The translations under genes were made by a program, and so were the position numbers. From Aquamicrobium zhengzhouense (GTDB lineage Bacteria > Pseudomonadota > Alphaproteobacteria > Rhizobiales > Rhizobiaceae), in assembly GCF_016124105.1 (NCBI RefSeq), contig NZ_JADGMQ010000002.1, positions 248,001-312,000 on the forward strand: a stretch of DNA of 64,000 nt, in the 5' to 3' direction. The notes under the pieces are model-generated. The model had not been told where the DNA came from. It searched no databases and saw only the letters and a list, made by a program, of their open reading frames with translations. Within the stretch, counting starts at the first letter, position 1. The number at the start of each line of letters is the position of its first letter. Below are positions 1 to 64,000 of the stretch, in pieces.

Positions 1-709
1 TTCTCCTGACCGGATTAGCGACTTGCGCCAGTTGCCAAGGCGGCATGAGCCTCACAACCGGCAAGTCCGGGCGCTATCGCTACTATGCCTGCGCCACCTG
101 CGCCCAAAAGGGTAAGAGCGCCTGCAAGGCCGCTCAATGCCAATGGACAAGCTCGATACAATCGTCACCGACCGCATTACGGACCGGCTCCTGGCACCTC
201 AACGTGTTGAAAAACTGCTGACCGGCCTGATCGAACGCCAGGCCAACCGCAGTGCCGATTACACCGACCGCGTGGCCAATCTCAGAAAGAACCTCAGCGA
301 CACAGAAGCGCGCCTAAAGCGCCTCTACGACGCCATCGAAAATGGCATCGCCGACCCCTCCGAGGAACCCCTCAAAGACCGCATCACCGCAATCAAGACG
401 GAGCGCGATATCGCGCAGGTTACCCTTGATCGCACTCTCACAGAACTGCGGCCCGAAGCCCGGATCACGCAAGACAAGATCGCTGCCTTCACGGCCATCA
501 TGCGCGACAATATCTAGAACGGCTCAATTCCATTCCGCCGCGCCTATCTCCGCGCCATGGTCGACAATGTCGAAGTCGACGACTCCGAAGTCCGTATCCA
601 CGGGCGAAGAAGGATTCTGGAAGGACTGGTGATGGGCGGCAGAGCCTCTCCCGCAGGAGTGCCCAGTTTTGTTCGGAAATGGCGCACCCGACAGGATTCG
701 AACCTGTGA
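1..709 (+). pseudogene. Large serine recombinase, 3' remnant (frameshift plus premature stop)
   Basis: This is the C-terminal part of a resolvase/invertase-type large serine recombinase; the catalytic N-terminus lies outside the window. Frame 3 (from base 3) encodes the recombinase zinc-ribbon, with CASC and CATC cysteine pairs. One missing base near 128-129 shifts the frame: restoring a G gives CKGRSMPMDKLD, the usual continuation. The coiled-coil region follows from about 137 in frame 2. A TAG at 515-517 interrupts the match, but the same frame stays open afterwards ([20 protein letters not shown]) to a TGA at 707-709, inside the tRNA gene. The family integrates mobile elements at specific att sites. 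Two disabling lesions suggest a dead integrase stranded at the edge of an old element. A sequencing error could explain one lesion, but less easily both. Confidence 0.8.
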
Positions 710-756
710 CCTCTGCCTTCGGAGGGCAGCACTCTATCCAGCTGAGCTACGGGTGC
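680..756 (-). tRNA. tRNA-Arg (anticodon CCG)
   Basis: On the minus strand the 77-nt sequence folds as a full tRNA. The acceptor stem GCACCCG pairs with CGGGTGC, the 3' CCA is encoded, the T-arm is ACAGG-TTCGAAT-CCTGT, and the anticodon stem CTGCC/GGCAG encloses the loop CTCCGAA. That loop gives anticodon CCG, which reads CGG arginine codons. The 5' half plus about 29 bp of upstream DNA is exactly repeated at 5603-5670, and the 3' half overlaps the end of the recombinase remnant. It is therefore an integration target that has stayed functional. Confidence 0.95.
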
Positions 757-785
757 ATCCGGATATAGATGCGTCTTTAGACGAT
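718..785. repeat. Left copy of 68-bp direct repeat (att-like, tRNA-Arg 5' half)
   Basis: This copy is identical over all 68 bases to 5603-5670. It starts in the anticodon loop of tRNA-Arg(CCG) (TTCGGAG on the plus strand), covers the tRNA 5' half and extends about 29 bp beyond the tRNA 5' end. Outside these limits similarity drops abruptly on the anticodon side and fades on the other. A boundary in the anticodon loop is typical of tRNA-targeted site-specific recombination. Usually, however, the duplicated segment is the tRNA 3' half, whereas here it is the 5' half. Confidence 0.85.
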
Positions 786-845
786 CACGCGCCGGGCTTC
801 AATGGATTAACGCGAACTATGCGTGGGAATGTGCGTATCCTGAGC

Positions 846-883
846 GGCAGAGGTCACAAGTTCGTATCCTGTCGGGTGCGCCA
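846..883 (+). repeat. Inverted remnant of tRNA-Arg 3' half
   Basis: These 38 bases match the tRNA-Arg(CCG) 3' half, from the anticodon-stem GGCAG through the CCA end, with two mismatches, both in the T-arm. The remnant lies on the plus strand, opposite to the intact gene at 680-756. It cannot form a tRNA alone. It begins at the same anticodon-loop border where the direct repeats stop, suggesting it is the half displaced by recombination and later inverted. Confidence 0.8.
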
Positions 884-955
884 GAGTTCAGGAAACAGCT
901 GGATGGGGTGGGCCGGGTGTGGCCGGGATGTGCCGGAGCGGTGACACCTCTTTTC

Positions 956-1378
956 CTAGCGGGCGACCGTTACAACCACCGATCGCCCGACATTTCCGCG
1001 TCCGTAAATCTCGACCAACACCATTGCGCCCCCGCGGACGATGTCGCGTGCCGCTTGTGCCGAGATCGAGCCATTTCGAAGCATATTCTCAAGAGCAGCT
1101 CGGTTGTTCGCATTCCCGAAGAAGCTATCCCCTTCATCACCAGCGTCCTTAACTCCGAAGCGATGAAAGTTGGCCCGGTCCTGACGGAGGATCTGCCACG
1201 GCTCCGTTAATCGAGCGCCGTTGGAGTTAAATAGATCTCGGCGTCCGATATGGGCTACGTAGCTTTCGATCAATTCCTCCCCGGCTGGCTCAGAGCGAGT
1301 AATTGACTGTGCGACGGCGGTGTTTGTTGTCCAAGCAGTGATGACCAACAGGCATGCTAGGCGGAGTAAAGTGTTCAC
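956..1378 (-). CDS. Small secreted hypothetical protein
   Basis: This is a 140-residue protein that I do not recognise. The chosen start is GTG at 1378, preceded by a purine-rich AGGGGGGA ribosome-binding stretch; an upstream in-frame start would place extra residues before the signal peptide. The N-terminus (NTLLRLACLLVITAW) is a classic Sec signal peptide with likely cleavage after AVAQ. The mature part is about 115 residues, polar, with a Gly-rich C-terminus (EIYGRGNVGRSVVV) and no cysteine motif. It is presumably periplasmic or exported. It lies alone inside the island and its role cannot be inferred. Confidence 0.6.
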   Translation of the reverse strand: MNTLLRLACLLVITAWTTNTAVAQSITRSEPAGEELIESYVAHIGRRDLFNSNGARLTEPWQILRQDRANFHRFGVKDAGDEGDSFFGNANNRAALENMLRNGSISAQAARDIVRGGAMVLVEIYGRGNVGRSVVVTVAR

Positions 1379-2025
1379 AGTAGTCCCCCCCTTTCGTCGA
1401 GAGTCCGAGAATACCGTTCGGCGATGAGGTGACAAGCTTGAATGACGCCACAGTTGGATGCCCGTTCGCCCAGCGTCGTATCATGCCGGTCGCGCTGGTT
1501 GTCGCAGGAGGCGCTTGGTGGCGCCGTCCGAGCGTTGTGTCTTGGAACTTTGAGCGATTGGGATTGGAGCCAGCCAGCGAGCTCCCCTGACACGCTGTTG
1601 CACCGCATTGCGCGGATGGGCGTGAGCCGCTGTGTGGAGGTCACGGTTCCGAAGCCGGTGGTGTTGCCGGGGGGGTAGTGAGGGGGAGCCAAGGATCACC
1701 ATGCCTCTGCACTGGATGCACTGAGGTCGCCGACCAGGCATAAGGTCACGACAGGAGCTGATCACACGCCGTAGTGAGGGGGCGCTTCTTTAGACGCAGG
1801 GGTGAGCGCCGGCTGGCTTCGCGTCCGTTCGCGCAGAAGTTCACTGCTTCTCTCAGACGCTGCGCAACATCGTGGAACTGACGGGGTCCGAATGAGGTGG
1901 CGATGTAACAGATTCGACCCCTGTCGCCGGTGCGCGAGCAAGTATGAGTCGTGGCATAGGCTGCTCGAAGATCAAAGAAATAGCACGATCAGACATCTGC
2001 GGGGGCGTATAGAACTGGACAGGAA
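1379..2025. other. Gene-poor stretch with no supported coding sequence
   Basis: Several overlapping open frames on both strands have low-complexity, Arg/Ser-rich translations typical of non-coding GC-rich DNA. None has a convincing start or a recognisable domain. The only structured signal is a tRNA T-arm-like fragment at 1908-1935. This is probably decayed mobile-element DNA. Confidence 0.5.
1908..1935 (+). repeat. Possible second degenerate tRNA-Arg 3'-end remnant
   Basis: The stretch can be aligned with the tRNA-Arg(CCG) T-arm and acceptor 3' strand: 23 of 26 bases match, with a 2-base insertion and no CCA. It has the same orientation as the remnant at 846-883. The TTCGA core is common to most tRNAs, so chance or another tRNA source is possible. 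Confidence 0.3.
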
Positions 2026-3795
2026 TCAGAACGACCAGAACACAGGGATGAAGATGACGCCTAGCACCCAAAAGAGCAGATTCAGCGGAAGGCCAACCTT
2101 AACGAAGTCAGTGAACCTGTATCCACCGGCACTATAGACCATGGTGTTGGTCTGGTAGCCTACCGGCGTCGCAAAACTTGTTGAGGCAGCAAATGTGACC
2201 GCTATCAGGAAGGGGGTGCTATCCACGCCGAGCATGTCAGCGGTGGACATGCCGATAGGAGTGAGCAAAACAGCCGCGGCCGCATTACTCATGAACTCGG
2301 TTAGCAGTAGCGCCATCAAATACAAGACAGCCAACACTACCAGTGGGCCGAAGTCACTGACCATACCTATCGAGTTTGCGACGATGAACTGGGCCGCCCC
2401 GGTCTGAGACATGGCAATACCCAGAGGCAGCAATCCAGCTAGTAGGATAAGAATACGCCAGTCGATGGCATCATAGACCTCGTCGGCATCGAGGCAGCCT
2501 GCAAGGGTCATTGCCAGCGCACCAATCAGTGATGTGATCGCAATGGGCACCCAACTGAGCGCAGACAGGACTATCACTAGTGCCATCGTTATGAGGGCAA
2601 AGGGCGCGCGCCAGCCGCGAGGCCTGTCAGCTTCCCGCTGGCTGAGCACGATGACATTGGAATCTCGACGCAGTGCCTTCATCTCGGCTTCGGGAGTAAG
2701 CATCAGCAAGACATCGCCGACATTCAAAGTCACGTCTTTGAGCTGCTCACGCAACCTTTTACCTCGGCGATGAATGGCCAGCACCGTCGCATTGTGTTGC
2801 CAGCGTCGGTCAAGCAGCGCCAGCGTGCTCCCAATGACTCGTGATCGCGGGGCAATCATCACTTCGGTCAGCACCTGCTGCGTGCCTTCCTCAAGGGTCC
2901 GAGCCTTCAGCTGGAACTCGGTGTTGATCTCAAGTCCCGCCTTTGCCCTCAGCTGATCTAACTTCGACCAATCGCCCCGGGCGATCAGGATGTCGTCTTC
3001 TTTCAGTATCTGTGACCGCGGAGACCAAACTTTCCTTTCCCCACGCAGCAGTTCCAGAACGAAAACGCCAAAATCTCTGCCAAGCCGAGCTTCAGCAACA
3101 GACGTTCCGATCAACGAAGAGTCGGGCAAGACGCGCAGTTCGGTAATGTATTTTCCCAGTTCATACTGCTCGACAAGTTCATTTGCTCGCGCGTCTGGCA
3201 AGAGCCATCGACCCACGGTCAGCAGATAGAAACATCCGGCCAAAAAGCAGATTATCCCCAGCGGCGTGAACTCAAACATGCTGAACCCGGGATGGCCTAA
3301 GTCCTGTGCCATTGCGTTGACCAACAGATTGGTTGAGGTGCCAACCAAGGTGCAGACCCCCGCCATCTGCGACACGTAGGACAGCGGAATGAGCGCCTTG
3401 GATGCTGACATTCCGATGCTCGCAGCGGATGTAATGACCAGCGGCATGAAAACGGCAACGACGGCCGTGTTGTTGACGAAGGGAGCAACAACAGCCAGCA
3501 CCGCGAACAAGACAAGGAGAAACAGGAATGGCGATTTTGCCTGTCCCAGCAAGCTGCCTATCCCGGACAGCGCGCCGCTGTTCTGAAGCCCTGCTGCCAG
3601 AACAAACATTGCCCCCACTGTGACGGTGGCTTGATTGCTAAAGCCGCTCAACGCCTCGCTTGGGCTGATGAGCCCAAGTATGACTAAGGAGAAGAGCACC
3701 AGAAGTGCCACCGCGTCGATCCGCAACTTCTCCGTTGCAAACAGAATGATGGCGATCAGGGCGACACCCAACACCAACATAATTTCGACTGTCAT
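2026..3795 (-). CDS. SLC13/DASS-family permease with two RCK (TrkA-C) domains
   Basis: This 589-residue inner-membrane transporter has ion-transporter-superfamily topology. Hydrophobic segments fill residues 1-195, a soluble stretch at about 210-390 contains two TrkA-C/RCK-C-like domains (for example ITELRVLPDSSLIGTSVAEA and later VMIAPRSRVIGSTLALLDRR), and a second membrane half follows from about 400. Conserved SLC13-type signatures include FVNNTAVVAVFMP in the first half and FMSNAAAAVLLTPI in the second. Relatives carry sulfate, dicarboxylates or other anions using Na+ or H+; the substrate is not readable here. The ATG start at 3795 fits the first membrane segment. It is monocistronic within the island, with TauE downstream in map order but 0.9 kb away. 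Confidence 0.9.
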   Translation of the reverse strand: MTVEIMLVLGVALIAIILFATEKLRIDAVALLVLFSLVILGLISPSEALSGFSNQATVTVGAMFVLAAGLQNSGALSGIGSLLGQAKSPFLFLLVLFAVLAVVAPFVNNTAVVAVFMPLVITSAASIGMSASKALIPLSYVSQMAGVCTLVGTSTNLLVNAMAQDLGHPGFSMFEFTPLGIICFLAGCFYLLTVGRWLLPDARANELVEQYELGKYITELRVLPDSSLIGTSVAEARLGRDFGVFVLELLRGERKVWSPRSQILKEDDILIARGDWSKLDQLRAKAGLEINTEFQLKARTLEEGTQQVLTEVMIAPRSRVIGSTLALLDRRWQHNATVLAIHRRGKRLREQLKDVTLNVGDVLLMLTPEAEMKALRRDSNVIVLSQREADRPRGWRAPFALITMALVIVLSALSWVPIAITSLIGALAMTLAGCLDADEVYDAIDWRILILLAGLLPLGIAMSQTGAAQFIVANSIGMVSDFGPLVVLAVLYLMALLLTEFMSNAAAAVLLTPIGMSTADMLGVDSTPFLIAVTFAASTSFATPVGYQTNTMVYSAGGYRFTDFVKVGLPLNLLFWVLGVIFIPVFWSF

Positions 3796-4059
3796 GCGTT
3801 GCTGGACCTTTGATCTGTTACGGTGAGGTTTGGTCGGTCATGTTCGTTTAACCGGTGGTGAGGAGAGAGATGGCGGTTGGTTGCAAGTAAAATGTTAATA
3901 ATCAGCAAGAAACAGGCCTTCATTAACACTGATCCCGACCCTACATAGTGTTCATAACCAAATCGCGCACAGACCAACGCCGCCTATGAAGCGTCACGCT
4001 TGCGGTAAAGAAGCGGGTATTTCGCCGTTCGCGCAACGATCGGAGACTTGAAGAACATT

Positions 4060-4293
4060 ATGCTTGATACTAACAAATTTCCCATTGGCGAAGTTCTGCT
4101 CATGAATTTAGGCCGCGATCAATGCCGCTTTCCGGTTCGCGTTGATCCGTCAGCAACGGGCGGTTACCGCTTTTGCGCCACGCAAACCTCAGCGGACCGC
4201 GTCTACTGTGATCATCATCATGGGATTGTGACTTCTGCGGAGCCCCGAGGAGTTCGTTCAAGTTTTGGTCGCGTCCAACGCCGCACTACTTAG
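4060..4293 (+). CDS. GcrA-like zinc-binding mini-protein
   Basis: This is a 77-residue protein whose centre (RDQCRFPV, GYRFCATQT, VYCDHHHGI) matches the C-terminal Cys/His signature of GcrA-type cell-cycle regulators, with C...C...C-x2-H spacing. The N-terminal GcrA helix-turn-helix is absent; only about 25 residues precede the motif. GcrA binds sigma70 and methylated GANTC promoters in alphaproteobacteria. Truncated relatives occur on phages and islands. Start choice is uncertain: ATG 4060 is about 14 bases after GGAG, while a TTG at 4048 and an ATG at 4102 are alternatives. It could be a decayed fragment rather than a working gene. Confidence 0.5.
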   Translation: MLDTNKFPIGEVLLMNLGRDQCRFPVRVDPSATGGYRFCATQTSADRVYCDHHHGIVTSAEPRGVRSSFGRVQRRTT

Positions 4294-4687
4294 GGTTACG
4301 CTTTGCAGCGCTCGAAAACGCCCAGCTTGGGTGTTTGTGTTCACGCGGCTGGTTGCGGCATCCCTTACAACTCGGGCGCAGTTCGGAAACTACAACGTAT
4401 TGAATCTTGGTGTATTTTTAGAACGAACCTAAATCGTGCGACGTTTGCATGGTTTGAAACGAAAGCCATTCAGAGACTGAAAATAGCGTTCGAAGCAGTC
4501 TCAGAGCTTTGGTGGAAACTGATGGGTGCATTCGACTATGCTTCTCGACATTTTGCGAGTCCGTTGGCGTCACCATAGACAACGGTGACTGCTGATATAC
4601 CCGCTACGTAGGTGCCCGAGGGCTTCTTCTCAGCCATCGCTCTCGCCGCAGCCATCATCTTCTGGCTGTGAGCAATGGGTCTTGAGG
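4294..4687. other. Intergenic stretch, no supported gene
   Basis: This is AT-richer than the surroundings (for example around 4390-4500). A 91-codon open frame at 4303-4578 has no ribosome-binding site of note and an atypical composition, and is not accepted. A CAGCCA/TGGCTG hairpin near 4651-4671 might terminate the TauE gene, but it lacks a T-run. Confidence 0.4.
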
Positions 4688-5449
4688 CTATTTAATCGGC
4701 ACAAACGCCGGGAGCATCAGCACGGCGCCCGTTAATACGAGCAGCGAGACGGTGAGCATTCTGGCCGCATACGGCGAGAGTGGGGGTGGCCATCGCCGCG
4801 CCGCTTCGGTGGAGAGGATCGTTGCGGGCACGAGGATCAGGGTCGTATGGATAAGTTCAGCAGTCGGCAGGCCCGAAATGCTGGATGAAATGACGCGGGT
4901 GACGGATATTGCAGCGAAGATTGCAACCAGAGTGGCACGAATTTCTCGCTGATCGGCAAGATAACGCTGCAACGCATAGACGATAGGCGGGCCGGGGACT
5001 GCAAAGAGGCCACCCATGATCCCGCTTGCTAGCCCACTTAACGGGAAAGCAAAGGGTTGGGGCGGCGCAAGATCATCTTTCGGGATGCGCAGAAGTCGCA
5101 AGCTCGAAACGATCACGGCGACGCCGAGTGCGAATTTCAGCCAGACAGCCGAACTGGCGAGAAGACCCGGAAGAAGGAAAGCGCCGACAACCGTTCCGGC
5201 CAAAGCAAGCGGGACGATCTGAATAAATGCTCGCCGCGCCACAAACTGCCGTTCCGATGCGAGGATCATCGTGGCATTCACCAGCATCAATAAGGTCGCG
5301 ATCATCGCGCCATCTTCAAAGCCGATAACGTTGGTTGTCGCGATCGCGCTCATAAATATCAACGCGAATGCAAAGCCGGTCACGGTTTGCAGGTAGGATG
5401 AGATGCACACGAAGGCGGCGAGCGCTGCGACGCTGGTCAGGTTAAGCAT
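4688..5449 (-). CDS. TauE/SafE-family sulfite/organosulfonate exporter-like permease
   Basis: This 253-residue polytopic membrane protein has about eight hydrophobic segments arranged as two repeats. The second repeat carries the family's Gly/Pro-rich motif (GLASGIMGGLFAVPGPPIVY, about residues 140-160). Members of TSUP (TauE/SafE/YfcA) export sulfite, sulfoacetate or other sulfur anions across the inner membrane. The ATG at 5449 follows an AGGGA site. It ends about 50 bases inside the island's right repeat region boundary and has no obvious operon partner. Together with the SLC13 gene it gives the island an anion-transport theme, but co-function is only inference. Confidence 0.85.
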   Translation of the reverse strand: MLNLTSVAALAAFVCISSYLQTVTGFAFALIFMSAIATTNVIGFEDGAMIATLLMLVNATMILASERQFVARRAFIQIVPLALAGTVVGAFLLPGLLASSAVWLKFALGVAVIVSSLRLLRIPKDDLAPPQPFAFPLSGLASGIMGGLFAVPGPPIVYALQRYLADQREIRATLVAIFAAISVTRVISSSISGLPTAELIHTTLILVPATILSTEAARRWPPPLSPYAARMLTVSLLVLTGAVLMLPAFVPIK

Positions 5450-5602
5450 GTGATCCCTGGTGGAGCATGGGGCGCGTATCCACCGCCGCTTCCCTTCAAG
5501 TGGCGGGAACGTGCCGTCAGCACGTCGGTCTCAATCTGTGCGAAGCGGAAAGACTTGCTCGGCAAGTGTTTAAGTTCAAATCCGAAATGGCATTGGGCCA
5601 AG

Positions 5603-5670
5603 TTCGGAGGGCAGCACTCTATCCAGCTGAGCTACGGGTGCATCCGGATATAGATGCGTCTTTAGACGAT
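5603..5670. repeat. Right copy of 68-bp direct repeat (orphan tRNA-Arg 5' half)
   Basis: This is a perfect copy of 718-785 in the same orientation. It carries the 5' half of tRNA-Arg(CCG) on the minus strand, from the acceptor 5' strand to the anticodon loop. It has no 3' half, so it cannot make a tRNA. It probably marks the right boundary (attR-like) of the inserted segment. The flanking stretches 5450-5602 and 5671-5869 show no convincing gene. Confidence 0.85.
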
Positions 5671-5869
5671 GATGCCGATCGCTTCAACGGCAAAGGTGAC
5701 GATGAGATGCGATTGTGCGCAGGTTATGGCTGACCGTGCCTCTTTGTAAGGTCGAGTGCCTTACTGAAGCGACGGGATGGAGTGGGTGAACGGGCAGGTG
5801 CCCCTGCGTGGACTCTGCCAGCTTAAACGCTATCATCTGACCGTTCCGGCGATAAATTCTGGCGGTTGC

Positions 5870-7165
5870 ATGAATTACTGGACATGGTTCCTTGGACGGC
5901 TGAAGCGCCAGTTGTGGTGGCAAGCTCTGGCTTACGGCGCGTTGGGCGTCCTGACAGCCTTTGCTGCTCTTGGCGCTGAAACGTTTTTCCCGTGGCAGAT
6001 TCCCTGGGACATCGACCGGGACGCGGTATCAAGTCTCCTGACCGTCATCTCCTCAAGCATGCTGGCCGTGACCACCTTCTCGCTGGGAGCTATGACGGCC
6101 GCGTTCGGGGCCGTGACGTCAAATGTTACGCCGCGCGCGACTCTGCTTCTGATGGAGGATCGCGTCACGCATAATGTGCTCTCGAGTTTTATCGGGGCGT
6201 TTATCTTCTCGATCGTCAGCACGATCGTTTTGCACACCGGTTCCTACGGAGAGCGCGGCAGGGCGGTGCTCTTCCTGATCACGATTCTGGTTATCGCTCT
6301 GGTGGTCGTCCAGCTTCTTCGCTGGATCAATCATCTGATCTCACTTGGCCGCGTCGGAGCAACGATCGAGCGGGTAGAGAAAGCGGCTGCGGCAGCGATC
6401 AAGGAGCGGCTCAGCACCCCCTATCTGGGTGCACATCCGTGGTTGCCCGATGCGCCCCACCCGAACTGTGCGACGCTTATAGCAGCCAATTCCATTGGCT
6501 GTGTGCAGTTCGTGGACATTCCAAGATTGTCGGATATCGCCGAAGAGCATCAGCTGCAGATCTACATTCCGCTGAATGCGGGTGCCTTCGTTTACGAGGA
6601 TGTCGCCCTGGCCTTTGTCGAGGGCGCGGTCTCTTCGGATATCGAAGACGAGATCCGAAGCCAGTTTGTCATGGCACAGCAACGCAGCTTTGAGCAGGAT
6701 CCGCGGTTCGGCCTGATTGTGATGGCCGAAATCGGATCCCGAGCGCTTTCAAGTGCGACCAACGATGCCGGGACGGCTCTCGACGTCATCGGACGTCTCA
6801 CGCGGCTTTTGACGCTCTGGTCGACGGGGCGGGCGGAGGAGCCCGTGATCTATCCGCGGCTGCACCTGCGGCCTCTGGTTGACGGCGACCTCTTCGATGA
6901 TGCCTTCATGATCATCGGACGTGACGGTGCACATCTGGTCGAGATTCAGGTGCGCCTCCAGAAGGCTCTTGCGGCCCTGCAAAGGGTGGGGGGCGAGAGT
7001 TTTCGAGCTTCTGCCGCAAGGCATGCAGAGCTTGCACTCGCACGGGCACAGGCATCGCAGATGATCCGGTCTGATCTGCAATACATCGCGGAGGAGATGA
7101 AACGCGTACGGCAGATCGCAGCGGTTCAGGATGCTTCCTCGCAAAGCTGCGCGCGGATCGGCTGA
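5870..7165 (+). CDS. DUF2254 family membrane protein
   Basis: This 431-residue protein matches the DUF2254 family throughout. It has four hydrophobic segments in the first half (about 18-38, 60-85, 105-135, 140-165) with the motif SSSMLAVTTFSLGAMTAAFG, followed by a roughly 260-residue soluble domain. The start ATG at 5870 places MNYWTWFLGRLKRQLWW ahead of the first membrane segment; the open frame extends 31 codons further upstream without support. The biochemical function of the family is unknown; an inner-membrane location is clear. It is the first gene right of the island and is followed in the same direction by chrA after a 127-base gap. Confidence 0.85.
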   Translation: MNYWTWFLGRLKRQLWWQALAYGALGVLTAFAALGAETFFPWQIPWDIDRDAVSSLLTVISSSMLAVTTFSLGAMTAAFGAVTSNVTPRATLLLMEDRVTHNVLSSFIGAFIFSIVSTIVLHTGSYGERGRAVLFLITILVIALVVVQLLRWINHLISLGRVGATIERVEKAAAAAIKERLSTPYLGAHPWLPDAPHPNCATLIAANSIGCVQFVDIPRLSDIAEEHQLQIYIPLNAGAFVYEDVALAFVEGAVSSDIEDEIRSQFVMAQQRSFEQDPRFGLIVMAEIGSRALSSATNDAGTALDVIGRLTRLLTLWSTGRAEEPVIYPRLHLRPLVDGDLFDDAFMIIGRDGAHLVEIQVRLQKALAALQRVGGESFRASAARHAELALARAQASQMIRSDLQYIAEEMKRVRQIAAVQDASSQSCARIG

Positions 7166-7292
7166 TGTGGGAATGCGCACTCAGCCCAAACCGGCGTTCG
7201 ATGCTGTGGGCTGGTGCAGAAGCTGACATATGTCGGCAACGATGACCGAGTAATCAACGATCTGATTCCGGTTCGTTCGGCAGGCAGGGAAA

Positions 7293-8483
7293 TTGAGAGC
7301 CACTGAGAGAAGTGCAGGCGAGGTCTTCGGGACCTTCCTCAAGCTGGGACTGACCAGTTTCGGCGGTCCCATTGCGCATCTGGCCTATTTTCGCGATGAG
7401 CTCGTCGTTCGCAGAAAGTGGCTGGATGACCGTGAATATGCGGATCTGGTCGCCCTTTGCCAGTTTTTGCCAGGGCCTGCGTCAAGTCAGGTCGGCTTCG
7501 CATTGGGTTTGATGCGTGCGGGCTGGGCCGGTGGGCTAATGGCCTTCCTGGCATTCACTGTTCCTTCCGCATGTCTGCTGATCCTGTTCGCCACCCTTGC
7601 GGTCAACCTCACGGGTCCGATCGGTATCGGCGTACTCAGTGGCTTGAAGATCGTCGCGGTTGCGATCGTCGCGCAGGCTGTCCTGGGGATGGCGAGGAGC
7701 CTTTGCCCCGACAAGGAGCGCGTGAGCATCGCGGTAGCCGCGCTTGCGTCGGTCTCCCTGCTGGAGGGAGCGACCGGCATGCTGGCGGCTATCGTTATTG
7801 GTGCGGTCGCGGGGCTTATGTTCAATCGTGGTACGGCATCGTCAGAGCGGGGGCAGCTCTCAACTGGAGTTAACCAAAGGACAGCGAGCGCATCCCTGGC
7901 GATTTTCGTGACCTTGATGATTGCTCTTCCTCTTCTGGCCCAACAGAACTCGTATCTTGCGGTCGTCGATGGGTTCTATCGTGCAGGATCGCTGGTTTTC
8001 GGGGGAGGGCACGTGGTTCTGCCTCTTCTGGAAGCAGAAACGGTTGGCACGGGCTGGGTAACCCCGGAACAATTCGTGGCGGGTTATGGAGCGGCGCAGG
8101 CAGTTCCGGGCCCGCTATTCACCTTCGCGGCTTACCTCGGTGCGGTCAAAAGCGGCGTGCCGAACGGACTGGGCGGCGCTTTTATTGCCCTCCTGGCAAT
8201 ATTCCTGCCTGGGTTTTTGCTGCTCGTGGGCGCTCTGCCGTTCTGGGATCGTCTGCGTAGGGAAGCCAGCGCTCAATCCCTGATGCAGGGGACAAATGCT
8301 GCGGTGGTGGGGGTGCTTGGAGCAGCGCTCTATTCGCCGGTATTCACGAGTGCCATCCACGATGTCAGAGCGTTCGCGCTGGCGGTGATCTGCCTTCTGC
8401 TTCTGATGTCGTGGAAGATCGCGCCCGTCCTAGCCGTGGTGTTCGCCTCTGTTGGAGGCGTGGCTCTTCAACTGGTCCATTAG
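7293..8483 (+). CDS. chrA: Chromate transporter ChrA, two-domain form
   Basis: This 396-residue inner-membrane protein of the CHR family consists of two homologous halves. The first (residues 1-190) has the motif FGGPIAHLAYFRDELV and FLPGPASSQ; the second (about 210-396) has FGGGHVVLPLLE and PGPLFTFAAYLG. Long-chain CHR proteins export chromate, giving resistance, and some act on other oxyanions such as sulfate. The start is TTG at 7293 after an AGGCAGGG-like site; no better ATG exists before the first domain. The spacing from the DUF2254 gene allows co-transcription. No ChrB regulator is present nearby, so regulation is not visible. Confidence 0.92.
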   Translation: MRATERSAGEVFGTFLKLGLTSFGGPIAHLAYFRDELVVRRKWLDDREYADLVALCQFLPGPASSQVGFALGLMRAGWAGGLMAFLAFTVPSACLLILFATLAVNLTGPIGIGVLSGLKIVAVAIVAQAVLGMARSLCPDKERVSIAVAALASVSLLEGATGMLAAIVIGAVAGLMFNRGTASSERGQLSTGVNQRTASASLAIFVTLMIALPLLAQQNSYLAVVDGFYRAGSLVFGGGHVVLPLLEAETVGTGWVTPEQFVAGYGAAQAVPGPLFTFAAYLGAVKSGVPNGLGGAFIALLAIFLPGFLLLVGALPFWDRLRREASAQSLMQGTNAAVVGVLGAALYSPVFTSAIHDVRAFALAVICLLLLMSWKIAPVLAVVFASVGGVALQLVH

Positions 8484-8568
8484 CGAGCGGAAGGGGGCTG
8501 CCGCGTTTTTGCCCCAATAGCCCTTTTGATAGCTCTTGTACGGCGGGGGCTGTCAGGAGAGGCTCACC

Positions 8569-9192
8569 GTGCTCTATCCGCTTCAGGCCGCAGCGGCGGC
8601 CGTCACCGTCTCGCTTGCCCTTTCAGCATGCACCTCGACGTCCAGTCTGCTGGACGACATGACGACCTCTTCGATCAGACCAAATGCGCATTCGGCAAAG
8701 GAACGCGAGTGTCTCGCGCGAGCCATGTTTTTCGAGTCGCATCGATCCAGTCGCGAAGGACTCGTTGCGGTGGGTACCGTGGTTATGAATCGTGTCGCTG
8801 CAGATGAGTATCCGAATGGCATCTGCGGTGTCGTCGGTCAGAAGAACCAGTTTGCACCGGGCGTGATGACGCGAAAGATGAACTCCAAAGCCATGCCAGA
8901 CGTCATGGCCGCCGCTGATGCGGTTCTAAAAGGCGAGCGGCACCCGAAGGTCAAGAACGCCAAGTTCTTCCATCAGGCCGGCCTGAAGTTCCCCTATAAG
9001 AACATGCACTACGTCCTCGTCGCCGGCGGCAACGCCTTTTATGAAAAACGCAGCCGAGCAGAACGCCTGGATGGTCCCCTCCGAAAGCAAAGCGAGCTTG
9101 CTGCAGCTGGTCTCGTGGAAAACAAACCGGTGGCCATTGCAGCCGGAACCGAGGAGCTCGAAGCGATGACCCTCTCGTACGGCGCTGAATGA
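8569..9192 (+). CDS. Cell-wall hydrolase (SleB/CwlJ-like) lipoprotein
   Basis: This 207-residue protein starts with GTG at 8569, eight bases after AGGAGA. The N-terminus has a lipoprotein signal ending in the lipobox LSAC (about residues 18-21), so it is probably an acylated periplasmic protein. Residues 45-175 form a Hydrolase_2/SleB domain: ECLARAMFFESHRSSREGL, then VGTVVMNRV and NQFAPG, typical of peptidoglycan lytic hydrolases with a catalytic Glu in the AxxxYxE-like region (here FFES). The tail of 30 residues is not conserved. It stands alone between chrA (86 bases upstream) and a convergent acyltransferase. Confidence 0.87.
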   Translation: MLYPLQAAAAAVTVSLALSACTSTSSLLDDMTTSSIRPNAHSAKERECLARAMFFESHRSSREGLVAVGTVVMNRVAADEYPNGICGVVGQKNQFAPGVMTRKMNSKAMPDVMAAADAVLKGERHPKVKNAKFFHQAGLKFPYKNMHYVLVAGGNAFYEKRSRAERLDGPLRKQSELAAAGLVENKPVAIAAGTEELEAMTLSYGAE

Positions 9193-9230
9193 AGGATACG
9201 GAACAGGTTTGGCTTGAATATGAAACGCGC

Positions 9231-10319
9231 TCAACCGGCAGCTTGGGGCACTCGGACGTAGTTAACCCGAAGCTTCAGGAATGGAACCTCCACGTATCTG
9301 AAGCTTAGCCTAGCGAGGGGTACGAGCGTCAGGAAGCATATCAGTGACGCAAACGTTGCAATGTAAAAATTATTGAGTGCCACGACCCGAGTGTGGATCA
9401 AATCGGCTATCCAGAAAACGAAGAAGAAATGGAGAAGGTATAGGGAGTAAGAGCACTCGCCAATTTTCGCTAGGAGATTGGCCCAAGGGTTTTCCGAGGT
9501 CCATTGGTAACTTCTGTCGTAGTACGCAATCAAGGCACCGTATGCTGCTCCCTCTACGGTTGGGATGATCAGCCAGATGGCGTTGGATGAGGGATAGCTC
9601 CCTATTTGGTAGAAGCCCCCCAAGGCGTCGAAGTACCAATAGAATCCGCTGAATAAGACCGCTGCCAGCAGTGCGAGTACATGCTGTTGCTGCATAACGC
9701 GGCCGAAATGGAAAAATATCATTCCCAGGATGAACTGGTCCATTCTCCCGATTATCGTCCAGTAGGAGAACCATTGTATGCTTCCATCCCGTGCGTACAT
9801 GTAGCATCGGAGAGCGAGGAACGCGGCGAGTATTGCGAACAATAGAAGCGGTCTTCGTCGTGAGAACGCGAGAAGAAACGGAAGAATTATATAGAAATGA
9901 AACTCTACTGTGATTGACCAGCCGCCATTCGGTATCGTCGGCGCGTAAAGCCCGGAGGCAACCATACGAACGTATTCAGTTACGTTTCCGCCATGTAACC
10001 AGTGCTGCACGCCGACGATAAAAACCACCAACGCAAGTAGGGGGATCAAGCGCAGAGCGCGGTTGAAAATGAAAGGAAAGTAGAGAATATCTCTTCCGTG
10101 CAGTATTTTTGCGAACAAATAACCGCTTATTGTCATGAATAGGGCGACACCAGTATGGCCCTCGTCGATAGTGGACATGAAAAATATTCTCGGGGCGCCC
10201 TCAAAAGGCACTGGATATCCAGATCCAGCGTGAATGAAGTGCCAGCTGAAAACCATAAATGCAGCAATGGCACGCACGTGATCTAGCGTTGGATAGTAAT
10301 GTCCCGAAGAGGATCTCAT
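9231..10319 (-). CDS. Acyltransferase family 3 (OafA/YrhL-like) membrane O-acyltransferase
   Basis: This 362-residue integral membrane protein has about ten hydrophobic segments. The N-terminal motif LDHVRAIAAFMVFSWHFIHA (residues 12-31) carries the conserved Arg and His of acyltransferase-3 enzymes, and GWSITVEFHFYIILP (about 137-151) is the second signature. Family members transfer acetyl or other acyl groups from the cytoplasmic side to sugars of O-antigen, exopolysaccharide or other surface glycans. There is no SGNH domain, and no glycosyltransferase lies nearby to reveal the acceptor. Base composition is clearly more AT-rich than the neighbours, suggesting horizontal acquisition. Confidence 0.9.
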   Translation of the reverse strand: MRSSSGHYYPTLDHVRAIAAFMVFSWHFIHAGSGYPVPFEGAPRIFFMSTIDEGHTGVALFMTISGYLFAKILHGRDILYFPFIFNRALRLIPLLALVVFIVGVQHWLHGGNVTEYVRMVASGLYAPTIPNGGWSITVEFHFYIILPFLLAFSRRRPLLLFAILAAFLALRCYMYARDGSIQWFSYWTIIGRMDQFILGMIFFHFGRVMQQQHVLALLAAVLFSGFYWYFDALGGFYQIGSYPSSNAIWLIIPTVEGAAYGALIAYYDRSYQWTSENPWANLLAKIGECSYSLYLLHFFFVFWIADLIHTRVVALNNFYIATFASLICFLTLVPLARLSFRYVEVPFLKLRVNYVRVPQAAG

Positions 10320-10469
10320 GTCGACTTACGTGGGAGGCGGGAGTAGCTGAAAAAATCAAAGACGTATCAGTTATACTATCTCAGCTGCTTGGGGCAGTCT
10401 ATCGACAATGAATTGGCAAGATATATCGTGAAGCGATACACCCAACGTCATTCGCGTTAAGAGAGGCGT

Positions 10470-11066
10470 ATGACGGATCGATTCATACTCGTGGAGGTTT
10501 CGAGCTTCCGCCAGGAGATAAAGAAGAGCCGCTTTCTCGCTCTTGCGGCGCCGATTGTGGATGAGAATGAGGCAAGGGGTTTTCTTGCTCAGCATTCTGA
10601 ACCGGCGGCGAACCACAATTGCTGGGCGTGGCGGCTCGGGCAGAGCTACCGGTTCAATGATGACGGCGAGCCGAGCGGAACTGCGGGTAAGCCAATCCTG
10701 CAAGCGATCGACGGGCAGGCACTCGACAATGTCGTTATACTCGTCATTCGCTGGTTCGGAGGGGTGCTGCTGGGCAGCGGCGGCCTTATCCGCGCCTATG
10801 GCGGCACTGCCGCAGCGTGCCTTCGTGAAGCGGAAAAACGCCCGCTGGTTCACCTGACAAATATCTCAATCATGTGCACTTTCAGTGACGCAGCGTTGCT
10901 TCGTGCCCGCATTGAGGCACTAGACGGAGTTGCCGTCGGCGGGCAGGAGTTCCTTCCGGATGGGGTGGTTCACCATGTACGATTGCCCGCGGAAATGGAG
11001 CCGAAGGTGCGGGAGGTGGCGGCCGATGTCACGAGCGGACGCGCGCAAATCGTGAGTGGCGTTTAG
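10470..11066 (+). CDS. YigZ/IMPACT-family protein
   Basis: This 198-residue protein of the UPF0029/IMPACT family has the N-terminal signature KKSRFLALAAPI, then NCWAWRLG, the GEPSGTAGKPIL loop (about 68-80) and RWFGGVLLGSGGLIRAYGG, all characteristic. A smaller alpha/beta C-terminal domain follows from about 130. Bacterial members (YigZ/YvyE) have a ribosomal protein S5-like fold and are linked to translation, but their biochemical role is not firmly known. The ATG at 10470 follows GAGAGG. Transcription converges with rsmJ (22-base gap). Confidence 0.9.
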   Translation: MTDRFILVEVSSFRQEIKKSRFLALAAPIVDENEARGFLAQHSEPAANHNCWAWRLGQSYRFNDDGEPSGTAGKPILQAIDGQALDNVVILVIRWFGGVLLGSGGLIRAYGGTAAACLREAEKRPLVHLTNISIMCTFSDAALLRARIEALDGVAVGGQEFLPDGVVHHVRLPAEMEPKVREVAADVTSGRAQIVSGV

Positions 11067-11088
11067 TTAAATCTTTGACGCACCGTCA

Positions 11089-11712
11089 TCATGCTGTCGG
11101 AAGTTTCGACTTCACAAAGACGTCGTATCGTGTGCTTTTGCCGACGATCTGATGAGACGGCTTCCGAATGCCTTCCATTGGAGGCGCCCGAAGCGGCCAT
11201 TTGAGAACGACCCGGTATTGAGCGTGCTCCAATGCACAGCGCATAAGTTCTTCGGCGTCCGGATCGCTGCCTACGATCTCGCGTATCTGGCGCATTTCCT
11301 TCTTAACCAGCGCGGAGTTTCCGCGCGGCGGGTGCATTGGATCGACGAGAACGACTTCGGGGGCGAGCTGGGGCAATAACTCCCGAGAATCGCCGTGCAA
11401 AAGCGTCATTCGGGCGATCGTTTCGGCGTATTCGCTGCTTTCCCGGGCCGCCCGCTCCAGACCCGCGGCGAGAAGGTCATGCATGCGCGCTGATCGCTCG
11501 ATGAGCGTGACCTTTGATCCTAGCGAAGCGAGCAAAAATGCATCGCGTCCAAGCCCTGCGGTAGCGTCGACGATTTCCGGCCGGGCGCCCTTTACCAGGC
11601 CAGCGGCCTTTGCAAGCGCGTGACCACGCGCACCGCCGCTCCGAAACTGATGACCGACGGGCCCGTCGACGAAATCTACGATCGGTTCCGGATTATCTCT
11701 TTCGTGCGCCAT
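11089..11712 (-). CDS. rsmJ: 16S rRNA (guanine-N2)-methyltransferase RsmJ
   Basis: This 207-residue class I SAM-dependent methyltransferase has motif I DATAGLGRDAFLLA (about residues 49-62), the acidic loop VTLIERS, and the substrate motif VDPMHPPR followed by SALVKKEMR, which is diagnostic for RsmJ (YhiQ). The E. coli enzyme methylates G1516 of 16S rRNA at N2. It is slightly shorter than the E. coli protein, lacking the N-terminal extension. It lies eight bases downstream of rluA on the same strand, forming a small rRNA-modification operon. Confidence 0.88.
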   Translation of the reverse strand: MAHERDNPEPIVDFVDGPVGHQFRSGGARGHALAKAAGLVKGARPEIVDATAGLGRDAFLLASLGSKVTLIERSARMHDLLAAGLERAARESSEYAETIARMTLLHGDSRELLPQLAPEVVLVDPMHPPRGNSALVKKEMRQIREIVGSDPDAEELMRCALEHAQYRVVLKWPLRAPPMEGIRKPSHQIVGKSTRYDVFVKSKLPTA

Positions 11713-11720
11713 GCTGTGCC

Positions 11721-12389
11721 TCAGAAGGGGCAGGGGGCCGTGAATGTGACGTCGTTGCCGTCCGGATGGCAGAAGGTTAGCGTCTCTGCGTGGAGGAGGA
11801 GGCGGCTTGCAGCGTTCAGGGCCTCGCCATCTGCATAGAACTCGTCTCCGAGAATGACATGACCAATCGCTTTCATATGAACGCGCAGTTGATGCGTTCG
11901 ACCGGTCAGAGGCAATAGCTTTACACGGGTCCTTTCGCCAAGACGCTCAACGACGTGCCAATTGGTCTGCGCCGCCTTTCCTCCCACCATATCAACGCGA
12001 TGGCGCGGCTTGTTTTCTGGGTCGATCGAGAGCGGCAAGTCGATGGAGCCCTGATCTTCGGCGATGTTGCCCCACACGACAGCTGTGTAAAGCTTTTGCA
12101 CCGTTCGTGCTTCGAACTGCGCCGCTATCCTGGCATGTGCCATGCGGTTGAGTGACATAAGGACGAGGCCAGATGTGTCCTTGTCGAGACGATTGATCAT
12201 CTGCGCGTTCGGGTAGTCCTCCTGAACGCGCGAGGCCAAGCTATCCTTGAGCGCAGGATGGCGTGCGGGTACCGAAAGCAGACCGCTTGGCTTGTCCAAA
12301 ACAAGCAGATCCTCGTCTCGATGAATGACCGAGACATAGGGCTCAAGAGGCGGGTTGTAGATGGGGCAGTTGTCAGCGGGCACGTTCAT
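11721..12389 (-). CDS. rluA: RluA-type pseudouridine synthase
   Basis: This 222-residue enzyme of the RluA family has DLLVLDKPSGLLSVPAR (about residues 27-43), the catalytic loop NRLDKDTSGLVLMS with the nucleophilic Asp, and TGRTHQLRVHM near the C-terminus. No S4 domain is present, as in E. coli RluA, which modifies U746 of 23S rRNA and U32 of some tRNAs; short length and the GLLSVPAR motif favour that subfamily over RluC/RluD. Asn replaces the more usual His before RLD. It is co-directional with rsmJ downstream and with the GntR gene 59 bases upstream. Confidence 0.88.
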   Translation of the reverse strand: MNVPADNCPIYNPPLEPYVSVIHRDEDLLVLDKPSGLLSVPARHPALKDSLASRVQEDYPNAQMINRLDKDTSGLVLMSLNRMAHARIAAQFEARTVQKLYTAVVWGNIAEDQGSIDLPLSIDPENKPRHRVDMVGGKAAQTNWHVVERLGERTRVKLLPLTGRTHQLRVHMKAIGHVILGDEFYADGEALNAASRLLLHAETLTFCHPDGNDVTFTAPCPF

Positions 12390-12448
12390 CTGCCCCCCTT
12401 ACATCTTTGCTGCGTCAAGGGGTAGTGCGTGGAGCGTGGGCTTGCCAG

Positions 12449-13192
12449 CTACCCGGTGACCAGGACCAGCCCCGGTACCCGATCGATCAGTGATTTATCC
12501 TTCATCACACGGTCGAGGTTGATACGAGCCAGGCGCGCGTGCTCGCGTGCCACGGCCTCGGCGCGGGAGCCTTCGCGCATTTCGATCGCGTGGGCGATGG
12601 CACGGTGCTGTGCCTGGCCGACGATCAACGATGTGCGGAACGCCGGCACGCTCATCTGTGCTTCGAGGAATGCGCTGGGGCTAGCAAAGGGAAGATGTAG
12701 CACACGTTCGAGCTCACGCTGGATAATGCGGCTTCCCGATAGCTCGGTCAGCATTTCGTGGAACTCGGCGTTGAGGCTCATATAGCCATCGAGGTCGATG
12801 TCATTGACGCCCGTTTCGACAACGTCATCGAGCCGCGCAACGAGCGCCTTGAGGGCGTTGATCTTCGTTGGCGTGGCGCCACGTTCAGCGGCAAGGCGAG
12901 CGGCTGTTCCCTCTAGGACACCGCGGATCTCGATCGCGTCTGCCACATCGCCAATGGAGAACAGACGGACGGAATAGCCGCCCGAAGGGATCGCTTCGAG
13001 GATACCTTCCTGCTCAAGACGCGCGAGGGCGGCACGAACCGGGGTTCGCGACAGTCCAAGCTTGGCGCTGACGTTGATTTCCGACAGTCTCTCGCCCGGC
13101 GCTACTGTGCCAGAAAAAACGAGATCACGGATCCCGATCACCGCCTTGAGAGTCTGTGACGCGCCTTTGTCTGTTCGTGCGCTGCGGGCCAT
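12449..13192 (-). CDS. GntR-family (FadR/FCD) transcriptional regulator
   Basis: This 247-residue regulator starts at ATG 13192. An N-terminal winged helix (about 15-85, with SEINVSAKLGLSRTPVRAAL) binds DNA, and an all-helical FCD domain (about 95-230) with Asp/His residues (NAEFHEMLTEL, HRAIAHAIEMREGSRAEAV) probably binds a carboxylate ligand through a metal. It is divergent from the MetE-like gene at 13389, with 196 bases between the starts. Control of that gene is likely but inferred; no clear palindromic operator was found. It could be co-transcribed with rluA. Confidence 0.88.
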   Translation of the reverse strand: MARSARTDKGASQTLKAVIGIRDLVFSGTVAPGERLSEINVSAKLGLSRTPVRAALARLEQEGILEAIPSGGYSVRLFSIGDVADAIEIRGVLEGTAARLAAERGATPTKINALKALVARLDDVVETGVNDIDLDGYMSLNAEFHEMLTELSGSRIIQRELERVLHLPFASPSAFLEAQMSVPAFRTSLIVGQAQHRAIAHAIEMREGSRAEAVAREHARLARINLDRVMKDKSLIDRVPGLVLVTG

Positions 13193-13388
13193 GTAGGATA
13201 CCTTTGCATCTTTGCGTTGCCTAAGGGGGCCACTCCTACCCATCCTGAAGATGATGTTCAGTATGTGTACAGGTCAAAGTCAAGAGCGCGAGCGTGCGGT
13301 TGGCAAGGTAACGCAGCGTATGCTAGCGAGCCGCGAGGAAATTCCACAGCAAAACCAGGCCGTGCCGGTACGGCTGAAGGAGGACAGA

Positions 13389-14537
13389 ATGACCGACACC
13401 AACGCCCCCGCGGCTCATGTAGCACGCCCGCCTTACCGCGCCGATCACGTCGGCAGCCTGCTGCGTCCGAAGACGGTAAAGGACGCGCGCAAGCGCTACT
13501 TCGACGAAAAATCCATTGCTGCCGAGGAGCTCCGGGCAGCTGAGGATGAGGCGATCATTGCCGCTGTAAAGGCGCAGCAGGATGTGGGAATGCCTGTCGT
13601 GACCGACGGTGAAATCCGTCGTACGTACTGGCACTATGACTTCCTCGACCAGATGATCGGCATCGACCTGGAGCATCGGGAAAAGGAAGCGATCCAGTTC
13701 CACGGCATCGCGTTGAAGCCGGAGTTCCTGACCATCAACGAAAAGGTCGACTTTCCGGACGACCATCCCATGCTTGAGCACTATAAATTCGTGGCAGGTG
13801 TCACCAATGTGATGCCCAAGATCGCGATCCCTGGCCCGAGCTGCGCCCACTTCCGGACTGATCCTGAAGATATCCGTCATGCGCCCTACAAGGATCTCGA
13901 AGTCCTGTTTGCCGATCTTGCAAAGGCCTACGAGAAGGCGGTCAACGCGTTCTATGCCGCCGGCTGCCGCTATCTTCAGATCGACGACATCTTCTTCGCC
14001 TATCTGTGCGATCCAAAGCACCGCGCCGCAAAGGCTGCGCTTGGTCAGGATCCCGATTGGCTGATCGAACAATATGCCTGGATGATGAACGAGGCGATCA
14101 AGAGCCGTCCCTCGGACATGGTCATCGGCATGCATATGTGCCGCGGCAACTTCCAGTCCCACCACGCGGCGGAAGGTGCCTACGATCTGTGCGCAGATGC
14201 GATCTTCAACAAGACCGATGTCGATATCTATTTCATGGAATATGACACCGAGCGGGCGGGTGGTCTTGAGGCGTTGCGTTTGCTGCCGAAGGGCAAGAAG
14301 CGTGTCATGCCAGGTTTCATCACCACCAAGACCGGTGATCTGGAAGACCTTGATGATCTTAAGCGCAAGTTTGAGGCGGTATCCAAGATTGCCGATCTGG
14401 ACCAGTTCGGCATCGCACCGCAGTGCGGCTTCTCCTCAACCGAAGAGGGGAACAAGGTGACCGAGGACGACCAGAAGCGGAAGCTGGAATTGGTGGTTAA
14501 AACCGCCGAAGCGATCTGGGGCGGTGTCGAGGGATAG
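13389..14537 (+). CDS. MetE-like cobalamin-independent methyltransferase (catalytic-domain-only)
   Basis: This 382-residue protein is homologous to the C-terminal catalytic half of cobalamin-independent methionine synthase (UROD/MetE-like fold). The start ATG at 13389 has a strong AAGGAGG site seven bases upstream. It opens with RADHVGSLLRP. Zinc ligands are readable as HMC in GMHMCRGN (about 246-253) and Cys in APQCGFSS (about 345-352), with a Glu in YFMEYD between. Single-domain relatives (YxjG/YxjH, archaeal MetE) transfer methyl groups to homocysteine or related thiols, often from donors other than folate; the donor here is unknown. It is divergent from a GntR regulator and ends at a strong terminator. 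Confidence 0.85.
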   Translation: MTDTNAPAAHVARPPYRADHVGSLLRPKTVKDARKRYFDEKSIAAEELRAAEDEAIIAAVKAQQDVGMPVVTDGEIRRTYWHYDFLDQMIGIDLEHREKEAIQFHGIALKPEFLTINEKVDFPDDHPMLEHYKFVAGVTNVMPKIAIPGPSCAHFRTDPEDIRHAPYKDLEVLFADLAKAYEKAVNAFYAAGCRYLQIDDIFFAYLCDPKHRAAKAALGQDPDWLIEQYAWMMNEAIKSRPSDMVIGMHMCRGNFQSHHAAEGAYDLCADAIFNKTDVDIYFMEYDTERAGGLEALRLLPKGKKRVMPGFITTKTGDLEDLDDLKRKFEAVSKIADLDQFGIAPQCGFSSTEEGNKVTEDDQKRKLELVVKTAEAIWGGVEG

Positions 14538-14563
14538 TATCCCACGAAATTATGATTAACAGA

Positions 14564-14600
14564 CCCCGGAACGCAGCTGCGCTTCCGGGGTTGTTTGTTT
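14564..14600 (+). terminator. Rho-independent terminator after the MetE-like gene
   Basis: CCCCGGAA at 14564-14571 pairs with TTCCGGGG ending at 14590. The loop is the self-complementary CGCAGCTGCG, and TTGTTTGTTT follows. It sits 27 bases after the stop codon. Confidence 0.85.
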
Positions 14601-14737
14601 GCGAACGGCATTCCACGTCTTTCCCGCAGCTCCGCCTTGCTTCTGCGACAGCTTTCTAGTATCAGACCGGCATGTCTTCTCGTCGCGCAAAAAAATTCCA
14701 GCATCCGGTCCGTTTCATGGGCCAGGCTGCGCGTGCG

Positions 14738-14791
14738 ATGCTCTCCACCGTCCTTCTACTCGGCCTTAGCGGCGATCGCCGGGCTCGTTGA
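14738..14791 (+). CDS. Candidate Leu-rich leader peptide of leuA
   Basis: This is a 17-codon frame reading MLSTVLLLGLSGDRRAR. It has five leucines, three of them consecutive (CTT CTA CTC), and CTA is a rare codon in this genome. The stop overlaps the first base of a hairpin at 14791-14837, and leuA begins 125 bases later. This is the architecture expected for leucine-dependent attenuation, which is known for leuA operons in proteobacteria. Against it, the ribosome-binding site is poor and no T-run terminator follows the hairpin. Confidence 0.4.
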   Translation: MLSTVLLLGLSGDRRAR

Positions 14792-14837
14792 AGGAGCACC
14801 CGGCGGTCGAACTGCCGGACACGGCGACAAGCTCCTT
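14791..14837 (+). promoter_or_regulatory. Hairpin between the leader peptide and leuA
   Basis: AAGGAGC at 14791-14797 is the exact complement of GCTCCTT at 14831-14837. An inner CCGGC/GCCGG stem stacks between them. The outer stem sequesters an AAGGAG ribosome-binding-like sequence. It could be part of an attenuator, but the classical terminator U-tract is missing. Confidence 0.35.
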
Positions 14838-14916
14838 GCCGAAATTTCCCAGTAGAGATTGAAAATGTGCGCAGCGTCGTGCCATTGAGGGCGCGGTCCG
14901 CACTGGAGTGAAGACG

Positions 14917-16635
14917 ATGAACGAACAGAGCCGCGTTGATGCTGTAGCTGCCTCTCGCAAGAAGGGCATGCCGGATGCCGCAATCAAGTATCAGCCATAT
15001 CCACTGATCGACCTCAAGGATCGGACCTGGCCAAGCAAGCGTATCGAGAAGGCACCAATCTGGTGCTCGGTTGACCTGCGTGACGGCAACCAGGCCCTCG
15101 TGGATCCGATGGGTCATGATCGCAAGGCGCGTATGTTCAATCTGCTCATCGATATGGGCTTCAAGGAAATCGAGATAGGCTTCCCGTCTGCGTCGCAAAC
15201 GGATTTCGATTTCGCGCGCTGGTGTGTCGAAGAAGCAAATGTTCCGGACGACGTGGATCTGCAGGTGCTGGTTCAGTGCCGGCCCGAGCTGATCACGCGC
15301 ACGTTCGAAGCGCTGGATGGCGCGAAGTCGCCGATCATCCACTTCTACAATTCGACCAGCGAGCTGCAGCGCCGCGTGGTATTCGCCAAGGACGTGGCGG
15401 GCATCAAGCAGATTGCCACTGACGCTGCCAAGATGATCATGGACATGGCCGCCAAGGCCGGCGGTGGCTACCGTTTCCAGTACTCTCCCGAGAGCTTCAC
15501 CGGCACCGAGCTGGAAGTGGCGCTGGAAATCTGCAACGCGGTAACCGAGATCGTCAAGCCGACGCCAGACAACAAGCTGATCCTGAACCTGCCGTCGACG
15601 GTCGAGATGTCTACGCCAAACATCTACGCCGACCAGATCGAGTGGATGTGCCGCAATCTCGACAATCGCGAGAGCCTGATCATCTCCCTGCATCCTCACA
15701 ATGATCGCGGCACCGGAATTGCCGCGACGGAGCTGGGCCTGATGGCAGGCGCAGATCGCGTCGAGGGCACGTTGTTCGGCAACGGCGAGCGCACTGGCAA
15801 TGTCGATGTCGTGACACTGGCGCTGAACATGTACACGCAGGGCCTTGATCCCGAGCTGGATTGCTCCGACATCAATCGGATGAAGGAAGTCTACGAATAT
15901 TCGAACCAGATGCAGATCGGTGAGCGTCATCCGTATGTCGGTGAACTGGTCTACACCGCGTTCTCCGGTTCGCACCAGGATGCGATCAACAAGGGCATGA
16001 AGGCGCTTAAGGTCGCCAATAAGCCTCATTGGGAAGTGCCATATCTGCCAATCGACCCGCAGGACGTTGGCCGCAGCTACGAGGCGATCATTCGGATCAA
16101 CTCGCAGTCGGGCAAGGGCGGTATCGCCTATGTTCTGCAGGCAGATTACGGCCTGAACCTGCCGCGCAACCTGCAAATCGAGTTCAGCCAGGATATCCAG
16201 CAGATCACCGATTCCGAAGGCAAGGAAGTGCCGGCGAAGCGGATCTATGAGCGCTTCCTTGAGATGTATGTCGACCAGCCCGGTGCCCGGTTGAAGTTCG
16301 TGGATCATCACACGACGCCGGACCCGGTACATCGTGGCCGCCGGATCCTTGAAGCCGTCATCGTGGATAACGGCCAGGAAGTGACGATCACCGGCAGCGG
16401 GACTGGTCCTATTGACGGGTTCGTCGATGCGCTGTCACGGCATATTGGCGTCGACCTGTCGGTTCTGGATTACTCCGAGCATTCGATGCAGCGCGGATCG
16501 AATGCTGCCGCGATCAGCTATGTTGAGGTTGAGCATCCGGGCGGACGCCTGTTCGGCTCGGGAATCAACACGAACATCGTGGCCGCTTCCCTCGAGGCGA
16601 TCGTGTCGGCGGCAAACCGGATCGTCAGCGCGTAA
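14917..16635 (+). CDS. leuA: 2-isopropylmalate synthase
   Basis: This 572-residue enzyme condenses acetyl-CoA with 2-oxoisovalerate in the first committed step of leucine synthesis. The catalytic DRE-TIM barrel (about 45-320) has SVDLRDGNQALVDPM, the metal-binding HPHNDRG (about 265-271) and GNGERTGNVD. A LeuA dimer (allosteric, leucine-binding) domain covers about 430-572 with GTGPIDGFVDALSRH. The long-form organisation corresponds to the fungal/actinobacterial-type (LeuA type 2) subfamily. The start ATG 14917 is eight bases after GGAG; a GTG three codons earlier is less likely. It ends in a strong terminator. Feedback inhibition by leucine is expected, and transcript attenuation is possible. 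Confidence 0.95.
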   Translation: MNEQSRVDAVAASRKKGMPDAAIKYQPYPLIDLKDRTWPSKRIEKAPIWCSVDLRDGNQALVDPMGHDRKARMFNLLIDMGFKEIEIGFPSASQTDFDFARWCVEEANVPDDVDLQVLVQCRPELITRTFEALDGAKSPIIHFYNSTSELQRRVVFAKDVAGIKQIATDAAKMIMDMAAKAGGGYRFQYSPESFTGTELEVALEICNAVTEIVKPTPDNKLILNLPSTVEMSTPNIYADQIEWMCRNLDNRESLIISLHPHNDRGTGIAATELGLMAGADRVEGTLFGNGERTGNVDVVTLALNMYTQGLDPELDCSDINRMKEVYEYSNQMQIGERHPYVGELVYTAFSGSHQDAINKGMKALKVANKPHWEVPYLPIDPQDVGRSYEAIIRINSQSGKGGIAYVLQADYGLNLPRNLQIEFSQDIQQITDSEGKEVPAKRIYERFLEMYVDQPGARLKFVDHHTTPDPVHRGRRILEAVIVDNGQEVTITGSGTGPIDGFVDALSRHIGVDLSVLDYSEHSMQRGSNAAAISYVEVEHPGGRLFGSGINTNIVAASLEAIVSAANRIVSA

Positions 16636-16640
16636 ACATC

Positions 16641-16677
16641 AAAACTCCGGCGTGAGAAACACTTGCGCCGGAGTTTT
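16641..16677 (+). terminator. Rho-independent terminator after leuA
   Basis: A perfect 12-bp stem, AAAACTCCGGCG (16641-16652) with CGCCGGAGTTTT (16666-16677), has a 13-base loop. It is followed by CAATTTTTG and lies five bases after the leuA stop. Confidence 0.93.
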
Positions 16678-16765
16678 CAATTTTTGCCGATGGGGTGCCA
16701 ATCGCCTTTCTCTTTACCGCCACTATCCCGCATGCCAACTTCCGCACGTTGCGGAGGAACAGCGT

Positions 16766-17521
16766 ATGAGATTGCACGCAGTAGAGGTTGGTGACGGCAG
16801 CACTCCGATCGTCTTGCTTCACGGCTTTGGCGCAGATCACACTGCGTGGCGTCGCATCCAGCCTGAACTGGCGAAGGCGACACTGGCGGTCGCTTATGAT
16901 CTGCCCGGACATGGCGGGTCGCTTGATTTCGCAGGGGCGGGCCCCGCAAAAAATGCGGCGGTGGCAGTCATCAACGACTTGAAGGGTCGCGCGATCGAAC
17001 GTGTCCACCTGGTTGGACACTCGATGGGCGGCGCGGTTGCATGTCTGGTTGCGCTCTTCGAGCCTTCACTCGTCGCAAGCCTGACGCTACTCTCGCCAGG
17101 CGGTTTCGGTCCCGACATCAATCATCGGTTGCTGACGCGCTATGCTGCAGCCGACAGTGAGGAGCAGATCACATTCTGCCTCGAGGCGATGACCGGCTGG
17201 TATTCTGGGGTTGATCCGGAAGTCGTACGCCATCTGGTGAAGGTGAGGGCTCGAGCGGAGCAGCGTCTCAAGCTCATCGAAATAGCCGAGGGCCTCGCGA
17301 AAGATGGTCGACAGGGGCAGCTGCCATTGGACAAGCTTGGCGCCCTGAGAATTGTAACAAGCGTTGTTTGGGGCGAACTGGATAATGTACTGCCAGTCAA
17401 GCAGCTTCAGGGACTGCCGGATTCTTTTAAAGTTCACCGCTGTTCCGAATTGGGACACATGCTTCCAGATGAAGCTCCAGGCGAGATGACGCGGATCATT
17501 CTCGAGACCTGTGGATTTTAA
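16766..17521 (+). CDS. Alpha/beta-hydrolase
   Basis: This 251-residue alpha/beta-hydrolase has HGFGADHTAW at the oxyanion-hole strand, the nucleophile elbow GHSMGG with Ser86, Asp206 in WGELDNVLP and His231 in ELGHMLPDE, so the triad is complete. It resembles the hydrolase domain fused to acetoin-dehydrogenase E2 subunits (DLPGHGGS motif) but has no lipoyl domain. The ATG at 16766 follows GGAGGAA. An ester or thioester substrate is likely but cannot be named. It lies downstream of the leuA terminator with its own promoter presumed. It is cytoplasmic, with no signal peptide. Confidence 0.85.
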   Translation: MRLHAVEVGDGSTPIVLLHGFGADHTAWRRIQPELAKATLAVAYDLPGHGGSLDFAGAGPAKNAAVAVINDLKGRAIERVHLVGHSMGGAVACLVALFEPSLVASLTLLSPGGFGPDINHRLLTRYAAADSEEQITFCLEAMTGWYSGVDPEVVRHLVKVRARAEQRLKLIEIAEGLAKDGRQGQLPLDKLGALRIVTSVVWGELDNVLPVKQLQGLPDSFKVHRCSELGHMLPDEAPGEMTRIILETCGF

Positions 17522-17572
17522 CGATAGTTTTGTCGACGCAAGACAGCACCGTGATTTTGTCAACCGCATATG

Positions 17573-17588
17573 TTAATCGTCGGTTAAC
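17573..17588 (+). promoter_or_regulatory. CtrA-binding-site consensus
   Basis: TTAA-N7-TTAAC occurs as TTAA at 17573, the spacer TCGTCGG and TTAAC at 17584-17588, a perfect match to the full CtrA box of alphaproteobacteria. It sits 21 bases upstream of the start codon at 17610, a position compatible with either repression or a leaderless-proximal promoter. Confidence 0.6.
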
Positions 17589-17609
17589 CTAATCATTTGG
17601 AGGCCGCCT

Positions 17610-18203
17610 GTGAGTGAGCCGCTGGAACATCGAACTGAAGCAACGACCTCCCGGCTTGCGAGCGCAATTCGTGAGGTAAAGAACGCTGTCGCGGATCGCG
17701 ACGATGTTGTGGTCGACATCCGCGAGGCTCAGCTTACACGTCTTGAACTGCTGGCAGAGGATCTGGCCCCGGTCTTTGAAGACGTCCCCAAAGACGACGA
17801 CCGTTTTGATTTCGCCATTTCAAAGGGCATTCAGCCACGCCTGTGGATCGACGCGGTAACTCACGTGACGATGGGTCGTGATCGGCGCACCTACCGGTTC
17901 CTGCGCGATACAAGGCTTGGCCGCGTCGTGTTGGCAGAGAGTGCCGACATCAAGACCGCTGCGGACCAGGTTACGCGCTACATCGCTGAGCGGCTGATCG
18001 AGAGGCAGCGAATCGTCGAAGGCGATGTCGCCTATATCGGTATGGATACGGTCGTAGGTAGCGACGCCTCAGAGGCAAGCGCTCCGAAGGGCGCGCCATC
18101 TGGCCTCATCAAGGGGTTGGGAATTGCGGTGCTGGGCGGCATTCTCGGGATTGCTGCCTTCCTGCTGTTCGCTTGGGATCGCATCGCGCCTTCCGCGTTC
18201 TGA
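17610..18203 (+). CDS. Conserved hypothetical protein with C-terminal membrane anchor
   Basis: This 197-residue protein starts with GTG at 17610 after a GGAGG site. The first 140 residues are soluble, mixed alpha/beta and strongly charged, including a central stretch (KGIQPRLWIDAVTHVTMGRD) that looks conserved. Residues 170-190 (IKGLGIAVLGGILGIAAFLL) form one membrane segment near the C-terminus. I recognise it only as an alphaproteobacterial protein of unknown function. A perfect CtrA box immediately upstream suggests cell-cycle control. It converges with the metallophosphoesterase gene (10-base gap). Confidence 0.7.
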   Translation: MSEPLEHRTEATTSRLASAIREVKNAVADRDDVVVDIREAQLTRLELLAEDLAPVFEDVPKDDDRFDFAISKGIQPRLWIDAVTHVTMGRDRRTYRFLRDTRLGRVVLAESADIKTAADQVTRYIAERLIERQRIVEGDVAYIGMDTVVGSDASEASAPKGAPSGLIKGLGIAVLGGILGIAAFLLFAWDRIAPSAF

Positions 18204-18213
18204 TCGATAAGGA

Positions 18214-19116
18214 TCAGCTGGTCAGGACCGTTTGCTCCATGGTCCCGATTTCCAGGCCGTTCCCGTTCAATCCGCGCCGGGTGAGGGAGATCCGCCAGTT
18301 GCCCGGCTCTCCACCGATTTCAAGAATGTTGTACTGCGCGGCAGGCTTTCGGCCTCCGAGTGCCTGACCCGCTGCGGCGACGCCTACCACTGGAACGCTG
18401 CCATCCTCGCCGTCGATATCGTATCGCGTTGGCAGATGCGTGTGGCCGTGCAAAACGAGCTCGGCACCGTGGCGCTCGATGACCTTCTGGAAGCGGCCTA
18501 TCCCAAGCAGACGCTTGTGTGCAGCGGCCGCGCCGCGAACCGGGGGATGGTGGATCGCGACAACGCGACAGTGGCCGTTGTCGCGAGCAGAGTCGAGCAT
18601 TGCGCCGAGGCGCTTAGCCTGGCCGTCGCCAAAAAAGCCACTCGCCATGAACGGACCAGTCGCCCGGGCGGACGAAACCCCGATAATGGCAATTCCGCCG
18701 CGGACGCGCATGAACGGGAAATGGCCGATCCGCGCCGGTTCCTTTTCGCCGTCGCCGTGCATCCAGGGTCCCCAGGACCTGCAAGCACGATCCAGAGCGC
18801 CAGGGACATAGGCGTCATGGTTTCCCGGCACCACGGATACATCTTGCGGCAATCCGAGGGCTTCGAGCCAAAGGCGAGACAGTTCGACCTCGCCATCCAG
18901 CGCGAGATTCATCAGATCGCCTGAGACGATCACGTGGTCGGGAATAGCTGCCTTCAAATCGGCCACTATTGCGTCGATGACGCCTTCATGAAGATTTGCG
19001 GCGCGGTTGCGGCGCCAGTTGATGTAGCCCGTTATCCGTTTGGAGATGAGGTCGCGGTAAGCTACGGCTGGCAGTGGGCCAAGATGGATATCCGAAAGAT
19101 GCGCAAGCCTGAACAT
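18214..19116 (-). CDS. Metallophosphoesterase
   Basis: This 300-residue calcineurin-like phosphoesterase has all five motifs: LSDIHLG (about 6-12), VSGDLMN, VPGNHDAY, IHHPPVRG and LHGHTHLP. Together these bind two metals. Related enzymes hydrolyse phosphomonoesters or phosphodiesters such as cyclic nucleotides or UDP-diacylglucosamine; substrate assignment is not possible from the motifs. The start is ATG 19116, giving MFRLAHLSDIHLG; the open frame extends 23 codons upstream without support. The start is divergent from and close to the NUDIX gene (74 bases). Confidence 0.88.
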   Translation of the reverse strand: MFRLAHLSDIHLGPLPAVAYRDLISKRITGYINWRRNRAANLHEGVIDAIVADLKAAIPDHVIVSGDLMNLALDGEVELSRLWLEALGLPQDVSVVPGNHDAYVPGALDRACRSWGPWMHGDGEKEPARIGHFPFMRVRGGIAIIGVSSARATGPFMASGFFGDGQAKRLGAMLDSARDNGHCRVVAIHHPPVRGAAAAHKRLLGIGRFQKVIERHGAELVLHGHTHLPTRYDIDGEDGSVPVVGVAAAGQALGGRKPAAQYNILEIGGEPGNWRISLTRRGLNGNGLEIGTMEQTVLTS

Positions 19117-19190
19117 GCAACACCCATAGGGCGGCAGGCTGCCCTTGCCAACAGAAAGTCCGACTTTTGAGTGCGCCTGAACCATCTTTC

Positions 19191-19664
19191 ATGCGTAAGG
19201 TATGGTGGCGCCGGCTACGTGGGCGCGCTTTCCATACCTGGTTTTTGCTTAGCCGACCGATGACTTTGGGGGTGAGAGGCCTCGTCTACGACAAGGCAAA
19301 CCATTCCGTCTTCCTGATACGCCACACCTACGTGCCAGGGTGGCAGTTTCCAGGTGGTGGGGTCGAGCGGGGCGAAACGGCTGTCGTCTCGCTGTCGCGG
19401 GAATTGCTTGAAGAGGGGAATATTGAGCTACGACGCGCGCCGGAGCTCAAATCCTTCCATTACAACCGTCGACAAAGCGCACGCGACCATGTCGCGTTCT
19501 ATCTGATCACCGACTTCGAGCAGAAAGGGCCCAAGAAACCCGATGTCGAGATTGCGGAGACAGGCTTTTTTCCGCTCGATGCCCTGCCACACGAGACGAC
19601 GCCCGCCACGCGCCGCCGCCTGTCCGAGGTATTCGAGGGTGTACCTGTCGATCCTTATTGGTGA
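19191..19664 (+). CDS. NUDIX hydrolase with a variant Nudix box
   Basis: This 157-residue NUDIX-fold protein has the Nudix box at about residues 56-78, GGGVERGETAVVSLS followed by RELLEEGNI. The metal-binding Glu residues of REUXEE are intact, but the usual Gly after EEX is Asn. N-terminal helices (RKVWWRRLRGRAFHTWFLLS) are amphipathic and could touch the membrane. The substrate is presumably a nucleoside diphosphate derivative. ATG 19191 is chosen; a TTG at 19167 is possible. It converges with the glutathionyl-hydroquinone reductase gene with no gap. Confidence 0.85.
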   Translation: MRKVWWRRLRGRAFHTWFLLSRPMTLGVRGLVYDKANHSVFLIRHTYVPGWQFPGGGVERGETAVVSLSRELLEEGNIELRRAPELKSFHYNRRQSARDHVAFYLITDFEQKGPKKPDVEIAETGFFPLDALPHETTPATRRRLSEVFEGVPVDPYW

Positions 19665-20654
19665 TCAGGCTGGCTCGCTTAGCCGCTCGCGATCATGCGG
19701 AGCCGCGAAGTCGAGATCGGGACCGACGGGGACGACACCGGTAGGGTTGATGGTGGCGTGGCTGCCGTAATAGTGCGCCTTGATGTGCAGCATATCGACG
19801 GTTTCGGCGATGCCTTCGATCTGGAGGATATCGCGAACATAGTTCGACATGTTTCGGTAATCCGAAATCCGTCGCTGGTTGCACTTGAAGTGCGAATAAT
19901 AAACGGCGTCAAAACGGATCAGCGTGGTGAAGAGGCGGATGTCCGCCTCAGTTAGTTGGTCGCCGAGCAGATAGCGCGAAACCGAAAGCCGGGCCTCGAT
20001 CTCGTCCAAAGCCTGAAAAAGCTCGTTGTAAGCTTCCTCATACGCTGATTGTGTGGTGGCAAACCCCGCGCGATACACCCCGTTGTTGATCGAAGGATAA
20101 ATCCGCTCGTTCAACGCGTCGATGTCGGAGAGCAGATGTGCCGGAGATAAATCAACGCTCCGGTCAGCCCACTCATCAAACGCGGAATTGAGCATGCGGA
20201 TAATTTCTGACGACTCGTTCGAGACGATCGTCTCCGTCTGCTTGTCCCAGAGGATAGGCACAGTAACCCGGCCCGAATATTTTGGGTCTGCGCGCGTGTA
20301 GATCTGGTGCAGGAAGTCACTGCCGTACAGACTGTCGCCTGTGGCGCCGTCCTCCTTCAGAAAGGTCCAGCCATCCTTGCCCATGTAATGGTGAACGACG
20401 TCAACCGAGATCACCTCTTCCAGCTTCTTCAACTGGCGGTAGATCAGGGTTCTGTGTGCCCAGGGGCAGGCCAGCGAGACGTAAAGGTGGTAGCGTCCCG
20501 GTTCAGCCTGGAAGCTGCGCTCGCGGCCAGGTGCGGGTTGACCGTTGACTGTTACCCAATCGCGAAACTGCGACACGGAGCGTTCAAACCGTCCGCCGCT
20601 TTTGCTCGTGTCGTACCATTGGTCGTGCCAAACGCCGTCTACGAGGAGACCCAT
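19665..20654 (-). CDS. Glutathionyl-hydroquinone reductase (Xi-class GST, YqjG-like)
   Basis: This 329-residue cytosolic enzyme has a GST-like N-terminal thioredoxin fold containing the Cys-Pro-Trp active site (VSLACPWAHRTLIYRQLK, about 61-78) and the motif SNESSEIIRMLN for glutathione. The helical C-terminal domain has the family signature LFTTLIRFDAVYYSHFKCN. Xi-class enzymes reduce glutathionyl-hydroquinones formed during quinone or chlorinated-aromatic metabolism. The start ATG 20654 has GGAG seven bases before it. It lies alone, ending next to the NUDIX gene. Confidence 0.92.
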   Translation of the reverse strand: MGLLVDGVWHDQWYDTSKSGGRFERSVSQFRDWVTVNGQPAPGRERSFQAEPGRYHLYVSLACPWAHRTLIYRQLKKLEEVISVDVVHHYMGKDGWTFLKEDGATGDSLYGSDFLHQIYTRADPKYSGRVTVPILWDKQTETIVSNESSEIIRMLNSAFDEWADRSVDLSPAHLLSDIDALNERIYPSINNGVYRAGFATTQSAYEEAYNELFQALDEIEARLSVSRYLLGDQLTEADIRLFTTLIRFDAVYYSHFKCNQRRISDYRNMSNYVRDILQIEGIAETVDMLHIKAHYYGSHATINPTGVVPVGPDLDFAAPHDRERLSEPA

Positions 20655-20931
20655 GCTCAACTCCTTTGCTTTCTGTTTACTTAGAGAGGCGGCAGGGGCG
20701 GGGGAACGCTGTTTCCTATGAACAGTTCGTCACCCCAAACGCAAATCATCGTTGCTCGCTGCACAATTTGATGATAGCGGGACTTTAGCTGGCAAGGGTG
20801 TTGGCGGAGGCTTTGACGTGTTCACCGTGGGTTTTCAGCGACGACGATTGGGCTGACGCGCTCCATTGAGGGGCGCCGGCGGCGTTTGCCGCGAACTCGA
20901 CCTGTCTTCGCTTACACCACGGAATTTGCTC

Positions 20932-21468
20932 ATGAGCCCCGCTGACGTCGTCTACGTGACGGAAACCGCCGCGCACGATCTCGAAATCGAAGAAATCAAC
21001 GCTGAGGCATTCGGTCCCGGTCGCTTTACGCGTGCTGCCTATGCGATCCGCGAAGGCGGGCCTCATCGCCGTGAACTGTCGTTCGTTGCACTCGTAGATG
21101 GACGGGTCGTCGGCTCGGTACGCATGACGCCGATCGCGGCGGGGGCAGGGCGCGCGCTATTGCTCGGGCCGCTCGCCGTGAGGCCCGACTACAAGAATCT
21201 GGGCATCGGTCGCAAGCTGGTGGCCCTGGCATTGGAGGCCGCGCGCAAGGATAGCTGGCAATTGGCGATCCTCGTTGGAGACGCGCCTTACTATATGCCG
21301 CTGGGCTTCTCGATCGTGATTCCGCGCGGGCAGGCGATCATGCCACGTCCGGTTGATCCGGCACGGTTTCTTGCCTGCGAGTTCGTGCCTGGTGCTCTTG
21401 CGAGCTTCACCGGTAACGTGGTGCACGCCGATCTGGCGAGAGACACAATCGCTATCGCTGCCGAGTAG
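20932..21468 (+). CDS. GNAT-family N-acetyltransferase
   Basis: This 178-residue GCN5-related acetyltransferase of the YhbS-like group has the acetyl-CoA-binding region LGPLAVRPDYKNLGIGRKLV (about 80-99) with the R/Q-x2-G-x-G/A loop, preceded by FVALVDGRVVGSVRM. A C-terminal extension ends in FTGNVVHADLARD. The acceptor is unknown. Start ATG 20932 is chosen because the family begins just before the VTETAAHDLEIEEI segment. The 277 bases upstream carry no gene. It converges with the 689-residue membrane protein gene. Confidence 0.86.
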   Translation: MSPADVVYVTETAAHDLEIEEINAEAFGPGRFTRAAYAIREGGPHRRELSFVALVDGRVVGSVRMTPIAAGAGRALLLGPLAVRPDYKNLGIGRKLVALALEAARKDSWQLAILVGDAPYYMPLGFSIVIPRGQAIMPRPVDPARFLACEFVPGALASFTGNVVHADLARDTIAIAAE

Positions 21469-21490
21469 GGAGGCCAGCGAAGACCACTGC

Positions 21491-23560
21491 TTAGCGGCCT
21501 TCTCGATACCACATGGCGCCGAAGGCGAGCAGCAGAGCTGCAAGTCCGAAGAAGCCCGCAAACAGCGGTACCCGGCTGACCGATTTCAAGACGCTGTCGC
21601 TGGTGGTGCGCAGGCCGATCCAGTCACGCCCTGATGTGACTGCGCCCTCACGGACGGGGACAATTCCAGGAACGCTGACATTCCCGGTGAGGGTCTTGGC
21701 GAGCCGACGTGTGCCGCCACCGGTGGCGTTTGCGGTCGGCTGCAGTACCTCCGTCGTGGAAACGGTATCCTGGAACTCAGGGGCATTGACCGGGCCAACA
21801 TGCGCCAACGCGGTCAGGTCGCCATTGGCAATCTGATAAAGGCCAATTTCGTCTACCTCTAGCGAGCCGGTGAACTGCCCGGGACCAACCGATGAAAGAT
21901 TTACGTCGATGCGTTTTCCAGACGGAGAAAGTACCGCTGCTCGGCCCGGATCATCACTCATCGTCTGTCGAACAATGTCCAGAGTCATCCCGCGCCCGGA
22001 CGCAGTGAGACGCTCTTCTTCCAGTTCCGGCTCCTTCATCAGCCAGTGGGCAATCCGACGGTACAATGAAACATGCGGACCACCACCTTCGAAACCGCGC
22101 GCCCAGAGCCAGCCCTGATCCGACAGGAGCATGCCGACACGGCCATCTCCCTTTCGGTCCAGAACCATCAGAGGTCGGTCGGCACCTTCCATGACGACGT
22201 GACCCTCAGGCTGATCGATGTCGACCAGCCGGAACCAGCGGCTCCATTGCGGCGGCTCCGAATCAGAACCTTCAAGCCCGCGTGTGACGGGATGCCGTTT
22301 GCCAGCTTTGGTGAGACGCGGATGAAAACCTTCTTCGATTACCGAGCCCGTCGGCAGCGCTGGAAGCGCGGAGATGAGCGGTGTTCGAGCGATCGACTGG
22401 TTCCCTGCATATTCGGGACCGGCTGCAATCAGCAGCGCGCCACCGTTTTCCACATACTCCGCAATGTAGTCGTAGTAGAGGATCGGCAGAACGTCCCGGT
22501 GCTGGTACCGGTCGAAGATGATGAGGTCGAAATCGTTGACCCGCTCGACGAACAGCTCGCGCGTCGGGAAAGCTATCAGCGACAATTCGTGGATCGGCGT
22601 GCCGTCCTGCTTTTCCGGCGGTCGCAAGATGGTGAAGTGGACGAGGTCGACCGAGGCGTCTGACTTGAGAAGATTGCGCCAGGTGCGCTCGCCCGCATGG
22701 GGCTCGCCAGAGACGAGCAGCACGCGCAAGTTTTCGCGAATGCCATCGAGGACCGCGACTGCGCGGTTGTTGCTGTCAGTCAGTTCTCCCTCTGCCTTCG
22801 GGATCGTCAGCTCAACGATGTTCTTACCGGCGTTGGGAACGACGATGCTCATCGTCATCGGTTCCCCAATGACCGCTTGTCGGTTGACGACGAACTTGCC
22901 GTTGATCCGCACCTCGACGGGCACAGTGCCGCTCTGGCCGTCAGTTGAAATGACACGGTAGGTCATCTCGACAGGCTTGCCGACTATGCCGAAGCGCGGT
23001 GCTTTCTCGAAGCGAATTCGGCGATCGAACTCGCCTTCTTCACCTGTCACAAGCACATGCAGCGGTCCGTGCAGGTTTTGTGCATCGGTCGGAACGTCGT
23101 GGACCTGGCCGTCGGTGACCATGATTGCGCCGGCAACACGCGACGGTGGCACATCGCGCAGTGCAGAATCGAGCTCGCGGAAGAGACGGGTCTGTGTACG
23201 TTCATCCGCCGCTTCGGCGCTGGCCGCTTCTACCACCCGCACCTCAAACTGCGAAAAACGAGCAAGACGGGCGCGCAGTTCTTCAACCGCTGCATCAGTT
23301 GTTGCCATTCGGTCGCCGATATCCTGGCTCTGGCTGCGGTCGACAACCAAGGCCACGACGCTCTGCAGCGGTTCGCGCTCTTCGTCGAGAAGTACCGGAT
23401 TGACCAGCGCGATACCGAGGGCGGCGAGGGCTGCCACCCGGAGCGCCGCGCCGCGCATTCGCAGAATGAGCGAAAGGAGCACCAGCAGTGCGACCGGCGT
23501 CATGAGGGCGACGATCCAGAACCAAGACAGCAATGGCTCGAAGGAAAGCGACCAGTTCAT
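21491..23560 (-). CDS. Large membrane-anchored protein of the MoxR/BatA cluster
   Basis: This 689-residue protein starts at ATG 23560 (MNWSLSFEPLLSWFW). Two N-terminal membrane segments (about 8-35 and 40-60) and a final one (about 665-685) bracket a large periplasmic region. Early on, VVALVVDRSQSQDIGDRM resembles the MIDAS strand of von Willebrand A folds, and a glutamine-amidotransferase-like domain appears around 350-480 (LIIFDRYQH, GGALLIAAGPEY). It is the last gene of the minus-strand MoxR-DUF58-BatA/DUF4159 operon, 75 bases after the third gene. It is probably an envelope-assembly partner of the MoxR ATPase; the exact role is unknown. Confidence 0.75.
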   Translation of the reverse strand: MNWSLSFEPLLSWFWIVALMTPVALLVLLSLILRMRGAALRVAALAALGIALVNPVLLDEEREPLQSVVALVVDRSQSQDIGDRMATTDAAVEELRARLARFSQFEVRVVEAASAEAADERTQTRLFRELDSALRDVPPSRVAGAIMVTDGQVHDVPTDAQNLHGPLHVLVTGEEGEFDRRIRFEKAPRFGIVGKPVEMTYRVISTDGQSGTVPVEVRINGKFVVNRQAVIGEPMTMSIVVPNAGKNIVELTIPKAEGELTDSNNRAVAVLDGIRENLRVLLVSGEPHAGERTWRNLLKSDASVDLVHFTILRPPEKQDGTPIHELSLIAFPTRELFVERVNDFDLIIFDRYQHRDVLPILYYDYIAEYVENGGALLIAAGPEYAGNQSIARTPLISALPALPTGSVIEEGFHPRLTKAGKRHPVTRGLEGSDSEPPQWSRWFRLVDIDQPEGHVVMEGADRPLMVLDRKGDGRVGMLLSDQGWLWARGFEGGGPHVSLYRRIAHWLMKEPELEEERLTASGRGMTLDIVRQTMSDDPGRAAVLSPSGKRIDVNLSSVGPGQFTGSLEVDEIGLYQIANGDLTALAHVGPVNAPEFQDTVSTTEVLQPTANATGGGTRRLAKTLTGNVSVPGIVPVREGAVTSGRDWIGLRTTSDSVLKSVSRVPLFAGFFGLAALLLAFGAMWYREGR

Positions 23561-23635
23561 CAATCGCGCTCTCCGCTGAAACACTCAGAAGAGCGAGGGG
23601 GTTGCAGTTTCCGTTCGAGGTCAGGGTACTGCATA

Positions 23636-26431
23636 TTACTGTCCCAGCCGTTCGAGCAGCGCCGGCACGTGCACCTGATCGGATTTATAGTTGCCGGTCA
23701 GCATGTACATCATGATGTTGACGCCGCCGCGATAGGCATAAACGCGCTGCATCGGATCGTTTGGCACCGTTGGATAGAGCGGCGTGCCGCTGTCATCGAT
23801 CGCCCAGGCGCCTGCGAGGTCATTTGCCGTGATCATGATGGGCGTGACGCCATCGCCGGTACGCACGGGGCGGTTTTCGACATTGGCGGCATCCAGCGAT
23901 GCTTCGACCCAAAGCGGGCTTCCGGAATATCTGCCAGGGAACTCCGGCATGATGAAAAAGGTCTTCGTCAGCACGTGATCGATAGGCACGGGCTCGAGCG
24001 GCGGCACATTCATGGTTGACAGAATATCGCGCAGACGCCGGGTTGTCGGACTCGCCGAGCCGGAATCGAGGCCAGACGAAAACTGATCACGCGTGTCGAA
24101 GAGCACCGTACCGCCCTCACGCATATAGGCGTCGACCCGCGCGAGAGCAGCTTCCGACGGCAGCGGGGAGTTTTCGTCAATCGGCCAGTAGATCAACGGA
24201 TAGAAGGCGAGTTCGTCGGCCTCGATATCGACCCCCGCAGGCTCGCCAGGCTCCAAAGCGGTCTTCTCGATCAAATACTGCGACAGTCCGGTCAACCCGG
24301 CGCGGCTCACTGCATCGATCGAACTGTTTCCCGTAAGGACGTAGGCGATGCGTGTTTCCGAGATCGCGGCGATTGCGTCAGCGTCACTAATCAGTTCCTG
24401 AGCCACCGAGGGCGATGGCGTGGGAAGAGTGAGACCAATAGCGAGCAGTAGTGCAGCTCTAGCGGGCAGCCCGCGTCGTGTGAGCTTGCCGCCAATCCAC
24501 AGGACGGCGAGCGTGTCGAGCAGCAGCAGCAGCAGCGCGGCCGCAAACAGCGGGCCTTTCAGGTCGATCGATTGATCATATGCGTATGAAGATTCGGCAA
24601 CAGGAATGTCCATCGCAGGCCGCGAAATTGGACGCAGCGTCGCGTCTGACTTCAAGAGATTGTGGGCGACGACGCCTTCATCGCTGCCGTAAAAGCCCGG
24701 TGGGTTCTCAATCGTCACGGCAGCCGCAGAGGTCGCTATAAGCGGCCGCGCATCGGGGCCAGGCGGTACGAGCGTCCCTTCAGGGCTGATCATGCGATAA
24801 GGTGGAAGGCTTGCGGGGGCGCAGTCAGCTGCGGCGTCGATGCGGCCCTGGTTACGGGACAGCTGAACAATCCGTCGCAGCATCTCTACGAAGGTGCCCG
24901 AGATCGGCAGGTTTGACCACGTCGCTTCTGGCGTTGTGTGGAAGAGTACGAGCGTACCGGCTCCTCGCGGCGCGCCAGTTACGAGCGGTGTGCCGTCTGC
25001 AAGGTTGGCCCATGTGCGCTCAACGATATCCGACGTTGGCTCCGCCAAGACCTGCCGAGATACCGTAACTTCTGAAGGGGGAGGCAAGTCCGCGAAGGGG
25101 CTGCCCGTCGAAAATTCCGCCAGGGCCTGAGGCTCCGTCCAGGACAATGCTCCGCCCAATGCACGTTCGCCAAGTCGCAGGCGCACCGGCAGAAGCTCTT
25201 CGTCATTGCCTGCAGCAGCGAGGCGAGAGCCGGCAAAGCGAACAAGCGTCCCGCCGTCATTCAACCATTCAATCAACTGGGCACGTGCAGTCTCGGGGAG
25301 TGTTCCCACATCTGCCATGACGATCATGGCGGGGCGTTGTTCCAGAAGCTGCGGGATGGCCTCCGCAAGGTCAGTGCTCTGGGGCTGCACCAGCTCGGCG
25401 AATGGCTCCAGCGCACGACGAATGTAATAGAGCGGGGACAGAAGCGGCTGCGCCTGGTCGGCCTCAGACTGCGAGATAAGTCCGACACGCCGGCGCCGAG
25501 AATTTTCGTCCAGCAAATGTACCGCGCCGGCATGTGTCTGTCCGTCAAGCGACAGGGCCACGAAGTCGTTGCGAAGTTCGAACGGCACACGAAACTCACC
25601 GGTCGTGGTAGCCTCGTTCACGGCAAATGATACGGTGGTCTCGGCAATCCGCCGCCCGCGTTCATCCAACGCCACTGCCCGCGCGTCGCGTGCTGCGGTC
25701 TCCGTAGAGGGGCGGATGGTGGTGAAGCTAAAGTTTTCAGCCGTGTTGGCGCTTGCGCTGATGCCCAGCATTTCGAGCCGATTTGGCGCGACCCAAATGA
25801 GCTTGGCCGCGTTTTCGGATACGAGTTCCGCCAACGCTTCTTCATCTCCGGGAGCTTCAAGGCCGTCAGAGAGCACAGCAACGGTCGCAGCCGTCATCGT
25901 CGCCATCGCATCGGCCACACGCGCATAGACTGATGGTCGATCAACCGGGACCGGTCTTGGCTCCGCAGCAGCAAGACGCTCGCGCGCAGCGGATGCGTCG
26001 AACGGACCGATCTCGGCGTTCGGAAGTTCCGCAGTCAGAGCAAGGATGATGGGCTGCCCTTCCGCATCGTCTATCAGGCGCTCAGCCGTTGCAACGCGAA
26101 CATCCCAGTCAGGTGCACTTGCCCAGCCATTGTCGATAACCAGTGCAAGAGAGTTTCCCCCGACTGCGGTAGCTTCGCGTGGATTGAGGACAGGCTGCGC
26201 AAGTGCAAAAATCACCAGCGCGGCCAAGAGCAAGCGCAACATTGTGAGCCACCAAGGGCTCTGGTGCGGCGTCTCCTCACTGCGAAGAACCCGCGCGAGG
26301 ATACGCAGAGGCGGGAAGATTTCTTCCTGAGGTCGAGGCGGCGTGAGGCGCAACAGCCACCAGATGGCTGGCAGGGTAAGCAGTCCCAGCAATATGGCAG
26401 GGGCGCCGAATGAGAAGGGGAGTAAGCCCAT
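23636..26431 (-). CDS. BatA-like and DUF4159-domain membrane protein
   Basis: This 931-residue protein begins with the BatA N-terminal module (membrane helices about 5-27 and 60-80; LTPPRPQEEIFPPLRILARV between). A VWA-like domain follows (SLALVIDNGWASAPDWDVRV), then periplasmic linkers, then two membrane segments near 635-690. Residues from about 705 to the end form a DUF4159 domain (ELAFYPLIYWPIDEN, GGTVLFDTRDQ). The stretch RAALLLAIGLTLPTPSPSVAQ just before that domain looks like an internal signal peptide, consistent with periplasmic delivery of the C-terminal domain. It overlaps the DUF58 gene by one base. Confidence 0.86.
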   Translation of the reverse strand: MGLLPFSFGAPAILLGLLTLPAIWWLLRLTPPRPQEEIFPPLRILARVLRSEETPHQSPWWLTMLRLLLAALVIFALAQPVLNPREATAVGGNSLALVIDNGWASAPDWDVRVATAERLIDDAEGQPIILALTAELPNAEIGPFDASAARERLAAAEPRPVPVDRPSVYARVADAMATMTAATVAVLSDGLEAPGDEEALAELVSENAAKLIWVAPNRLEMLGISASANTAENFSFTTIRPSTETAARDARAVALDERGRRIAETTVSFAVNEATTTGEFRVPFELRNDFVALSLDGQTHAGAVHLLDENSRRRRVGLISQSEADQAQPLLSPLYYIRRALEPFAELVQPQSTDLAEAIPQLLEQRPAMIVMADVGTLPETARAQLIEWLNDGGTLVRFAGSRLAAAGNDEELLPVRLRLGERALGGALSWTEPQALAEFSTGSPFADLPPPSEVTVSRQVLAEPTSDIVERTWANLADGTPLVTGAPRGAGTLVLFHTTPEATWSNLPISGTFVEMLRRIVQLSRNQGRIDAAADCAPASLPPYRMISPEGTLVPPGPDARPLIATSAAAVTIENPPGFYGSDEGVVAHNLLKSDATLRPISRPAMDIPVAESSYAYDQSIDLKGPLFAAALLLLLLDTLAVLWIGGKLTRRGLPARAALLLAIGLTLPTPSPSVAQELISDADAIAAISETRIAYVLTGNSSIDAVSRAGLTGLSQYLIEKTALEPGEPAGVDIEADELAFYPLIYWPIDENSPLPSEAALARVDAYMREGGTVLFDTRDQFSSGLDSGSASPTTRRLRDILSTMNVPPLEPVPIDHVLTKTFFIMPEFPGRYSGSPLWVEASLDAANVENRPVRTGDGVTPIMITANDLAGAWAIDDSGTPLYPTVPNDPMQRVYAYRGGVNIMMYMLTGNYKSDQVHVPALLERLGQ

Positions 26432-27338
26432 CAGCGTCCCCCGTATCCGACGTCGGCGCTAAGAGCCATGTGCACCTTTACGATGGCATCGGATGCCTGA
26501 CGATCAGTATGGTTGACCGTGTAGCTCCAGCCAAGTTTTCTGCACCATGAGGCAAGTTCCTCACGCCGCGCCGTGTAAACGCGGCGGTAGTCTTCCGCGA
26601 CCGTTTCCGCGCGGCCTGCTATCAGTTTCTCACCGGTTTCCGGATCACGAAATTCGGTGCGGCCCGAATAGGGGAACGTCTCTTCGGCGGGATCCGAGAT
26701 TTCGATCAAATGAGCGCGTACGCCCCGTCGTGCGAGGGTATCGAGCCATTCCTGCGTCTCTTCTACCGGGTCGAGGAAGTCGCTTGCGATGATGATGTCA
26801 CTGAACCGCCGCAACTGGTTGAGATCGGGACGAGGGGTGAACTGCGTCGCATGCATCAAGCGTGAGGCCACACGCTCCGCGCCATTGCGAGCGCTGATGG
26901 GGTCAGACAATCCGGGCCAGCCGATACGCTCGCCGCTGCGCGACAAAAGTTCTGCCAGAGCAAGGATCAACACCAGCGATCGCGCTTCTTTCGAAACGGT
27001 CGCGTGCCTGGATTTGTAGAGCATTGACGGTGAGGGATCTGCCCACAGCCAGATCGTGTGGGCGGCTTCCCATTCCTTGTCACGCACATAGATATGGTCG
27101 TCGCGCGCGGAGCGGCGCCAATCGATGCGCGACAACGACTCTCCGTCGACATAGGGCCGAAACTGCCAGAAATTTTCACCGATGCCCCGGCGTCGGCGAC
27201 CATGCCAACCCGAGATGACGGTGTTGGTCACACGCTGAGCTTCCACCAGCAAATCTGGAATAAGCGCGGCGCGTTGGCGGGCGCGGGCAAGCGCGTCGCG
27301 TATGGCGACCGGTGCTTGTGCCTCGCCGATCCCTGCCA

Positions 27339-27339
<1 letters not shown>
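26431..27339 (-). CDS. DUF58 domain-containing protein
   Basis: This 302-residue cytosolic protein has a DUF58 domain centred on GRRRRGIGENFWQFRPYVDG and SRIDWRRSARDDHIYVRDKE (about 45-90). A degenerate VWA-like fold follows (WLWADPSPSMLYKS, then IIIASDFLDPVEE). DUF58 proteins are standard partners of MoxR AAA+ ATPases. The gene sits between moxR and the BatA/DUF4159 gene, sharing single-base overlaps with both, so translation is coupled. The molecular role is probably as an adaptor between ATPase and membrane proteins, inferred from context. Confidence 0.9.
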
Positions 27340-28349
<1,010 letters not shown>

Positions 28350-28457
28350 GGAAACAGTTCCTCGTCAGTTTCGACATGGAGGCGCGGCTGGCGGTCCAGG
28401 CAGGTTCAACTTAAAACACGCAACTAGGCTGACAAGCGCAATAACAGTGACTATTTC

Positions 28458-29099
28458 GTGACGATGGCAATGCACACAGATACTAATCAGACCGGTCTGG
28501 GTAAAGCTTCTGACTCCGCAGGGCTGGAAGCGCTGATTTCGCGCGCGGCGCGGGCCGGAAAGGGGCTGCCGCCGGTGGAACGTTGGAATCCGGAGTTTTG
28601 CGGCGATCTCGATATAGAGATTCGCGCGGATGGTACGTGGTTCTACATGGGAACACCGATTGGCCGCCCTGCGCTGATACAGTTGTTCTCCTCCGTCCTT
28701 CGCAAGGATGAAGACGGCAAAACCTATCTTGTAACACCCGTCGAGAAGGTCGGCATTCGGGTCGAGGATGCGCATTTCATCGCAGTTGAAGTCAATCGAA
28801 ACGATGCGGGTGTGGATCAGGTTCTGACTTTCCGGACCAATGTTGGCGATGTGATCGAGGCAGGACCGGAAAACCCGCTTCGCTTTGTGGACGAGGATGG
28901 CACAGGGGGAATGAAGCCATATCTTCTGGTGCGCGGACGGCTCGAAGCGCTCGTCTCCCGCGCCGTCATGTACGAGCTTGTTTCCTACGGGGACGAAATC
29001 GACATCGACGGGACGAAGATGTTTGCCGTTCGCTCGAAGGGCAGCGTTTTCCCGATGATGCCGGTCGACAAGCTGGAGGCACTCAGCGCCAGTTCATGA
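28458..29099 (+). CDS. DUF1285 family protein
   Basis: This 213-residue soluble protein covers the whole DUF1285 family. Its signature GDLDIEIRADGTWFYMGTPI and GRPALIQLFSSVLR lies at about 48-83, and FRTNVGDVIEAG follows further on. A structure-based PH-like beta fold is known for the family; its function is not. The start is uncertain among GTG 28458, ATG 28464 and ATG 28470, with no clear ribosome-binding site before any of them. It is followed by a NUDIX gene overlapping by four bases, and then cca, a coupled trio divergent from moxR. Confidence 0.87.
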   Translation: MTMAMHTDTNQTGLGKASDSAGLEALISRAARAGKGLPPVERWNPEFCGDLDIEIRADGTWFYMGTPIGRPALIQLFSSVLRKDEDGKTYLVTPVEKVGIRVEDAHFIAVEVNRNDAGVDQVLTFRTNVGDVIEAGPENPLRFVDEDGTGGMKPYLLVRGRLEALVSRAVMYELVSYGDEIDIDGTKMFAVRSKGSVFPMMPVDKLEALSASS

Positions 29100-29728
29100 T
29101 CACAAGCACCGTCAATCATTACACCGTTTCGGATTTCCGCCGTCGTGCTGCCGCTCATCGCCTGCCCCCGCGCGCGGACGATTATGGAGATCACCGTCTC
29201 AATCCTGAGCTGGCGCAAATGTTTGTCCACGACCGGCTGAAAGAGGCGGCGGTGCTGGTTCCGGTTGTGGATCGCCCTGGAGAAGCCAGTGTGATCCTCA
29301 CCCAGAGGTCTGGAAAGCTTCGTTCCCACTCTGGAGAAATCTCATTCCCAGGTGGAAGGCTCGATCCTACCGACCCGACGGCAGAGTTTGCTGCCTTGCG
29401 AGAGACGGAGGAGGAGATCGGCCTGACGTCGGATTTCATCGAGGTTGTGGGTCGCTTGCCTGATTACGTGACGGGCTCAGGCTTTCGCATTGTCCCGGTT
29501 CTTTCCGTTGTTAAGCCAGACTTCATGCTGACGATTAACGAGGATGAGGTCGAGGACGCCTTTGAGGTGCCTCTGGGGTTCTTGATGGACCCCGCGAACC
29601 ACACGCGAAACAGCCGTATCTGGAACAATCGCGAGCGGTTTTTCTACACGATGCCATTTGGCGATCGCTACATCTGGGGGATCACCGCCGGCATCATCCG
29701 TGTCGTTTATGAAAGGCTTTATGCGTGA
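29096..29728 (+). CDS. CoA pyrophosphatase-type NUDIX hydrolase
   Basis: This 210-residue protein carries the extended UPF0035/CoA-diphosphatase signature (VILTQRSGKLRSHSGEISF) directly before the Nudix box GGRLDPTDPTAEFAALRETE followed by EEIGL (about 82-106). Relatives (NudL/YeaB) hydrolyse coenzyme A and its esters to 4'-phosphopantetheine and 3',5'-ADP. It overlaps DUF1285 by ATGA and cca by GTGA, so the three genes are translationally coupled. It is cytoplasmic. Confidence 0.9.
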   Translation: MITSTVNHYTVSDFRRRAAAHRLPPRADDYGDHRLNPELAQMFVHDRLKEAAVLVPVVDRPGEASVILTQRSGKLRSHSGEISFPGGRLDPTDPTAEFAALRETEEEIGLTSDFIEVVGRLPDYVTGSGFRIVPVLSVVKPDFMLTINEDEVEDAFEVPLGFLMDPANHTRNSRIWNNRERFFYTMPFGDRYIWGITAGIIRVVYERLYA

Positions 29729-30993
29729 GTGGAGTTTCCATTGCAGCCCAGGCGGAGTGGCTGGCTGATGCCGGGTTGCAGCGCGTGCTGAAAGCCTTGT
29801 CGGCCGACGGGGAAGAGGCGCGGATAGCAGGTGGTGCAGTGCGCAATGCGGTCCTTGGCGAGCGGGTTACGGACATCGACATCGCGACCACGAATGTTCC
29901 GGATGAGACCGAGCGGCGCGCGCGCGAGGCCGGGTTCCGGACCGTCCCGACCGGGAAGGAACATGGCACGATCACCGTGATCGCCGAGGGGCGCGCATAC
30001 GAGGTGACCACGCTTCGAGCCGACATCGAGACAGATGGCCGCCATGCGCGTGTCGTATTCGGCAAGGACTGGAAGCGCGACGCTGAGCGCCGCGATTTTA
30101 CGATCAACGCACTCTATGCGAAAGCCGATGGCGAGGTGGTCGATCTGGTCGGCGGGCTGGCGGATCTCGAGAGCCGCACGCTGCGCTTCATCGGCGATGC
30201 GGACGCGCGGATCCGTGAAGATTATCTGCGTATCCTTCGCTTTTTCCGATTTTTTGCCTGGTACGGGAAAGGCCGTCCCGATGCGGACGGCATTCGTGCC
30301 TCGGCGCGGCTGAAAGATGGTCTGGAGCGGTTGTCGGCAGAGCGTGTATGGGCCGAGTTGAAACGGCTGTTGTCTGCGCCAGACCCTTCGCGCGCATTGC
30401 TTTGGATGCGCCAGGCCGGAGTGCTCACCAAGATCCTGCCCGAGAGCGAGAAATGGGGCATCGACGCGATCCACGGGCTGGTGGCAGCTGAAACGGATCT
30501 TGCCTGGCCACAGGACCCGATGCTGCGGCTCGCTTCAATCCTTCCCCCTGACAGGGCCAAGCTGCAAGGTCTCGCCGAGCGTCTACGCATGTCAAAGGCC
30601 GACGCAGCTCGGCTGGAAGGCTGGGCCGTTGCTACACCTGTCGCACCTGCGACAAGCGAACTTGCCCTCTCGAAACAGCTCTACGGCACGGATGTGGGGG
30701 GGGTGGCTTATCGGCTGAAACTCGCCCTCGCATCGGCGCGAGTTCGAGCGCAGCAAGAAGATTCCGCCCTGATCGAAGCAGGAGGTTTTTCCCGTCAGCT
30801 CAAATATCTGGAGAACTGGGAAAAGCCGATATTCCCGGTTGGTGGAACTGATCTGTTGGAACTGGGCGCCCAGCCCGGAAAGGCGCTTGGCGACGTGCTC
30901 AAATCGATCGAGAAGGAATGGATCGACAGCGGTTTTCGAACAGGCCGCGACGACCTGCTTAAGCGCGCCGCGGAACTGATCAGGCAAAGCTAG
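29725..30993 (+). CDS. cca: CCA tRNA nucleotidyltransferase
   Basis: This 422-residue class II nucleotidyltransferase has the head motif IAGGAVRNAVLG (about 33-44), the catalytic DIDIAT, the RADIETDGRHARV basic loop, FGKDWKRDAERRDFTINALY, and the neck segment with EDYLRILRFFRF for ATP/CTP choice. The helical body fills residues 200-422. It adds or repairs the 3' CCA of tRNAs. The start is GTG 29725, overlapping the NUDIX stop by four bases. It converges with a DUF1059 gene, overlapping it by four bases at the 3' ends. Confidence 0.94.
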   Translation: MSGVSIAAQAEWLADAGLQRVLKALSADGEEARIAGGAVRNAVLGERVTDIDIATTNVPDETERRAREAGFRTVPTGKEHGTITVIAEGRAYEVTTLRADIETDGRHARVVFGKDWKRDAERRDFTINALYAKADGEVVDLVGGLADLESRTLRFIGDADARIREDYLRILRFFRFFAWYGKGRPDADGIRASARLKDGLERLSAERVWAELKRLLSAPDPSRALLWMRQAGVLTKILPESEKWGIDAIHGLVAAETDLAWPQDPMLRLASILPPDRAKLQGLAERLRMSKADAARLEGWAVATPVAPATSELALSKQLYGTDVGGVAYRLKLALASARVRAQQEDSALIEAGGFSRQLKYLENWEKPIFPVGGTDLLELGAQPGKALGDVLKSIEKEWIDSGFRTGRDDLLKRAAELIRQS

Positions 30994-31175
30994 GCTGAAG
31001 CGCTTGCATTGGTGATGCGTGAGCGGATCGCTTCGATCATTGTCTCGCGTATGGTCGCTTCTCCGTGAGCGGTGCGAAGATGTTCGACCGCTCGCCGCAT
31101 TACCTCGGCCTCTTCATTGTGGCGCGTATGCCAGTCACAGCCGGGTACCAACGACCCGCAATGAAATGTCTTCAT
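30990..31175 (-). CDS. DUF1059 small protein
   Basis: This 61-residue protein matches DUF1059. It opens MKTFHCGSLVPGCDWHTRHN, with two Cys in a CGxxxxGC pattern, then EEAEVMRRAVEHLRTAHGE with the conserved His residues. The Cys/His set suggests metal binding, but the function is unknown. Start ATG 31175 is chosen since the domain begins there; upstream in-frame codons have no homology. Its 3' end overlaps cca convergently. Confidence 0.85.
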   Translation of the reverse strand: MKTFHCGSLVPGCDWHTRHNEEAEVMRRAVEHLRTAHGEATIRETMIEAIRSRITNASASA

Positions 31176-31322
31176 TGGTCTTCTCCCTGTAGGGGCCGAC
31201 GCTGGAGCGAAACCAGATTGGCGATAGTTCCAGCGTCCGGTCCTCAAGACATACTATATCGAGAAGTGGCTGTTCCCGTAAGAATGAAGAAGAATTTGAC
31301 GGCGCTCTGAAAGAGCTGCGCC

Positions 31323-32063
31323 CTAGCGGTTCGCTTGACCCAGCCAATCGGCAACGATGCGCACATCCTCTTCGCCAAGGCCGTGACCTGTGTCGATGAC
31401 GCGCGCATCGACCGATGCACCACAGGATGCCAGCATCTTGTGGAGCCTGTCAGCAAATGGATAGTAGAGCTTGTCGTCCTCTCCCGCGATGGTGAGGAAT
31501 TTCGAGTCGCTCAAATCAACCTGTGGCGCGTTCGCGAGCACAGGCATCGGGCGCAGGAGCACCGCCTTTCGCACGGTTCCTGGGTAGAGCTGAGTGAGCG
31601 CTGCAATGAGGTTGGCTCCATTCGAGTATCCGAGGAACGTCGCCTTGGACAAATCGAGCTTCAGCTCTTCGGCCTTCTCACGCATGAAGGCTACGAACGC
31701 TGTAGCTTCATCGCGCACGTCTTGCTGGTCGAATTCCGTAGGCGTCAGGCGCTTGTACCACCGCTTGATGCCGTCCTGCACGACCCGGCCGCGGACACCG
31801 ATCAATGTCGCATCCGGAGCTATCCTGGACGCAAGGTCAAGCAACGTCGTCTCATCGCCGCCCGAGCCGTGCATAAGCACCATGATCCGGCCACTCGCCT
31901 GCTTCGGCTTGATGAGTTGGTAGGCAAACGTCGCCTCCCGACTGACGGATTCGGCTGAAGCAATCATCTTCGTTTCCGACACGAGGCCGTTCGCGGCAGA
32001 CACAGGTAGTGCTGCAGCCAGCAGAAGAAAAGGTGTCAGCAAAAGAGAGGGTAGGGACGCCAT
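31323..32063 (-). CDS. Secreted alpha/beta-hydrolase (phospholipase/carboxylesterase type)
   Basis: This 246-residue protein has a Sec signal peptide (SLLLTPFLLLAAALPVSA, likely cut after about residue 23). The mature enzyme carries LMHGSGGDETTLLDLA (oxyanion region), the nucleophile GYSNGA with Ser147, an acid in AGEDDKLYYP and His in TGHGLGEED. It resembles the phospholipase/carboxylesterase (YpfH/LYPLA) family, which cleaves small esters or acyl groups; the substrate is unknown. ATG 32063 fits the signal peptide. The 303 bases upstream hold only a terminator shared with hemF. Confidence 0.85.
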   Translation of the reverse strand: MASLPSLLLTPFLLLAAALPVSAANGLVSETKMIASAESVSREATFAYQLIKPKQASGRIMVLMHGSGGDETTLLDLASRIAPDATLIGVRGRVVQDGIKRWYKRLTPTEFDQQDVRDEATAFVAFMREKAEELKLDLSKATFLGYSNGANLIAALTQLYPGTVRKAVLLRPMPVLANAPQVDLSDSKFLTIAGEDDKLYYPFADRLHKMLASCGASVDARVIDTGHGLGEEDVRIVADWLGQANR

Positions 32064-32255
32064 AACGCGATCCTGAAGCTTAAAACTTTACCAATCAGTT
32101 ACCAAACCCCGAGATGTGATCAGGCACTGAAAGGACCGCCAAGGGGGAAGTCGACGGTCGCCCTCAATCGACCGTCATCCCAAGCCCGAGATCGCCTCTA
32201 TTCGAGATGTTTCCGCTTGTCACGTGTCGTGACACATTGAATTTTCCGACGCCAA

Positions 32256-32288
32256 AGCAAATGAGGCCCGTTCCGGGCCTCATTTGCT
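32256..32288 (-). terminator. Strong hairpin terminator after hemF
   Basis: A perfect 15-bp inverted repeat (AGCAAATGAGGCCCG with its complement) has a three-base loop. On the minus strand it is followed by TTTGG. It sits about 80 bases past the hemF stop. The rest of 32064-32366 shows no gene. Confidence 0.88.
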
Positions 32289-32366
32289 GAAATTAGCGAA
32301 GAATTTCTGGGTCCTAGCAGTTGGTGTTGCTCTGGTGCATCACCAGATGCTTTCTGTTTGCTTACG

Positions 32367-33281
32367 TTACGGCCACTTCACCTCAGGAGGCAGGCTAGAC
32401 AGAATCGAGTTTACGTTTCCGCCCGTCTTCAGTCCAAAAATGGTCCCCCGATCGTACAGGAGATTGAACTCGACATAGCGGCCACGGCGGATCAGCTGCT
32501 CTTCGCGATCTGCCTCGGTCCAGTTCTCGTTGAAGTTCTTGCGGACAAGGTGGTTGTAGACGATCTGGAAGGTGCGGCCGACGTCCTGCGCGAAGCGGAA
32601 ATCTGCTTCCCAACCGCCCATTTCCTCCGTCGTCTTCAGCCAATCGTAAAAGATCCCGCCAATACCGCGCGCTTCGTTGCGGTGGGGAAGGTAGAAGTAC
32701 TCGTCGCACCACTGTTTGAAACGCGGGTAATCCGCGACCTCGGGATGCTTGTCGCAGACGAACTTCATCGCCTTGTGGAAGGCAATTGTGTCCGGGTCTT
32801 CCTGCGTACGGCGGCGATCCAGAACTGGGGTGAGATCTGCGCCACCACCGAACCACTGGCGGGTCGTGACGACCATGCGCGTGTTCATGTGAACCGCGGG
32901 CACGTTCGGATTGTGAGGATGCGCGATCAGCGAGATGCCGGAAGCCCAGAAACGAGGGTCTTCCTCAGCGCCCGGGATTTGCTTGCGAAACTCCGGTGAG
33001 AACTCGCCGTAGACCGTGGAGCAGTGAACGCCGACCTTCTCGAAAACGCGGCCGTACATCATCGACATGACGCCGCCACCTCCAGCACCGCCATCGCGCT
33101 CCCAAGGGGTGCGCTCAAAGCGGCCAGGCACCCAGCTCGACAGAGGGCCGGCGACGTCGTCCTCGATCTTCTCGAAGCAATCGCAAATGCGATCTCGCAG
33201 TTCTTCGAACCACGCCTTCGCGATTTGCTTCTTTTCCTCGATGTCTTCCGGCAGCCCGGCCGGCAACTCTGGACGCTGCAT
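32367..33281 (-). CDS. hemF: Oxygen-dependent coproporphyrinogen III oxidase
   Basis: This 304-residue cytosolic enzyme of haem synthesis oxidatively decarboxylates coproporphyrinogen III using O2. Signatures include [20 protein letters not shown] (about 61-80), [20 protein letters not shown] and [12 protein letters not shown]-type motif (here [11 protein letters not shown]), then the C-terminal [20 protein letters not shown]. Start ATG 33281 gives the expected length of about 300. It indicates an aerobic life style. It is divergent from a small conserved gene at 33396. Confidence 0.97.
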
Positions 33282-33395
33282 CCACGCTCTCCTACGGCTC
33301 CCGGAAACGCCGGAAGACGAATTGACTCGCAAAATTCAAGCCCGATCCCTAATCTCTTGTCGGCAAGGGTCAAGGCAATTTCAGGAGATACGTGT

Positions 33396-33653
33396 ATGCG
33401 TGTACCTCCCAGGCCTCCACTCGAAGGCCTCAGGCGTAGCCTTGAACGAGGCCGCTCAGACGGTCCGCGCAAGGTCAAGGACGGCTTTGTGCGTGAGACC
33501 TTCACTTTGCCTCGAACTGCCGCACGCGAAAAAGCGCGCGAGTGGTTCGATCGTTGGCCAAAGCAGGCCTATTGGACCGAAATCGAAAGCTGGTTTGAAC
33601 AGCCCGATGATGTGATCCAATTTACGATCAGGCGCCTGCCGACGGCAGATTGA
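33396..33653 (+). CDS. Small conserved hypothetical protein
   Basis: This 85-residue, very basic protein (RVPPRPPLEGLRRSLERGRS at the start) ends in a Trp-rich segment (AREWFDRWPKQAYWTEIESW). ATG 33396 has AGGAGA seven bases upstream, supporting translation. It lacks a signal peptide or membrane segment. I believe similar proteins occur in other Hyphomicrobiales, but no function is known. Its 3' end overlaps the convergent trmL gene by 26 bases. Confidence 0.7.
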   Translation: MRVPPRPPLEGLRRSLERGRSDGPRKVKDGFVRETFTLPRTAAREKAREWFDRWPKQAYWTEIESWFEQPDDVIQFTIRRLPTAD

Positions 33654-34107
33654 TCTGCCGCAGAGCTTCTCCCGCTGCCATCGCAGTGCAGATTGCAAGG
33701 TTCAGGCTGCGTGCCTGGGGACGCATGGTGATATTGAGTTCCGCCTCTGCCGCTTGATGCACGATTTCGGGAGCACCTGCAGATTCTCGACCGAAGAGGA
33801 GAATGTCTCCCGCCTGATACTGGAAATTTGTATATGGGCGGTCGGACCTGGTCGTGAACAGCAGGAGGCGCTGACCCTCGCCTGCCTGCCAGTCACGAAA
33901 AGCGTCCCAGGATACGTGGCGGGTGAGAGTAGCCATTTCGAGATAATCCATCCCCGCGCGCTTCAAGGCGCGATCGGACATGTCGAAGCCGGCGGGCTCA
34001 ATAATGTCGACGCTAAGACCGAGGCAAGCCGCCATCCGCAGGATGGTGCCGGTGTTGCCAGGAATGTCGGGCTGATAGAGCGCGATGCGGATGGGGGGCT
34101 GTATCAT
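33628..34107 (-). CDS. trmL: tRNA (cytidine/uridine-34-2'-O)-methyltransferase TrmL
   Basis: This 159-residue SPOUT methyltransferase has IALYQPDIPGNTGTILRMAA (about 6-25), LLFGRESAGAPEIVH (about 99-113) and the C-terminal trefoil-knot segment ITMRPQARSLNLAICTAMAA. TrmL methylates the 2'-OH of the wobble nucleotide in tRNA-Leu isoacceptors. ATG 34107 is chosen over a TTG five codons upstream. It overlaps the preceding small gene tail to tail. Confidence 0.93.
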   Translation of the reverse strand: MIQPPIRIALYQPDIPGNTGTILRMAACLGLSVDIIEPAGFDMSDRALKRAGMDYLEMATLTRHVSWDAFRDWQAGEGQRLLLFTTRSDRPYTNFQYQAGDILLFGRESAGAPEIVHQAAEAELNITMRPQARSLNLAICTAMAAGEALRQINLPSAGA

Positions 34108-34297
34108 GGTTACTTTGTGCAAGGTCAGAGCGCTGTGATGCCAGCGCGTATTCGTTCAAGCAAGCATCTTTGCAATCTGTGGCTTAATGGACACAATATC
34201 GTTTTTCGAGCGGACGTTGGGTCATGTCCGGTGGTCAATATTCCGGACTGGGTGTATAAAGCGCATCTTCTCCATTCGAACCGCAGAGGAGGCGTCG

Positions 34298-34357
34298 ATG
34301 GACCACGATCTCAGCTTCGTCATCGCTTGGCGCCTGCGCAGCCTGCGCATCGTCTGA
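34298..34357 (+). CDS. Candidate 19-residue peptide with a perfect ribosome-binding site
   Basis: This short frame reads MDHDLSFVIAWRLRSLRIV and is preceded by AGGAGG at 34287-34292, five bases before ATG. A possible -10 element TATAAA lies at 34255-34260. The peptide is amphipathic with a basic C-terminus. No homology is known to me, and it may be a leader, a toxin-like or membrane-active peptide, or chance. The stretch 34108-34443 otherwise holds no gene. Confidence 0.35.
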   Translation: MDHDLSFVIAWRLRSLRIV

Positions 34358-34443
34358 CGGCGGCATCGGTTCGACCTACTAAAATGTTCTATTAGGCACG
34401 GTCACGATACCGCCGAACGTTAATCTCGTTCGAGGATAAATCC

Positions 34444-34707
34444 ATGCCATCCGGTATCAAGAAGCCAGAGCGATCGGCTCCATTGGCGGGTGCGGGTATT
34501 GTCGCGCCCCTTACCGCTCCTGACACTGCCTTGTCACCAGCTTTCCGTAACGTCCTTGGTTCTTCCGCGCCGAGGCCCCATCTTCCGGCTTCCGCGTTGA
34601 CCGGGGGGCAGGAAATGGCAAAGCAGGCCAAGACGAAAAAACTCGCCGGCAGTCTGAAGGGTGGCTTGCGGGGCACGCCGGTCAGACCTCGCAGCGGCCA
34701 CAAATAG
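34444..34707 (+). CDS. Small basic hypothetical protein upstream of the ABC exporter genes
   Basis: This 87-residue frame has ATG at 34444 after CGAGGA and a stop 12 bases before the first ABC gene, suggesting operon membership. It is Pro/Ala/Ser-rich with a Lys/Arg-rich tail (MAKQAKTKKLAGSLKGG). An internal ATG at 34615 after GGGGGGCAGGAA could give a 30-residue basic peptide instead. There is no recognisable domain. It may be real, but coding evidence rests only on spacing and ribosome-binding sites. Confidence 0.5.
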   Translation: MPSGIKKPERSAPLAGAGIVAPLTAPDTALSPAFRNVLGSSAPRPHLPASALTGGQEMAKQAKTKKLAGSLKGGLRGTPVRPRSGHK

Positions 34708-34719
34708 ACGAGAAATTCT

Positions 34720-36588
34720 ATGTATCGCTGGTTCGAAAACCTGCTCAATCCGTTCCCGGTCGAGGAGCCGGTTGAGCCACCAGGGAGACTTTTGGCTTTC
34801 TGCATGCATTACACCAAGGGTGCGTGGCCGATCATCATAGTTTCTGCAATCATGACCGCGGCCATCGCACTCGCGGAAGTCTGGCTGTTCGGGTTTCTCG
34901 GCAATATCGTTGACTGGCTCTCGGTGCAGAGCAGGGAAACCTTCCTTCAAAACGAAGGGTGGAAGCTCGCAGGCATGGCCTTCGTCGTGCTTGTGGTGCT
35001 GCCATCGCTGACGCTGTTCAACTCGCTGACCGAGCATCAGTCGCTGTTCGGCAATTTTCCGATGCGCATTCGCTGGCAGGTCCATAGGTACCTGCTGAAG
35101 CAATCGATGACCTACTATCAGGACGAGTTTGCCGGGCGGATTTCCACCAAGCTCATGCAAACTGCCCTCGCAGTGCGCGAATGCGTCGTCAAGCTGATAG
35201 ACGTGATGAATTATGTCGTCGTCTATTTCCTGGGGATGCTCTGGCTTGTTGCGTCGGCGGACTGGCGGCTGGCTATGCCCCTATGCGTATGGCTGGTCTC
35301 CTATGCGCTGTTGCTCCGATACTTTGTCCCGCGGCTGGGGAAGGTCTCGCAGGAGCAAGCTGATGCACGATCAGTGATGACCGGCCGGGTGGTGGACAGC
35401 TATGCCAACATCCAGACGGTCAAGCTGTTCAGCCATGCGAAGCGAGAGGCGTCGTTTGCGCGTGAGGGGATGGAGGATTTTCTTACCACCGTTCACCGCA
35501 TGATGCGTCTGGTGACGAACCTCTACACGCTTCTCATCCTGTCCAACTCGATCTTGCTGGCTGTTGTCGGCTACATTTCCATCCAGCTTTGGCTTGCGGG
35601 GGCAGTCACCGTCGGTGCGGTGGCGATCGCAATCGGCCTCGTGCTCCGCTTGTGGGGAATGTCGCAGTGGATCATGTGGGAAGTGTCCGGCCTGTTCGAG
35701 AATGTGGGCACGGTTCAAGACGGGATACGCTCGATCTCGCTGCCGCACCTGGTTGAGGACAAGCCGAACGCGAAGGAACTGGTCGTCCATGATGGGGAGA
35801 TCATGTTCGACAATGTCCGGTTCGACTACGGCAAGAAGAAGAGCGTCCTGAACGGCTTGTCGCTCAAAATCCGGCCGGGCGAAAAGGTTGGTATCGTCGG
35901 GCGCTCGGGTGCCGGGAAGTCGACACTCGTGAACATCCTGCTCCGCTTCTACGACATTGAGGGCGGCAAGGTGACGATTGATGGCCAGGATATCACGGAC
36001 GTCACCCAGGACTCCCTGAGAGCGCATATTGGTGTTGTTACGCAGGATACATCTCTTCTGCACCGCTCGGTGCGCGACAACATCCGCTATGGCCGTCCGG
36101 ATGCGACCGATGAATTGGTTCTGGAAGCAGCCCGAAAGGCAGAAGCGCTCGACTTTATCGCGGGTCTGTCCGACCCGCATGAGCGCAGGGGGCTAGATGC
36201 GCATGTAGGCGAGCGCGGCGTCAAACTTTCGGGTGGTCAGCGCCAGCGTATCGCGATCGCGCGCGTTATGTTGAAAGACGCGCCGATCCTGATCCTCGAT
36301 GAGGCAACTTCTGCGCTCGATTCGGAGGTTGAGGAGGCGATACAGCAGAACCTTTACCGTCTGATGGAGGGCAAGACGGTGATCGCGATTGCGCATCGTC
36401 TTTCCACCATCGCCGCGATGGATCGGTTGATCATTCTGGATAAGGGCGAAGTGATCGAGGAAGGCACTCACGACCAACTCATTGCCAAAGGCGGTCTTTA
36501 TGCCCAGCTATGGCAGAGACAGTCCGGTGGTTTCCTTCTTCACGAGGAGGCCTCTGACGAGACAGAGAAAGAGATTGCCGCCGAGTGA
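34720..36588 (+). CDS. ABC exporter half-transporter, first subunit (MsbA-like)
   Basis: This 622-residue fused permease-ATPase has six transmembrane helices in residues 20-330, then a nucleotide-binding domain with Walker A GRSGAGKST (about 391-399), Q-loop VVTQDTSLLH, signature LSGGQRQRIAIARVM (about 502) and Walker B ILILDEATSALDSE. All catalytic elements are intact. The next gene overlaps it by four bases (GTGA) and encodes a homologous subunit, so they probably form a heterodimeric exporter. The substrate (lipid, peptide or drug) is not readable. Confidence 0.92.
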   Translation: MYRWFENLLNPFPVEEPVEPPGRLLAFCMHYTKGAWPIIIVSAIMTAAIALAEVWLFGFLGNIVDWLSVQSRETFLQNEGWKLAGMAFVVLVVLPSLTLFNSLTEHQSLFGNFPMRIRWQVHRYLLKQSMTYYQDEFAGRISTKLMQTALAVRECVVKLIDVMNYVVVYFLGMLWLVASADWRLAMPLCVWLVSYALLLRYFVPRLGKVSQEQADARSVMTGRVVDSYANIQTVKLFSHAKREASFAREGMEDFLTTVHRMMRLVTNLYTLLILSNSILLAVVGYISIQLWLAGAVTVGAVAIAIGLVLRLWGMSQWIMWEVSGLFENVGTVQDGIRSISLPHLVEDKPNAKELVVHDGEIMFDNVRFDYGKKKSVLNGLSLKIRPGEKVGIVGRSGAGKSTLVNILLRFYDIEGGKVTIDGQDITDVTQDSLRAHIGVVTQDTSLLHRSVRDNIRYGRPDATDELVLEAARKAEALDFIAGLSDPHERRGLDAHVGERGVKLSGGQRQRIAIARVMLKDAPILILDEATSALDSEVEEAIQQNLYRLMEGKTVIAIAHRLSTIAAMDRLIILDKGEVIEEGTHDQLIAKGGLYAQLWQRQSGGFLLHEEASDETEKEIAAE

Positions 36589-38477
36589 GACAAACCGGGA
36601 CCGACGATCGCAAGGATGACGGATTCGCCGAACGTATATGGCGAAGGGCTGAGGGCGTCATCGAGCCCTTTGGTGATACCGAGCAGGACGTTCTGCCGCG
36701 CGATGCGTGGCAGTTCATCCTCTTCTTCGCCAGGCAGGCGCGGGGGCCGTTTATTCTTCTTCTGATCGTCGGCGGCATGTCGGGGGCCGTCGAGGCAGCG
36801 ATGTATTGGTCTATTGGCTGGATCATCGATCTGCTGGAGCACTCAACGCCCTCGCAACTCCTTGCAGATCATTGGCTGTCGCTTGCGGGCTTTCTTCTGC
36901 TGGTGCTTGTGGTGCGCGCTGGGGTGATGATCGCGAACACCGTGGTTGAGCAGCAAGTCATTGTCCCGTCATTCTACCAACTCGTTCGTTGGCAGTCCTT
37001 CCGTAGAGTCATCGAGCAGCCATACGCTTTTTATCAGAATGACTTCGCCGGACGAATTGCGACAAAGATTCTACAAGGCGGCGAAGCGACCGGCGACTTC
37101 ATTGTCTCGTCGCTCCAGTCCCTTTGGAGCTTCCTGTCGTTCGTCGTTCTGACGACGACGATCCTCATGCTTCTGGACCCGATGCTGGGCGTCGTACTGC
37201 TTCTCTGGGGTGCCGCCTACGGGGTAACAGCGTGGAGGTTGCTGCCGCCACTGCGCGCTGCCGGGCGGCGAAGCGCTGACGAGCGTTCGATTATGAATGG
37301 CCGTCTGGTGGATGCCTTTACCAACATCATGGCGGTGAAGCTCTTCGATAGCGGCCGCCGCGAGAATGATTTCGTGCGCGACAGCATGGAAGGCTACCTC
37401 GACGCCGTGCGGGGACTTACGCGGGCGATCACGCGGGTGCGCTCCGGGGTCGCTGTCCTGAACGGGATAATGATGGCCGCGGTGTTCGTGTTTGCCATCC
37501 GCGGCTGGATGTCGGGCACGGCAACGACCGGCGAAATCGCCGCCGCGATGGGCCTCGTCTTCAGGCTGAACCAGATGTCCGGCCATATGATGTTCAATCT
37601 CAATGGCTTGATCCGCTCTTTTGCCACGGTGCAGGATGCGACCGGGACGATCTCGGTAAAGCCGGAGATTGCCGACGCGCCCGGTGCAGTCCCGATGCCG
37701 CGCGCAAAGGGCGATATTGTATTCGACAATGTCTCTTTCCACTACGGTCAGGGCGGTGGCGTCATCGAGAACTTCAGCCTGCACATTCGGCCTGGCGAGC
37801 GAGTCGCGTTGATCGGTCCGTCGGGAGCCGGAAAAACGACAATCGTCAATCTGGCACTGCGCCTGTTCGATGTTGAGGCGGGCCGGATTCTTGTTGATGG
37901 CGTGGATATACGCGGTGTGACCCAGGCGTCGCTGCGGGCTCAGTTCGGCGTCGTGGCGCAAGACCCGATGTTGATGCACCGCTCCATCCGCGACAACATC
38001 GCCTATAGCAAGCCAGGTGCAGCCGATGATGAGGTCTTCGAAGCAGCCCGCCGCGCGGCAGCACACGACTTTATCGTTGGAGTGACAGATCCGAAGGGGC
38101 GCGTCGGTTATGACGCCCATGTAGGCGAGCGGGGAGTGAAGCTGTCAGGCGGCCAGCGGCAGCGCATTGCGCTGGCACGGATGATGCTCAAGAACGCCCC
38201 GATCCTCATACTCGATGAAGCCACCTCGGCACTGGATTCAGAAGTGGAGGCGGCGATCCAGGAAAACCTCACCGAGCTCATGATGGGCAAGACCGTTATC
38301 GCGGTGGCCCATCGGCTTTCCACCATCGCCGCCCTTGATCGTCTGGTCGTGGTAGATCGTGGGCGTATCGTGGAAGAAGGCACTCATGAGGGGCTGATCC
38401 AGCGCGATGGGCTCTATGCCCAGTTGTGGAAGCGGCAGTCGGGCGGCTTCCTGGCTTCTCGTCTAGCCGCGGAGTAG
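36585..38477 (+). CDS. ABC exporter half-transporter, second subunit
   Basis: This 630-residue MsbA-like half-transporter has six helices at about 40-340, Walker A GPSGAGKTT (about 411-419), signature LSGGQRQRIALARMM (about 518) and Walker B ILILDEATSALDSE. Unlike many heterodimeric exporters, neither subunit shows a degenerate ATP site in these motifs. The start is GTG 36585, overlapping the first subunit. The stop is followed four bases later by the DUF6665 gene, extending the operon. Confidence 0.92.
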   Translation: MRQTGTDDRKDDGFAERIWRRAEGVIEPFGDTEQDVLPRDAWQFILFFARQARGPFILLLIVGGMSGAVEAAMYWSIGWIIDLLEHSTPSQLLADHWLSLAGFLLLVLVVRAGVMIANTVVEQQVIVPSFYQLVRWQSFRRVIEQPYAFYQNDFAGRIATKILQGGEATGDFIVSSLQSLWSFLSFVVLTTTILMLLDPMLGVVLLLWGAAYGVTAWRLLPPLRAAGRRSADERSIMNGRLVDAFTNIMAVKLFDSGRRENDFVRDSMEGYLDAVRGLTRAITRVRSGVAVLNGIMMAAVFVFAIRGWMSGTATTGEIAAAMGLVFRLNQMSGHMMFNLNGLIRSFATVQDATGTISVKPEIADAPGAVPMPRAKGDIVFDNVSFHYGQGGGVIENFSLHIRPGERVALIGPSGAGKTTIVNLALRLFDVEAGRILVDGVDIRGVTQASLRAQFGVVAQDPMLMHRSIRDNIAYSKPGAADDEVFEAARRAAAHDFIVGVTDPKGRVGYDAHVGERGVKLSGGQRQRIALARMMLKNAPILILDEATSALDSEVEAAIQENLTELMMGKTVIAVAHRLSTIAALDRLVVVDRGRIVEEGTHEGLIQRDGLYAQLWKRQSGGFLASRLAAE

Positions 38478-38481
38478 CGAG

Positions 38482-38808
38482 ATGGCCCTTCGACCACCAT
38501 CCCGGTATCAGTCCAGTGCGATCGGAGTGTCTTCAGCATCAGGTGTGCTCAATACGCTCGATCATGAGATCCTTGGTGAGAAGGCTGCAGCGCTGGGCCG
38601 GGCAGGGGAGAAGGTTCAGTCCGCTCTTGGTCGGCTGGGCGTGGAGCCTGCCGACTCACCGAGACGCGAGAAGTTGGTGAAACAGGCGGCGGATGCCGTC
38701 TACGCCTACTTCATCCAGCGCGAATTATGTGGATTACGGCGCCATCATGATGTGATCCGCGAATACAGCATTCCGGCGGAGGTCTTGCTGCGCTTGGGCG
38801 CGTCCTGA
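38482..38808 (+). CDS. DUF6665 family protein
   Basis: This 108-residue soluble helical protein has a conserved segment VYAYFIQRELCGLRRHHDVI (about 73-92) that I associate with the DUF6665 family of Hyphomicrobiales. Function is unknown. It starts four bases after the second ABC subunit, so co-transcription with the exporter is likely; a regulatory or accessory role is pure inference. It is followed by petA after about 220 bases. Confidence 0.75.
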   Translation: MALRPPSRYQSSAIGVSSASGVLNTLDHEILGEKAAALGRAGEKVQSALGRLGVEPADSPRREKLVKQAADAVYAYFIQRELCGLRRHHDVIREYSIPAEVLLRLGAS

Positions 38809-39027
38809 TAACGGTAGATACCCCGCGACAATCTGCCCACGAAGGTTCGTAATGCTGGACAATTGTGCGTTGCGCGCATAGAAACCTTCGCAAAATGCAA
38901 GGGGGAATCCGCTCGCCACATCCTGTCGCCTGATCTCAGGGGGTTGGAGGTGGCAGGCAATATGTGCGTCAGGGTGACGACGGCAGGGTTCCTTCGGGCA
39001 AAAATAAGGCGAAAGGACCCAGTGCCC

Positions 39028-39591
39028 GTGAGCGCGAACGAAGCGACCGATCATAACCGCCGCGATTTTCTTTACATCGCTACCGGCATGGCTGGCGTAG
39101 TGGCTGTCGGCGGTGCCGCCTGGCCGTTTATCGACCAGATGCGCCCTGATGCATCTACGCTGGCTTTGGCAACCATCGACGTTGATGTCTCGGCGATTGA
39201 GCCCGGCATGTCGGTGACTGCCAAGTGGCGTGGCAAGCCGATCTTCATCCGTAACCGTACGGAGCAGGAGATCGAAGAAGCCCGTCAGGTGCCGCTCGCC
39301 GATCTTAAGGATCCAGTCGCTCGCAACGACAATATCGATGCGAACGCAGAGGCGACCGACCTGGCGCGCTCGGCAGGTGAGGGCAAAGAGAACTGGATCG
39401 TCATGATCGGTTCGTGCACCCATCTGGGTTGTGTGCCGCTCGGCCAGGCTGGTGATTTTGGTGGCTGGTTCTGCCCGTGCCACGGCTCCCACTACGACAC
39501 CGCGGGACGTATCCGCGTCGGACCTGCGCCTACCAACCTTCCGGTTCCGACTTTTCAATTCATTTCCGACACGGTCATCCGGATCGGTTGA
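39028..39591 (+). CDS. petA: Ubiquinol-cytochrome c reductase iron-sulfur (Rieske) subunit
   Basis: This 187-residue subunit of the bc1 complex is anchored by an N-terminal helix and carries a twin-arginine motif (NRRDFLYIATGMAG, about 10-23), so it is exported folded by Tat. The [2Fe-2S] cluster ligands are CTHLGC (about 130-135) and CPCHGS (about 149-154), with the disulfide Cys present. GTG 39028 is the likely start (AAAGGA upstream); the longer frame adds 55 implausible codons. It is first in the petABC operon. Confidence 0.95.
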   Translation: MSANEATDHNRRDFLYIATGMAGVVAVGGAAWPFIDQMRPDASTLALATIDVDVSAIEPGMSVTAKWRGKPIFIRNRTEQEIEEARQVPLADLKDPVARNDNIDANAEATDLARSAGEGKENWIVMIGSCTHLGCVPLGQAGDFGGWFCPCHGSHYDTAGRIRVGPAPTNLPVPTFQFISDTVIRIG

Positions 39592-39613
39592 GGCATCAAG
39601 AGAGCAATAGACC

Positions 39614-40906
39614 ATGAGCGGTGGACACTCGACCTATTCGCCCCAGACAGGCATTGAACGTTGGTTCGATGCCCGTATGCCGCTTCCGCGGCTGATCCAT
39701 GATTCGTTTGTTTCTTACCCGGTACCGCGCAATCTGAACTACGCGTACACCTTCGGCGGTATTCTCTCGCTGATGCTCGTCGTTCAGATCGTCACCGGTA
39801 TCGTGTTGGCGATGCACTACGCCGCCCACACGGGCGCTGCCTTCGACTCCGTCGAAAAGATCATGCGCGACGTGAACTCCGGCTGGCTGATCCGCTATCT
39901 GCACGCCAACGGCGCGTCGATGTTCTTCATCGCCGTCTACATCCACATCTTCCGTGGCCTCTACTACGGCTCCTACAAGGCTCCTCGCGAGCTGCTGTGG
40001 ATCCTCGGCGTGATCATCTACCTCCTGATGATGGCAACCGCCTTCATGGGCTACGTTCTGCCTTGGGGGCAGATGTCCTTCTGGGGCGCAACGGTCATCA
40101 CCGGCTTCTTCACGGCAATTCCGTTGGTTGGTGAGTGGGTCCAGCAGCTGTTGCTGGGTGGCTTCGCGGTGGATAACCCGACGCTGAACCGCTTCTTCTC
40201 GCTGCACTACCTGCTGCCGTTCATGATTGCTGGCGTTGTTGTCCTGCACGTCTGGGCGCTGCACGTGACCGGTCAGACCAACCCGACGGGTATCGAAGTG
40301 AAGTCGAAGACCGACACGCTTCCGTTCACCCCTTACGCGACCATCAAGGACGCGTTCGGCATGGTCCTGTTCCTGGTGATGTTCGCGTATTTCGTGTTCT
40401 ACATCCCGAACTACCTCGGTCACGCTGACAACTACATTCCTGCTGATCCGCTGAAGACGCCTGCGCACATCGTTCCGGAATGGTACTTCCTGCCGTTCTA
40501 CGCGATCCTGCGTGCGATCACCTTCAACATCGGGCCGATCGACTCCAAGCTGGGCGGCGTCCTTGCAATGTTCGGTGCAATCGCGGTGCTGTTCTTCGTT
40601 CCGTGGCTCGACACTTCGAAGGTCCGTTCGGCAGTCTACCGTCCTTGGTACAAGCTGTTCTTCTGGCTCTTCGCGATCAACGCCGTGTTCCTCGGATGGC
40701 TGGGCGCCATGCCTGCGGAAGGCATCTACATTCCGCTGATGCAGGCCTCGACCCTCTTCTACTTCGCGTTCTTCCTCATCATCATGCCGGTCCTTGGCCT
40801 GCTGGAAAAGCCGCGTCGCCTGCCCAACTCGATCACCGAGGCGGTGCTTGAGAAGAATAAGGCGTCCGCACCTCTTCCTGCGGCGTCCACGGAAACCACG
40901 AGCTGA
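39614..40906 (+). CDS. petB: Cytochrome b of the bc1 complex
   Basis: This 430-residue integral membrane cytochrome b has eight helices. Haem ligands are recognisable in LAMHYAAH and in [20 protein letters not shown] (b-haem His pairs), and in [10 protein letters not shown] with VLHVWALHV. The Qo-site motif PEWYFLPFY is present at about 288-296. It transfers electrons from ubiquinol across the inner membrane and pumps protons by the Q cycle. It is 22 bases after petA. It is full length as in Rhodobacter/Bradyrhizobium FbcB. Confidence 0.97.
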
Positions 40907-40935
40907 TCGATCCGGTGCAGACAGGAACAACAACC

Positions 40936-41763
40936 ATGAAAACTTTCCTCAAGGCACTGACGGTAGCTGGCATCGCGGTCGGGACGGCTGGTGCCGCCCA
41001 GGCCGCGGAATACCCGCTCGTCAAGCCGGTCGAATTGGACTGGTCTTTCGCTGGCCCGTTCGGCACCTATGACAAGGGCCAGCTCCAGCGCGGTCTCAAG
41101 GTCTATCGTGAGGCTTGCGCCGCCTGCCACGGCCTGGAGCGCGTTGCCTTCCGCAACCTGCAGGATCTCGGCTACACCGACGCACAGGTCCGTGCTCTGG
41201 CTGCTGAGTACGAAGTTGAAGATGGTCCGGACGCCTCGGGTGACATGTTCACCCGTCCGGCGATCCCGTCAGATACTTTCCCGTCACCTTTCGCAAACCC
41301 GGAAGCAGCAGCTGCCGCAAACAACGGTGCTGCTCCTCCGGACCTGTCGCTGATCGCCAAGGCCCGTGCGGTCACTCGAGGCTTCCCCACCTTCGTGTTT
41401 GACATCTTCACGCAGTATGCGGAAAGCGGTCCGGACTACATCCATAGCCTCCTGGTAGGCTATCAGGATGCGCCGGAAGGCGAGGAAGTTCAGCCGGGTA
41501 CCTACTACAACCCGCACTTCATCGCCGGTACGGCATTGTCGATGCCGCCTCCGTTGAGCGAGGGACAGGTCACCTACGACGATGGTGCTCCGGAGACCCT
41601 CGATCAATACGCCCGTGATATCTCGGCGTTCCTGATGTGGGCTGCCGAGCCGAAGCTCGAAGCGCGGAAGCAGATGGGCTTCAACGTCATGGTCTTCTTG
41701 CTGCTTTTTGCGGGCCTGATCTACCTGACGAAGCGCAAGGTCTGGTCCACGGTCGAGCACTAA
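40936..41763 (+). CDS. petC: Cytochrome c1 of the bc1 complex
   Basis: This 275-residue protein has a cleavable signal peptide (cut after AGAAQA, about residue 23), the haem-binding CAACHGL (about 60-66), the axial Met in GTALSMPPPLSEG (about 203) and a C-terminal membrane anchor (NVMVFLLLFAGLIYL). It accepts electrons from the Rieske protein and passes them to soluble cytochrome c. The start is ATG 40936 (AGGA upstream); the frame opens at GTG 40915. It is the last gene of petABC, followed by a terminator. Confidence 0.96.
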   Translation: MKTFLKALTVAGIAVGTAGAAQAAEYPLVKPVELDWSFAGPFGTYDKGQLQRGLKVYREACAACHGLERVAFRNLQDLGYTDAQVRALAAEYEVEDGPDASGDMFTRPAIPSDTFPSPFANPEAAAAANNGAAPPDLSLIAKARAVTRGFPTFVFDIFTQYAESGPDYIHSLLVGYQDAPEGEEVQPGTYYNPHFIAGTALSMPPPLSEGQVTYDDGAPETLDQYARDISAFLMWAAEPKLEARKQMGFNVMVFLLLFAGLIYLTKRKVWSTVEH

Positions 41764-41787
41764 GCGGATCGACTTTTCCGATTGAAC

Positions 41788-41815
41788 GGGGCGGCAGCTG
41801 CCGCCCTTTTCTTTT
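41788..41815 (+). terminator. Rho-independent terminator after petABC
   Basis: GGGCGGCAG/CTGCCGCCC forms a 9-bp self-complementary stem at about 41788-41806, followed by TTTTCTTTT. It lies 25 bases beyond the petC stop. Confidence 0.9.
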
Positions 41816-41861
41816 GCCGCCGTTCAAGGCAAATCATGTCCGGTAATCTAGGGAACCGCCG

Positions 41862-42407
41862 ATGTCTACATCCGTAGAGAAAACGCTCCTCTCCGTCCTG
41901 CGTACGATCCCAGACTACCCAAAGCCTGGCGTTCAGTTCAGGGACATCACGACGCTGCTTGGGGATGCCAGTGCGTTCCGGCGGGCAGTCGACGAGCTCG
42001 TACACCCATATGCGGGTCAGAAGATCGACAAGGTTGCCGGCATTGAAGCCCGTGGCTTCATCCTGGGCGGGGCAATGGCGCATCAGCTTTCGGCTGGCTT
42101 TGTGCCGATCCGAAAGAAGGGCAAGCTTCCCTATGACACGGTCCGCGTCGCCTATAGCCTAGAATATGGCATTGACGAGATGGAGATGCACCGCGATGCG
42201 GTAACACCGGGACAGCGAGTTATGCTGGTGGACGACCTTATCGCCACCGGCGGCACGGCAGAGGCGGCAGTCAAGTTGCTGCGCCAGATGGGCGCCGACA
42301 TCGTCGCAGCTTGCTTCGTCATCGATCTTCCGGACCTTGGCGGCAGAAAGAAGCTGGAGGCGCTCGACGTTCCGGTGCGTACCCTCATTTCCTTCGAGGG
42401 TGATTGA
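41862..42407 (+). CDS. apt: Adenine phosphoribosyltransferase
   Basis: This 181-residue type I phosphoribosyltransferase has [18 protein letters not shown] at the N-terminus (adenine-binding hood), [12 protein letters not shown], and the PRPP loop [17 protein letters not shown] (about 122-138). It salvages adenine to AMP with PRPP. Its PRPP supplier, prs, lies 7 kb away in the same window. It has its own transcript after the petC terminator and ends at another terminator. Confidence 0.96.
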
Positions 42408-42419
42408 TCTGAAAATAAC

Positions 42420-42442
42420 AGGCGGCTCCGAGCCGCCTTTTT
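42420..42442 (+). terminator. Terminator between apt and the MaoC genes
   Basis: AGGCGGCT-CCG-AGCCGCCT, a 7 to 8-bp GC stem, is followed by TTTTT. It serves apt and may also act for the convergent MaoC gene, whose stop begins at 42443. Confidence 0.88.
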
Positions 42443-42910
42443 CTATTCCTTGACCAGAACCACATTCTCGAAGCTCAGCACCTTGGTGCCGTCTTCGTTG
42501 AACGCTTCTCCTTCGAGGCTGAGCAGACGCCATCCGGGGCGCGACGCGAGCGGGCGATGTCTCACGGCTTTCCTGGTGAAGGTAATGGTCTCCCCCGCAA
42601 AGACGGGACGGAGCCATTGAAGGTTCTCGAAGCCGGGTGAGGGCCCGAATTCGGGTTCCGCCTCATGCGCCCAGCGTCCTGCCGCGCGCTCAGATTCCTG
42701 ATGGCGCAGATTGTACTTCATCCATGTTGCGCAGGTGTGCCAACCGGAAGCACACAAGCTTCCGAAGACGCTGTTATAGGCGGCTTCCTCATCGACATGG
42801 AAGGGTTGCGGGTCATACTTCGCCGCAAAAGCCTTGATCTCGTCAGCAGTGAATGTGTGCGAGCCGAGTATGACTGTCTCGCCGAGGCGAAACCGGTGAT
42901 CGAGGGTCAT
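42443..42910 (-). CDS. MaoC-family dehydratase-like protein (second of pair)
   Basis: This 155-residue hot-dog-fold protein has a MaoC/hydratase-2 signature with FAAKYDPQPFHVDEEAA (catalytic Asp and His, about 28-44) followed by SGWHTCATWM. Such enzymes hydrate enoyl-CoAs, or act as thioesterase-like domains. It overlaps the upstream MaoC gene by four bases, and the two may form a heterodimer; the substrate is unknown. Confidence 0.88.
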   Translation of the reverse strand: MTLDHRFRLGETVILGSHTFTADEIKAFAAKYDPQPFHVDEEAAYNSVFGSLCASGWHTCATWMKYNLRHQESERAAGRWAHEAEPEFGPSPGFENLQWLRPVFAGETITFTRKAVRHRPLASRPGWRLLSLEGEAFNEDGTKVLSFENVVLVKE

Positions 42911-43368
42911 GCGGCCACCTCGCGCTTGAGGAACATACCGGTGTGCTTCACCTGCATGACGATCTCGGACTTCTGGTTCGACATTTCATGACGGACGGTT
43001 ACGAAGCCTAGATCCGGGCGCGACGTCGAGCTCCGTGTCGCCAGCACCGTCGTCCTGACCTTGATGGTATCGCCAGCGAGCACCGGCCGCATCCAGCGCA
43101 CGTAGTCGATGCCAGGGGCTCCCTGAGAGGTGGAATCGAGGAGGAAGGCATCGCACATCATTCGCATCAGCATGGCGCAGCTGTGCCAGCCAGAGGCGGC
43201 CAGTCCGCCGAGTATGCTTGCCTTGCCAGCGTCTTCATCCAGATGCATCGGCTGGGCGTCGAACTCGGACGCGAACTCGATGATCTCCTGCGCGGTCACG
43301 AGTTTTTCGCCAAGTTGGAGCGTCATACCCTCTTGGAAATCTTCGAACGCCCAACGTTTTTCAGTCAT
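42907..43368 (-). CDS. MaoC-family dehydratase-like protein (first of pair)
   Basis: This 153-residue MaoC-fold protein has FASEFDAQPMHLDEDAGK (about 30-47) and SGWHSCAMLMRMM. It is paralogous to the next gene. The start is ATG 43368 with GGATGAG just before; a TTG four codons upstream is possible. The pair reads away from ychF and is separated from it by a hairpin at 43395-43418. Confidence 0.88.
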   Translation of the reverse strand: MTEKRWAFEDFQEGMTLQLGEKLVTAQEIIEFASEFDAQPMHLDEDAGKASILGGLAASGWHSCAMLMRMMCDAFLLDSTSQGAPGIDYVRWMRPVLAGDTIKVRTTVLATRSSTSRPDLGFVTVRHEMSNQKSEIVMQVKHTGMFLKREVAA

Positions 43369-43394
43369 CGGCTCATCCAATGGATATTCACTAA

Positions 43395-43418
43395 GAAGGC
43401 GGCTCGAAAGCCGCCTTC
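43395..43418 (-). terminator. Hairpin between ychF and the MaoC pair
   Basis: A perfect 10-bp stem GAAGGCGGCT/AGCCGCCTTC has a CGAA loop on the plus strand. It starts eight bases past the ychF stop. The following T-tract is short (TTAG), so termination may be partial. Confidence 0.7.
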
Positions 43419-43425
43419 GTTGATC

Positions 43426-44529
43426 TCAGACGTTGAACTTGAAGAGCAGGACATCGCCATCCTGCACTACATATTCTTTACCCTCGTCGCGGGCCTTGCC
43501 GACTTCCTTGGCGCCGGATTCACCGCCTAGTGTGACATAGTCGTTGTAGGCAATCGTCTGCGCACGAATAAAGCCGCGCTCGAAATCGGTATGAATGACG
43601 CCAGCCGCCTGGGGAGCCTTCGTGCCCTTCACGATGGTCCAGGCGCGAGTCTCTTTCGGGCCTGCCGTGAAGTATGTGATCAGGTCAAGCAACTCGTAGC
43701 CGGCACGGATGAGGCGGTCGAGACCCGGCTCCTCCAGTCCCATTTCGTCAAGGAATTCCTTGGCTTCTTCGTCGGGGAGCTGCGCAACCTCTGCTTCGAT
43801 GGCGGCTGAGATAATGACCGTATGCGCGCCCTGAGTTGCAGCCATTTCTGCGACCTTGGCGGTGTGGTCATTGCCGGTTGCTGCATCGGCTTCAGCGACG
43901 TTGCAGACATAGAGTACGGGCTTGGAGGTAAGGAGGTTGAGGCCTTTAAGGATGATCAGATCCTCAGCCGCAATGCCTTCCAGCATGACGCGTACCGGCT
44001 TGCCATTCTGAAGCAGTGACAAGGCCTGCTCCATAACCGGCAGAAGCGTCGTCGCTTCCTTGTCCTTGCCGGTCGCGCGCTTGCGGATCTGGACGATGCG
44101 GCGCTCGAGGCTGTCGAGGTCAGCGAGCATCAACTCGGTCTCTACCGTGTCAGCGTCTGCGACCGGGTCGATCTTGCCTTCGACGTGCGTGATATCATCG
44201 TCTTCGAAGCAGCGGAGGACGTGGACGATTGCGTCGACCTCGCGGATGTTCGCAAGGAACTGGTTTCCGAGGCCTTCACCCTTGGATGCACCGCGAACCA
44301 GCCCGGCAATATCAACGAAGGAGATGCGCGTCGGGATGATTTCCTTGGAGCCTGCAATTTTGGCGACTTCCTGCATGCGGGGATCGGGTACCGCGACCTC
44401 GCCTGTGTTCGGTTCGATGGTGCAGAATGGATAGTTCGCCGCCTGCGCTGCTGCCGTACGTGTCAGCGCATTGAACAGCGTCGACTTGCCGACATTGGGC
44501 AGCCCGACGATGCCGCATTTGAAGCCCAT
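43426..44529 (-). CDS. ychF: YchF/OLA1-type ATPase
   Basis: This 367-residue Obg-like P-loop protein has G1 GLPNVGKST (about 8-16), switch II DIAGLVRGASKGEGLGNQF (about 70-88), a helical insertion and a C-terminal TGS domain (YFTAGPKETRAWTIVKGTKA). YchF/OLA1 prefers ATP over GTP, binds ribosomes and is linked to oxidative-stress response. It is a stand-alone transcript. Confidence 0.96.
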   Translation of the reverse strand: MGFKCGIVGLPNVGKSTLFNALTRTAAAQAANYPFCTIEPNTGEVAVPDPRMQEVAKIAGSKEIIPTRISFVDIAGLVRGASKGEGLGNQFLANIREVDAIVHVLRCFEDDDITHVEGKIDPVADADTVETELMLADLDSLERRIVQIRKRATGKDKEATTLLPVMEQALSLLQNGKPVRVMLEGIAAEDLIILKGLNLLTSKPVLYVCNVAEADAATGNDHTAKVAEMAATQGAHTVIISAAIEAEVAQLPDEEAKEFLDEMGLEEPGLDRLIRAGYELLDLITYFTAGPKETRAWTIVKGTKAPQAAGVIHTDFERGFIRAQTIAYNDYVTLGGESGAKEVGKARDEGKEYVVQDGDVLLFKFNV

Positions 44530-44602
44530 GATCTGGTCCTGTCAGGTGATGGATTATTGACTGAGGCTATGGGCGAAAGGGAGGCTGATCGTCAACCCCT
44601 CG

Positions 44603-45193
44603 TCAGGTCACAACGCTCCATACGAGCCATCCGGCCCCGCCGAGGACCAGCAGCCCAACAAGGGCCAAAAGGCCGTCGCGCGCCAGCATGGCAAGTGCAA
44701 ACAATGAGATTGCCGCCGCGACGATCGTCGCTGATAAAGGCACCAGCTCAAGCGCCGGTACTACCAGGGCGAGGAGAAGGCAGAGCAGCGCCCACAGGCG
44801 GTCGAATGGGGATGCCACGAGTGTCGTGAGGCGGCGGTCGATGACGCCATCAACGACGCGGGCAGGGCGTTCAAGCCAGGCAATGATACGGTTGATCTTT
44901 TGGCTCGAAATATCCGCGCGCAGGATGAATTTTGGTAGCCATAGTTTCTCGCGGGCCATGATCATCTGAATTGAGGCGAGCGCAATCGCCACTGCACAAA
45001 CCGTTGCGACGCCAAAGATCGCAGTGAGCGGCGAAACCATCAAGAGTGCCGGCAAAAGGATAAGCGGCGGAAACGCATCACCACCGATCCGATCGATAAC
45101 GGCTTCTACGGTGACGCGGTCGGTGCCCTGCGCAGCGTCCTCAACGCAATCGAGCACTTCGGCAACAGATTCTGGTCCGCATCCATCATTCAT
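44603..45193 (-). CDS. exoD: ExoD-family membrane protein
   Basis: This 196-residue inner-membrane protein matches the ExoD family. It has an N-terminal soluble part with VTVEAVIDRIGGDAFPPLIL, then helices at about 45-80 and 130-196 with the LERPARVVDGVIDRRL loop between. In Rhizobium ExoD is needed for exopolysaccharide production and alkali tolerance; its mechanism is unknown. Start ATG 45193; six earlier codons from a TTG are less likely. Confidence 0.88.
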   Translation of the reverse strand: MNDGCGPESVAEVLDCVEDAAQGTDRVTVEAVIDRIGGDAFPPLILLPALLMVSPLTAIFGVATVCAVAIALASIQMIMAREKLWLPKFILRADISSQKINRIIAWLERPARVVDGVIDRRLTTLVASPFDRLWALLCLLLALVVPALELVPLSATIVAAAISLFALAMLARDGLLALVGLLVLGGAGWLVWSVVT

Positions 45194-45317
45194 GACCGAC
45201 AAAGCCTTCAATCACGCGATGGTTCCCGTGCTGCGCCGGTCTGGACACATCAATGTCGATCAAATATGCAAGGCTTGGCGGGCTGCCGTTCGGGCCGCCC
45301 CGAGAGCGATGGGAAAA

Positions 45318-46037
45318 CTAATCTTTATTCCCGAACAGCTTGCGCAGCATGTCGGCCATAGGCCCCTTTTCGGGAGTTTTCACGGCCGACTTTTGCTGGC
45401 GGGCTTGCCGAATATGGCTCTGCGCCTTCGGCGCAGGCTTGTCGGTGTTTTTTCCAGGAACGGGATCGCTGCCACGTGTGGCGATGGCCAACTTGCTCAT
45501 GAAGCCGCTGTCATCACCGGCAATGAGCTTGTCCGCATTGTCTGCCATTGCGTCGAGCAGTGGCTCAAGCCACTCATGGTCGGCCTTCGAAAAATCACCC
45601 AGCACGTGGTGGGTGACCATCTCCTTGATGCCCGGATGGCCAATGCCGATCCGAACTCGTCGATATTCTTTTCCGCAGTGCGCGTCGATCGACCGGATGC
45701 CATTATGGCCACCAGCGCCACCGCCCACTTTCACGCGGACTTTGGCAGGTGCAAGGTCAAGCTCGTCATAAAGGACGATTAGGCCCGCTGGATCTATCTT
45801 GTGAAAGCGCATGGCTTCCCCGACCGACTGGCCGGAGAGGTTCATGAATGTCTGTGGCTTGAGAAGGAGTACCCGCTCATCACCGATGCGGCCATCGGCA
45901 ACCAGGCCTTGAAATTTCTTTGACCATGGCGAGAAAGAGTGGCGGCGGGCGATAGCGCCCACCGCCATGAACCCGACATTGTGTCGGTTGTTCTCGTATT
46001 TCGGGCCGGGATTGCCGAGGCCTGCAATGAGCAGCAT
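45318..46037 (-). CDS. pth: Peptidyl-tRNA hydrolase with C-terminal extension
   Basis: This 239-residue enzyme rescues peptidyl-tRNAs. The core has [20 protein letters not shown] (catalytic His in NRHN, about 18-21), [12 protein letters not shown] and [14 protein letters not shown] Lys/Gln-rich tail of about 45 residues ([17 protein letters not shown]) exceeds the usual 190-200 residues, as in many alphaproteobacteria. It lies 25 bases downstream of rplY on the same strand, a common pairing. Confidence 0.96.
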
Positions 46038-46062
46038 GACGGGTTCTCCCGGCTCGGGAGCC

Positions 46063-46674
46063 TTAGGCTTCGCCTTCGGCCGCTGCTTCGTCTACCTCAG
46101 ACTTGAGGCCAGCCGGTGCAGCGATCGTGGCAACAGTGAAGTCGCGGTCGGTGATGGTCGGCTTCACGTCTTCCGGCAGCTTGACGGAGGAGATGTGAAT
46201 GGTGTCGCCCAAATCGGTGCCTTCGAGGTCGATCTCGATAGCGTCCGGAATCTGGTTGGCAGGGCACTGCGCTTCGATCTCGTGGCGAACGATGTTCAGG
46301 ACACCGCCACGCTTGAGGCCAGCCGACTTCTCTTCGTTGATGAAGCGAACCGGGATCTGGACGGTGACCAGCGTGTTCTTGCTGACGCGCAGGAGGTCCA
46401 CGTGGACCGGGAAGTCACGAATCGGGTCAAGCTGGTAGGCCTTGGGGAGGACCTGAATCTTCTGGCCGTCGACTTCGATCGTAGCAACGGTGGTCATGAA
46501 GCCGCCGCCGTGGATCTTGTAGTAGACATCCTTGTAGCTCAGCGCGATTGAAAGCGGAGCCTGTTTGTCGCCGTAGATTACAGCGGGAACCTTGCCGTTG
46601 CGACGCAGTTCGCGGGCGGACCCCTTACCAACCCGTTCGCGCGTCTCGGCCTTGAGCACGTAGTTCTGGCTCAT
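46063..46674 (-). CDS. rplY: 50S ribosomal protein L25/general stress protein Ctc
   Basis: This 203-residue protein binds 5S rRNA. The N-terminal L25 domain has [20 protein letters not shown] and [14 protein letters not shown], and the C-terminal TL5/CTC beta domain (about 95-185) contains [20 protein letters not shown]-like sequence (here [18 protein letters not shown]). The start ATG 46674 has AAAGGAA upstream. It is followed by pth in an operon. The acidic C-terminal tail is short. Confidence 0.96.
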
Positions 46675-46831
46675 GGCATTTCCTTTCGTTTTAAAACTGG
46701 AGTGTTCCCGGCGTACCAAGAACGCCAAACCGACTGCGCAAGCGCAAAGCCGATCCGCCCCGTGCTGCCTCCAAGGGTGTCGACACAGGTGGCGGTCCTA
46801 TAACCGAAGCCGGGTTCCGGCGCAACAAGAG

Positions 46832-48079
46832 TCAGGCAATGTGACGGTTTGCGCGCAGTTCTTTCATCGATGGCAGCAAGATCGTCAGCAGGCCGATCAT
46901 GGGCAGGAAGGAACAAACTGAATAGACCCAGTCAATACCATTAGCATCGGCGAGGAAGCCAAGGGCGGCAGCGCCGAGACCGCCCATTCCAAAGGAGAGG
47001 CCGAAGAAGATGCCCGCGACCAGGCCCACCCGGCCAGGAACCAGTTCCTGTGCGAAGACGACGATGGCAGGAAAAGCAGAGGCCAATACGAGGCCGATGA
47101 TCACCGACAGTACGCCACTCCAGAAAAGATCGGCATAGGGTAACGCCAGCGTGAACGGCAATACACCGAGGATCGAGAACCAGATGACCGTCTTGGTGCC
47201 AACGCGATCGCCGATCGGGCCGCCAAGGATGGTGCCTGTTGCGACTGCGCCAAGGAACAGGAACAGCATCATCTGGGCCTGCTGCACCTCCAGGCCGAAT
47301 TTTTCGATCACAAAGAAGGTATAGTAGCTGCTGATGCTGGCGAGATAGACGTTCTTGCTGAATACGAGCAGCGTCAGGATCACCAGAGCCTGTATGACCC
47401 GTTTCTTCGCTACGGGCAGCTTCTTGCTTGGTTGCGGCCTTTGGGAATTCGCACGCTGATATCGGCCGTACCAGCCGCCCACCTGTCGAAGGACCAGCAT
47501 TGAAATGAGCGCGAGTATCGTGAACCAGGCGACGCTTGTCTGGCCGCGCGGGACAACGATGAATGCGGCGAGGAGCGGCCCCAGGGCAGTACCCATATTT
47601 CCGCCCACCTGAAACACGGACTGTGCCAAGCCGAAGCGCCCACCCGAGGCCATGCGAGCCACGCGCGAAGCTTCCGGATGGAAAATTGCAGATCCGATTC
47701 CAATAAGCCCCGCGCCTACGATCAACATTGGATAGGACGTCGAGAAAGCGAGCACGAAGAGGCCGCACGTCGTCGCGGCGCTGCTGACGGGAAGAGATTG
47801 AGGCATCGGCTTCTTGTCTGTGTAGAGGCCGATCATCGGCTGCAGCAGTGAAGCTGTGCACTGGAAGGTTAGCGTCAAGAGACCGATCTGCCAGAAATCG
47901 AGCCCATAATCGGCTTTCAACATCGGGTAGATGGCCGAGAGGAGCGACTGCATGACATCATTGATGAAATGGCACAGGCACACGGCCAGCAGGACGGGAT
48001 AAACGGTGCTTTCGGCACGCGGCGCGGGCGCCCCAGCGGCAATATCAGTCAAATTCGCGATCCTTGAAGCTTTTGGCAT
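46832..48079 (-). CDS. MFS transporter, fosmidomycin-resistance (Fsr)-like
   Basis: This 415-residue major-facilitator protein has twelve predicted helices. Typical Fsr-like motifs are LCHFINDVMQSLLSAIYPML (about 34-53) and GIGSAIFHPEASRVARMASG (about 126-145). Family members export fosmidomycin or other drugs, but no substrate can be assigned. It is divergent from an AraC-type gene (90 bases between starts), the usual arrangement for locally regulated pumps. Confidence 0.9.
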   Translation of the reverse strand: MPKASRIANLTDIAAGAPAPRAESTVYPVLLAVCLCHFINDVMQSLLSAIYPMLKADYGLDFWQIGLLTLTFQCTASLLQPMIGLYTDKKPMPQSLPVSSAATTCGLFVLAFSTSYPMLIVGAGLIGIGSAIFHPEASRVARMASGGRFGLAQSVFQVGGNMGTALGPLLAAFIVVPRGQTSVAWFTILALISMLVLRQVGGWYGRYQRANSQRPQPSKKLPVAKKRVIQALVILTLLVFSKNVYLASISSYYTFFVIEKFGLEVQQAQMMLFLFLGAVATGTILGGPIGDRVGTKTVIWFSILGVLPFTLALPYADLFWSGVLSVIIGLVLASAFPAIVVFAQELVPGRVGLVAGIFFGLSFGMGGLGAAALGFLADANGIDWVYSVCSFLPMIGLLTILLPSMKELRANRHIA

Positions 48080-48169
48080 AGATTTAGGCCGATTGTTGGG
48101 GAGCGTCTTTCGTGGTTTGATCGAATAGCTTCGCGAGTGGGCCGGGGCGGTGCATGGGAGGGCAAGGCA

Positions 48170-48988
48170 ATGCTGGCTGAGATCAGGTCGCCTGATCCGT
48201 CCAATCTGGAATGGATCGAGCGGTCACGCAGCGCGGTGATCGCGATCCCGGGCGACTACCCGGATGGTCACACGGTTCTGAGGCACCAGCACGGTAAGGC
48301 CCAGTTGCTCCACGCCTTGACGGGGGTGGTTATGGTTTCAACGGCGGAGGGACGCTGGATGGTGCCGCCTGATCACGCCATGTGGATCCCCGCCGGTGAG
48401 GAGCATTCGGTAGAAATGCTAGGCTTTGTACGTATGCGCTCTGCCTACATCTCACCGGATGTTCACGATGGACTTCCGACCGGGCTGTGTGTGCTGGCGA
48501 TGACTGACCTGATGCGCAGCCTCATCATCGAGGCAGTCGATATCAAGGAGGCCGACGCCAGTGACGAGCGAGGCAGGGCCGTTATGGACCTGATCCTTTT
48601 GGAGATCCCGCGTATGCCGATCCGCCCGTTCGGGCTGCCATTTCCTGCTGATGCGAGGCTGGCCAGGTTGTGCCGGGCCTTTGTGGTGTCACCAACTCCC
48701 CGAGCGACAATTGACGACTGGGCGCGCGAGGCGGGAATGAGCCGCCGCAGCTTTACGCGAGCGTTTCTGGCAGAGACAGGGCTCAGCCTGTCGATGTGGC
48801 GTCAGCAGGCGACCTTGTTCGCTGCTCTGCCACGGCTTGCCGAAGGTGTGTCGATAACGGAATTGGCGCTTGATCTGGGATATGAGAGCGCGCCGGCATT
48901 CACGACGATGTTTCGTCGGATGCTGGGCGCGTCCCCGCGTGACTATTTACGTCGTAGAAGCGGGGACGGCCGATCTGATCAGGCTTAG
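48170..48988 (+). CDS. AraC-family regulator with N-terminal cupin
   Basis: This 272-residue regulator has an AraC-type cupin (about 10-130; [32 protein letters not shown]). The C-terminal region carries two helix-turn-helix motifs ([20 protein letters not shown] and [20 protein letters not shown]). ATG 48170 follows a GGAGGGCAAGG stretch. It probably regulates the divergent MFS pump. Its stop overlaps the convergent prs stop region by four bases. Confidence 0.9.
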
Positions 48989-49917
48989 TCGAACAGGCTG
49001 GAGACAGACTGCTCGCTAGCCGTACGCGAGATCGCTTCGCCGATGAGGTCGGCGATAGTGATGACGCGAATGTTGTGTGCAGCCTCGACGGCTGAAGTCG
49101 GCTGGATCGAGTCGGTGATCACCAGTTCTTTCAGTTGCGAAGAGGTGATACGAGCCACTGCGCCGCCGGAAAGAACACCGTGGGTGATATAGGCGGTGAC
49201 GCTCGTTGCGCCGTTTGCCAGCAATGCGTCGGCCGCATTGCAGAGCGTTCCGCCCGAGTCGACGATATCGTCGATGAGGAGGCAATCTTTGCCGCGAACA
49301 TCGCCGATGATGTTCATCACCTCGGACTCGCCCGGCTTCTCGCGGCGCTTGTCGACAATTGCCAGAAGCGCATCGAGGCGCTTGGCCAGAGAGCGGGCGC
49401 GAACGACACCACCAACGTCAGGCGACACCACCGTGACGTTCGGCAGTTCGTAGTTCCGCTTGACGTCGCGTGCGAGAACCGGAACTGCGAACAGATTGTC
49501 CGTCGGGATGTCAAAGAAGCCCTGGATCTGACCGGCGTGCAGATCCAGTGTCAGCACACGGTCGGCACCAGCCTGCGTGATCAGGTTTGCAACGAGCTTT
49601 GCCGAGATCGGAGTACGGCCGGAAGCGCGACGATCCTGACGGGCGTAGCCGAAATAAGGGACCACTGCGGTGATACGGCGAGCAGATGACCGGCGGAACG
49701 CATCGATCATGATGAGCAGTTCCATCAGGTGGTCATTTGCAGGATACGAGGTCGACTGAAGAACAAAGACGTCTTCGCCGCGCACGTTTTCCTGGATCTC
49801 TACGAAGATCTCCTGGTCAGCAAAACGGCGTACCGTCGCTTTGCCCATGGGTATGTTGAGATAGCGGGAGACGGCTTCTGCCAAGACCCGATTGGAGTTG
49901 CCAGCGAAGAGTTTCAT
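48985..49917 (-). CDS. prs: Ribose-phosphate pyrophosphokinase
   Basis: This 310-residue class I PRPP synthase has [20 protein letters not shown] at the N-terminus, [19 protein letters not shown], the flexible-loop region [20 protein letters not shown], and the ribose-phosphate loop [20 protein letters not shown] (about 212-231). It makes PRPP from ribose-5-phosphate and ATP for nucleotides, histidine and tryptophan. It lies in the same direction as the lipoprotein gene 149 bases upstream. Confidence 0.97.
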
Positions 49918-50066
49918 GAATTTTCCCCGGGGAAGGATATGGGCGGGCTTTTAAAGCGGTGGGCGGGTATTGCAAGTGTTGAGGGCGAAGTTCCTCCGCT
50001 TTTCATCATCTGACCGGCCAAACGTAAGGTAAATTTGCCGGCTATGGCCTTTTTCCTGCCCATTTA

Positions 50067-50615
50067 TCAGCTTTGACGTGACGCCAGCCACCCGGCGAGT
50101 TCGTCGAGAGTCTGGTCAGCGATCTTTTCCATCGTAGGTACCTGCACCGAGGCCCAGCCTTCCACGCCGTCCGTACGATTTGTTCCTTTGCCCTGAATAC
50201 GGTGAACGCGTGTGCCACTCGGATCCAGAACGTCCCAGACGTAGATGACGGTCGTGTCGCCGCGCTCGGTGATCGCCGAAAAATATCCTTTGAGGATGAG
50301 TGTTGCCGTTCCATCACTCGCCGAGACCAGTCTGAGACCACGTGTGGAGGCTTGACTGTTAAGGCGGGAGGCAAGTGGCGCCGACGCTGCCTCGGTGGCG
50401 CCTATGACTGGCTCCAGTCTGATCCTTGCGCTGGAAACTTGAGCCGCCATTTCAGCAGACGACGACTGTTCAGAGGCGGGCGGGAATTGAGAAGCACTGG
50501 AGGCTGCCCCATTGCCGCCCAACAGTGCTGAGGGGTCGAGCACGTCCTGCGTGCTCGTGCATCCTGCTATCAGAAGTGCGGCGCAGATCACGGCCGAAAG
50601 GTGCGGGATCTTCAC
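50067..50615 (-). CDS. Hypothetical lipoprotein
   Basis: This 182-residue protein has a lipoprotein signal (SAVICAALLIAGC, Cys about 18), so it is probably acylated by the nearby Lgt pathway. The mature part is Ser/Ala-rich for about 45 residues, then a domain with GLRLVSASDGTATLILKGYF and VIYVWDVLDPSGTRVHRIQG that looks like a beta-sandwich. Start GTG 50615 follows AGGAGGG. It is not assigned to a named family. Confidence 0.78.
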   Translation of the reverse strand: MKIPHLSAVICAALLIAGCTSTQDVLDPSALLGGNGAASSASQFPPASEQSSSAEMAAQVSSARIRLEPVIGATEAASAPLASRLNSQASTRGLRLVSASDGTATLILKGYFSAITERGDTTVIYVWDVLDPSGTRVHRIQGKGTNRTDGVEGWASVQVPTMEKIADQTLDELAGWLASRQS

Positions 50616-50684
50616 CAGCTTTTTCCCTCCTGCGACATGCGTCTGGATATCCAAAGTTTGGCACCGGTAGTGTGGCATTGCAAA

Positions 50685-51836
50685 TTACTGAACAATCAGG
50701 TCGAGGTTGCGCCGCGATAGCGGACGAGGTTCATCTTCCGTAGTGACATAGGTGCGCCCGAGGGTCATCGCCGTCTCGCTGTCGGAATCCATGATGATGA
50801 TATGTGCGAACAACGTCATGCCGGGAGCAATCGGCTCGCTGTTGCCGGCGTAGAACATCGGTCTATCCATCCACGAAGGCGAGAAGCGCGCTCCGACCGA
50901 GTAGCCACACGCATTCAGGCGGTGTCGGGTAAGACCTCCAGCCTCGAGAACTCGTGCGTGCGCATCGAACACGTCGCCGAATGTGCGGCCCGGTACCATG
51001 GCTTTTTCCACCGCCTGCAGCGAGGCAAGGGCGGCATCGTAAAGCTCCTGATGCCGTCTCGATACCTTTCCGGTCAGCACCGTGCGCATCATGGGGGCGT
51101 GATAATGGTGGAATACGCCGGCCCATTCCAGCGTCAGCTGGTCGTTCTTGTTGAGCTTTCGACGGCCGGCCTTGTAGCGGCAGAGGAGGGCGTCAGACCC
51201 TGAGCCGATTATGAACTCGTTGGCCGGGTAATCGCCGCCGCCCGCGAAGATCGCCCCCTGCATCGCTGCGAGGATCGCGCCTTCATCTCCACCTTGCTTG
51301 ATGAGTGGGAGGGCCGCGTCCAGCGCATCATCACCGAGAGCGGCTGCCTTCTCGACCTTGGCGATCTCTGCGGCACTCTTGAAGACGCGCAGATGCGGAA
51401 TGATTGTGGAGGCGTCTTCGGTGGTGGCGAAGGTTTTCATCTCTTCATCAAGCAGGCGACCGCTTCTGGCAGTGAGGCCATGCGTGTCATATTCGATGCC
51501 AATACGGCAGCCGAGCAGGTCCAGATCGTTGAGGAGGTTACGCAACTCGGACGCTGGGTTCGCGCCCTCGCGATCAGTCCAGACAACGATGTTGTCAAGG
51601 ATCGACGTGTGGCGCGCCTGACGCAGATCTGCTGAGCGCGTCATGAGGATCATCGAGCCATCAGCCTTCACGACCAGGCATTGGAAGAAGCAAAAGCCGA
51701 ACGTGTCGTATCCCGTCAGCCAGTACATGCTCTCCTGCGAGAATACGAGCAGTGCATCGAGCTTGCGGTCAGCCATCTCGATGATCAGCCTGTCGCGGCG
51801 TGAGTCAAATTCAGTTCTGTCGAAATGCAGCGCCAT
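50685..51836 (-). CDS. M24-family protein (creatinase/aminopeptidase P fold)
   Basis: This 383-residue protein has a creatinase N-terminal domain (about 1-130, LLVFSQESMYWLTGYDTFGF) and an M24 'pita-bread' domain. Where metallopeptidases have an Asp-x10-Asp pair, this reads LTLEWAGVFHHYHAPMMRT, and the His-region motif GHGIG is replaced by CGYSVG. Canonical metal ligands are therefore missing, so it may be a metal-independent hydrolase such as creatinase-like or ectoine-hydrolase-like enzymes. It overlaps pgeF by one base (TAATG). Confidence 0.82.
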   Translation of the reverse strand: MALHFDRTEFDSRRDRLIIEMADRKLDALLVFSQESMYWLTGYDTFGFCFFQCLVVKADGSMILMTRSADLRQARHTSILDNIVVWTDREGANPASELRNLLNDLDLLGCRIGIEYDTHGLTARSGRLLDEEMKTFATTEDASTIIPHLRVFKSAAEIAKVEKAAALGDDALDAALPLIKQGGDEGAILAAMQGAIFAGGGDYPANEFIIGSGSDALLCRYKAGRRKLNKNDQLTLEWAGVFHHYHAPMMRTVLTGKVSRRHQELYDAALASLQAVEKAMVPGRTFGDVFDAHARVLEAGGLTRHRLNACGYSVGARFSPSWMDRPMFYAGNSEPIAPGMTLFAHIIIMDSDSETAMTLGRTYVTTEDEPRPLSRRNLDLIVQ

Positions 51837-52630
51837 TAGCTGGCCTCCAATGCAATCGTCGAAATCTGGCGTCCGTAGTCCGGCTCGTTGCGATGGGTCG
51901 TGCGCCGGTAGGAATAGAAGAGGTCTTCCTCGGCGTAGGTGCAGCGGCCAAGCTGGCTGGCGCGCACACCTGCGCGGGATAGTCGGTCTACCGTATATCC
52001 GTTCAAGTCGAACATGGCATGGCCGTCATTCTGGGAAGGTTTGAACCACTTTTCATTGGCCGGCGCGGCCTCCACGAAGCGGGCGATAAATTCCGGGCCA
52101 ACCTCGTAGTTGGCGGCGCTGATCGAGGGGCCGAGGACAGCCACAATATGTTCGCGCGCGGCTCCCAACTCTTCCATCGCCGCGATGGTCGCCTCGAGAA
52201 CGCCGGTGAACGCACCTTTCCAGCCAGCATGTGCGGCACCGATAATTCGTGTCTCCGGATCAGCGAAAAGGATCGGACCACAATCGGCGGTCAGAACCCC
52301 AAGAGCGATGCCGGGCTGATCAGTCACCATGGCATCCGCTTTGGGGCGATCACCGGTAATCGGTTCGCGAACCAGCAGTACGTCTGCCGAGTGTACCTGG
52401 TACAGCGTAGCCAGTGCATCGGGTCGCACGCCCATCCATTCGGAAATGCGTGCGCGATTTTCCTTCACGTCTTCTTGCCTGTCGTTCGACCCGGAACCCG
52501 CATTTAGCCCACGGTAGATGCCCTCTGACACGCCGCCCTTGCGGGTGAAGAAGCCATGTCTGATACCGTTCGCATTGAAATCATCAAGCTCGGGAGACCG
52601 GAGGGGATCCGGTCGAACAGCTTCCAGCAT
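51836..52630 (-). CDS. pgeF: Peptidoglycan editing factor PgeF (YfiH family)
   Basis: This 264-residue multicopper-oxidase-like (DUF152) protein has HGFFTRKGGVSEGIYRGLNA (about 26-45), QVHSADVLLV with the metal His, VLTADCGPILFADP, and GAAHAGWKGAFTGVLEATIA with the second His. Members act on UDP-MurNAc peptides or purine nucleosides (FAMIN-like). It is coupled to the M24 gene downstream by TAATG and lies 99 bases from midA upstream. Confidence 0.92.
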   Translation of the reverse strand: MLEAVRPDPLRSPELDDFNANGIRHGFFTRKGGVSEGIYRGLNAGSGSNDRQEDVKENRARISEWMGVRPDALATLYQVHSADVLLVREPITGDRPKADAMVTDQPGIALGVLTADCGPILFADPETRIIGAAHAGWKGAFTGVLEATIAAMEELGAAREHIVAVLGPSISAANYEVGPEFIARFVEAAPANEKWFKPSQNDGHAMFDLNGYTVDRLSRAGVRASQLGRCTYAEEDLFYSYRRTTHRNEPDYGRQISTIALEAS

Positions 52631-52729
52631 ATGCCGTCCTTATCGCTTCAAGCCCGCTGCGAGGCTTGCGTTGTTTGTTTTCGGCTGCAGAATTGCGGCG
52701 CGGATCGTGGGGCAGGGGGCGGGTGAAAG

Positions 52730-53815
52730 TCAATCCATCCTGTCAAAGCCGGGAAGCATGACACTCTTCGGCGCGACTGCCATCACCTTGAAGAGCGTGC
52801 CCATCTGGTCCGGTCCCGCAAGGCGCTCAACCTCGCTGCGCAGCTGCTCTTTCACGGTATTGTCCGCCTGACTGCCAAGAGCGCCCGCACGCTCCAGCAG
52901 ACCCATCCGCAACAAGAAGTCGCCCTGGGTCGAAAGCTGTGGGTGAAGATTATGCGCTGTCGCTACAGCTGCCAAAACCTCGAAATCGACATGGCTCGTC
53001 AGGTCCGCTTCACCGGGATTTTCCAGCACATCGTCATAAGCATGCGCCTTCATGGCTTGCAGCGTGTCGCCAAAGCCTGATTTCAGGTGACCATAGTCGA
53101 GGAATATGCCGGCGCCGCCCTTGGATGAGATCCGCGCGGAGATTTCGGCCATGATCGCAGAGCGGGCCGGTGCCGCTTCGAATATCGCGCCGGGTTCCGA
53201 CGGCACCTCGGGCAGCAGCACAGGGTCAATCGCACCCATCCCCACCGCGAAACAAAGTTCGCCTGCGTCATCCAGCGCTACCACCCGCTCACGCCAGCCT
53301 TGCTCGGTGTTAACGAACTGACGAACCGGAATAGCGTCAAACAGCTCGTTGGCGATGACAATGAGAGGGATATCCGGAAGGTCCGATACTTGTGTGACCC
53401 AACGGGGCTTTGCCCGGCCAGCGGTCGCAAATTTCTGCTTCTGGATCTCGCTCAGTCGGGGGCTTGCCTCCACCATCGCGATCCGGGAGACGGCCGTGAA
53501 CCCTGGGTCGAGGCGATCGATGGTGCGCAGCATGTCGACCATCAACGTGCCGCGGCCAGGACCGATCTCAACAAGCGCGAAGGGGATGGGCTTTCCAGCG
53601 GCAATCCAGGCCGAATAGGCCCAAACCCCGAGAAGTTCGCCGAACATCTGACTGATCTCCGGCGCGGTGATAAAATCGCCCGAAGCACCGAAAGGCTCGC
53701 GCGTGGTGTAGTAACCATCTTGAGGGTCAAACAGGCATGTCGCCATAAATTCAGCGACGGAGATCGGCCCCGTGGCGGCGATCAATTGCTTGAGCCGGGT
53801 CTTCAATGCCGTCAT
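52730..53815 (-). CDS. MidA/NDUFAF7-like SAM-dependent methyltransferase
   Basis: This 361-residue DUF185 protein has [20 protein letters not shown] near the N-terminus, [20 protein letters not shown] (about 43-62), the SAM motif [19 protein letters not shown] (about 79-97) and [20 protein letters not shown]7, the mitochondrial homologue, methylates an arginine of a complex I subunit. A similar role for NDH-1 is plausible here. It overlaps lgt by four bases. Confidence 0.88.
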
Positions 53816-54645
53816 CTGGACCGTGCGCTTGTCATTGCCCAGATGCCGAGAAGCACCATCGGTGTGGAGAGGATCATTCCCATGGTAAGCCAGCCACCCG
53901 CCAGATAGCCGATATGCGCGTCAGGTTGGCGGAAGAACTCCACGAAGATGCGCGAAAGCCCATAGCCGGCAATCATTGCACCAGCCACAAATCCCGGCTG
54001 TCTCAGCTTGAACGCAGAATGTGTGAGAATGCGCAGAACGACGAACAGGACGAGGCCTTCAAGAGCGGCTTCGTAGAGCTGGCTCGGATGGCGTGGCTCA
54101 GGTCCGCCGTTCGGGAAGACGAAAGCCCACGGCACATCTGTAGGGCGACCCCACAGCTCCGAGTTGATGAAGTTTGTCACGCGCACGAGGCCAAAGCCGA
54201 CCGGAGCGCTCGCGGCGATGACGTCGAAAAGGCTCCATGCGCTGAAGCCGCGTCTACGCGCAAAGATGATCATTGCGATGGTGACGCCGGCAAGCCCGCC
54301 GTGGAAAGACATGCCACCTTCCCAGACAGCGAATATCCCCGCCGGATTAGCAGCGTATTTGGCAAAATCGTAGAACAGTATGTAGCCGAGGCGTCCGCCA
54401 AGAACCACGCCAGCAGCTGCCCATAGCAGGAAGTCATCAATGTCGACGGCTGAAATGGGAGAGCCTGACGGCCCCCAGAGGCGATCGTCGCTGACCATGC
54501 GCTTGGCATACCACCAGGCGAACAGCAGGCCGACGACGTAGCCCAGGCCATACCAGTGGATCGCGAGCGGTCCTAATTGTACAATGACCGGGTCAATCTG
54601 GGGGAAAGGCAGGGCTGCGAGAGGCAGGAGAAGATAGTTGCTCAA
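53812..54645 (-). CDS. lgt: Prolipoprotein diacylglyceryl transferase
   Basis: This roughly 277-residue integral membrane enzyme transfers diacylglycerol from phosphatidylglycerol to lipobox cysteines. It has [20 protein letters not shown] (with the essential His) and the Lgt signature [20 protein letters not shown] (about 140-160). TTG 54645 is preferred because family members start directly before [16 protein letters not shown] 54678 is the alternative. It heads the lgt-midA-pgeF-M24 operon, overlapping midA by ATGA. Confidence 0.93.
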
Positions 54646-54787
54646 ATCGAGATTCCCGGCCAGTTGCGCTCGCCTCATATGATCGCGCGGCCAGACGAGG
54701 TCAAGGCAACCCGATGCTCCATTCGCCTTGCATTCATGATTGCGCGGCACTACTTCCCATCAGGTTATCTCTAGCGAGGCTACAGCC

Positions 54788-55096
54788 ATGACCACCGGAC
54801 CAAACCGCATTCTCGATGAATTCGCAAAGCTGATGACTGACGCAGCGGGTGCGGCGCAGGGCGTACGCCGCGAGGTCGAGACGGCTTTTCGCGGGCAGGC
54901 AGAGCGGGTTCTGAACTCGATGGATGTGGTCCAGCGCGAGGAGTTTGAGGTCCTGCGTGACATGCTCCTCAACGTTCGTGCCGAGAACGAAAAACTCGCA
55001 AAGCGGGTGACGGAACTCGAAGGTCAGCTCAGCGCAGCGGCATCCGGGAGCGCCGATAGCGCTAAATCCGACGCGGCGGCGAAAAAATCTTCCTGA
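54788..55096 (+). CDS. ubiK: Ubiquinone biosynthesis accessory factor UbiK (BMFP)
   Basis: This 102-residue protein has the BMFP fold: an N-terminal amphipathic helix (NRILDEFAKLMTDAAGAAQG) and a C-terminal coiled coil (REEFEVLRDMLLNVRAENEK, about 50-80), ending in an Ala/Ser/Lys tail. UbiK helps assemble UbiJ and the aerobic ubiquinone complex at the membrane. ATG 54788 lies after a GAGG. It is divergent from lgt. Confidence 0.87.
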   Translation: MTTGPNRILDEFAKLMTDAAGAAQGVRREVETAFRGQAERVLNSMDVVQREEFEVLRDMLLNVRAENEKLAKRVTELEGQLSAAASGSADSAKSDAAAKKSS

Positions 55097-55439
55097 TCCG
55101 GGAGGTTTCTTATTCACATCCCGTAAGGTGAAAAAAGCGTTACGCCAGAGTCGCTTAGACTCGGCCTTTGAATCAGGTTCTGAATCTCTATCCACACCCG
55201 GTTCGCCGGTTCCCCCAAAAAGGGGCTGGTAACCCGACTCTGCATCAATAGACTGAATTTGTTGCATGATTCGAAGCAGTTGATTTGGCTGCTTCGAGGC
55301 GACGGGTGGCATGGGTCCGGCAGAGCAGTGTGTGCGTAGCTCGCCTCCGGCCTTCCTCTGTACCGGTGTTTCATCGCGTGTGCGTTCGTTCGGGGCGCAT
55401 GCGGCGCCCTTACTTTTGCCTGTGGGAAGAGACTTCTTC
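55097..55439. other. Hairpin-rich intergenic region between ubiK and ybjN
   Basis: No supported ORF. Three hairpins are visible: GAGTC/GACTC near 55148-55162, CCCCC-AAAAA-GGGG near 55212-55225, and a 9-bp perfect TCGAAGCAG/CTGCTTCGA at 55271-55297. A structured transcript is possible. No riboswitch or named RNA was recognised. Confidence 0.4.
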
Positions 55440-55940
55440 ATGAGCCTGCTTGAACTGGACCTTGCCCGTGATCTCCACCCCGTGGACGTCATTGAGCATG
55501 TGGCCAACATGAACGACTGGTCCTTCGAACGCACCGGGGACGACGAGATCTCGATCTCGGTGATCGGAAACTGGACCGACTATCACGTCTCCTTTTCCTG
55601 GATGGAAGATTTCGAGGCGCTGCACCTTGCGTGCGCCTTTGATCTGAAGGTGCCGTCAAACCGGACGCTTGAGGTGATGCGGCTCCTGTCATTGATCAAC
55701 GAGCAGATGCTGTTCGGCCATTTTGACCTGTGGGAGCAGGAAGGCGCGATCATGTTCCGCCAGTCTCTGTTGCTGGCAGGCGGTGCCGAGCCAACGAGCC
55801 AGCAGGTAGAGGTTCTTCTCTCATCCGCGCTCGAGGCATGTGAATGCTATTTTCAGGCGTTCCAGTTCGTCGTCTGGTCTGGATCAACTGCGCGGGATGC
55901 ACTGTCGAACGTGCTCTTCGAGACCCAGGGCAATTGCTGA
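55440..55940 (+). CDS. YbjN domain-containing protein
   Basis: This 166-residue YbjN-family protein has [20 protein letters not shown] near the N-terminus and [20 protein letters not shown] (about 77-96), typical of the bacterial sensory-transduction-regulator fold. The function of this widespread alphaproteobacterial gene is unclear. ATG 55440 gives the usual length. It is followed by csaA after one base. Confidence 0.88.
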
Positions 55941-55941
55941 C

Positions 55942-56301
55942 ATGAGCGGCAGCGATATCATTCGTCCGCATATCGAATATGCCGATTTTGATCGGGTAGA
56001 TATTCGGGCCGGGACGATTGTTGTTGCCGAGCCATTTCCGGAGGCTCGCAAGCCCGCCTACAAACTCTGGATCGATTTCGGGCCGGAGATCGGTGAGAAG
56101 AAGACCTCCGCGCAGATCACAAGACACTACACGCCAGAGACACTTATCGGACGCCAGGTGATAGCCGTCGTGAATTTTCCGCCGCGGCAGATCGGCAAGT
56201 TCATGTCCGAAGTTTTGACGCTCGGATTCCCGGACGAAGACGGTGAAGTGGTTCTTGCTGCGATCGAGCGGCGCGTCCCCAACGGCGGGAAGCTCTTCTA
56301 G
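55942..56301 (+). CDS. CsaA-like tRNA-binding protein
   Basis: This 119-residue protein is an OB-fold tRNA-binding domain: [20 protein letters not shown] (about 12-31), then [20 protein letters not shown] and [20 protein letters not shown]. Bacillus CsaA is a chaperone-like dimer; related domains bind tRNA. It begins one base after the ybjN stop. In many Hyphomicrobiales I recall proC between these two; it is absent here. Confidence 0.9.
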
Positions 56302-56322
56302 ATCCTCTCGCTGAGAGTTTTC

Positions 56323-57729
56323 CTAAGCCGGTATTCGAACGACCGCACGCAGGCCGCCAAGCGGACTGTCGTCAAGCGTGATGTCACCGCCGTGGCTGCG
56401 GGCGATATCCCGGGCGATCGACAATCCCAGACCCGTACCGCTCGCATCGAGGTTTCGCGCTGTGTCGAGGCGCAGGAACGGCTTGAAGACATCCTCCCGC
56501 TTTTCCGTAGGGATGCCCGGACCATCGTCATCCACGATCAAGAGCAGCGAGCCGCGCGAGTGTGAGGCCTTCACCTCGATATTCTTTGAATAACGCATTG
56601 CGTTGCCGACCAGATTGGACAGCAGGCGTGAGAACGCATTGGGGCGGACATGGATTTCAGGGTTACCTGACAGGGAAGTGGTCAGGTTGCGTTTGCGAAG
56701 TTCTCCCTCCTCGACGAGCTTGGCGAGGAACGTCGCCAGATCAAATACGCCAGGATCTTCGGCAGCCTCTCCGCGTGCGAAGGCGAGGTAGCCTTCGAGC
56801 ATTGACTGCATGTCGTTGATGTCCTGATCCAGAGCTTCCCGGTCTGGTTTGGTGCCGCCGAGTGCAAGCTGAAGCTTGAAGCGAGTGAGGATGGTCCGTA
56901 AATCGTGGCTGACGCCGGTCAGCATCGCCGTTCGTTGCTCGATCTGACGTTCGATGCGCTCGCGCATCTGTATGAAGGCCGCGCCCGCACGCCTTACCTC
57001 TTCCGCGCCCCGGGGGCGGAAATCCGATGGCATTGGTCGCCCCTTGCCGAAGCTTTCTGCTGCTTCTGCAAGTTGCAGAATGGGACGGATCTGGTTACGC
57101 AAAAATGCCACCGCAATCGCAAGAAGCACCAGCGAGGTTCCTGCCATCCAAAGCAGGAAGATATGCGTGTTGGATGCATAGGTATGGCTGCGACGGGCGA
57201 AGACGCGCAGCACCTTGTCTTCAAGGCGGATGCGGATTTCCACGATATTGGAGTTGCCGACCGTGTCGAGCCAGAAGGGGCGGTTGATCTGCTGGGTGAT
57301 CTGCTCGCTGAGGGTCTGATCCAGGATGGAGAAGAACGGCTTGGGGCCCGGCGGAGGCAACGGATCAGGGGGTAGCAGATCGATCCTCATCAGCATGCGC
57401 TCCTGTGCGATGCGAATGATCTGCGAATGGTCTTCGTCCGATGGCCACGTTTCGATCATGTCGATCAGGGCCGCAATGTCGCGCGTCACAGCCGTCGAAA
57501 GGCGCACTGTGACGGTCTGCCAGTGGCGCTCCATGAACACGAAGGCCACCAGCGACTGGAACAGGATCATCGGAGCGATGACAATAATGAGAGAGCGCGC
57601 GTAAAGCCGCTTCGGCAAAAAACGTGCGAAGTTCGGCATCAGGCGTCGCAGACGCCGCCAAATGGTGCGTAGTCGCAGTTCGGCACGCGATCCGGCACCG
57701 CGGGGCTCCGTGGTTTCGGAACGTGCCAT
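56323..57729 (-). CDS. EnvZ/OmpR-type sensor histidine kinase
   Basis: This 468-residue membrane kinase has helices at about 46-67 and 190-210 flanking a periplasmic domain with a Pro-rich loop (PDPLPPPGPKP). A HAMP follows, then the DHp H-box SHDLRTILTRFKLQLAL (His275; Ile replaces the usual Pro) and the HATPase domain (NAMRYSKNIEV, DDDGPGIPTEKREDVFKPF, GTGLGLSIARDIARSHGG). ATG 57729 follows AGGAAGGG. It is downstream of its response regulator. The signal sensed is unknown. Confidence 0.93.
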   Translation of the reverse strand: MARSETTEPRGAGSRAELRLRTIWRRLRRLMPNFARFLPKRLYARSLIIVIAPMILFQSLVAFVFMERHWQTVTVRLSTAVTRDIAALIDMIETWPSDEDHSQIIRIAQERMLMRIDLLPPDPLPPPGPKPFFSILDQTLSEQITQQINRPFWLDTVGNSNIVEIRIRLEDKVLRVFARRSHTYASNTHIFLLWMAGTSLVLLAIAVAFLRNQIRPILQLAEAAESFGKGRPMPSDFRPRGAEEVRRAGAAFIQMRERIERQIEQRTAMLTGVSHDLRTILTRFKLQLALGGTKPDREALDQDINDMQSMLEGYLAFARGEAAEDPGVFDLATFLAKLVEEGELRKRNLTTSLSGNPEIHVRPNAFSRLLSNLVGNAMRYSKNIEVKASHSRGSLLLIVDDDGPGIPTEKREDVFKPFLRLDTARNLDASGTGLGLSIARDIARSHGGDITLDDSPLGGLRAVVRIPA

Positions 57730-57758
57730 GTTGCCCTTCCTACGTTTCCTGACCTTGT

Positions 57759-58463
57759 CTATTCGACGCTCAGGCGATAGCCTACACCTCGGACCGTCTG
57801 CAACCATACCGGGTTGGACGGGTCGCGCTCGATCTTGCGGCGCAGGCGATTGATCTGGACGTCAATCGTCCGCTCGCCGACTTCCGCATCCGCCCCGACC
57901 AGTTCGTGGCGCGGGATCGTTTCTCCGGCACGCTCAGCGAAGATTACAAGGATTTCCTGCTCCCGGTCCGTCAGCTTTAACGGCTCACCGCCCTTTTTCA
58001 GCTCGCGTTTCGCGATCTGGAACGTGTAGGGGCCAAACACGATCTGCTCCAGTTTCGGGATCGGTTGCGGCCCGCCACGGCGCAGTATGCTGCTGAGGCG
58101 CAGAAGCAGCTCGCGCGGATCAAACGGCTTGGCGAGATAATCGTCCGCGCCAGCTTCGAGCCCTTCGACGCGGTTATCCGTCTCTGACAGCGCCGTCAGC
58201 ATCAGGATAGGAACGTCCTTCTCTTGCCGCAGAGCATGAGTGAGTTCGACACCGGTCTCGCCGGGCATCATCACGTCGAGCACGATGAGGTCGAATTCGA
58301 GACCGATCAGCTTGCGTCTTGCTTCGGCTGCGCTGCCCGCAATTGTGACGCGATATCCATTTTCCGTGAGGAACTGCTTCAAAAGCGTGCGGATTCGGGT
58401 GTCGTCGTCGACGACCAGAAGGTGGGGCGCATCATCGCCCGGAACGTCAGAATCATTCGCCAT
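57759..58463 (-). CDS. ompR: OmpR-type response regulator
   Basis: This 234-residue protein has a receiver domain with phosphoacceptor Asp63 in VLDVMMPGETGVEL, acidic pair VVDDD and Lys112 in AKPFDPREL. A winged-helix DNA-binding domain (about 130-232) has TDREQEILVIFAERAGE and RTIDVQINRLRRKIERDPSN. It probably works with the adjacent kinase (29 bases between frames). Symbol by close family resemblance; target genes are unknown. Confidence 0.9.
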   Translation of the reverse strand: MANDSDVPGDDAPHLLVVDDDTRIRTLLKQFLTENGYRVTIAGSAAEARRKLIGLEFDLIVLDVMMPGETGVELTHALRQEKDVPILMLTALSETDNRVEGLEAGADDYLAKPFDPRELLLRLSSILRRGGPQPIPKLEQIVFGPYTFQIAKRELKKGGEPLKLTDREQEILVIFAERAGETIPRHELVGADAEVGERTIDVQINRLRRKIERDPSNPVWLQTVRGVGYRLSVE

Positions 58464-58519
58464 TGCTGGTTCGTCCTCGCCCCTAACTCTTTAACACAAT
58501 GTCAGACGCTCCAGATGGT

Positions 58520-59047
58520 TCAGCCTTTCTCCACTGCCGTCCGATCCGTCGGGACCGCTGCGACCTGGGCGCGTGAGTCAGGGTTCATCATATCCATCAG
58601 GAACTGTTCAATCACCTCACGTTCGCGAGGTGACGTACCCGCAAGTGCCCGTGCAATGCGGCGTGACTGGGGCGTCGCAAGATCCAAAGCGAGCATGCGC
58701 CCTTTCTCAGTAGGGTGCAATTCCCGCTGCCGGCGATCGCGTGGCCCCGGAACCTGGACAATGTAGCCACCGTCGATCAACTGCTTGAGGACCCGGGCGA
58801 GGCTCTGCTTGGTGATCTTCAATAGCTCAAGGAGCTCGGCCACGGTCAGTCCGGGGCGACGGTTGACGAAGTGCACGATCCGATGGTGCGCGCGGCCGAA
58901 GCCATACTGGGTAAGCAGGTGGTCGGGATCAGACGTAAAATCGCGATAAGCGAAGAAAATCTGCTCGATGATCGAGAAATCTATCTCCGTCGCAGGAGCG
59001 TCCTGCTCATGCTCAGGGAAAGCCGGTTTGGCTCGCTCGCTCGTCAT
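58520..59047 (-). CDS. MarR-family transcriptional regulator
   Basis: This 175-residue dimeric winged-helix regulator has LTVAELLELLKITKQSLARV (recognition helix about 85-104) and the wing GYIVQVPGPRDRRQRELHPT (about 113-132). It has longer N- and C-terminal arms than the smallest MarR proteins. It is divergent from ilvE; the shared intergenic region holds a 13-bp inverted repeat overlapping a promoter, a likely autoregulatory operator. Confidence 0.9.
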   Translation of the reverse strand: MTSERAKPAFPEHEQDAPATEIDFSIIEQIFFAYRDFTSDPDHLLTQYGFGRAHHRIVHFVNRRPGLTVAELLELLKITKQSLARVLKQLIDGGYIVQVPGPRDRRQRELHPTEKGRMLALDLATPQSRRIARALAGTSPREREVIEQFLMDMMNPDSRAQVAAVPTDRTAVEKG

Positions 59048-59086
59048 AAATCCTCAGCCATGTTGATGGGTGAATACGTCAGTGTT

Positions 59087-59124
59087 GTTGACATAAATTG
59101 GGTCGGCTGATAATTTTTGTCAAC
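59087..59124. promoter_or_regulatory. Inverted-repeat operator overlapping divergent promoters
   Basis: GTTGACATAAATT (59087-59099) and AATTTTTGTCAAC (59112-59124) are inverted repeats matching at 12 of 13 positions, with a 12-base spacer. The plus strand contains TTGACA-N17-TAATTT (-35 59088, -10 59111) toward ilvE; the minus strand has TTGACA with a weaker CAATTT toward marR. This fits a MarR-type operator controlling both directions. Confidence 0.65.
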
Positions 59125-59290
59125 GTTTGGCATCCAGGACGAACAAAATGGAAAGATCCAAATAGGGTTCAGGAGCTTCCATTAATCGTCGGTAGCCAGC
59201 CACAGCACTTGCAAATTCCACATTTTGGGTTAGCGAAGTGCGCGGCTCACGTCCAACGAAAACATACCTCCGGCACCTAGGGAGATTATC

Positions 59291-60184
59291 ATGGCATCCG
59301 TTCCTTTCGACCAGCTTGACGGTCATATCTGGATGAACGGCGAATTCGTCAGATGGGCGGACGCCAAGCTGCACGTGCTGACCCACGGTCTCCATTACGC
59401 CAGCTCTGTCTTCGAGGGCGAGCGCGCCTATGGTGGCGAAATCTTCAAGCTGACGGAACATACGGAGCGCTTGATCGAGTCTGGTCGGATTCTCGGGTTC
59501 GAGATCCCGTACACCGTTGAAGAGATCAACCAGGCGTGCCGGGATCTTCTTGTGAAGCAGGGCTTCACGGATGCGTATGTTCGTCCGATCGCATGGCGCG
59601 GTTCGGAGTCGCTGGGTGTGTCGGCACAGAACAACCGCATTAACGTCGCCATCGCGATCTGGCAGTGGCCGAGCTATTTCGACCCGGCAACCAAGATGAA
59701 AGGCATCCGCCTCGACATCGCCGAGTATTGCCGTCCGGACCCGCGCACGGCTCCGTCGCGCGCAAAGGCCGCCGGCCTCTACATGATCTGCACGCTGTCC
59801 AAGCATGCTGCAGAAGCCAAGGGTTATGCGGACGCGTTGATGCTCGACTGGCGCGGCCAGATCGCTGAGGCAACCGGCGCAAATATCTTCTTCGTCAAGG
59901 ACGGCAAGCTGCACACGCCCACCCCCGATTGCTTCCTCGACGGTATTACCCGTCGCACTGTGATCGGCCTCGCCAGGGACCTCGGCATCGAGGTGATCGA
60001 GCGTGCCATCATGCCGGAAGAAATGGCAGGCTTTGAGGAAGCGTTCCTGTGCGGAACGGCTGCAGAAGTCACCCCGATTTCCGAGATCGCGCAGTACCGC
60101 TTTACTCCGGGCGCGCTGAGCAAGAAGCTGATCGACGCCTATGAGGCGGAGGTTCAGCCAAAGCAGGCGCAGGCAGCCGAGTAG
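59291..60184 (+). CDS. ilvE: Branched-chain amino acid aminotransferase
   Basis: This 297-residue fold-type IV PLP enzyme has HGLHYASSVFEGERAYGG (about 32-49), the PLP Lys159 in RAKAAGLYM, then EATGANIFFVKDGKL and GITRRTVIGLARDLGIEV. It interconverts leucine, isoleucine and valine with their 2-oxo acids, completing the pathway fed by leuA. Transcribed from the promoter 175 bases upstream; a long leader precedes the ATG, which follows AGGGAG. A terminator ends the gene. Confidence 0.94.
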   Translation: MASVPFDQLDGHIWMNGEFVRWADAKLHVLTHGLHYASSVFEGERAYGGEIFKLTEHTERLIESGRILGFEIPYTVEEINQACRDLLVKQGFTDAYVRPIAWRGSESLGVSAQNNRINVAIAIWQWPSYFDPATKMKGIRLDIAEYCRPDPRTAPSRAKAAGLYMICTLSKHAAEAKGYADALMLDWRGQIAEATGANIFFVKDGKLHTPTPDCFLDGITRRTVIGLARDLGIEVIERAIMPEEMAGFEEAFLCGTAAEVTPISEIAQYRFTPGALSKKLIDAYEAEVQPKQAQAAE

Positions 60185-60207
60185 GCTGGTCTCAAGTCAG
60201 TCTTTCC

Positions 60208-60237
60208 ATCCCCCGCTTCGGCGGGGGATTTTGTTTG
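60208..60237 (+). terminator. Rho-independent terminator after ilvE
   Basis: ATCCCCCGC-TTCG-GCGGGGGAT, a 9-bp stem with a UUCG tetraloop, is followed by TTTTGTTTG. It lies 24 bases after the ilvE stop. Confidence 0.95.
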
Positions 60238-60324
60238 AGAGGAAAGACGGAAGTGAACTGCGCCGAAAGTCGCTTCGCCTTTTCGTTCAACTTGCTCTAA
60301 GTCAGGCGAAAAGAGGAGATGAAG

Positions 60325-60963
60325 ATGGGCCAACTTCGCGCGGGCATCGTTCCTGTCACCCCGTTCCAGCAGAACTGTACCATCCTGTTTGATGACGAGA
60401 CGAAGCAGGGTGTGGTCGTTGATCCGGGTGGTGATGTCGATCAAATCGTGGCAGCGATCCAGGAAAACGGAATCAAGATCGAAGCGATCTGGATAACGCA
60501 TGGGCATATCGACCATGCAGGCGGCGCAATGGAGCTCAAGGAAAAGCTGGGCGTCGACATAGTGGGCCCTCATGAGGCGGACCGCGTTCTTCTGGACAAT
60601 ATCGAGCTGTCCGCAACCAACTATCGCATTTCCGGCGTGCGGAACTGCACCCCGGACCGCTACCTCAACGAAGGTGAGGTTGTCTCGTTCGCCGGGCATG
60701 ATTTCGAGGTTCTGCATTGTCCCGGCCATGCGCCTGGGCACGTGGTCTACTACAACCGGGACGCAAAGTTCGCCCATGTCGGTGATGTCCTGTTCCAGGG
60801 ATCTGTCGGGCGTACCGACCTTCCGGGCGGAGATCACGACGCGCTGATCCGCTCGATCAAGGAGAAGCTGCTGCCGCTCGGCGACGAGATAGGCTTCATC
60901 TGCGGTCACGGTCCTGGCGGTCGATTTGGAGACGAGCGCCGCTCAAACCCGTTCCTGCGATAA
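60325..60963 (+). CDS. MBL-fold metallo-hydrolase (glyoxalase II-like)
   Basis: This 212-residue metallo-beta-lactamase-fold protein has THGHIDHAGG (His59, His61, Asp63, His64), GHAPGHVVYYN and LFQGSVGRTDLPGGDHDALI, with a C-terminal CGHGPGGRFGDERRSNPF. It resembles the YcbL group of hydrolases, which cleave glutathione thioesters. ATG 60325 is six bases after AGAGGAG; ATG 60319 is an alternative. It is followed by a terminator. Confidence 0.88.
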   Translation: MGQLRAGIVPVTPFQQNCTILFDDETKQGVVVDPGGDVDQIVAAIQENGIKIEAIWITHGHIDHAGGAMELKEKLGVDIVGPHEADRVLLDNIELSATNYRISGVRNCTPDRYLNEGEVVSFAGHDFEVLHCPGHAPGHVVYYNRDAKFAHVGDVLFQGSVGRTDLPGGDHDALIRSIKEKLLPLGDEIGFICGHGPGGRFGDERRSNPFLR

Positions 60964-60981
60964 ACAGGATCCTATACAAAA

Positions 60982-61013
60982 GAACACGCGTCTCACTGAA
61001 GTGACGCGTGTTC
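60982..61013. terminator. Bidirectional hairpin between the MBL gene and cspA
   Basis: GAACACGCGTC/GACGCGTGTTC forms an 11-bp stem with inner CAC/GTG pairing. It separates the convergent MBL and cold-shock genes; there is a short T-tract on either side. Confidence 0.7.
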
Positions 61014-61046
61014 ATCTGTTTGCTGGCGGAGCTGCCGCCCCGTGGG

Positions 61047-61259
61047 TTAAAGGACGGTCAAATTGACAGCCTTCGGGCCCTTTCCACGCTTGTCCGGTTC
61101 AGTCTCGAAGGTGACCTTCTGACCGTCTTCCAGACCGGGTAGGCCTGACGCCTGAACCGCTGAAATATGGACGAACACGTCCTTGTCACCGCCCTCGGGC
61201 GTGATGAAGCCAAACCCCTTGGCATGATTGAAGAATTTAACCGTTCCACTCTGAGGCAT
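61047..61259 (-). CDS. Cold-shock protein (CspA family), copy 1
   Basis: This 70-residue single cold-shock domain protein has the RNA-binding motifs [14 protein letters not shown] (RNP1) and DVFVHIS (RNP2), and ends [12 protein letters not shown]. It binds single-stranded RNA and DNA as a chaperone. It is divergent from a paralogue at 61868 across a 608-base gap. ATG 61259 has a GGAG-type site upstream (AAGGAGCATCCCAAA). Confidence 0.96.
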   Translation of the reverse strand: MPQSGTVKFFNHAKGFGFITPEGGDKDVFVHISAVQASGLPGLEDGQKVTFETEPDKRGKGPKAVNLTVL

Positions 61260-61867
61260 TTTGGGATGCTCCTTATCTCCCGCTCCTAGTCCCTGCGGGC
61301 AACACCCGCGTTGTTCTGGCATCACTGGGGGAGAAGAAGAGGCATCCGTCGCGCCGGGGTCTAGCCGAAACCCTCTCATTTCGCGGTCGACCGGTACAAT
61401 CTTGCAATTTACCCATTTCCTGCGGTGGGAGTTGCACCAGTGTATCCTATTCCAGTCTCCGGGCCGGCAAATGCCCGAACGGAAGAATTTGTCGTTCATT
61501 TTCCAGTTACGAGCAAGCAAAAGATTCGGATAGATGCTTACTACAATGAAAACAACAATGTACGCGTCCGCTTTGCTGTAATTTTCACGTTGCTGCGCCA
61601 ACTCCGCTCGCGGGAATGAGGCGAGCGAAGGTGTACAGTCTGCATATGAAGCACGCCTGGTGCCGCTTTTCAGATCATGAATCGTGCCGTTTCTGCCTTC
61701 TTGCAGACGATCAGAAATCGTGCCATTCTGATGACGTTCGGGCATTTGCATCCCGGAGACTGGACCGTTTTGGACGACCTTTCCCCGACTTCGTGAACTC
61801 TCGACACACGCGACCCTGCACACGTCGTGCAGACGCAGCTTACCAAAGGGAACAGGAGCTTTCCCCT
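61260..61867. other. Long intergenic region between divergent cold-shock genes
   Basis: No confident ORF. It probably contains the two promoters and long 5' leaders typical of cold-shock mRNAs. Two 22-23-bp imperfect direct repeats lie at 61673-61695 and 61709-61730. The frame of the second csp gene stays open far upstream (from 61616), but nothing there resembles a protein. Confidence 0.5.
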
Positions 61868-62080
61868 ATGGCCCAGACCGGCACCGTTAAATTCTTCAAT
61901 GCAACCAAAGGCTTCGGCTTCATTACGCCTGATGGCGGTGCGAAGGACGTTTTCGTCCACATCTCCGCTGTTGAAGCATCGGGTCTGCGTACCCTGGTAG
62001 ATGGCCAGAAGGTCACCTTCGACACCGAGCCGGATCGTATGGGCAAGGGTCCGAAGGCTGTGAACCTTTCGGCAGAATAA
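61868..62080 (+). CDS. Cold-shock protein (CspA family), copy 2
   Basis: This 70-residue cold-shock domain protein reads [17 protein letters not shown] with [14 protein letters not shown]. It is paralogous to the gene at 61047, with which it shares the KGPKAVNL ending. It is probably cold- or stress-inducible. ATG 61868 follows GGAACAGGAG. It is followed by a hairpin terminator. Confidence 0.96.
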
Positions 62081-62096
62081 TCCCGCAAGAGTTTGG

Positions 62097-62130
62097 AAAG
62101 GCGGTGCGAGCGATCGCGCCGCCTTTTTCG
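62097..62130 (+). terminator. Rho-independent terminator after cspA copy 2
   Basis: AAGGCGGTGCGA-GCGA-TCGCGCCGCCTT, a 12-bp stem with one wobble pair, is followed by TTTCGTTTC. It starts 17 bases past the stop. Confidence 0.9.
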
Positions 62131-62197
62131 TTTCAGGGGCCAAGTAAGAGCAGAGAACTACTTGTACGCCCGGACATCGCTGCTGCGTCGCATGACG

Positions 62198-62223
62198 GAT
62201 CCTGACAACCTCCTGTCAGGATC
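62198..62223. repeat. Perfect 10-bp inverted repeat upstream of uvrB
   Basis: GATCCTGACA (62198-62207) and TGTCAGGATC (62214-62223) are separated by ACCTCC. It lies 69 bases before the uvrB ATG. It has no T-run, so operator or transcript hairpin are the options. Confidence 0.7.
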
Positions 62224-62292
62224 ACGTGAATTGATCGAGGCGTGGGGGCCGCAGGCCTTTCCATTTGATGTGGCACCGACCATATTCCCGCC

Positions 62293-64000
62293 ATGGCACG
62301 ATCTCCAGACATGAAGCGCGGCGCGGCCGCAAAGGCCGGAAACGCGCGCAAAGGCCCCCTGACAGAGTTTCTTGACGCTTCCGAGCGCGTGGATGCGCCA
62401 GAAGGGTTTGATGAGGCACCTCAGGCAGCGATCGAAGGCGTGCCGCTGAGCGGCTCGATTTCAGATTGGGCTCGGGAGATCTCGGAGCAGGCGGAAAGGC
62501 CTGCCGCCAAGCCGAAGAAGAAGGTCGCTGAGCGCTCGAGCGCGCCCACGCGTTCTTCGCGCGGCACGTCGATGGGCGGCGCGGCGTCGCCGAAGGAGCG
62601 GGCTGCGGCCGGTCTCAATCCTGTCGCTGGTCTGGATATTGCGCTCGAGGACGTCGATACACTCGCTTCTTCGGGTGTGACAGCCACGGTCGCGGCGCTC
62701 TCCAAGCTGATCGAAGGCGGCGACCCGAACCTGCGCGACGAAAAATGGGTGCCGCACCGCCCCGAACGGCCGAACAAGTCTGAGGGCGGCATCGCACTCA
62801 AGATGGACACGGAATTCAAGCCGTCGGGCGATCAGCCGACAGCGATCCGTGATCTTGTCGCCGGCGTTGCCGAGAAGGAGCGCACGCAGGTGCTGCTCGG
62901 CGTTACCGGTTCGGGCAAGACGTTTACGATGGCGAAGGTAATCGAGGAAACGCAGCGCCCGGCGCTGATCCTCGCGCCCAACAAGACGCTGGCGGCGCAG
63001 CTTTATGGCGAGTTCAGAAGCTTTTTCCCCAACAACGCGGTCGAATATTTCGTCTCGTATTACGACTACTACCAGCCGGAAGCCTACGTTCCGCGCACCG
63101 ACACCTATATCGAGAAGGAATCCTCGATCAACGAGCAGATCGACCGCATGCGCCACTCGGCGACGCGCTCGCTGCTGGAGCGTGATGACGTCATCATCGT
63201 CGCGTCGGTGTCGTGCATCTACGGTATCGGCTCGGTCGAAACCTATACGGCGATGACCTTCCAGATGGAGGTGGGCGACCGGCTCGACCAGCGGCAGTTG
63301 CTCGCCGACCTCGTGGCGCAGCAATACAAGCGTCAGGACATCAATTTCACGCGCGGCTCATTTCGCGTGCGGGGCGACACGATCGAGCTGTTCCCTGCCC
63401 ACTTGGAAGACCGCGCCTGGCGCATTTCGATGTGGGGCGACGAGATCGAGACGATCACCGAGTTCGACCCGCTGACGGGTCAGAAAACCGGCGACCTCAA
63501 GAGCGTCAAGATCTATGCGAATTCGCACTATGTGACGCCGCGCCCAACGCTGAACCAGGCGATCAAGTCGATCAAGGAAGAGCTGAAGCATCGGCTGGCC
63601 GAGCTCGAGCGGGCAGGGCGTCTGCTCGAAGCCCAGCGCCTCGAGCAGCGCACCCGGTTCGACCTTGAAATGCTTGAAGCAACCGGCTCCTGCGCCGGCA
63701 TCGAAAACTATTCGCGCTACCTCACCGGCCGCCGCCCCGGCGATCCACCGCCGACCCTGTTCGAGTACGTGCCGGACAACGCCATCGTTTTCATCGACGA
63801 GAGCCATGTGACGGTGCCGCAGATCGGCGCGATGTATCGCGGCGACTTTCGGCGCAAGGCAACGCTTGCCGAATACGGTTTCCGCCTGCCTTCATGCATG
63901 GACAACCGTCCGCTGCGCTTCGAGGAGTGGGACGCGATGCGCCCTCTCACGGTCGCCGTGTCGGCTACGCCCAGCAGCTGGGAGATGGAAGAGGCCGGCG
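62293..64000 (+). CDS. uvrB: Excinuclease ABC subunit B (partial, 3' end outside window)
   Basis: UvrB is the damage-verification helicase of nucleotide excision repair. The visible 569 residues include Walker [13 protein letters not shown] (about 205-216), the beta-hairpin [12 protein letters not shown] (about 257-268), [16 protein letters not shown] and the DESH box (about 501-504). The core begins near [15 protein letters not shown] (residue about 173), so a roughly 165-residue Lys/Ser/Ala-rich N-terminal extension precedes it, absent in E. coli UvrB. The gene runs off the window. Confidence 0.97.

What the first reader, a model, noticed from the sequence alone, without database searches (positions are those of the whole stretch)
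846..883. Displaced tRNA-Arg 3' half lies inverted inside the island
A 38-bp copy of the tRNA 3' half (two mismatches, CCA included) is on the plus strand, opposite to the intact gene. It begins at the same anticodon-stem border where the direct repeats end. Together with the orphan 5' half at 5603 it accounts for both halves of a second, split tRNA gene, implying insertion followed by an inversion. A weaker similar fragment at 1908-1935 suggests repeated events.
Basis: seen in the sequence. Interest (0 to 1): 0.55.

Follow-up and report, generated by a model that had tools for sequence, protein, structure and literature searches.

The report
Inverted tRNA half marks island end
The backwards tRNA half is real, but it is not the scar of a flip in this one genome: it is a recurring piece of the insertion end of a family of mobile islands that enter a tRNA-Arg gene from its front side and supply a replacement front half and promoter.

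Summary
Confirmed: 846-883 (+) matches nt 40-77 of tRNA-Arg(CCG) (gene 756..680, minus) at 36 of 38 positions; the best in 200 simulated windows was 25. The matching orphan 5' half (nt 1-39) lies at 5603-5641.

A private "insertion, then inversion" is not supported. The same inverted 3' half lies 86-129 bp upstream of tRNA-Arg(CCG) in 15 genomes found here, also at junctions between tandem islands. It is the tRNA-side end of islands inserted at the anticodon loop that rebuild the tRNA from its 5' side: 3' half | 5' half-promoter-[inverted 3' half]-arm repeat ... cargo ... arm-103 bp-[orphan 5' half]. The far arm lies 102-104 bp from the orphan half in 11 of 13 cases (random places 6 of 3000). 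One tyrosine-integrase clade goes with it: all 9 genomes found with that integrase hold an orphan 5' half. The window's island carries no such integrase.

Islands that displace a 5' fragment are known; an inverted 3' half built into their end is, as far as my searches reach, a new variant, and one that the Islander pipeline filters out. What the inverted half does, and how it arose, is inferred.

The parts
680..756 (-). Intact tRNA-Arg(CCG). Reading: chromosomal 3' half (680-716) joined to an island-borne 5' half (717-756)
   Evidence: the reading of the halves is inferred
757..838 (-). Island copy of the tRNA promoter; -10-like at about 777-782 and -35-like (antisense TTCAAT) at about 798-803; 0.93 identical (first 60 nt) to Aquamicrobium aerolatum's, 0.82 to the far copy in this genome
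846..883 (+). Inverted tRNA 3' half (nt 40-77): the finding; end of the island next to the tRNA
919..934 (+). Arm-type repeat GTGGCCGGGATGTGCC behind the inverted half (3 mismatches to the arm motif)
956..1435 (-). ORF of 159 aa, no Pfam match, in the island
1902..1935 (+). Second, decayed inverted 3' half (27/34, gapped): likely relic of another island junction
   Evidence: neighbouring 5'-half relic not significant
2026..3795 (-). Island cargo: CitMHS/SLC13-type transporter with TrkA_C domains
4688..5449 (-). Island cargo: TauE/SafE-type exporter
5500..5515 (+). Far-end arm repeat GTGGCGGGAACGTGCC, at the standard distance (102-104 bp by the count) from the orphan 5' half
   Evidence: control
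5603..5641 (-). Orphan 5' half (nt 1-39) of tRNA-Arg(CCG): displaced chromosomal half, far island end
5642..5720 (-). Native promoter region behind the orphan half; 5603-5720 is 85% identical to the region at the tRNA in Aminobacter sp. J41 (G001)
1..632 (+). 3' part of a broken large serine recombinase gene beside the tRNA 3' end (Recombinase domain just outside the window); not shown to belong to this island

Best explanation
846-883 is a built-in part of the tRNA-proximal end of a mobile island. The island family integrates with a tyrosine integrase at the anticodon loop of tRNA-Arg(CCG) and, unlike most tRNA islands, rebuilds the gene from its 5' side: it supplies a substitute 5' half with promoter, while the chromosome's own 5' half is displaced to the far end (here 5603). 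Directly upstream of the promoter copy the island carries an inverted copy of the tRNA 3' half, then arm-type repeats. SHOWN by comparison: the shared architecture, its presence between tandem islands, the fixed far-arm geometry, and its company with one integrase clade. INFERRED: that the element's circular form holds arm-103 bp-core-5' half-promoter-inverted 3' half-arm; that the integrase cuts in the anticodon loop; that the inverted 3' half is a second core-type site, left over from an ancestral attachment site that carried a whole or 3'-half tRNA copy, and now at most an integrase-binding element. In this window the island carries no such integrase and has a decayed second junction, so it is probably immobile now; its left 3.9 kb is nearly identical to A. 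aerolatum's, so it moved between lineages not long ago.
For: Same inverted half upstream of tRNA-Arg(CCG) in 15 genomes (G222 only nt 40-64). Family pattern scan 9 of 394 genomes, 0 for the reversed control (one of the 9, G323, is a chance hit). Scan of 84,980 species: 12 loci in 9 genomes. Orphan 5' half in 10 of the 15. Far arm 102-104 bp from the orphan half in 11 of 13 against 6 of 3000 random places at the same tolerance. Arm behind the inverted half in 14 of 17 at up to 5 mismatches, 9 of 17 at up to 3; random 116 and 11 of 3000. Tandem junctions arm-5' half-promoter-inverted half-arm: 2 in Nitratireductor, 1 in G135. Integrase clade of 10 sequences, support 100/99; orphan 5' half in 9 of 9 genomes that carry it, inverted half in 7 of 9 (G139 and G070 end in contig breaks). 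Island block 680-4538 is 98.7% identical to G007 although leuA is 83%.
Against: The window's island has no tyrosine-integrase match, and the best homolog of the clade in its genome is 40% identical and lies elsewhere. G001, G026, G034, G222 and Bauldia have the inverted half but no orphan 5' half was found (for Bauldia only 8 kb were looked at). G163 lacks the far arm and in G083 it is off (114 bp, 5 mismatches). In G135 the integrase and its 5' half lie 2.8 Mb from the intact tRNA; in G007 and G164 the orphan is on another contig. The arm motif was read off own, G007 and G371 and then applied, and the G138 case was found by that motif. The pattern scans fixed the spacing window, so the tight 86-96 bp spacing is partly a selection effect (G083, G164, G135: 120-129). 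The inverted halves differ from the tRNA by up to 5 of 36 positions in the scanned rows, as a relic would. No circular form or activity was observed.
Confidence: 0.78

Rival explanations
1. One reading: in this lineage an island carrying a whole tRNA copy inserted, then the interior 846-5602 inverted, splitting the second tRNA into the halves at 846 and 5603.
For: Re-inverting 846-5602 would join nt 1-39 and nt 40-77 without gap or overlap. The sister integrase clade's islands at tRNA-Ser(CGA) do carry a whole tRNA: two complete identical same-strand copies flank 4 of the 10 islands looked at.
Against: The inverted form is found in 15 genomes and at tandem junctions, with no un-inverted form at tRNA-Arg among 11 intact loci. 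A flip of the whole interior should also flip the integrase, yet relative to the tRNA it reads the same way in both clades. So a flip, if any, is ancestral and confined to the attachment site.
Confidence: 0.1
2. Each insertion copies about 120-170 bp of the host's own 5' half and promoter (a long target duplication), so that the rebuilt tRNA keeps the host promoter; the inverted 3' half is simply the element's end joined just upstream of the -35 box.
For: In 7 genomes where the far copy has no inverted half, the two promoter copies agree at 0.90-1.00 over the first 60 nt in 6 (own 0.82); in 3 more (G007, Nitratireductor, G135) two island-type copies agree at 0.98-1.00; between genomes the median is 0.60. 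The distance from the -35 box to nt 40 of the inverted half is 28-48 bp in 13 of 18 rows. In the sister islands the two promoters are not alike beyond 4-24 nt in 3 of 4 (G081 alike further out), which speaks against routine conversion.
Against: Own genome: the island promoter resembles the donor A. aerolatum (0.93), not the host copy (0.82). Spread within a species, or gene conversion between the direct repeats, would give the same likeness. No known integrase makes such duplications (recalled).
Confidence: 0.3
3. The inverted half is a functional element of the host: a divergent small RNA or a control site of the tRNA promoter.
For: Near-constant position just upstream of the -35 box.
Against: Strong in only 5 of 30 relatives' loci; sporadic; T-stem and T-loop broken in this copy (A58 replaced; by eye); linked to an integrase clade.
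Confidence: 0.03
4. Chance similarity or part of another tRNA.
For: None found.
Against: 36/38 against at most 25/38 in 200 simulated windows; recurs at the same place in unrelated genera.
Confidence: 0.001

Closest known systems
tRNA-targeting tyrosine-integrase islands with a displaced 5' fragment (159 of 3919 islands in Islander, PMC4383910)
   Same: Intact tRNA at one end, orphan 5' half upstream in the same orientation at the other end, anticodon-loop crossover, integrase inside the island in relatives, tandem arrays
   Different: The tRNA-side end carries an inverted 3' half and arm repeats; Islander's orientation filter rejects inverted fragments and counts them as false positives (passages read)
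Standard 3'-restoring islands at the same tRNA-Arg(CCG) (seen in G026 and G371)
   Same: Same tRNA; 3' half starting near the anticodon arm (nt 24-77 or 30-77) as att copy; related integrase in G026
   Different: Direct, not inverted, 3' half, on the 3' side of the tRNA; other arm repeats (GTCACC type)
Islands of the sister integrase clade at tRNA-Ser(CGA)
   Same: Integrase 51-55% identical, also carry tRNA 5' half and promoter
   Different: Carry a whole tRNA gene in normal order; no inverted half seen
tRNA-dependent lysogeny (Fionnbharth and other phages, PMC10865867)
   Same: Element supplies what is needed to keep an essential tRNA after inserting into it
   Different: There the tRNA is not rebuilt and a separate whole phage tRNA complements; here it is rebuilt from its 5' side (abstract and passages read)

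Membership tests
tRNA-targeting tyrosine-integrase genomic island, 5'-fragment class | Intact tRNA plus same-strand 5' fragment upstream, island between | tested here: met
   717-784 = 5603-5670; orphan nt 1-39 at 5603
tRNA-targeting tyrosine-integrase genomic island, 5'-fragment class | Integrase gene inside the island | tested here: not met
   Not in the window's island; met in relatives: clade integrase within the island or beside the orphan half in G371, G064, G083, AFS091992, Nitratireductor. So the window holds a remnant, not a complete member
tRNA-targeting tyrosine-integrase genomic island, 5'-fragment class | Sporadic presence; relatives with the tRNA but without the island | tested here: met
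   25 of 30 relatives' loci without a strong inverted half (two of them borderline: L020, L037); G005 keeps the upstream core genes next to its tRNA
tRNA-targeting tyrosine-integrase genomic island, 5'-fragment class | All displaced fragments in the tRNA's orientation | tested here: not met
   The 3' half at 846-883 is inverted
tRNA-targeting tyrosine-integrase genomic island, 5'-fragment class | Excision as a circle by the integrase | not testable with these tools
   Needs PCR or reads
Standard 3'-restoring (attL intact, attR 3' half) island | Direct 3' half on the 3' side of the tRNA | tested here: not met
   None near the window's tRNA; 846-883 is inverted and upstream
tRNA-dependent lysogeny | tRNA not rebuilt; separate whole tRNA gene carried by a phage | tested here: not met
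   tRNA intact, only one tRNA gene in the window
Large-serine-recombinase island | Serine recombinase is the integrase of this island | tested here: inconclusive
   A broken one lies beside the tRNA 3' end here and one in G034, none on G007's C26 or C47 in that search, and the islands with intact ends carry the tyrosine clade

The most novel reading that the evidence does not exclude
A self-mending insertion: each time one of these islands enters tRNA-Arg(CCG) it duplicates the host's own promoter and 5' half, so the rebuilt tRNA stays under the host's control, and it seals the join with an inverted 3' half that serves as a second integrase core; the att site would thus have two opposed tRNA cores around a promoter cassette, a kind of attachment site not described in what I read.
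Probability: 0.25. Interest if true: 0.75.

Novelty: new variant of a known kind. Interest (0 to 1): 0.5.

Why it matters
Island finders treat an inverted tRNA fragment as noise: Islander uses it as its false-positive measure. Here such fragments are a regular, recombination-linked part of an island family, so part of that 'noise' may be real ends. The family also shows how an element can enter a tRNA gene from the promoter side without killing it, and offers a clean question: is the replacement promoter carried by the element or copied from the host?

Tried and rejected
Local inversion (see rivals). Simple flip of the promoter/5'-half segment in an ancestral whole-tRNA attachment site: explains where the inverted half sits but not the place and direction of the integrase, so left open. 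A switchable promoter/5'-half segment between two 3' halves: no flipped state in 11 intact loci. Fixed-distance insertion as by CRISPR-linked or Tn7-like transposons: the distance is 86-129 bp and an integrase clade is linked; I did not search for transposase genes. A conserved host site at the promoter end: not seen in the upstream sequences printed for relatives without the inverted half. A decayed inverted half behind the orphan 5' half of the window: not significant (p 0.19). A 5'-half relic before 1902: not significant. The integrase-adjacent hairpin-like site (GCTGCC-7 nt-GGCAGC-RCTCTCC with an arm before the integrase start, seen in 7 loci) has loops unlike the tRNA-Arg loop; its role is unexplained. 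Literature searches listed no paper that from title and abstract start describes an inverted 3' half at a tRNA island; only listings were seen for most papers, so this is weak evidence of novelty. Passages were read in PMC4383910, PMC11476347, PMC8371274, PMC10865867 and PMC9897764.

Full report
Terms: T5 = tRNA nt 1-39, T3 = nt 40-77, 'inverted half' = T3 copy on the opposite strand upstream of the tRNA.

What is in the window. The only tRNA is tRNA-Arg(CCG) at 756..680. Its T3 recurs inverted at 846-883 (36/38), far beyond chance (at most 25/38 in 200 simulated windows). T5 plus 28 bp of leader recurs at 5603-5670 (68/68). The weaker piece at 1902-1935 stands above the window's background. 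Between lie a CitMHS-type transporter, a TauE-type exporter and small ORFs; no tyrosine integrase matches in the window.

It is not private. Of 30 loci around tRNA-Arg(CCG) fetched from 30 genomes (own included), 5 have a strong inverted half and two a borderline one at 128 bp (L020, L037). A pattern scan of 394 family genomes hit 9 (7 of 109 genera) against 0 for the reversed pattern; on inspection 7 are clear, G222 keeps nt 40-64 and G323 is chance. A scan of 84,980 species gave 12 loci in 9 genomes: Bauldia litoralis (MAG), Aurantimonas sp. VKM B-3413, Aquamicrobium aerolatum (2), Fulvimarina manganoxydans, Nitratireductor aestuarii (3), Aminobacter sp. J41, Rhizobiales AFS091992, Tianweitania sediminis, Flavimaribacter sediminis; the three names looked up belong to Hyphomicrobiales, in three families. 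Both patterns fixed the spacing (about 80-110 bp), so they are lower bounds: integrase-led searching later added G064, G083, G164 and G135, the last three at 120-129 bp. With these, 15 genomes hold an inverted half.

It is an island end. In 10 of the 15 an orphan T5 on the tRNA's strand is present (own, G007, G371, G163, G064, G083, AFS091992, Nitratireductor, G164, G135), 4.9 to 28 kb away where both lie on one contig near each other; in G007 and G164 it is on another contig and in G135 2.8 Mb away. In Nitratireductor the unit T5-promoter-inverted half recurs at junctions inside an array. At the orphan T5 an arm motif GTGGCGGG..TGTGCC begins 102-104 bp away in 11 of 13 orphans (10 of them with at most 3 mismatches); a 12th was seen by eye at a contig end in G139. 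Random places: 1 of 3000 at up to 3 mismatches, 6 of 3000 at up to 5. Exceptions: G163 (none), G083 (114 bp, 5 mismatches). Behind the inverted half a like motif follows in 14 of 17 rows at up to 5 mismatches (9 at up to 3); random 116 and 11 of 3000. The motif was defined on own, G007 and G371, and G138 was found with it, so these four are not independent.

The integrase. Islands in Nitratireductor (2), AFS091992 and G371 contain near relatives of one tyrosine integrase. In 199 family genomes, 25 have a homolog at E 1e-40 or better, 6 at 69% identity or more. All 10 close sequences form one clade (100/99). All 9 genomes with it have an orphan T5; 7 of 9 have the inverted half, the other two (G139, G070) break off at contig ends. 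Of 8 comparison genomes only G138 showed an orphan T5, a relic away from its tRNA. The sister clade (9 sequences) sits at tRNA-Ser(CGA): in 4 of 10 islands looked at two complete identical tRNA genes flank the island, in a fifth one complete gene and nt 29-90; no inverted half was seen.

The promoter copy. Over the first 60 nt the island's promoter copy equals the far copy at 0.90-1.00 in 6 of 7 genomes with a clean far copy (own 0.82), and two island-type copies agree at 0.98-1.00 in 3 more; between genomes the median is 0.60. Own's island copy resembles A. aerolatum's (0.93). The inverted half begins 28-48 bp beyond the -35 box in 13 of 18 rows; no -35 was recognised in the other 5. So what is repeated is about the minimal promoter plus T5. 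Whether it is carried by the element, homogenised, or copied from the host at insertion is open.

Mobility here. 680-4538 is 98.7% identical to A. aerolatum while leuA is 83%: the block moved recently. No integrase of the clade was found in the window's genome (best 40%), so the island is probably a stranded remnant.

Reading. The element enters at the anticodon loop, gives the tRNA a new promoter and 5' half, and displaces the old 5' half. The inverted half is part of the element's end; I take it for a second core-type site, inherited from an ancestral attachment site that held a whole or 3'-half tRNA copy. Copies differ from the tRNA by 0-5 of 36 positions, and own's has lost the universal A58 (by eye; the rule is recalled), so it need not be functional now. 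Islander lists 3760 islands with 3' and 159 with 5' fragments and rejects fragments of opposite orientation (passages); such ends would be discarded there.

Noticed in passing
window 1-632 and 1.2 kb to its left: Broken large serine recombinase gene abutting the tRNA 3' end, between the tRNA and core genes that adjoin it in Aminobacter sp. J41; G034 has one in the same place.
   Followed up: partly
L060 (G371) 1-9900; L039 (G007) 247-2401; L075/L076 (G138): Several of these islands carry restriction-modification or other defence-like cargo (Vsr, C5 methylase, BglII-type endonuclease, HsdM).
   Followed up: partly
L147/L148, L151/L152, L153/L154, L155/L156: Sister-clade islands flanked by two complete identical tRNA-Ser(CGA) genes on the same strand.
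   Followed up: partly
upstream of the integrase in L100, L102, L103, L105, L094, L097, L060: Conserved hairpin-like site GCTGCC-7 nt-GGCAGC-RCTCTCC with an arm about 95 bp on, loop sequence variable.
   Followed up: no
G004:C2:253961-254010 and G056:C2:369975-370024: Direct partial tRNA-Arg copies (nt 1-50) 100-200 bp upstream of the intact gene.
   Followed up: no
L039 (G007) against the window: In A. aerolatum leuA lies on the 3' side of the tRNA, in the window on its 5' side: a rearrangement with an end near this tRNA.
   Followed up: no
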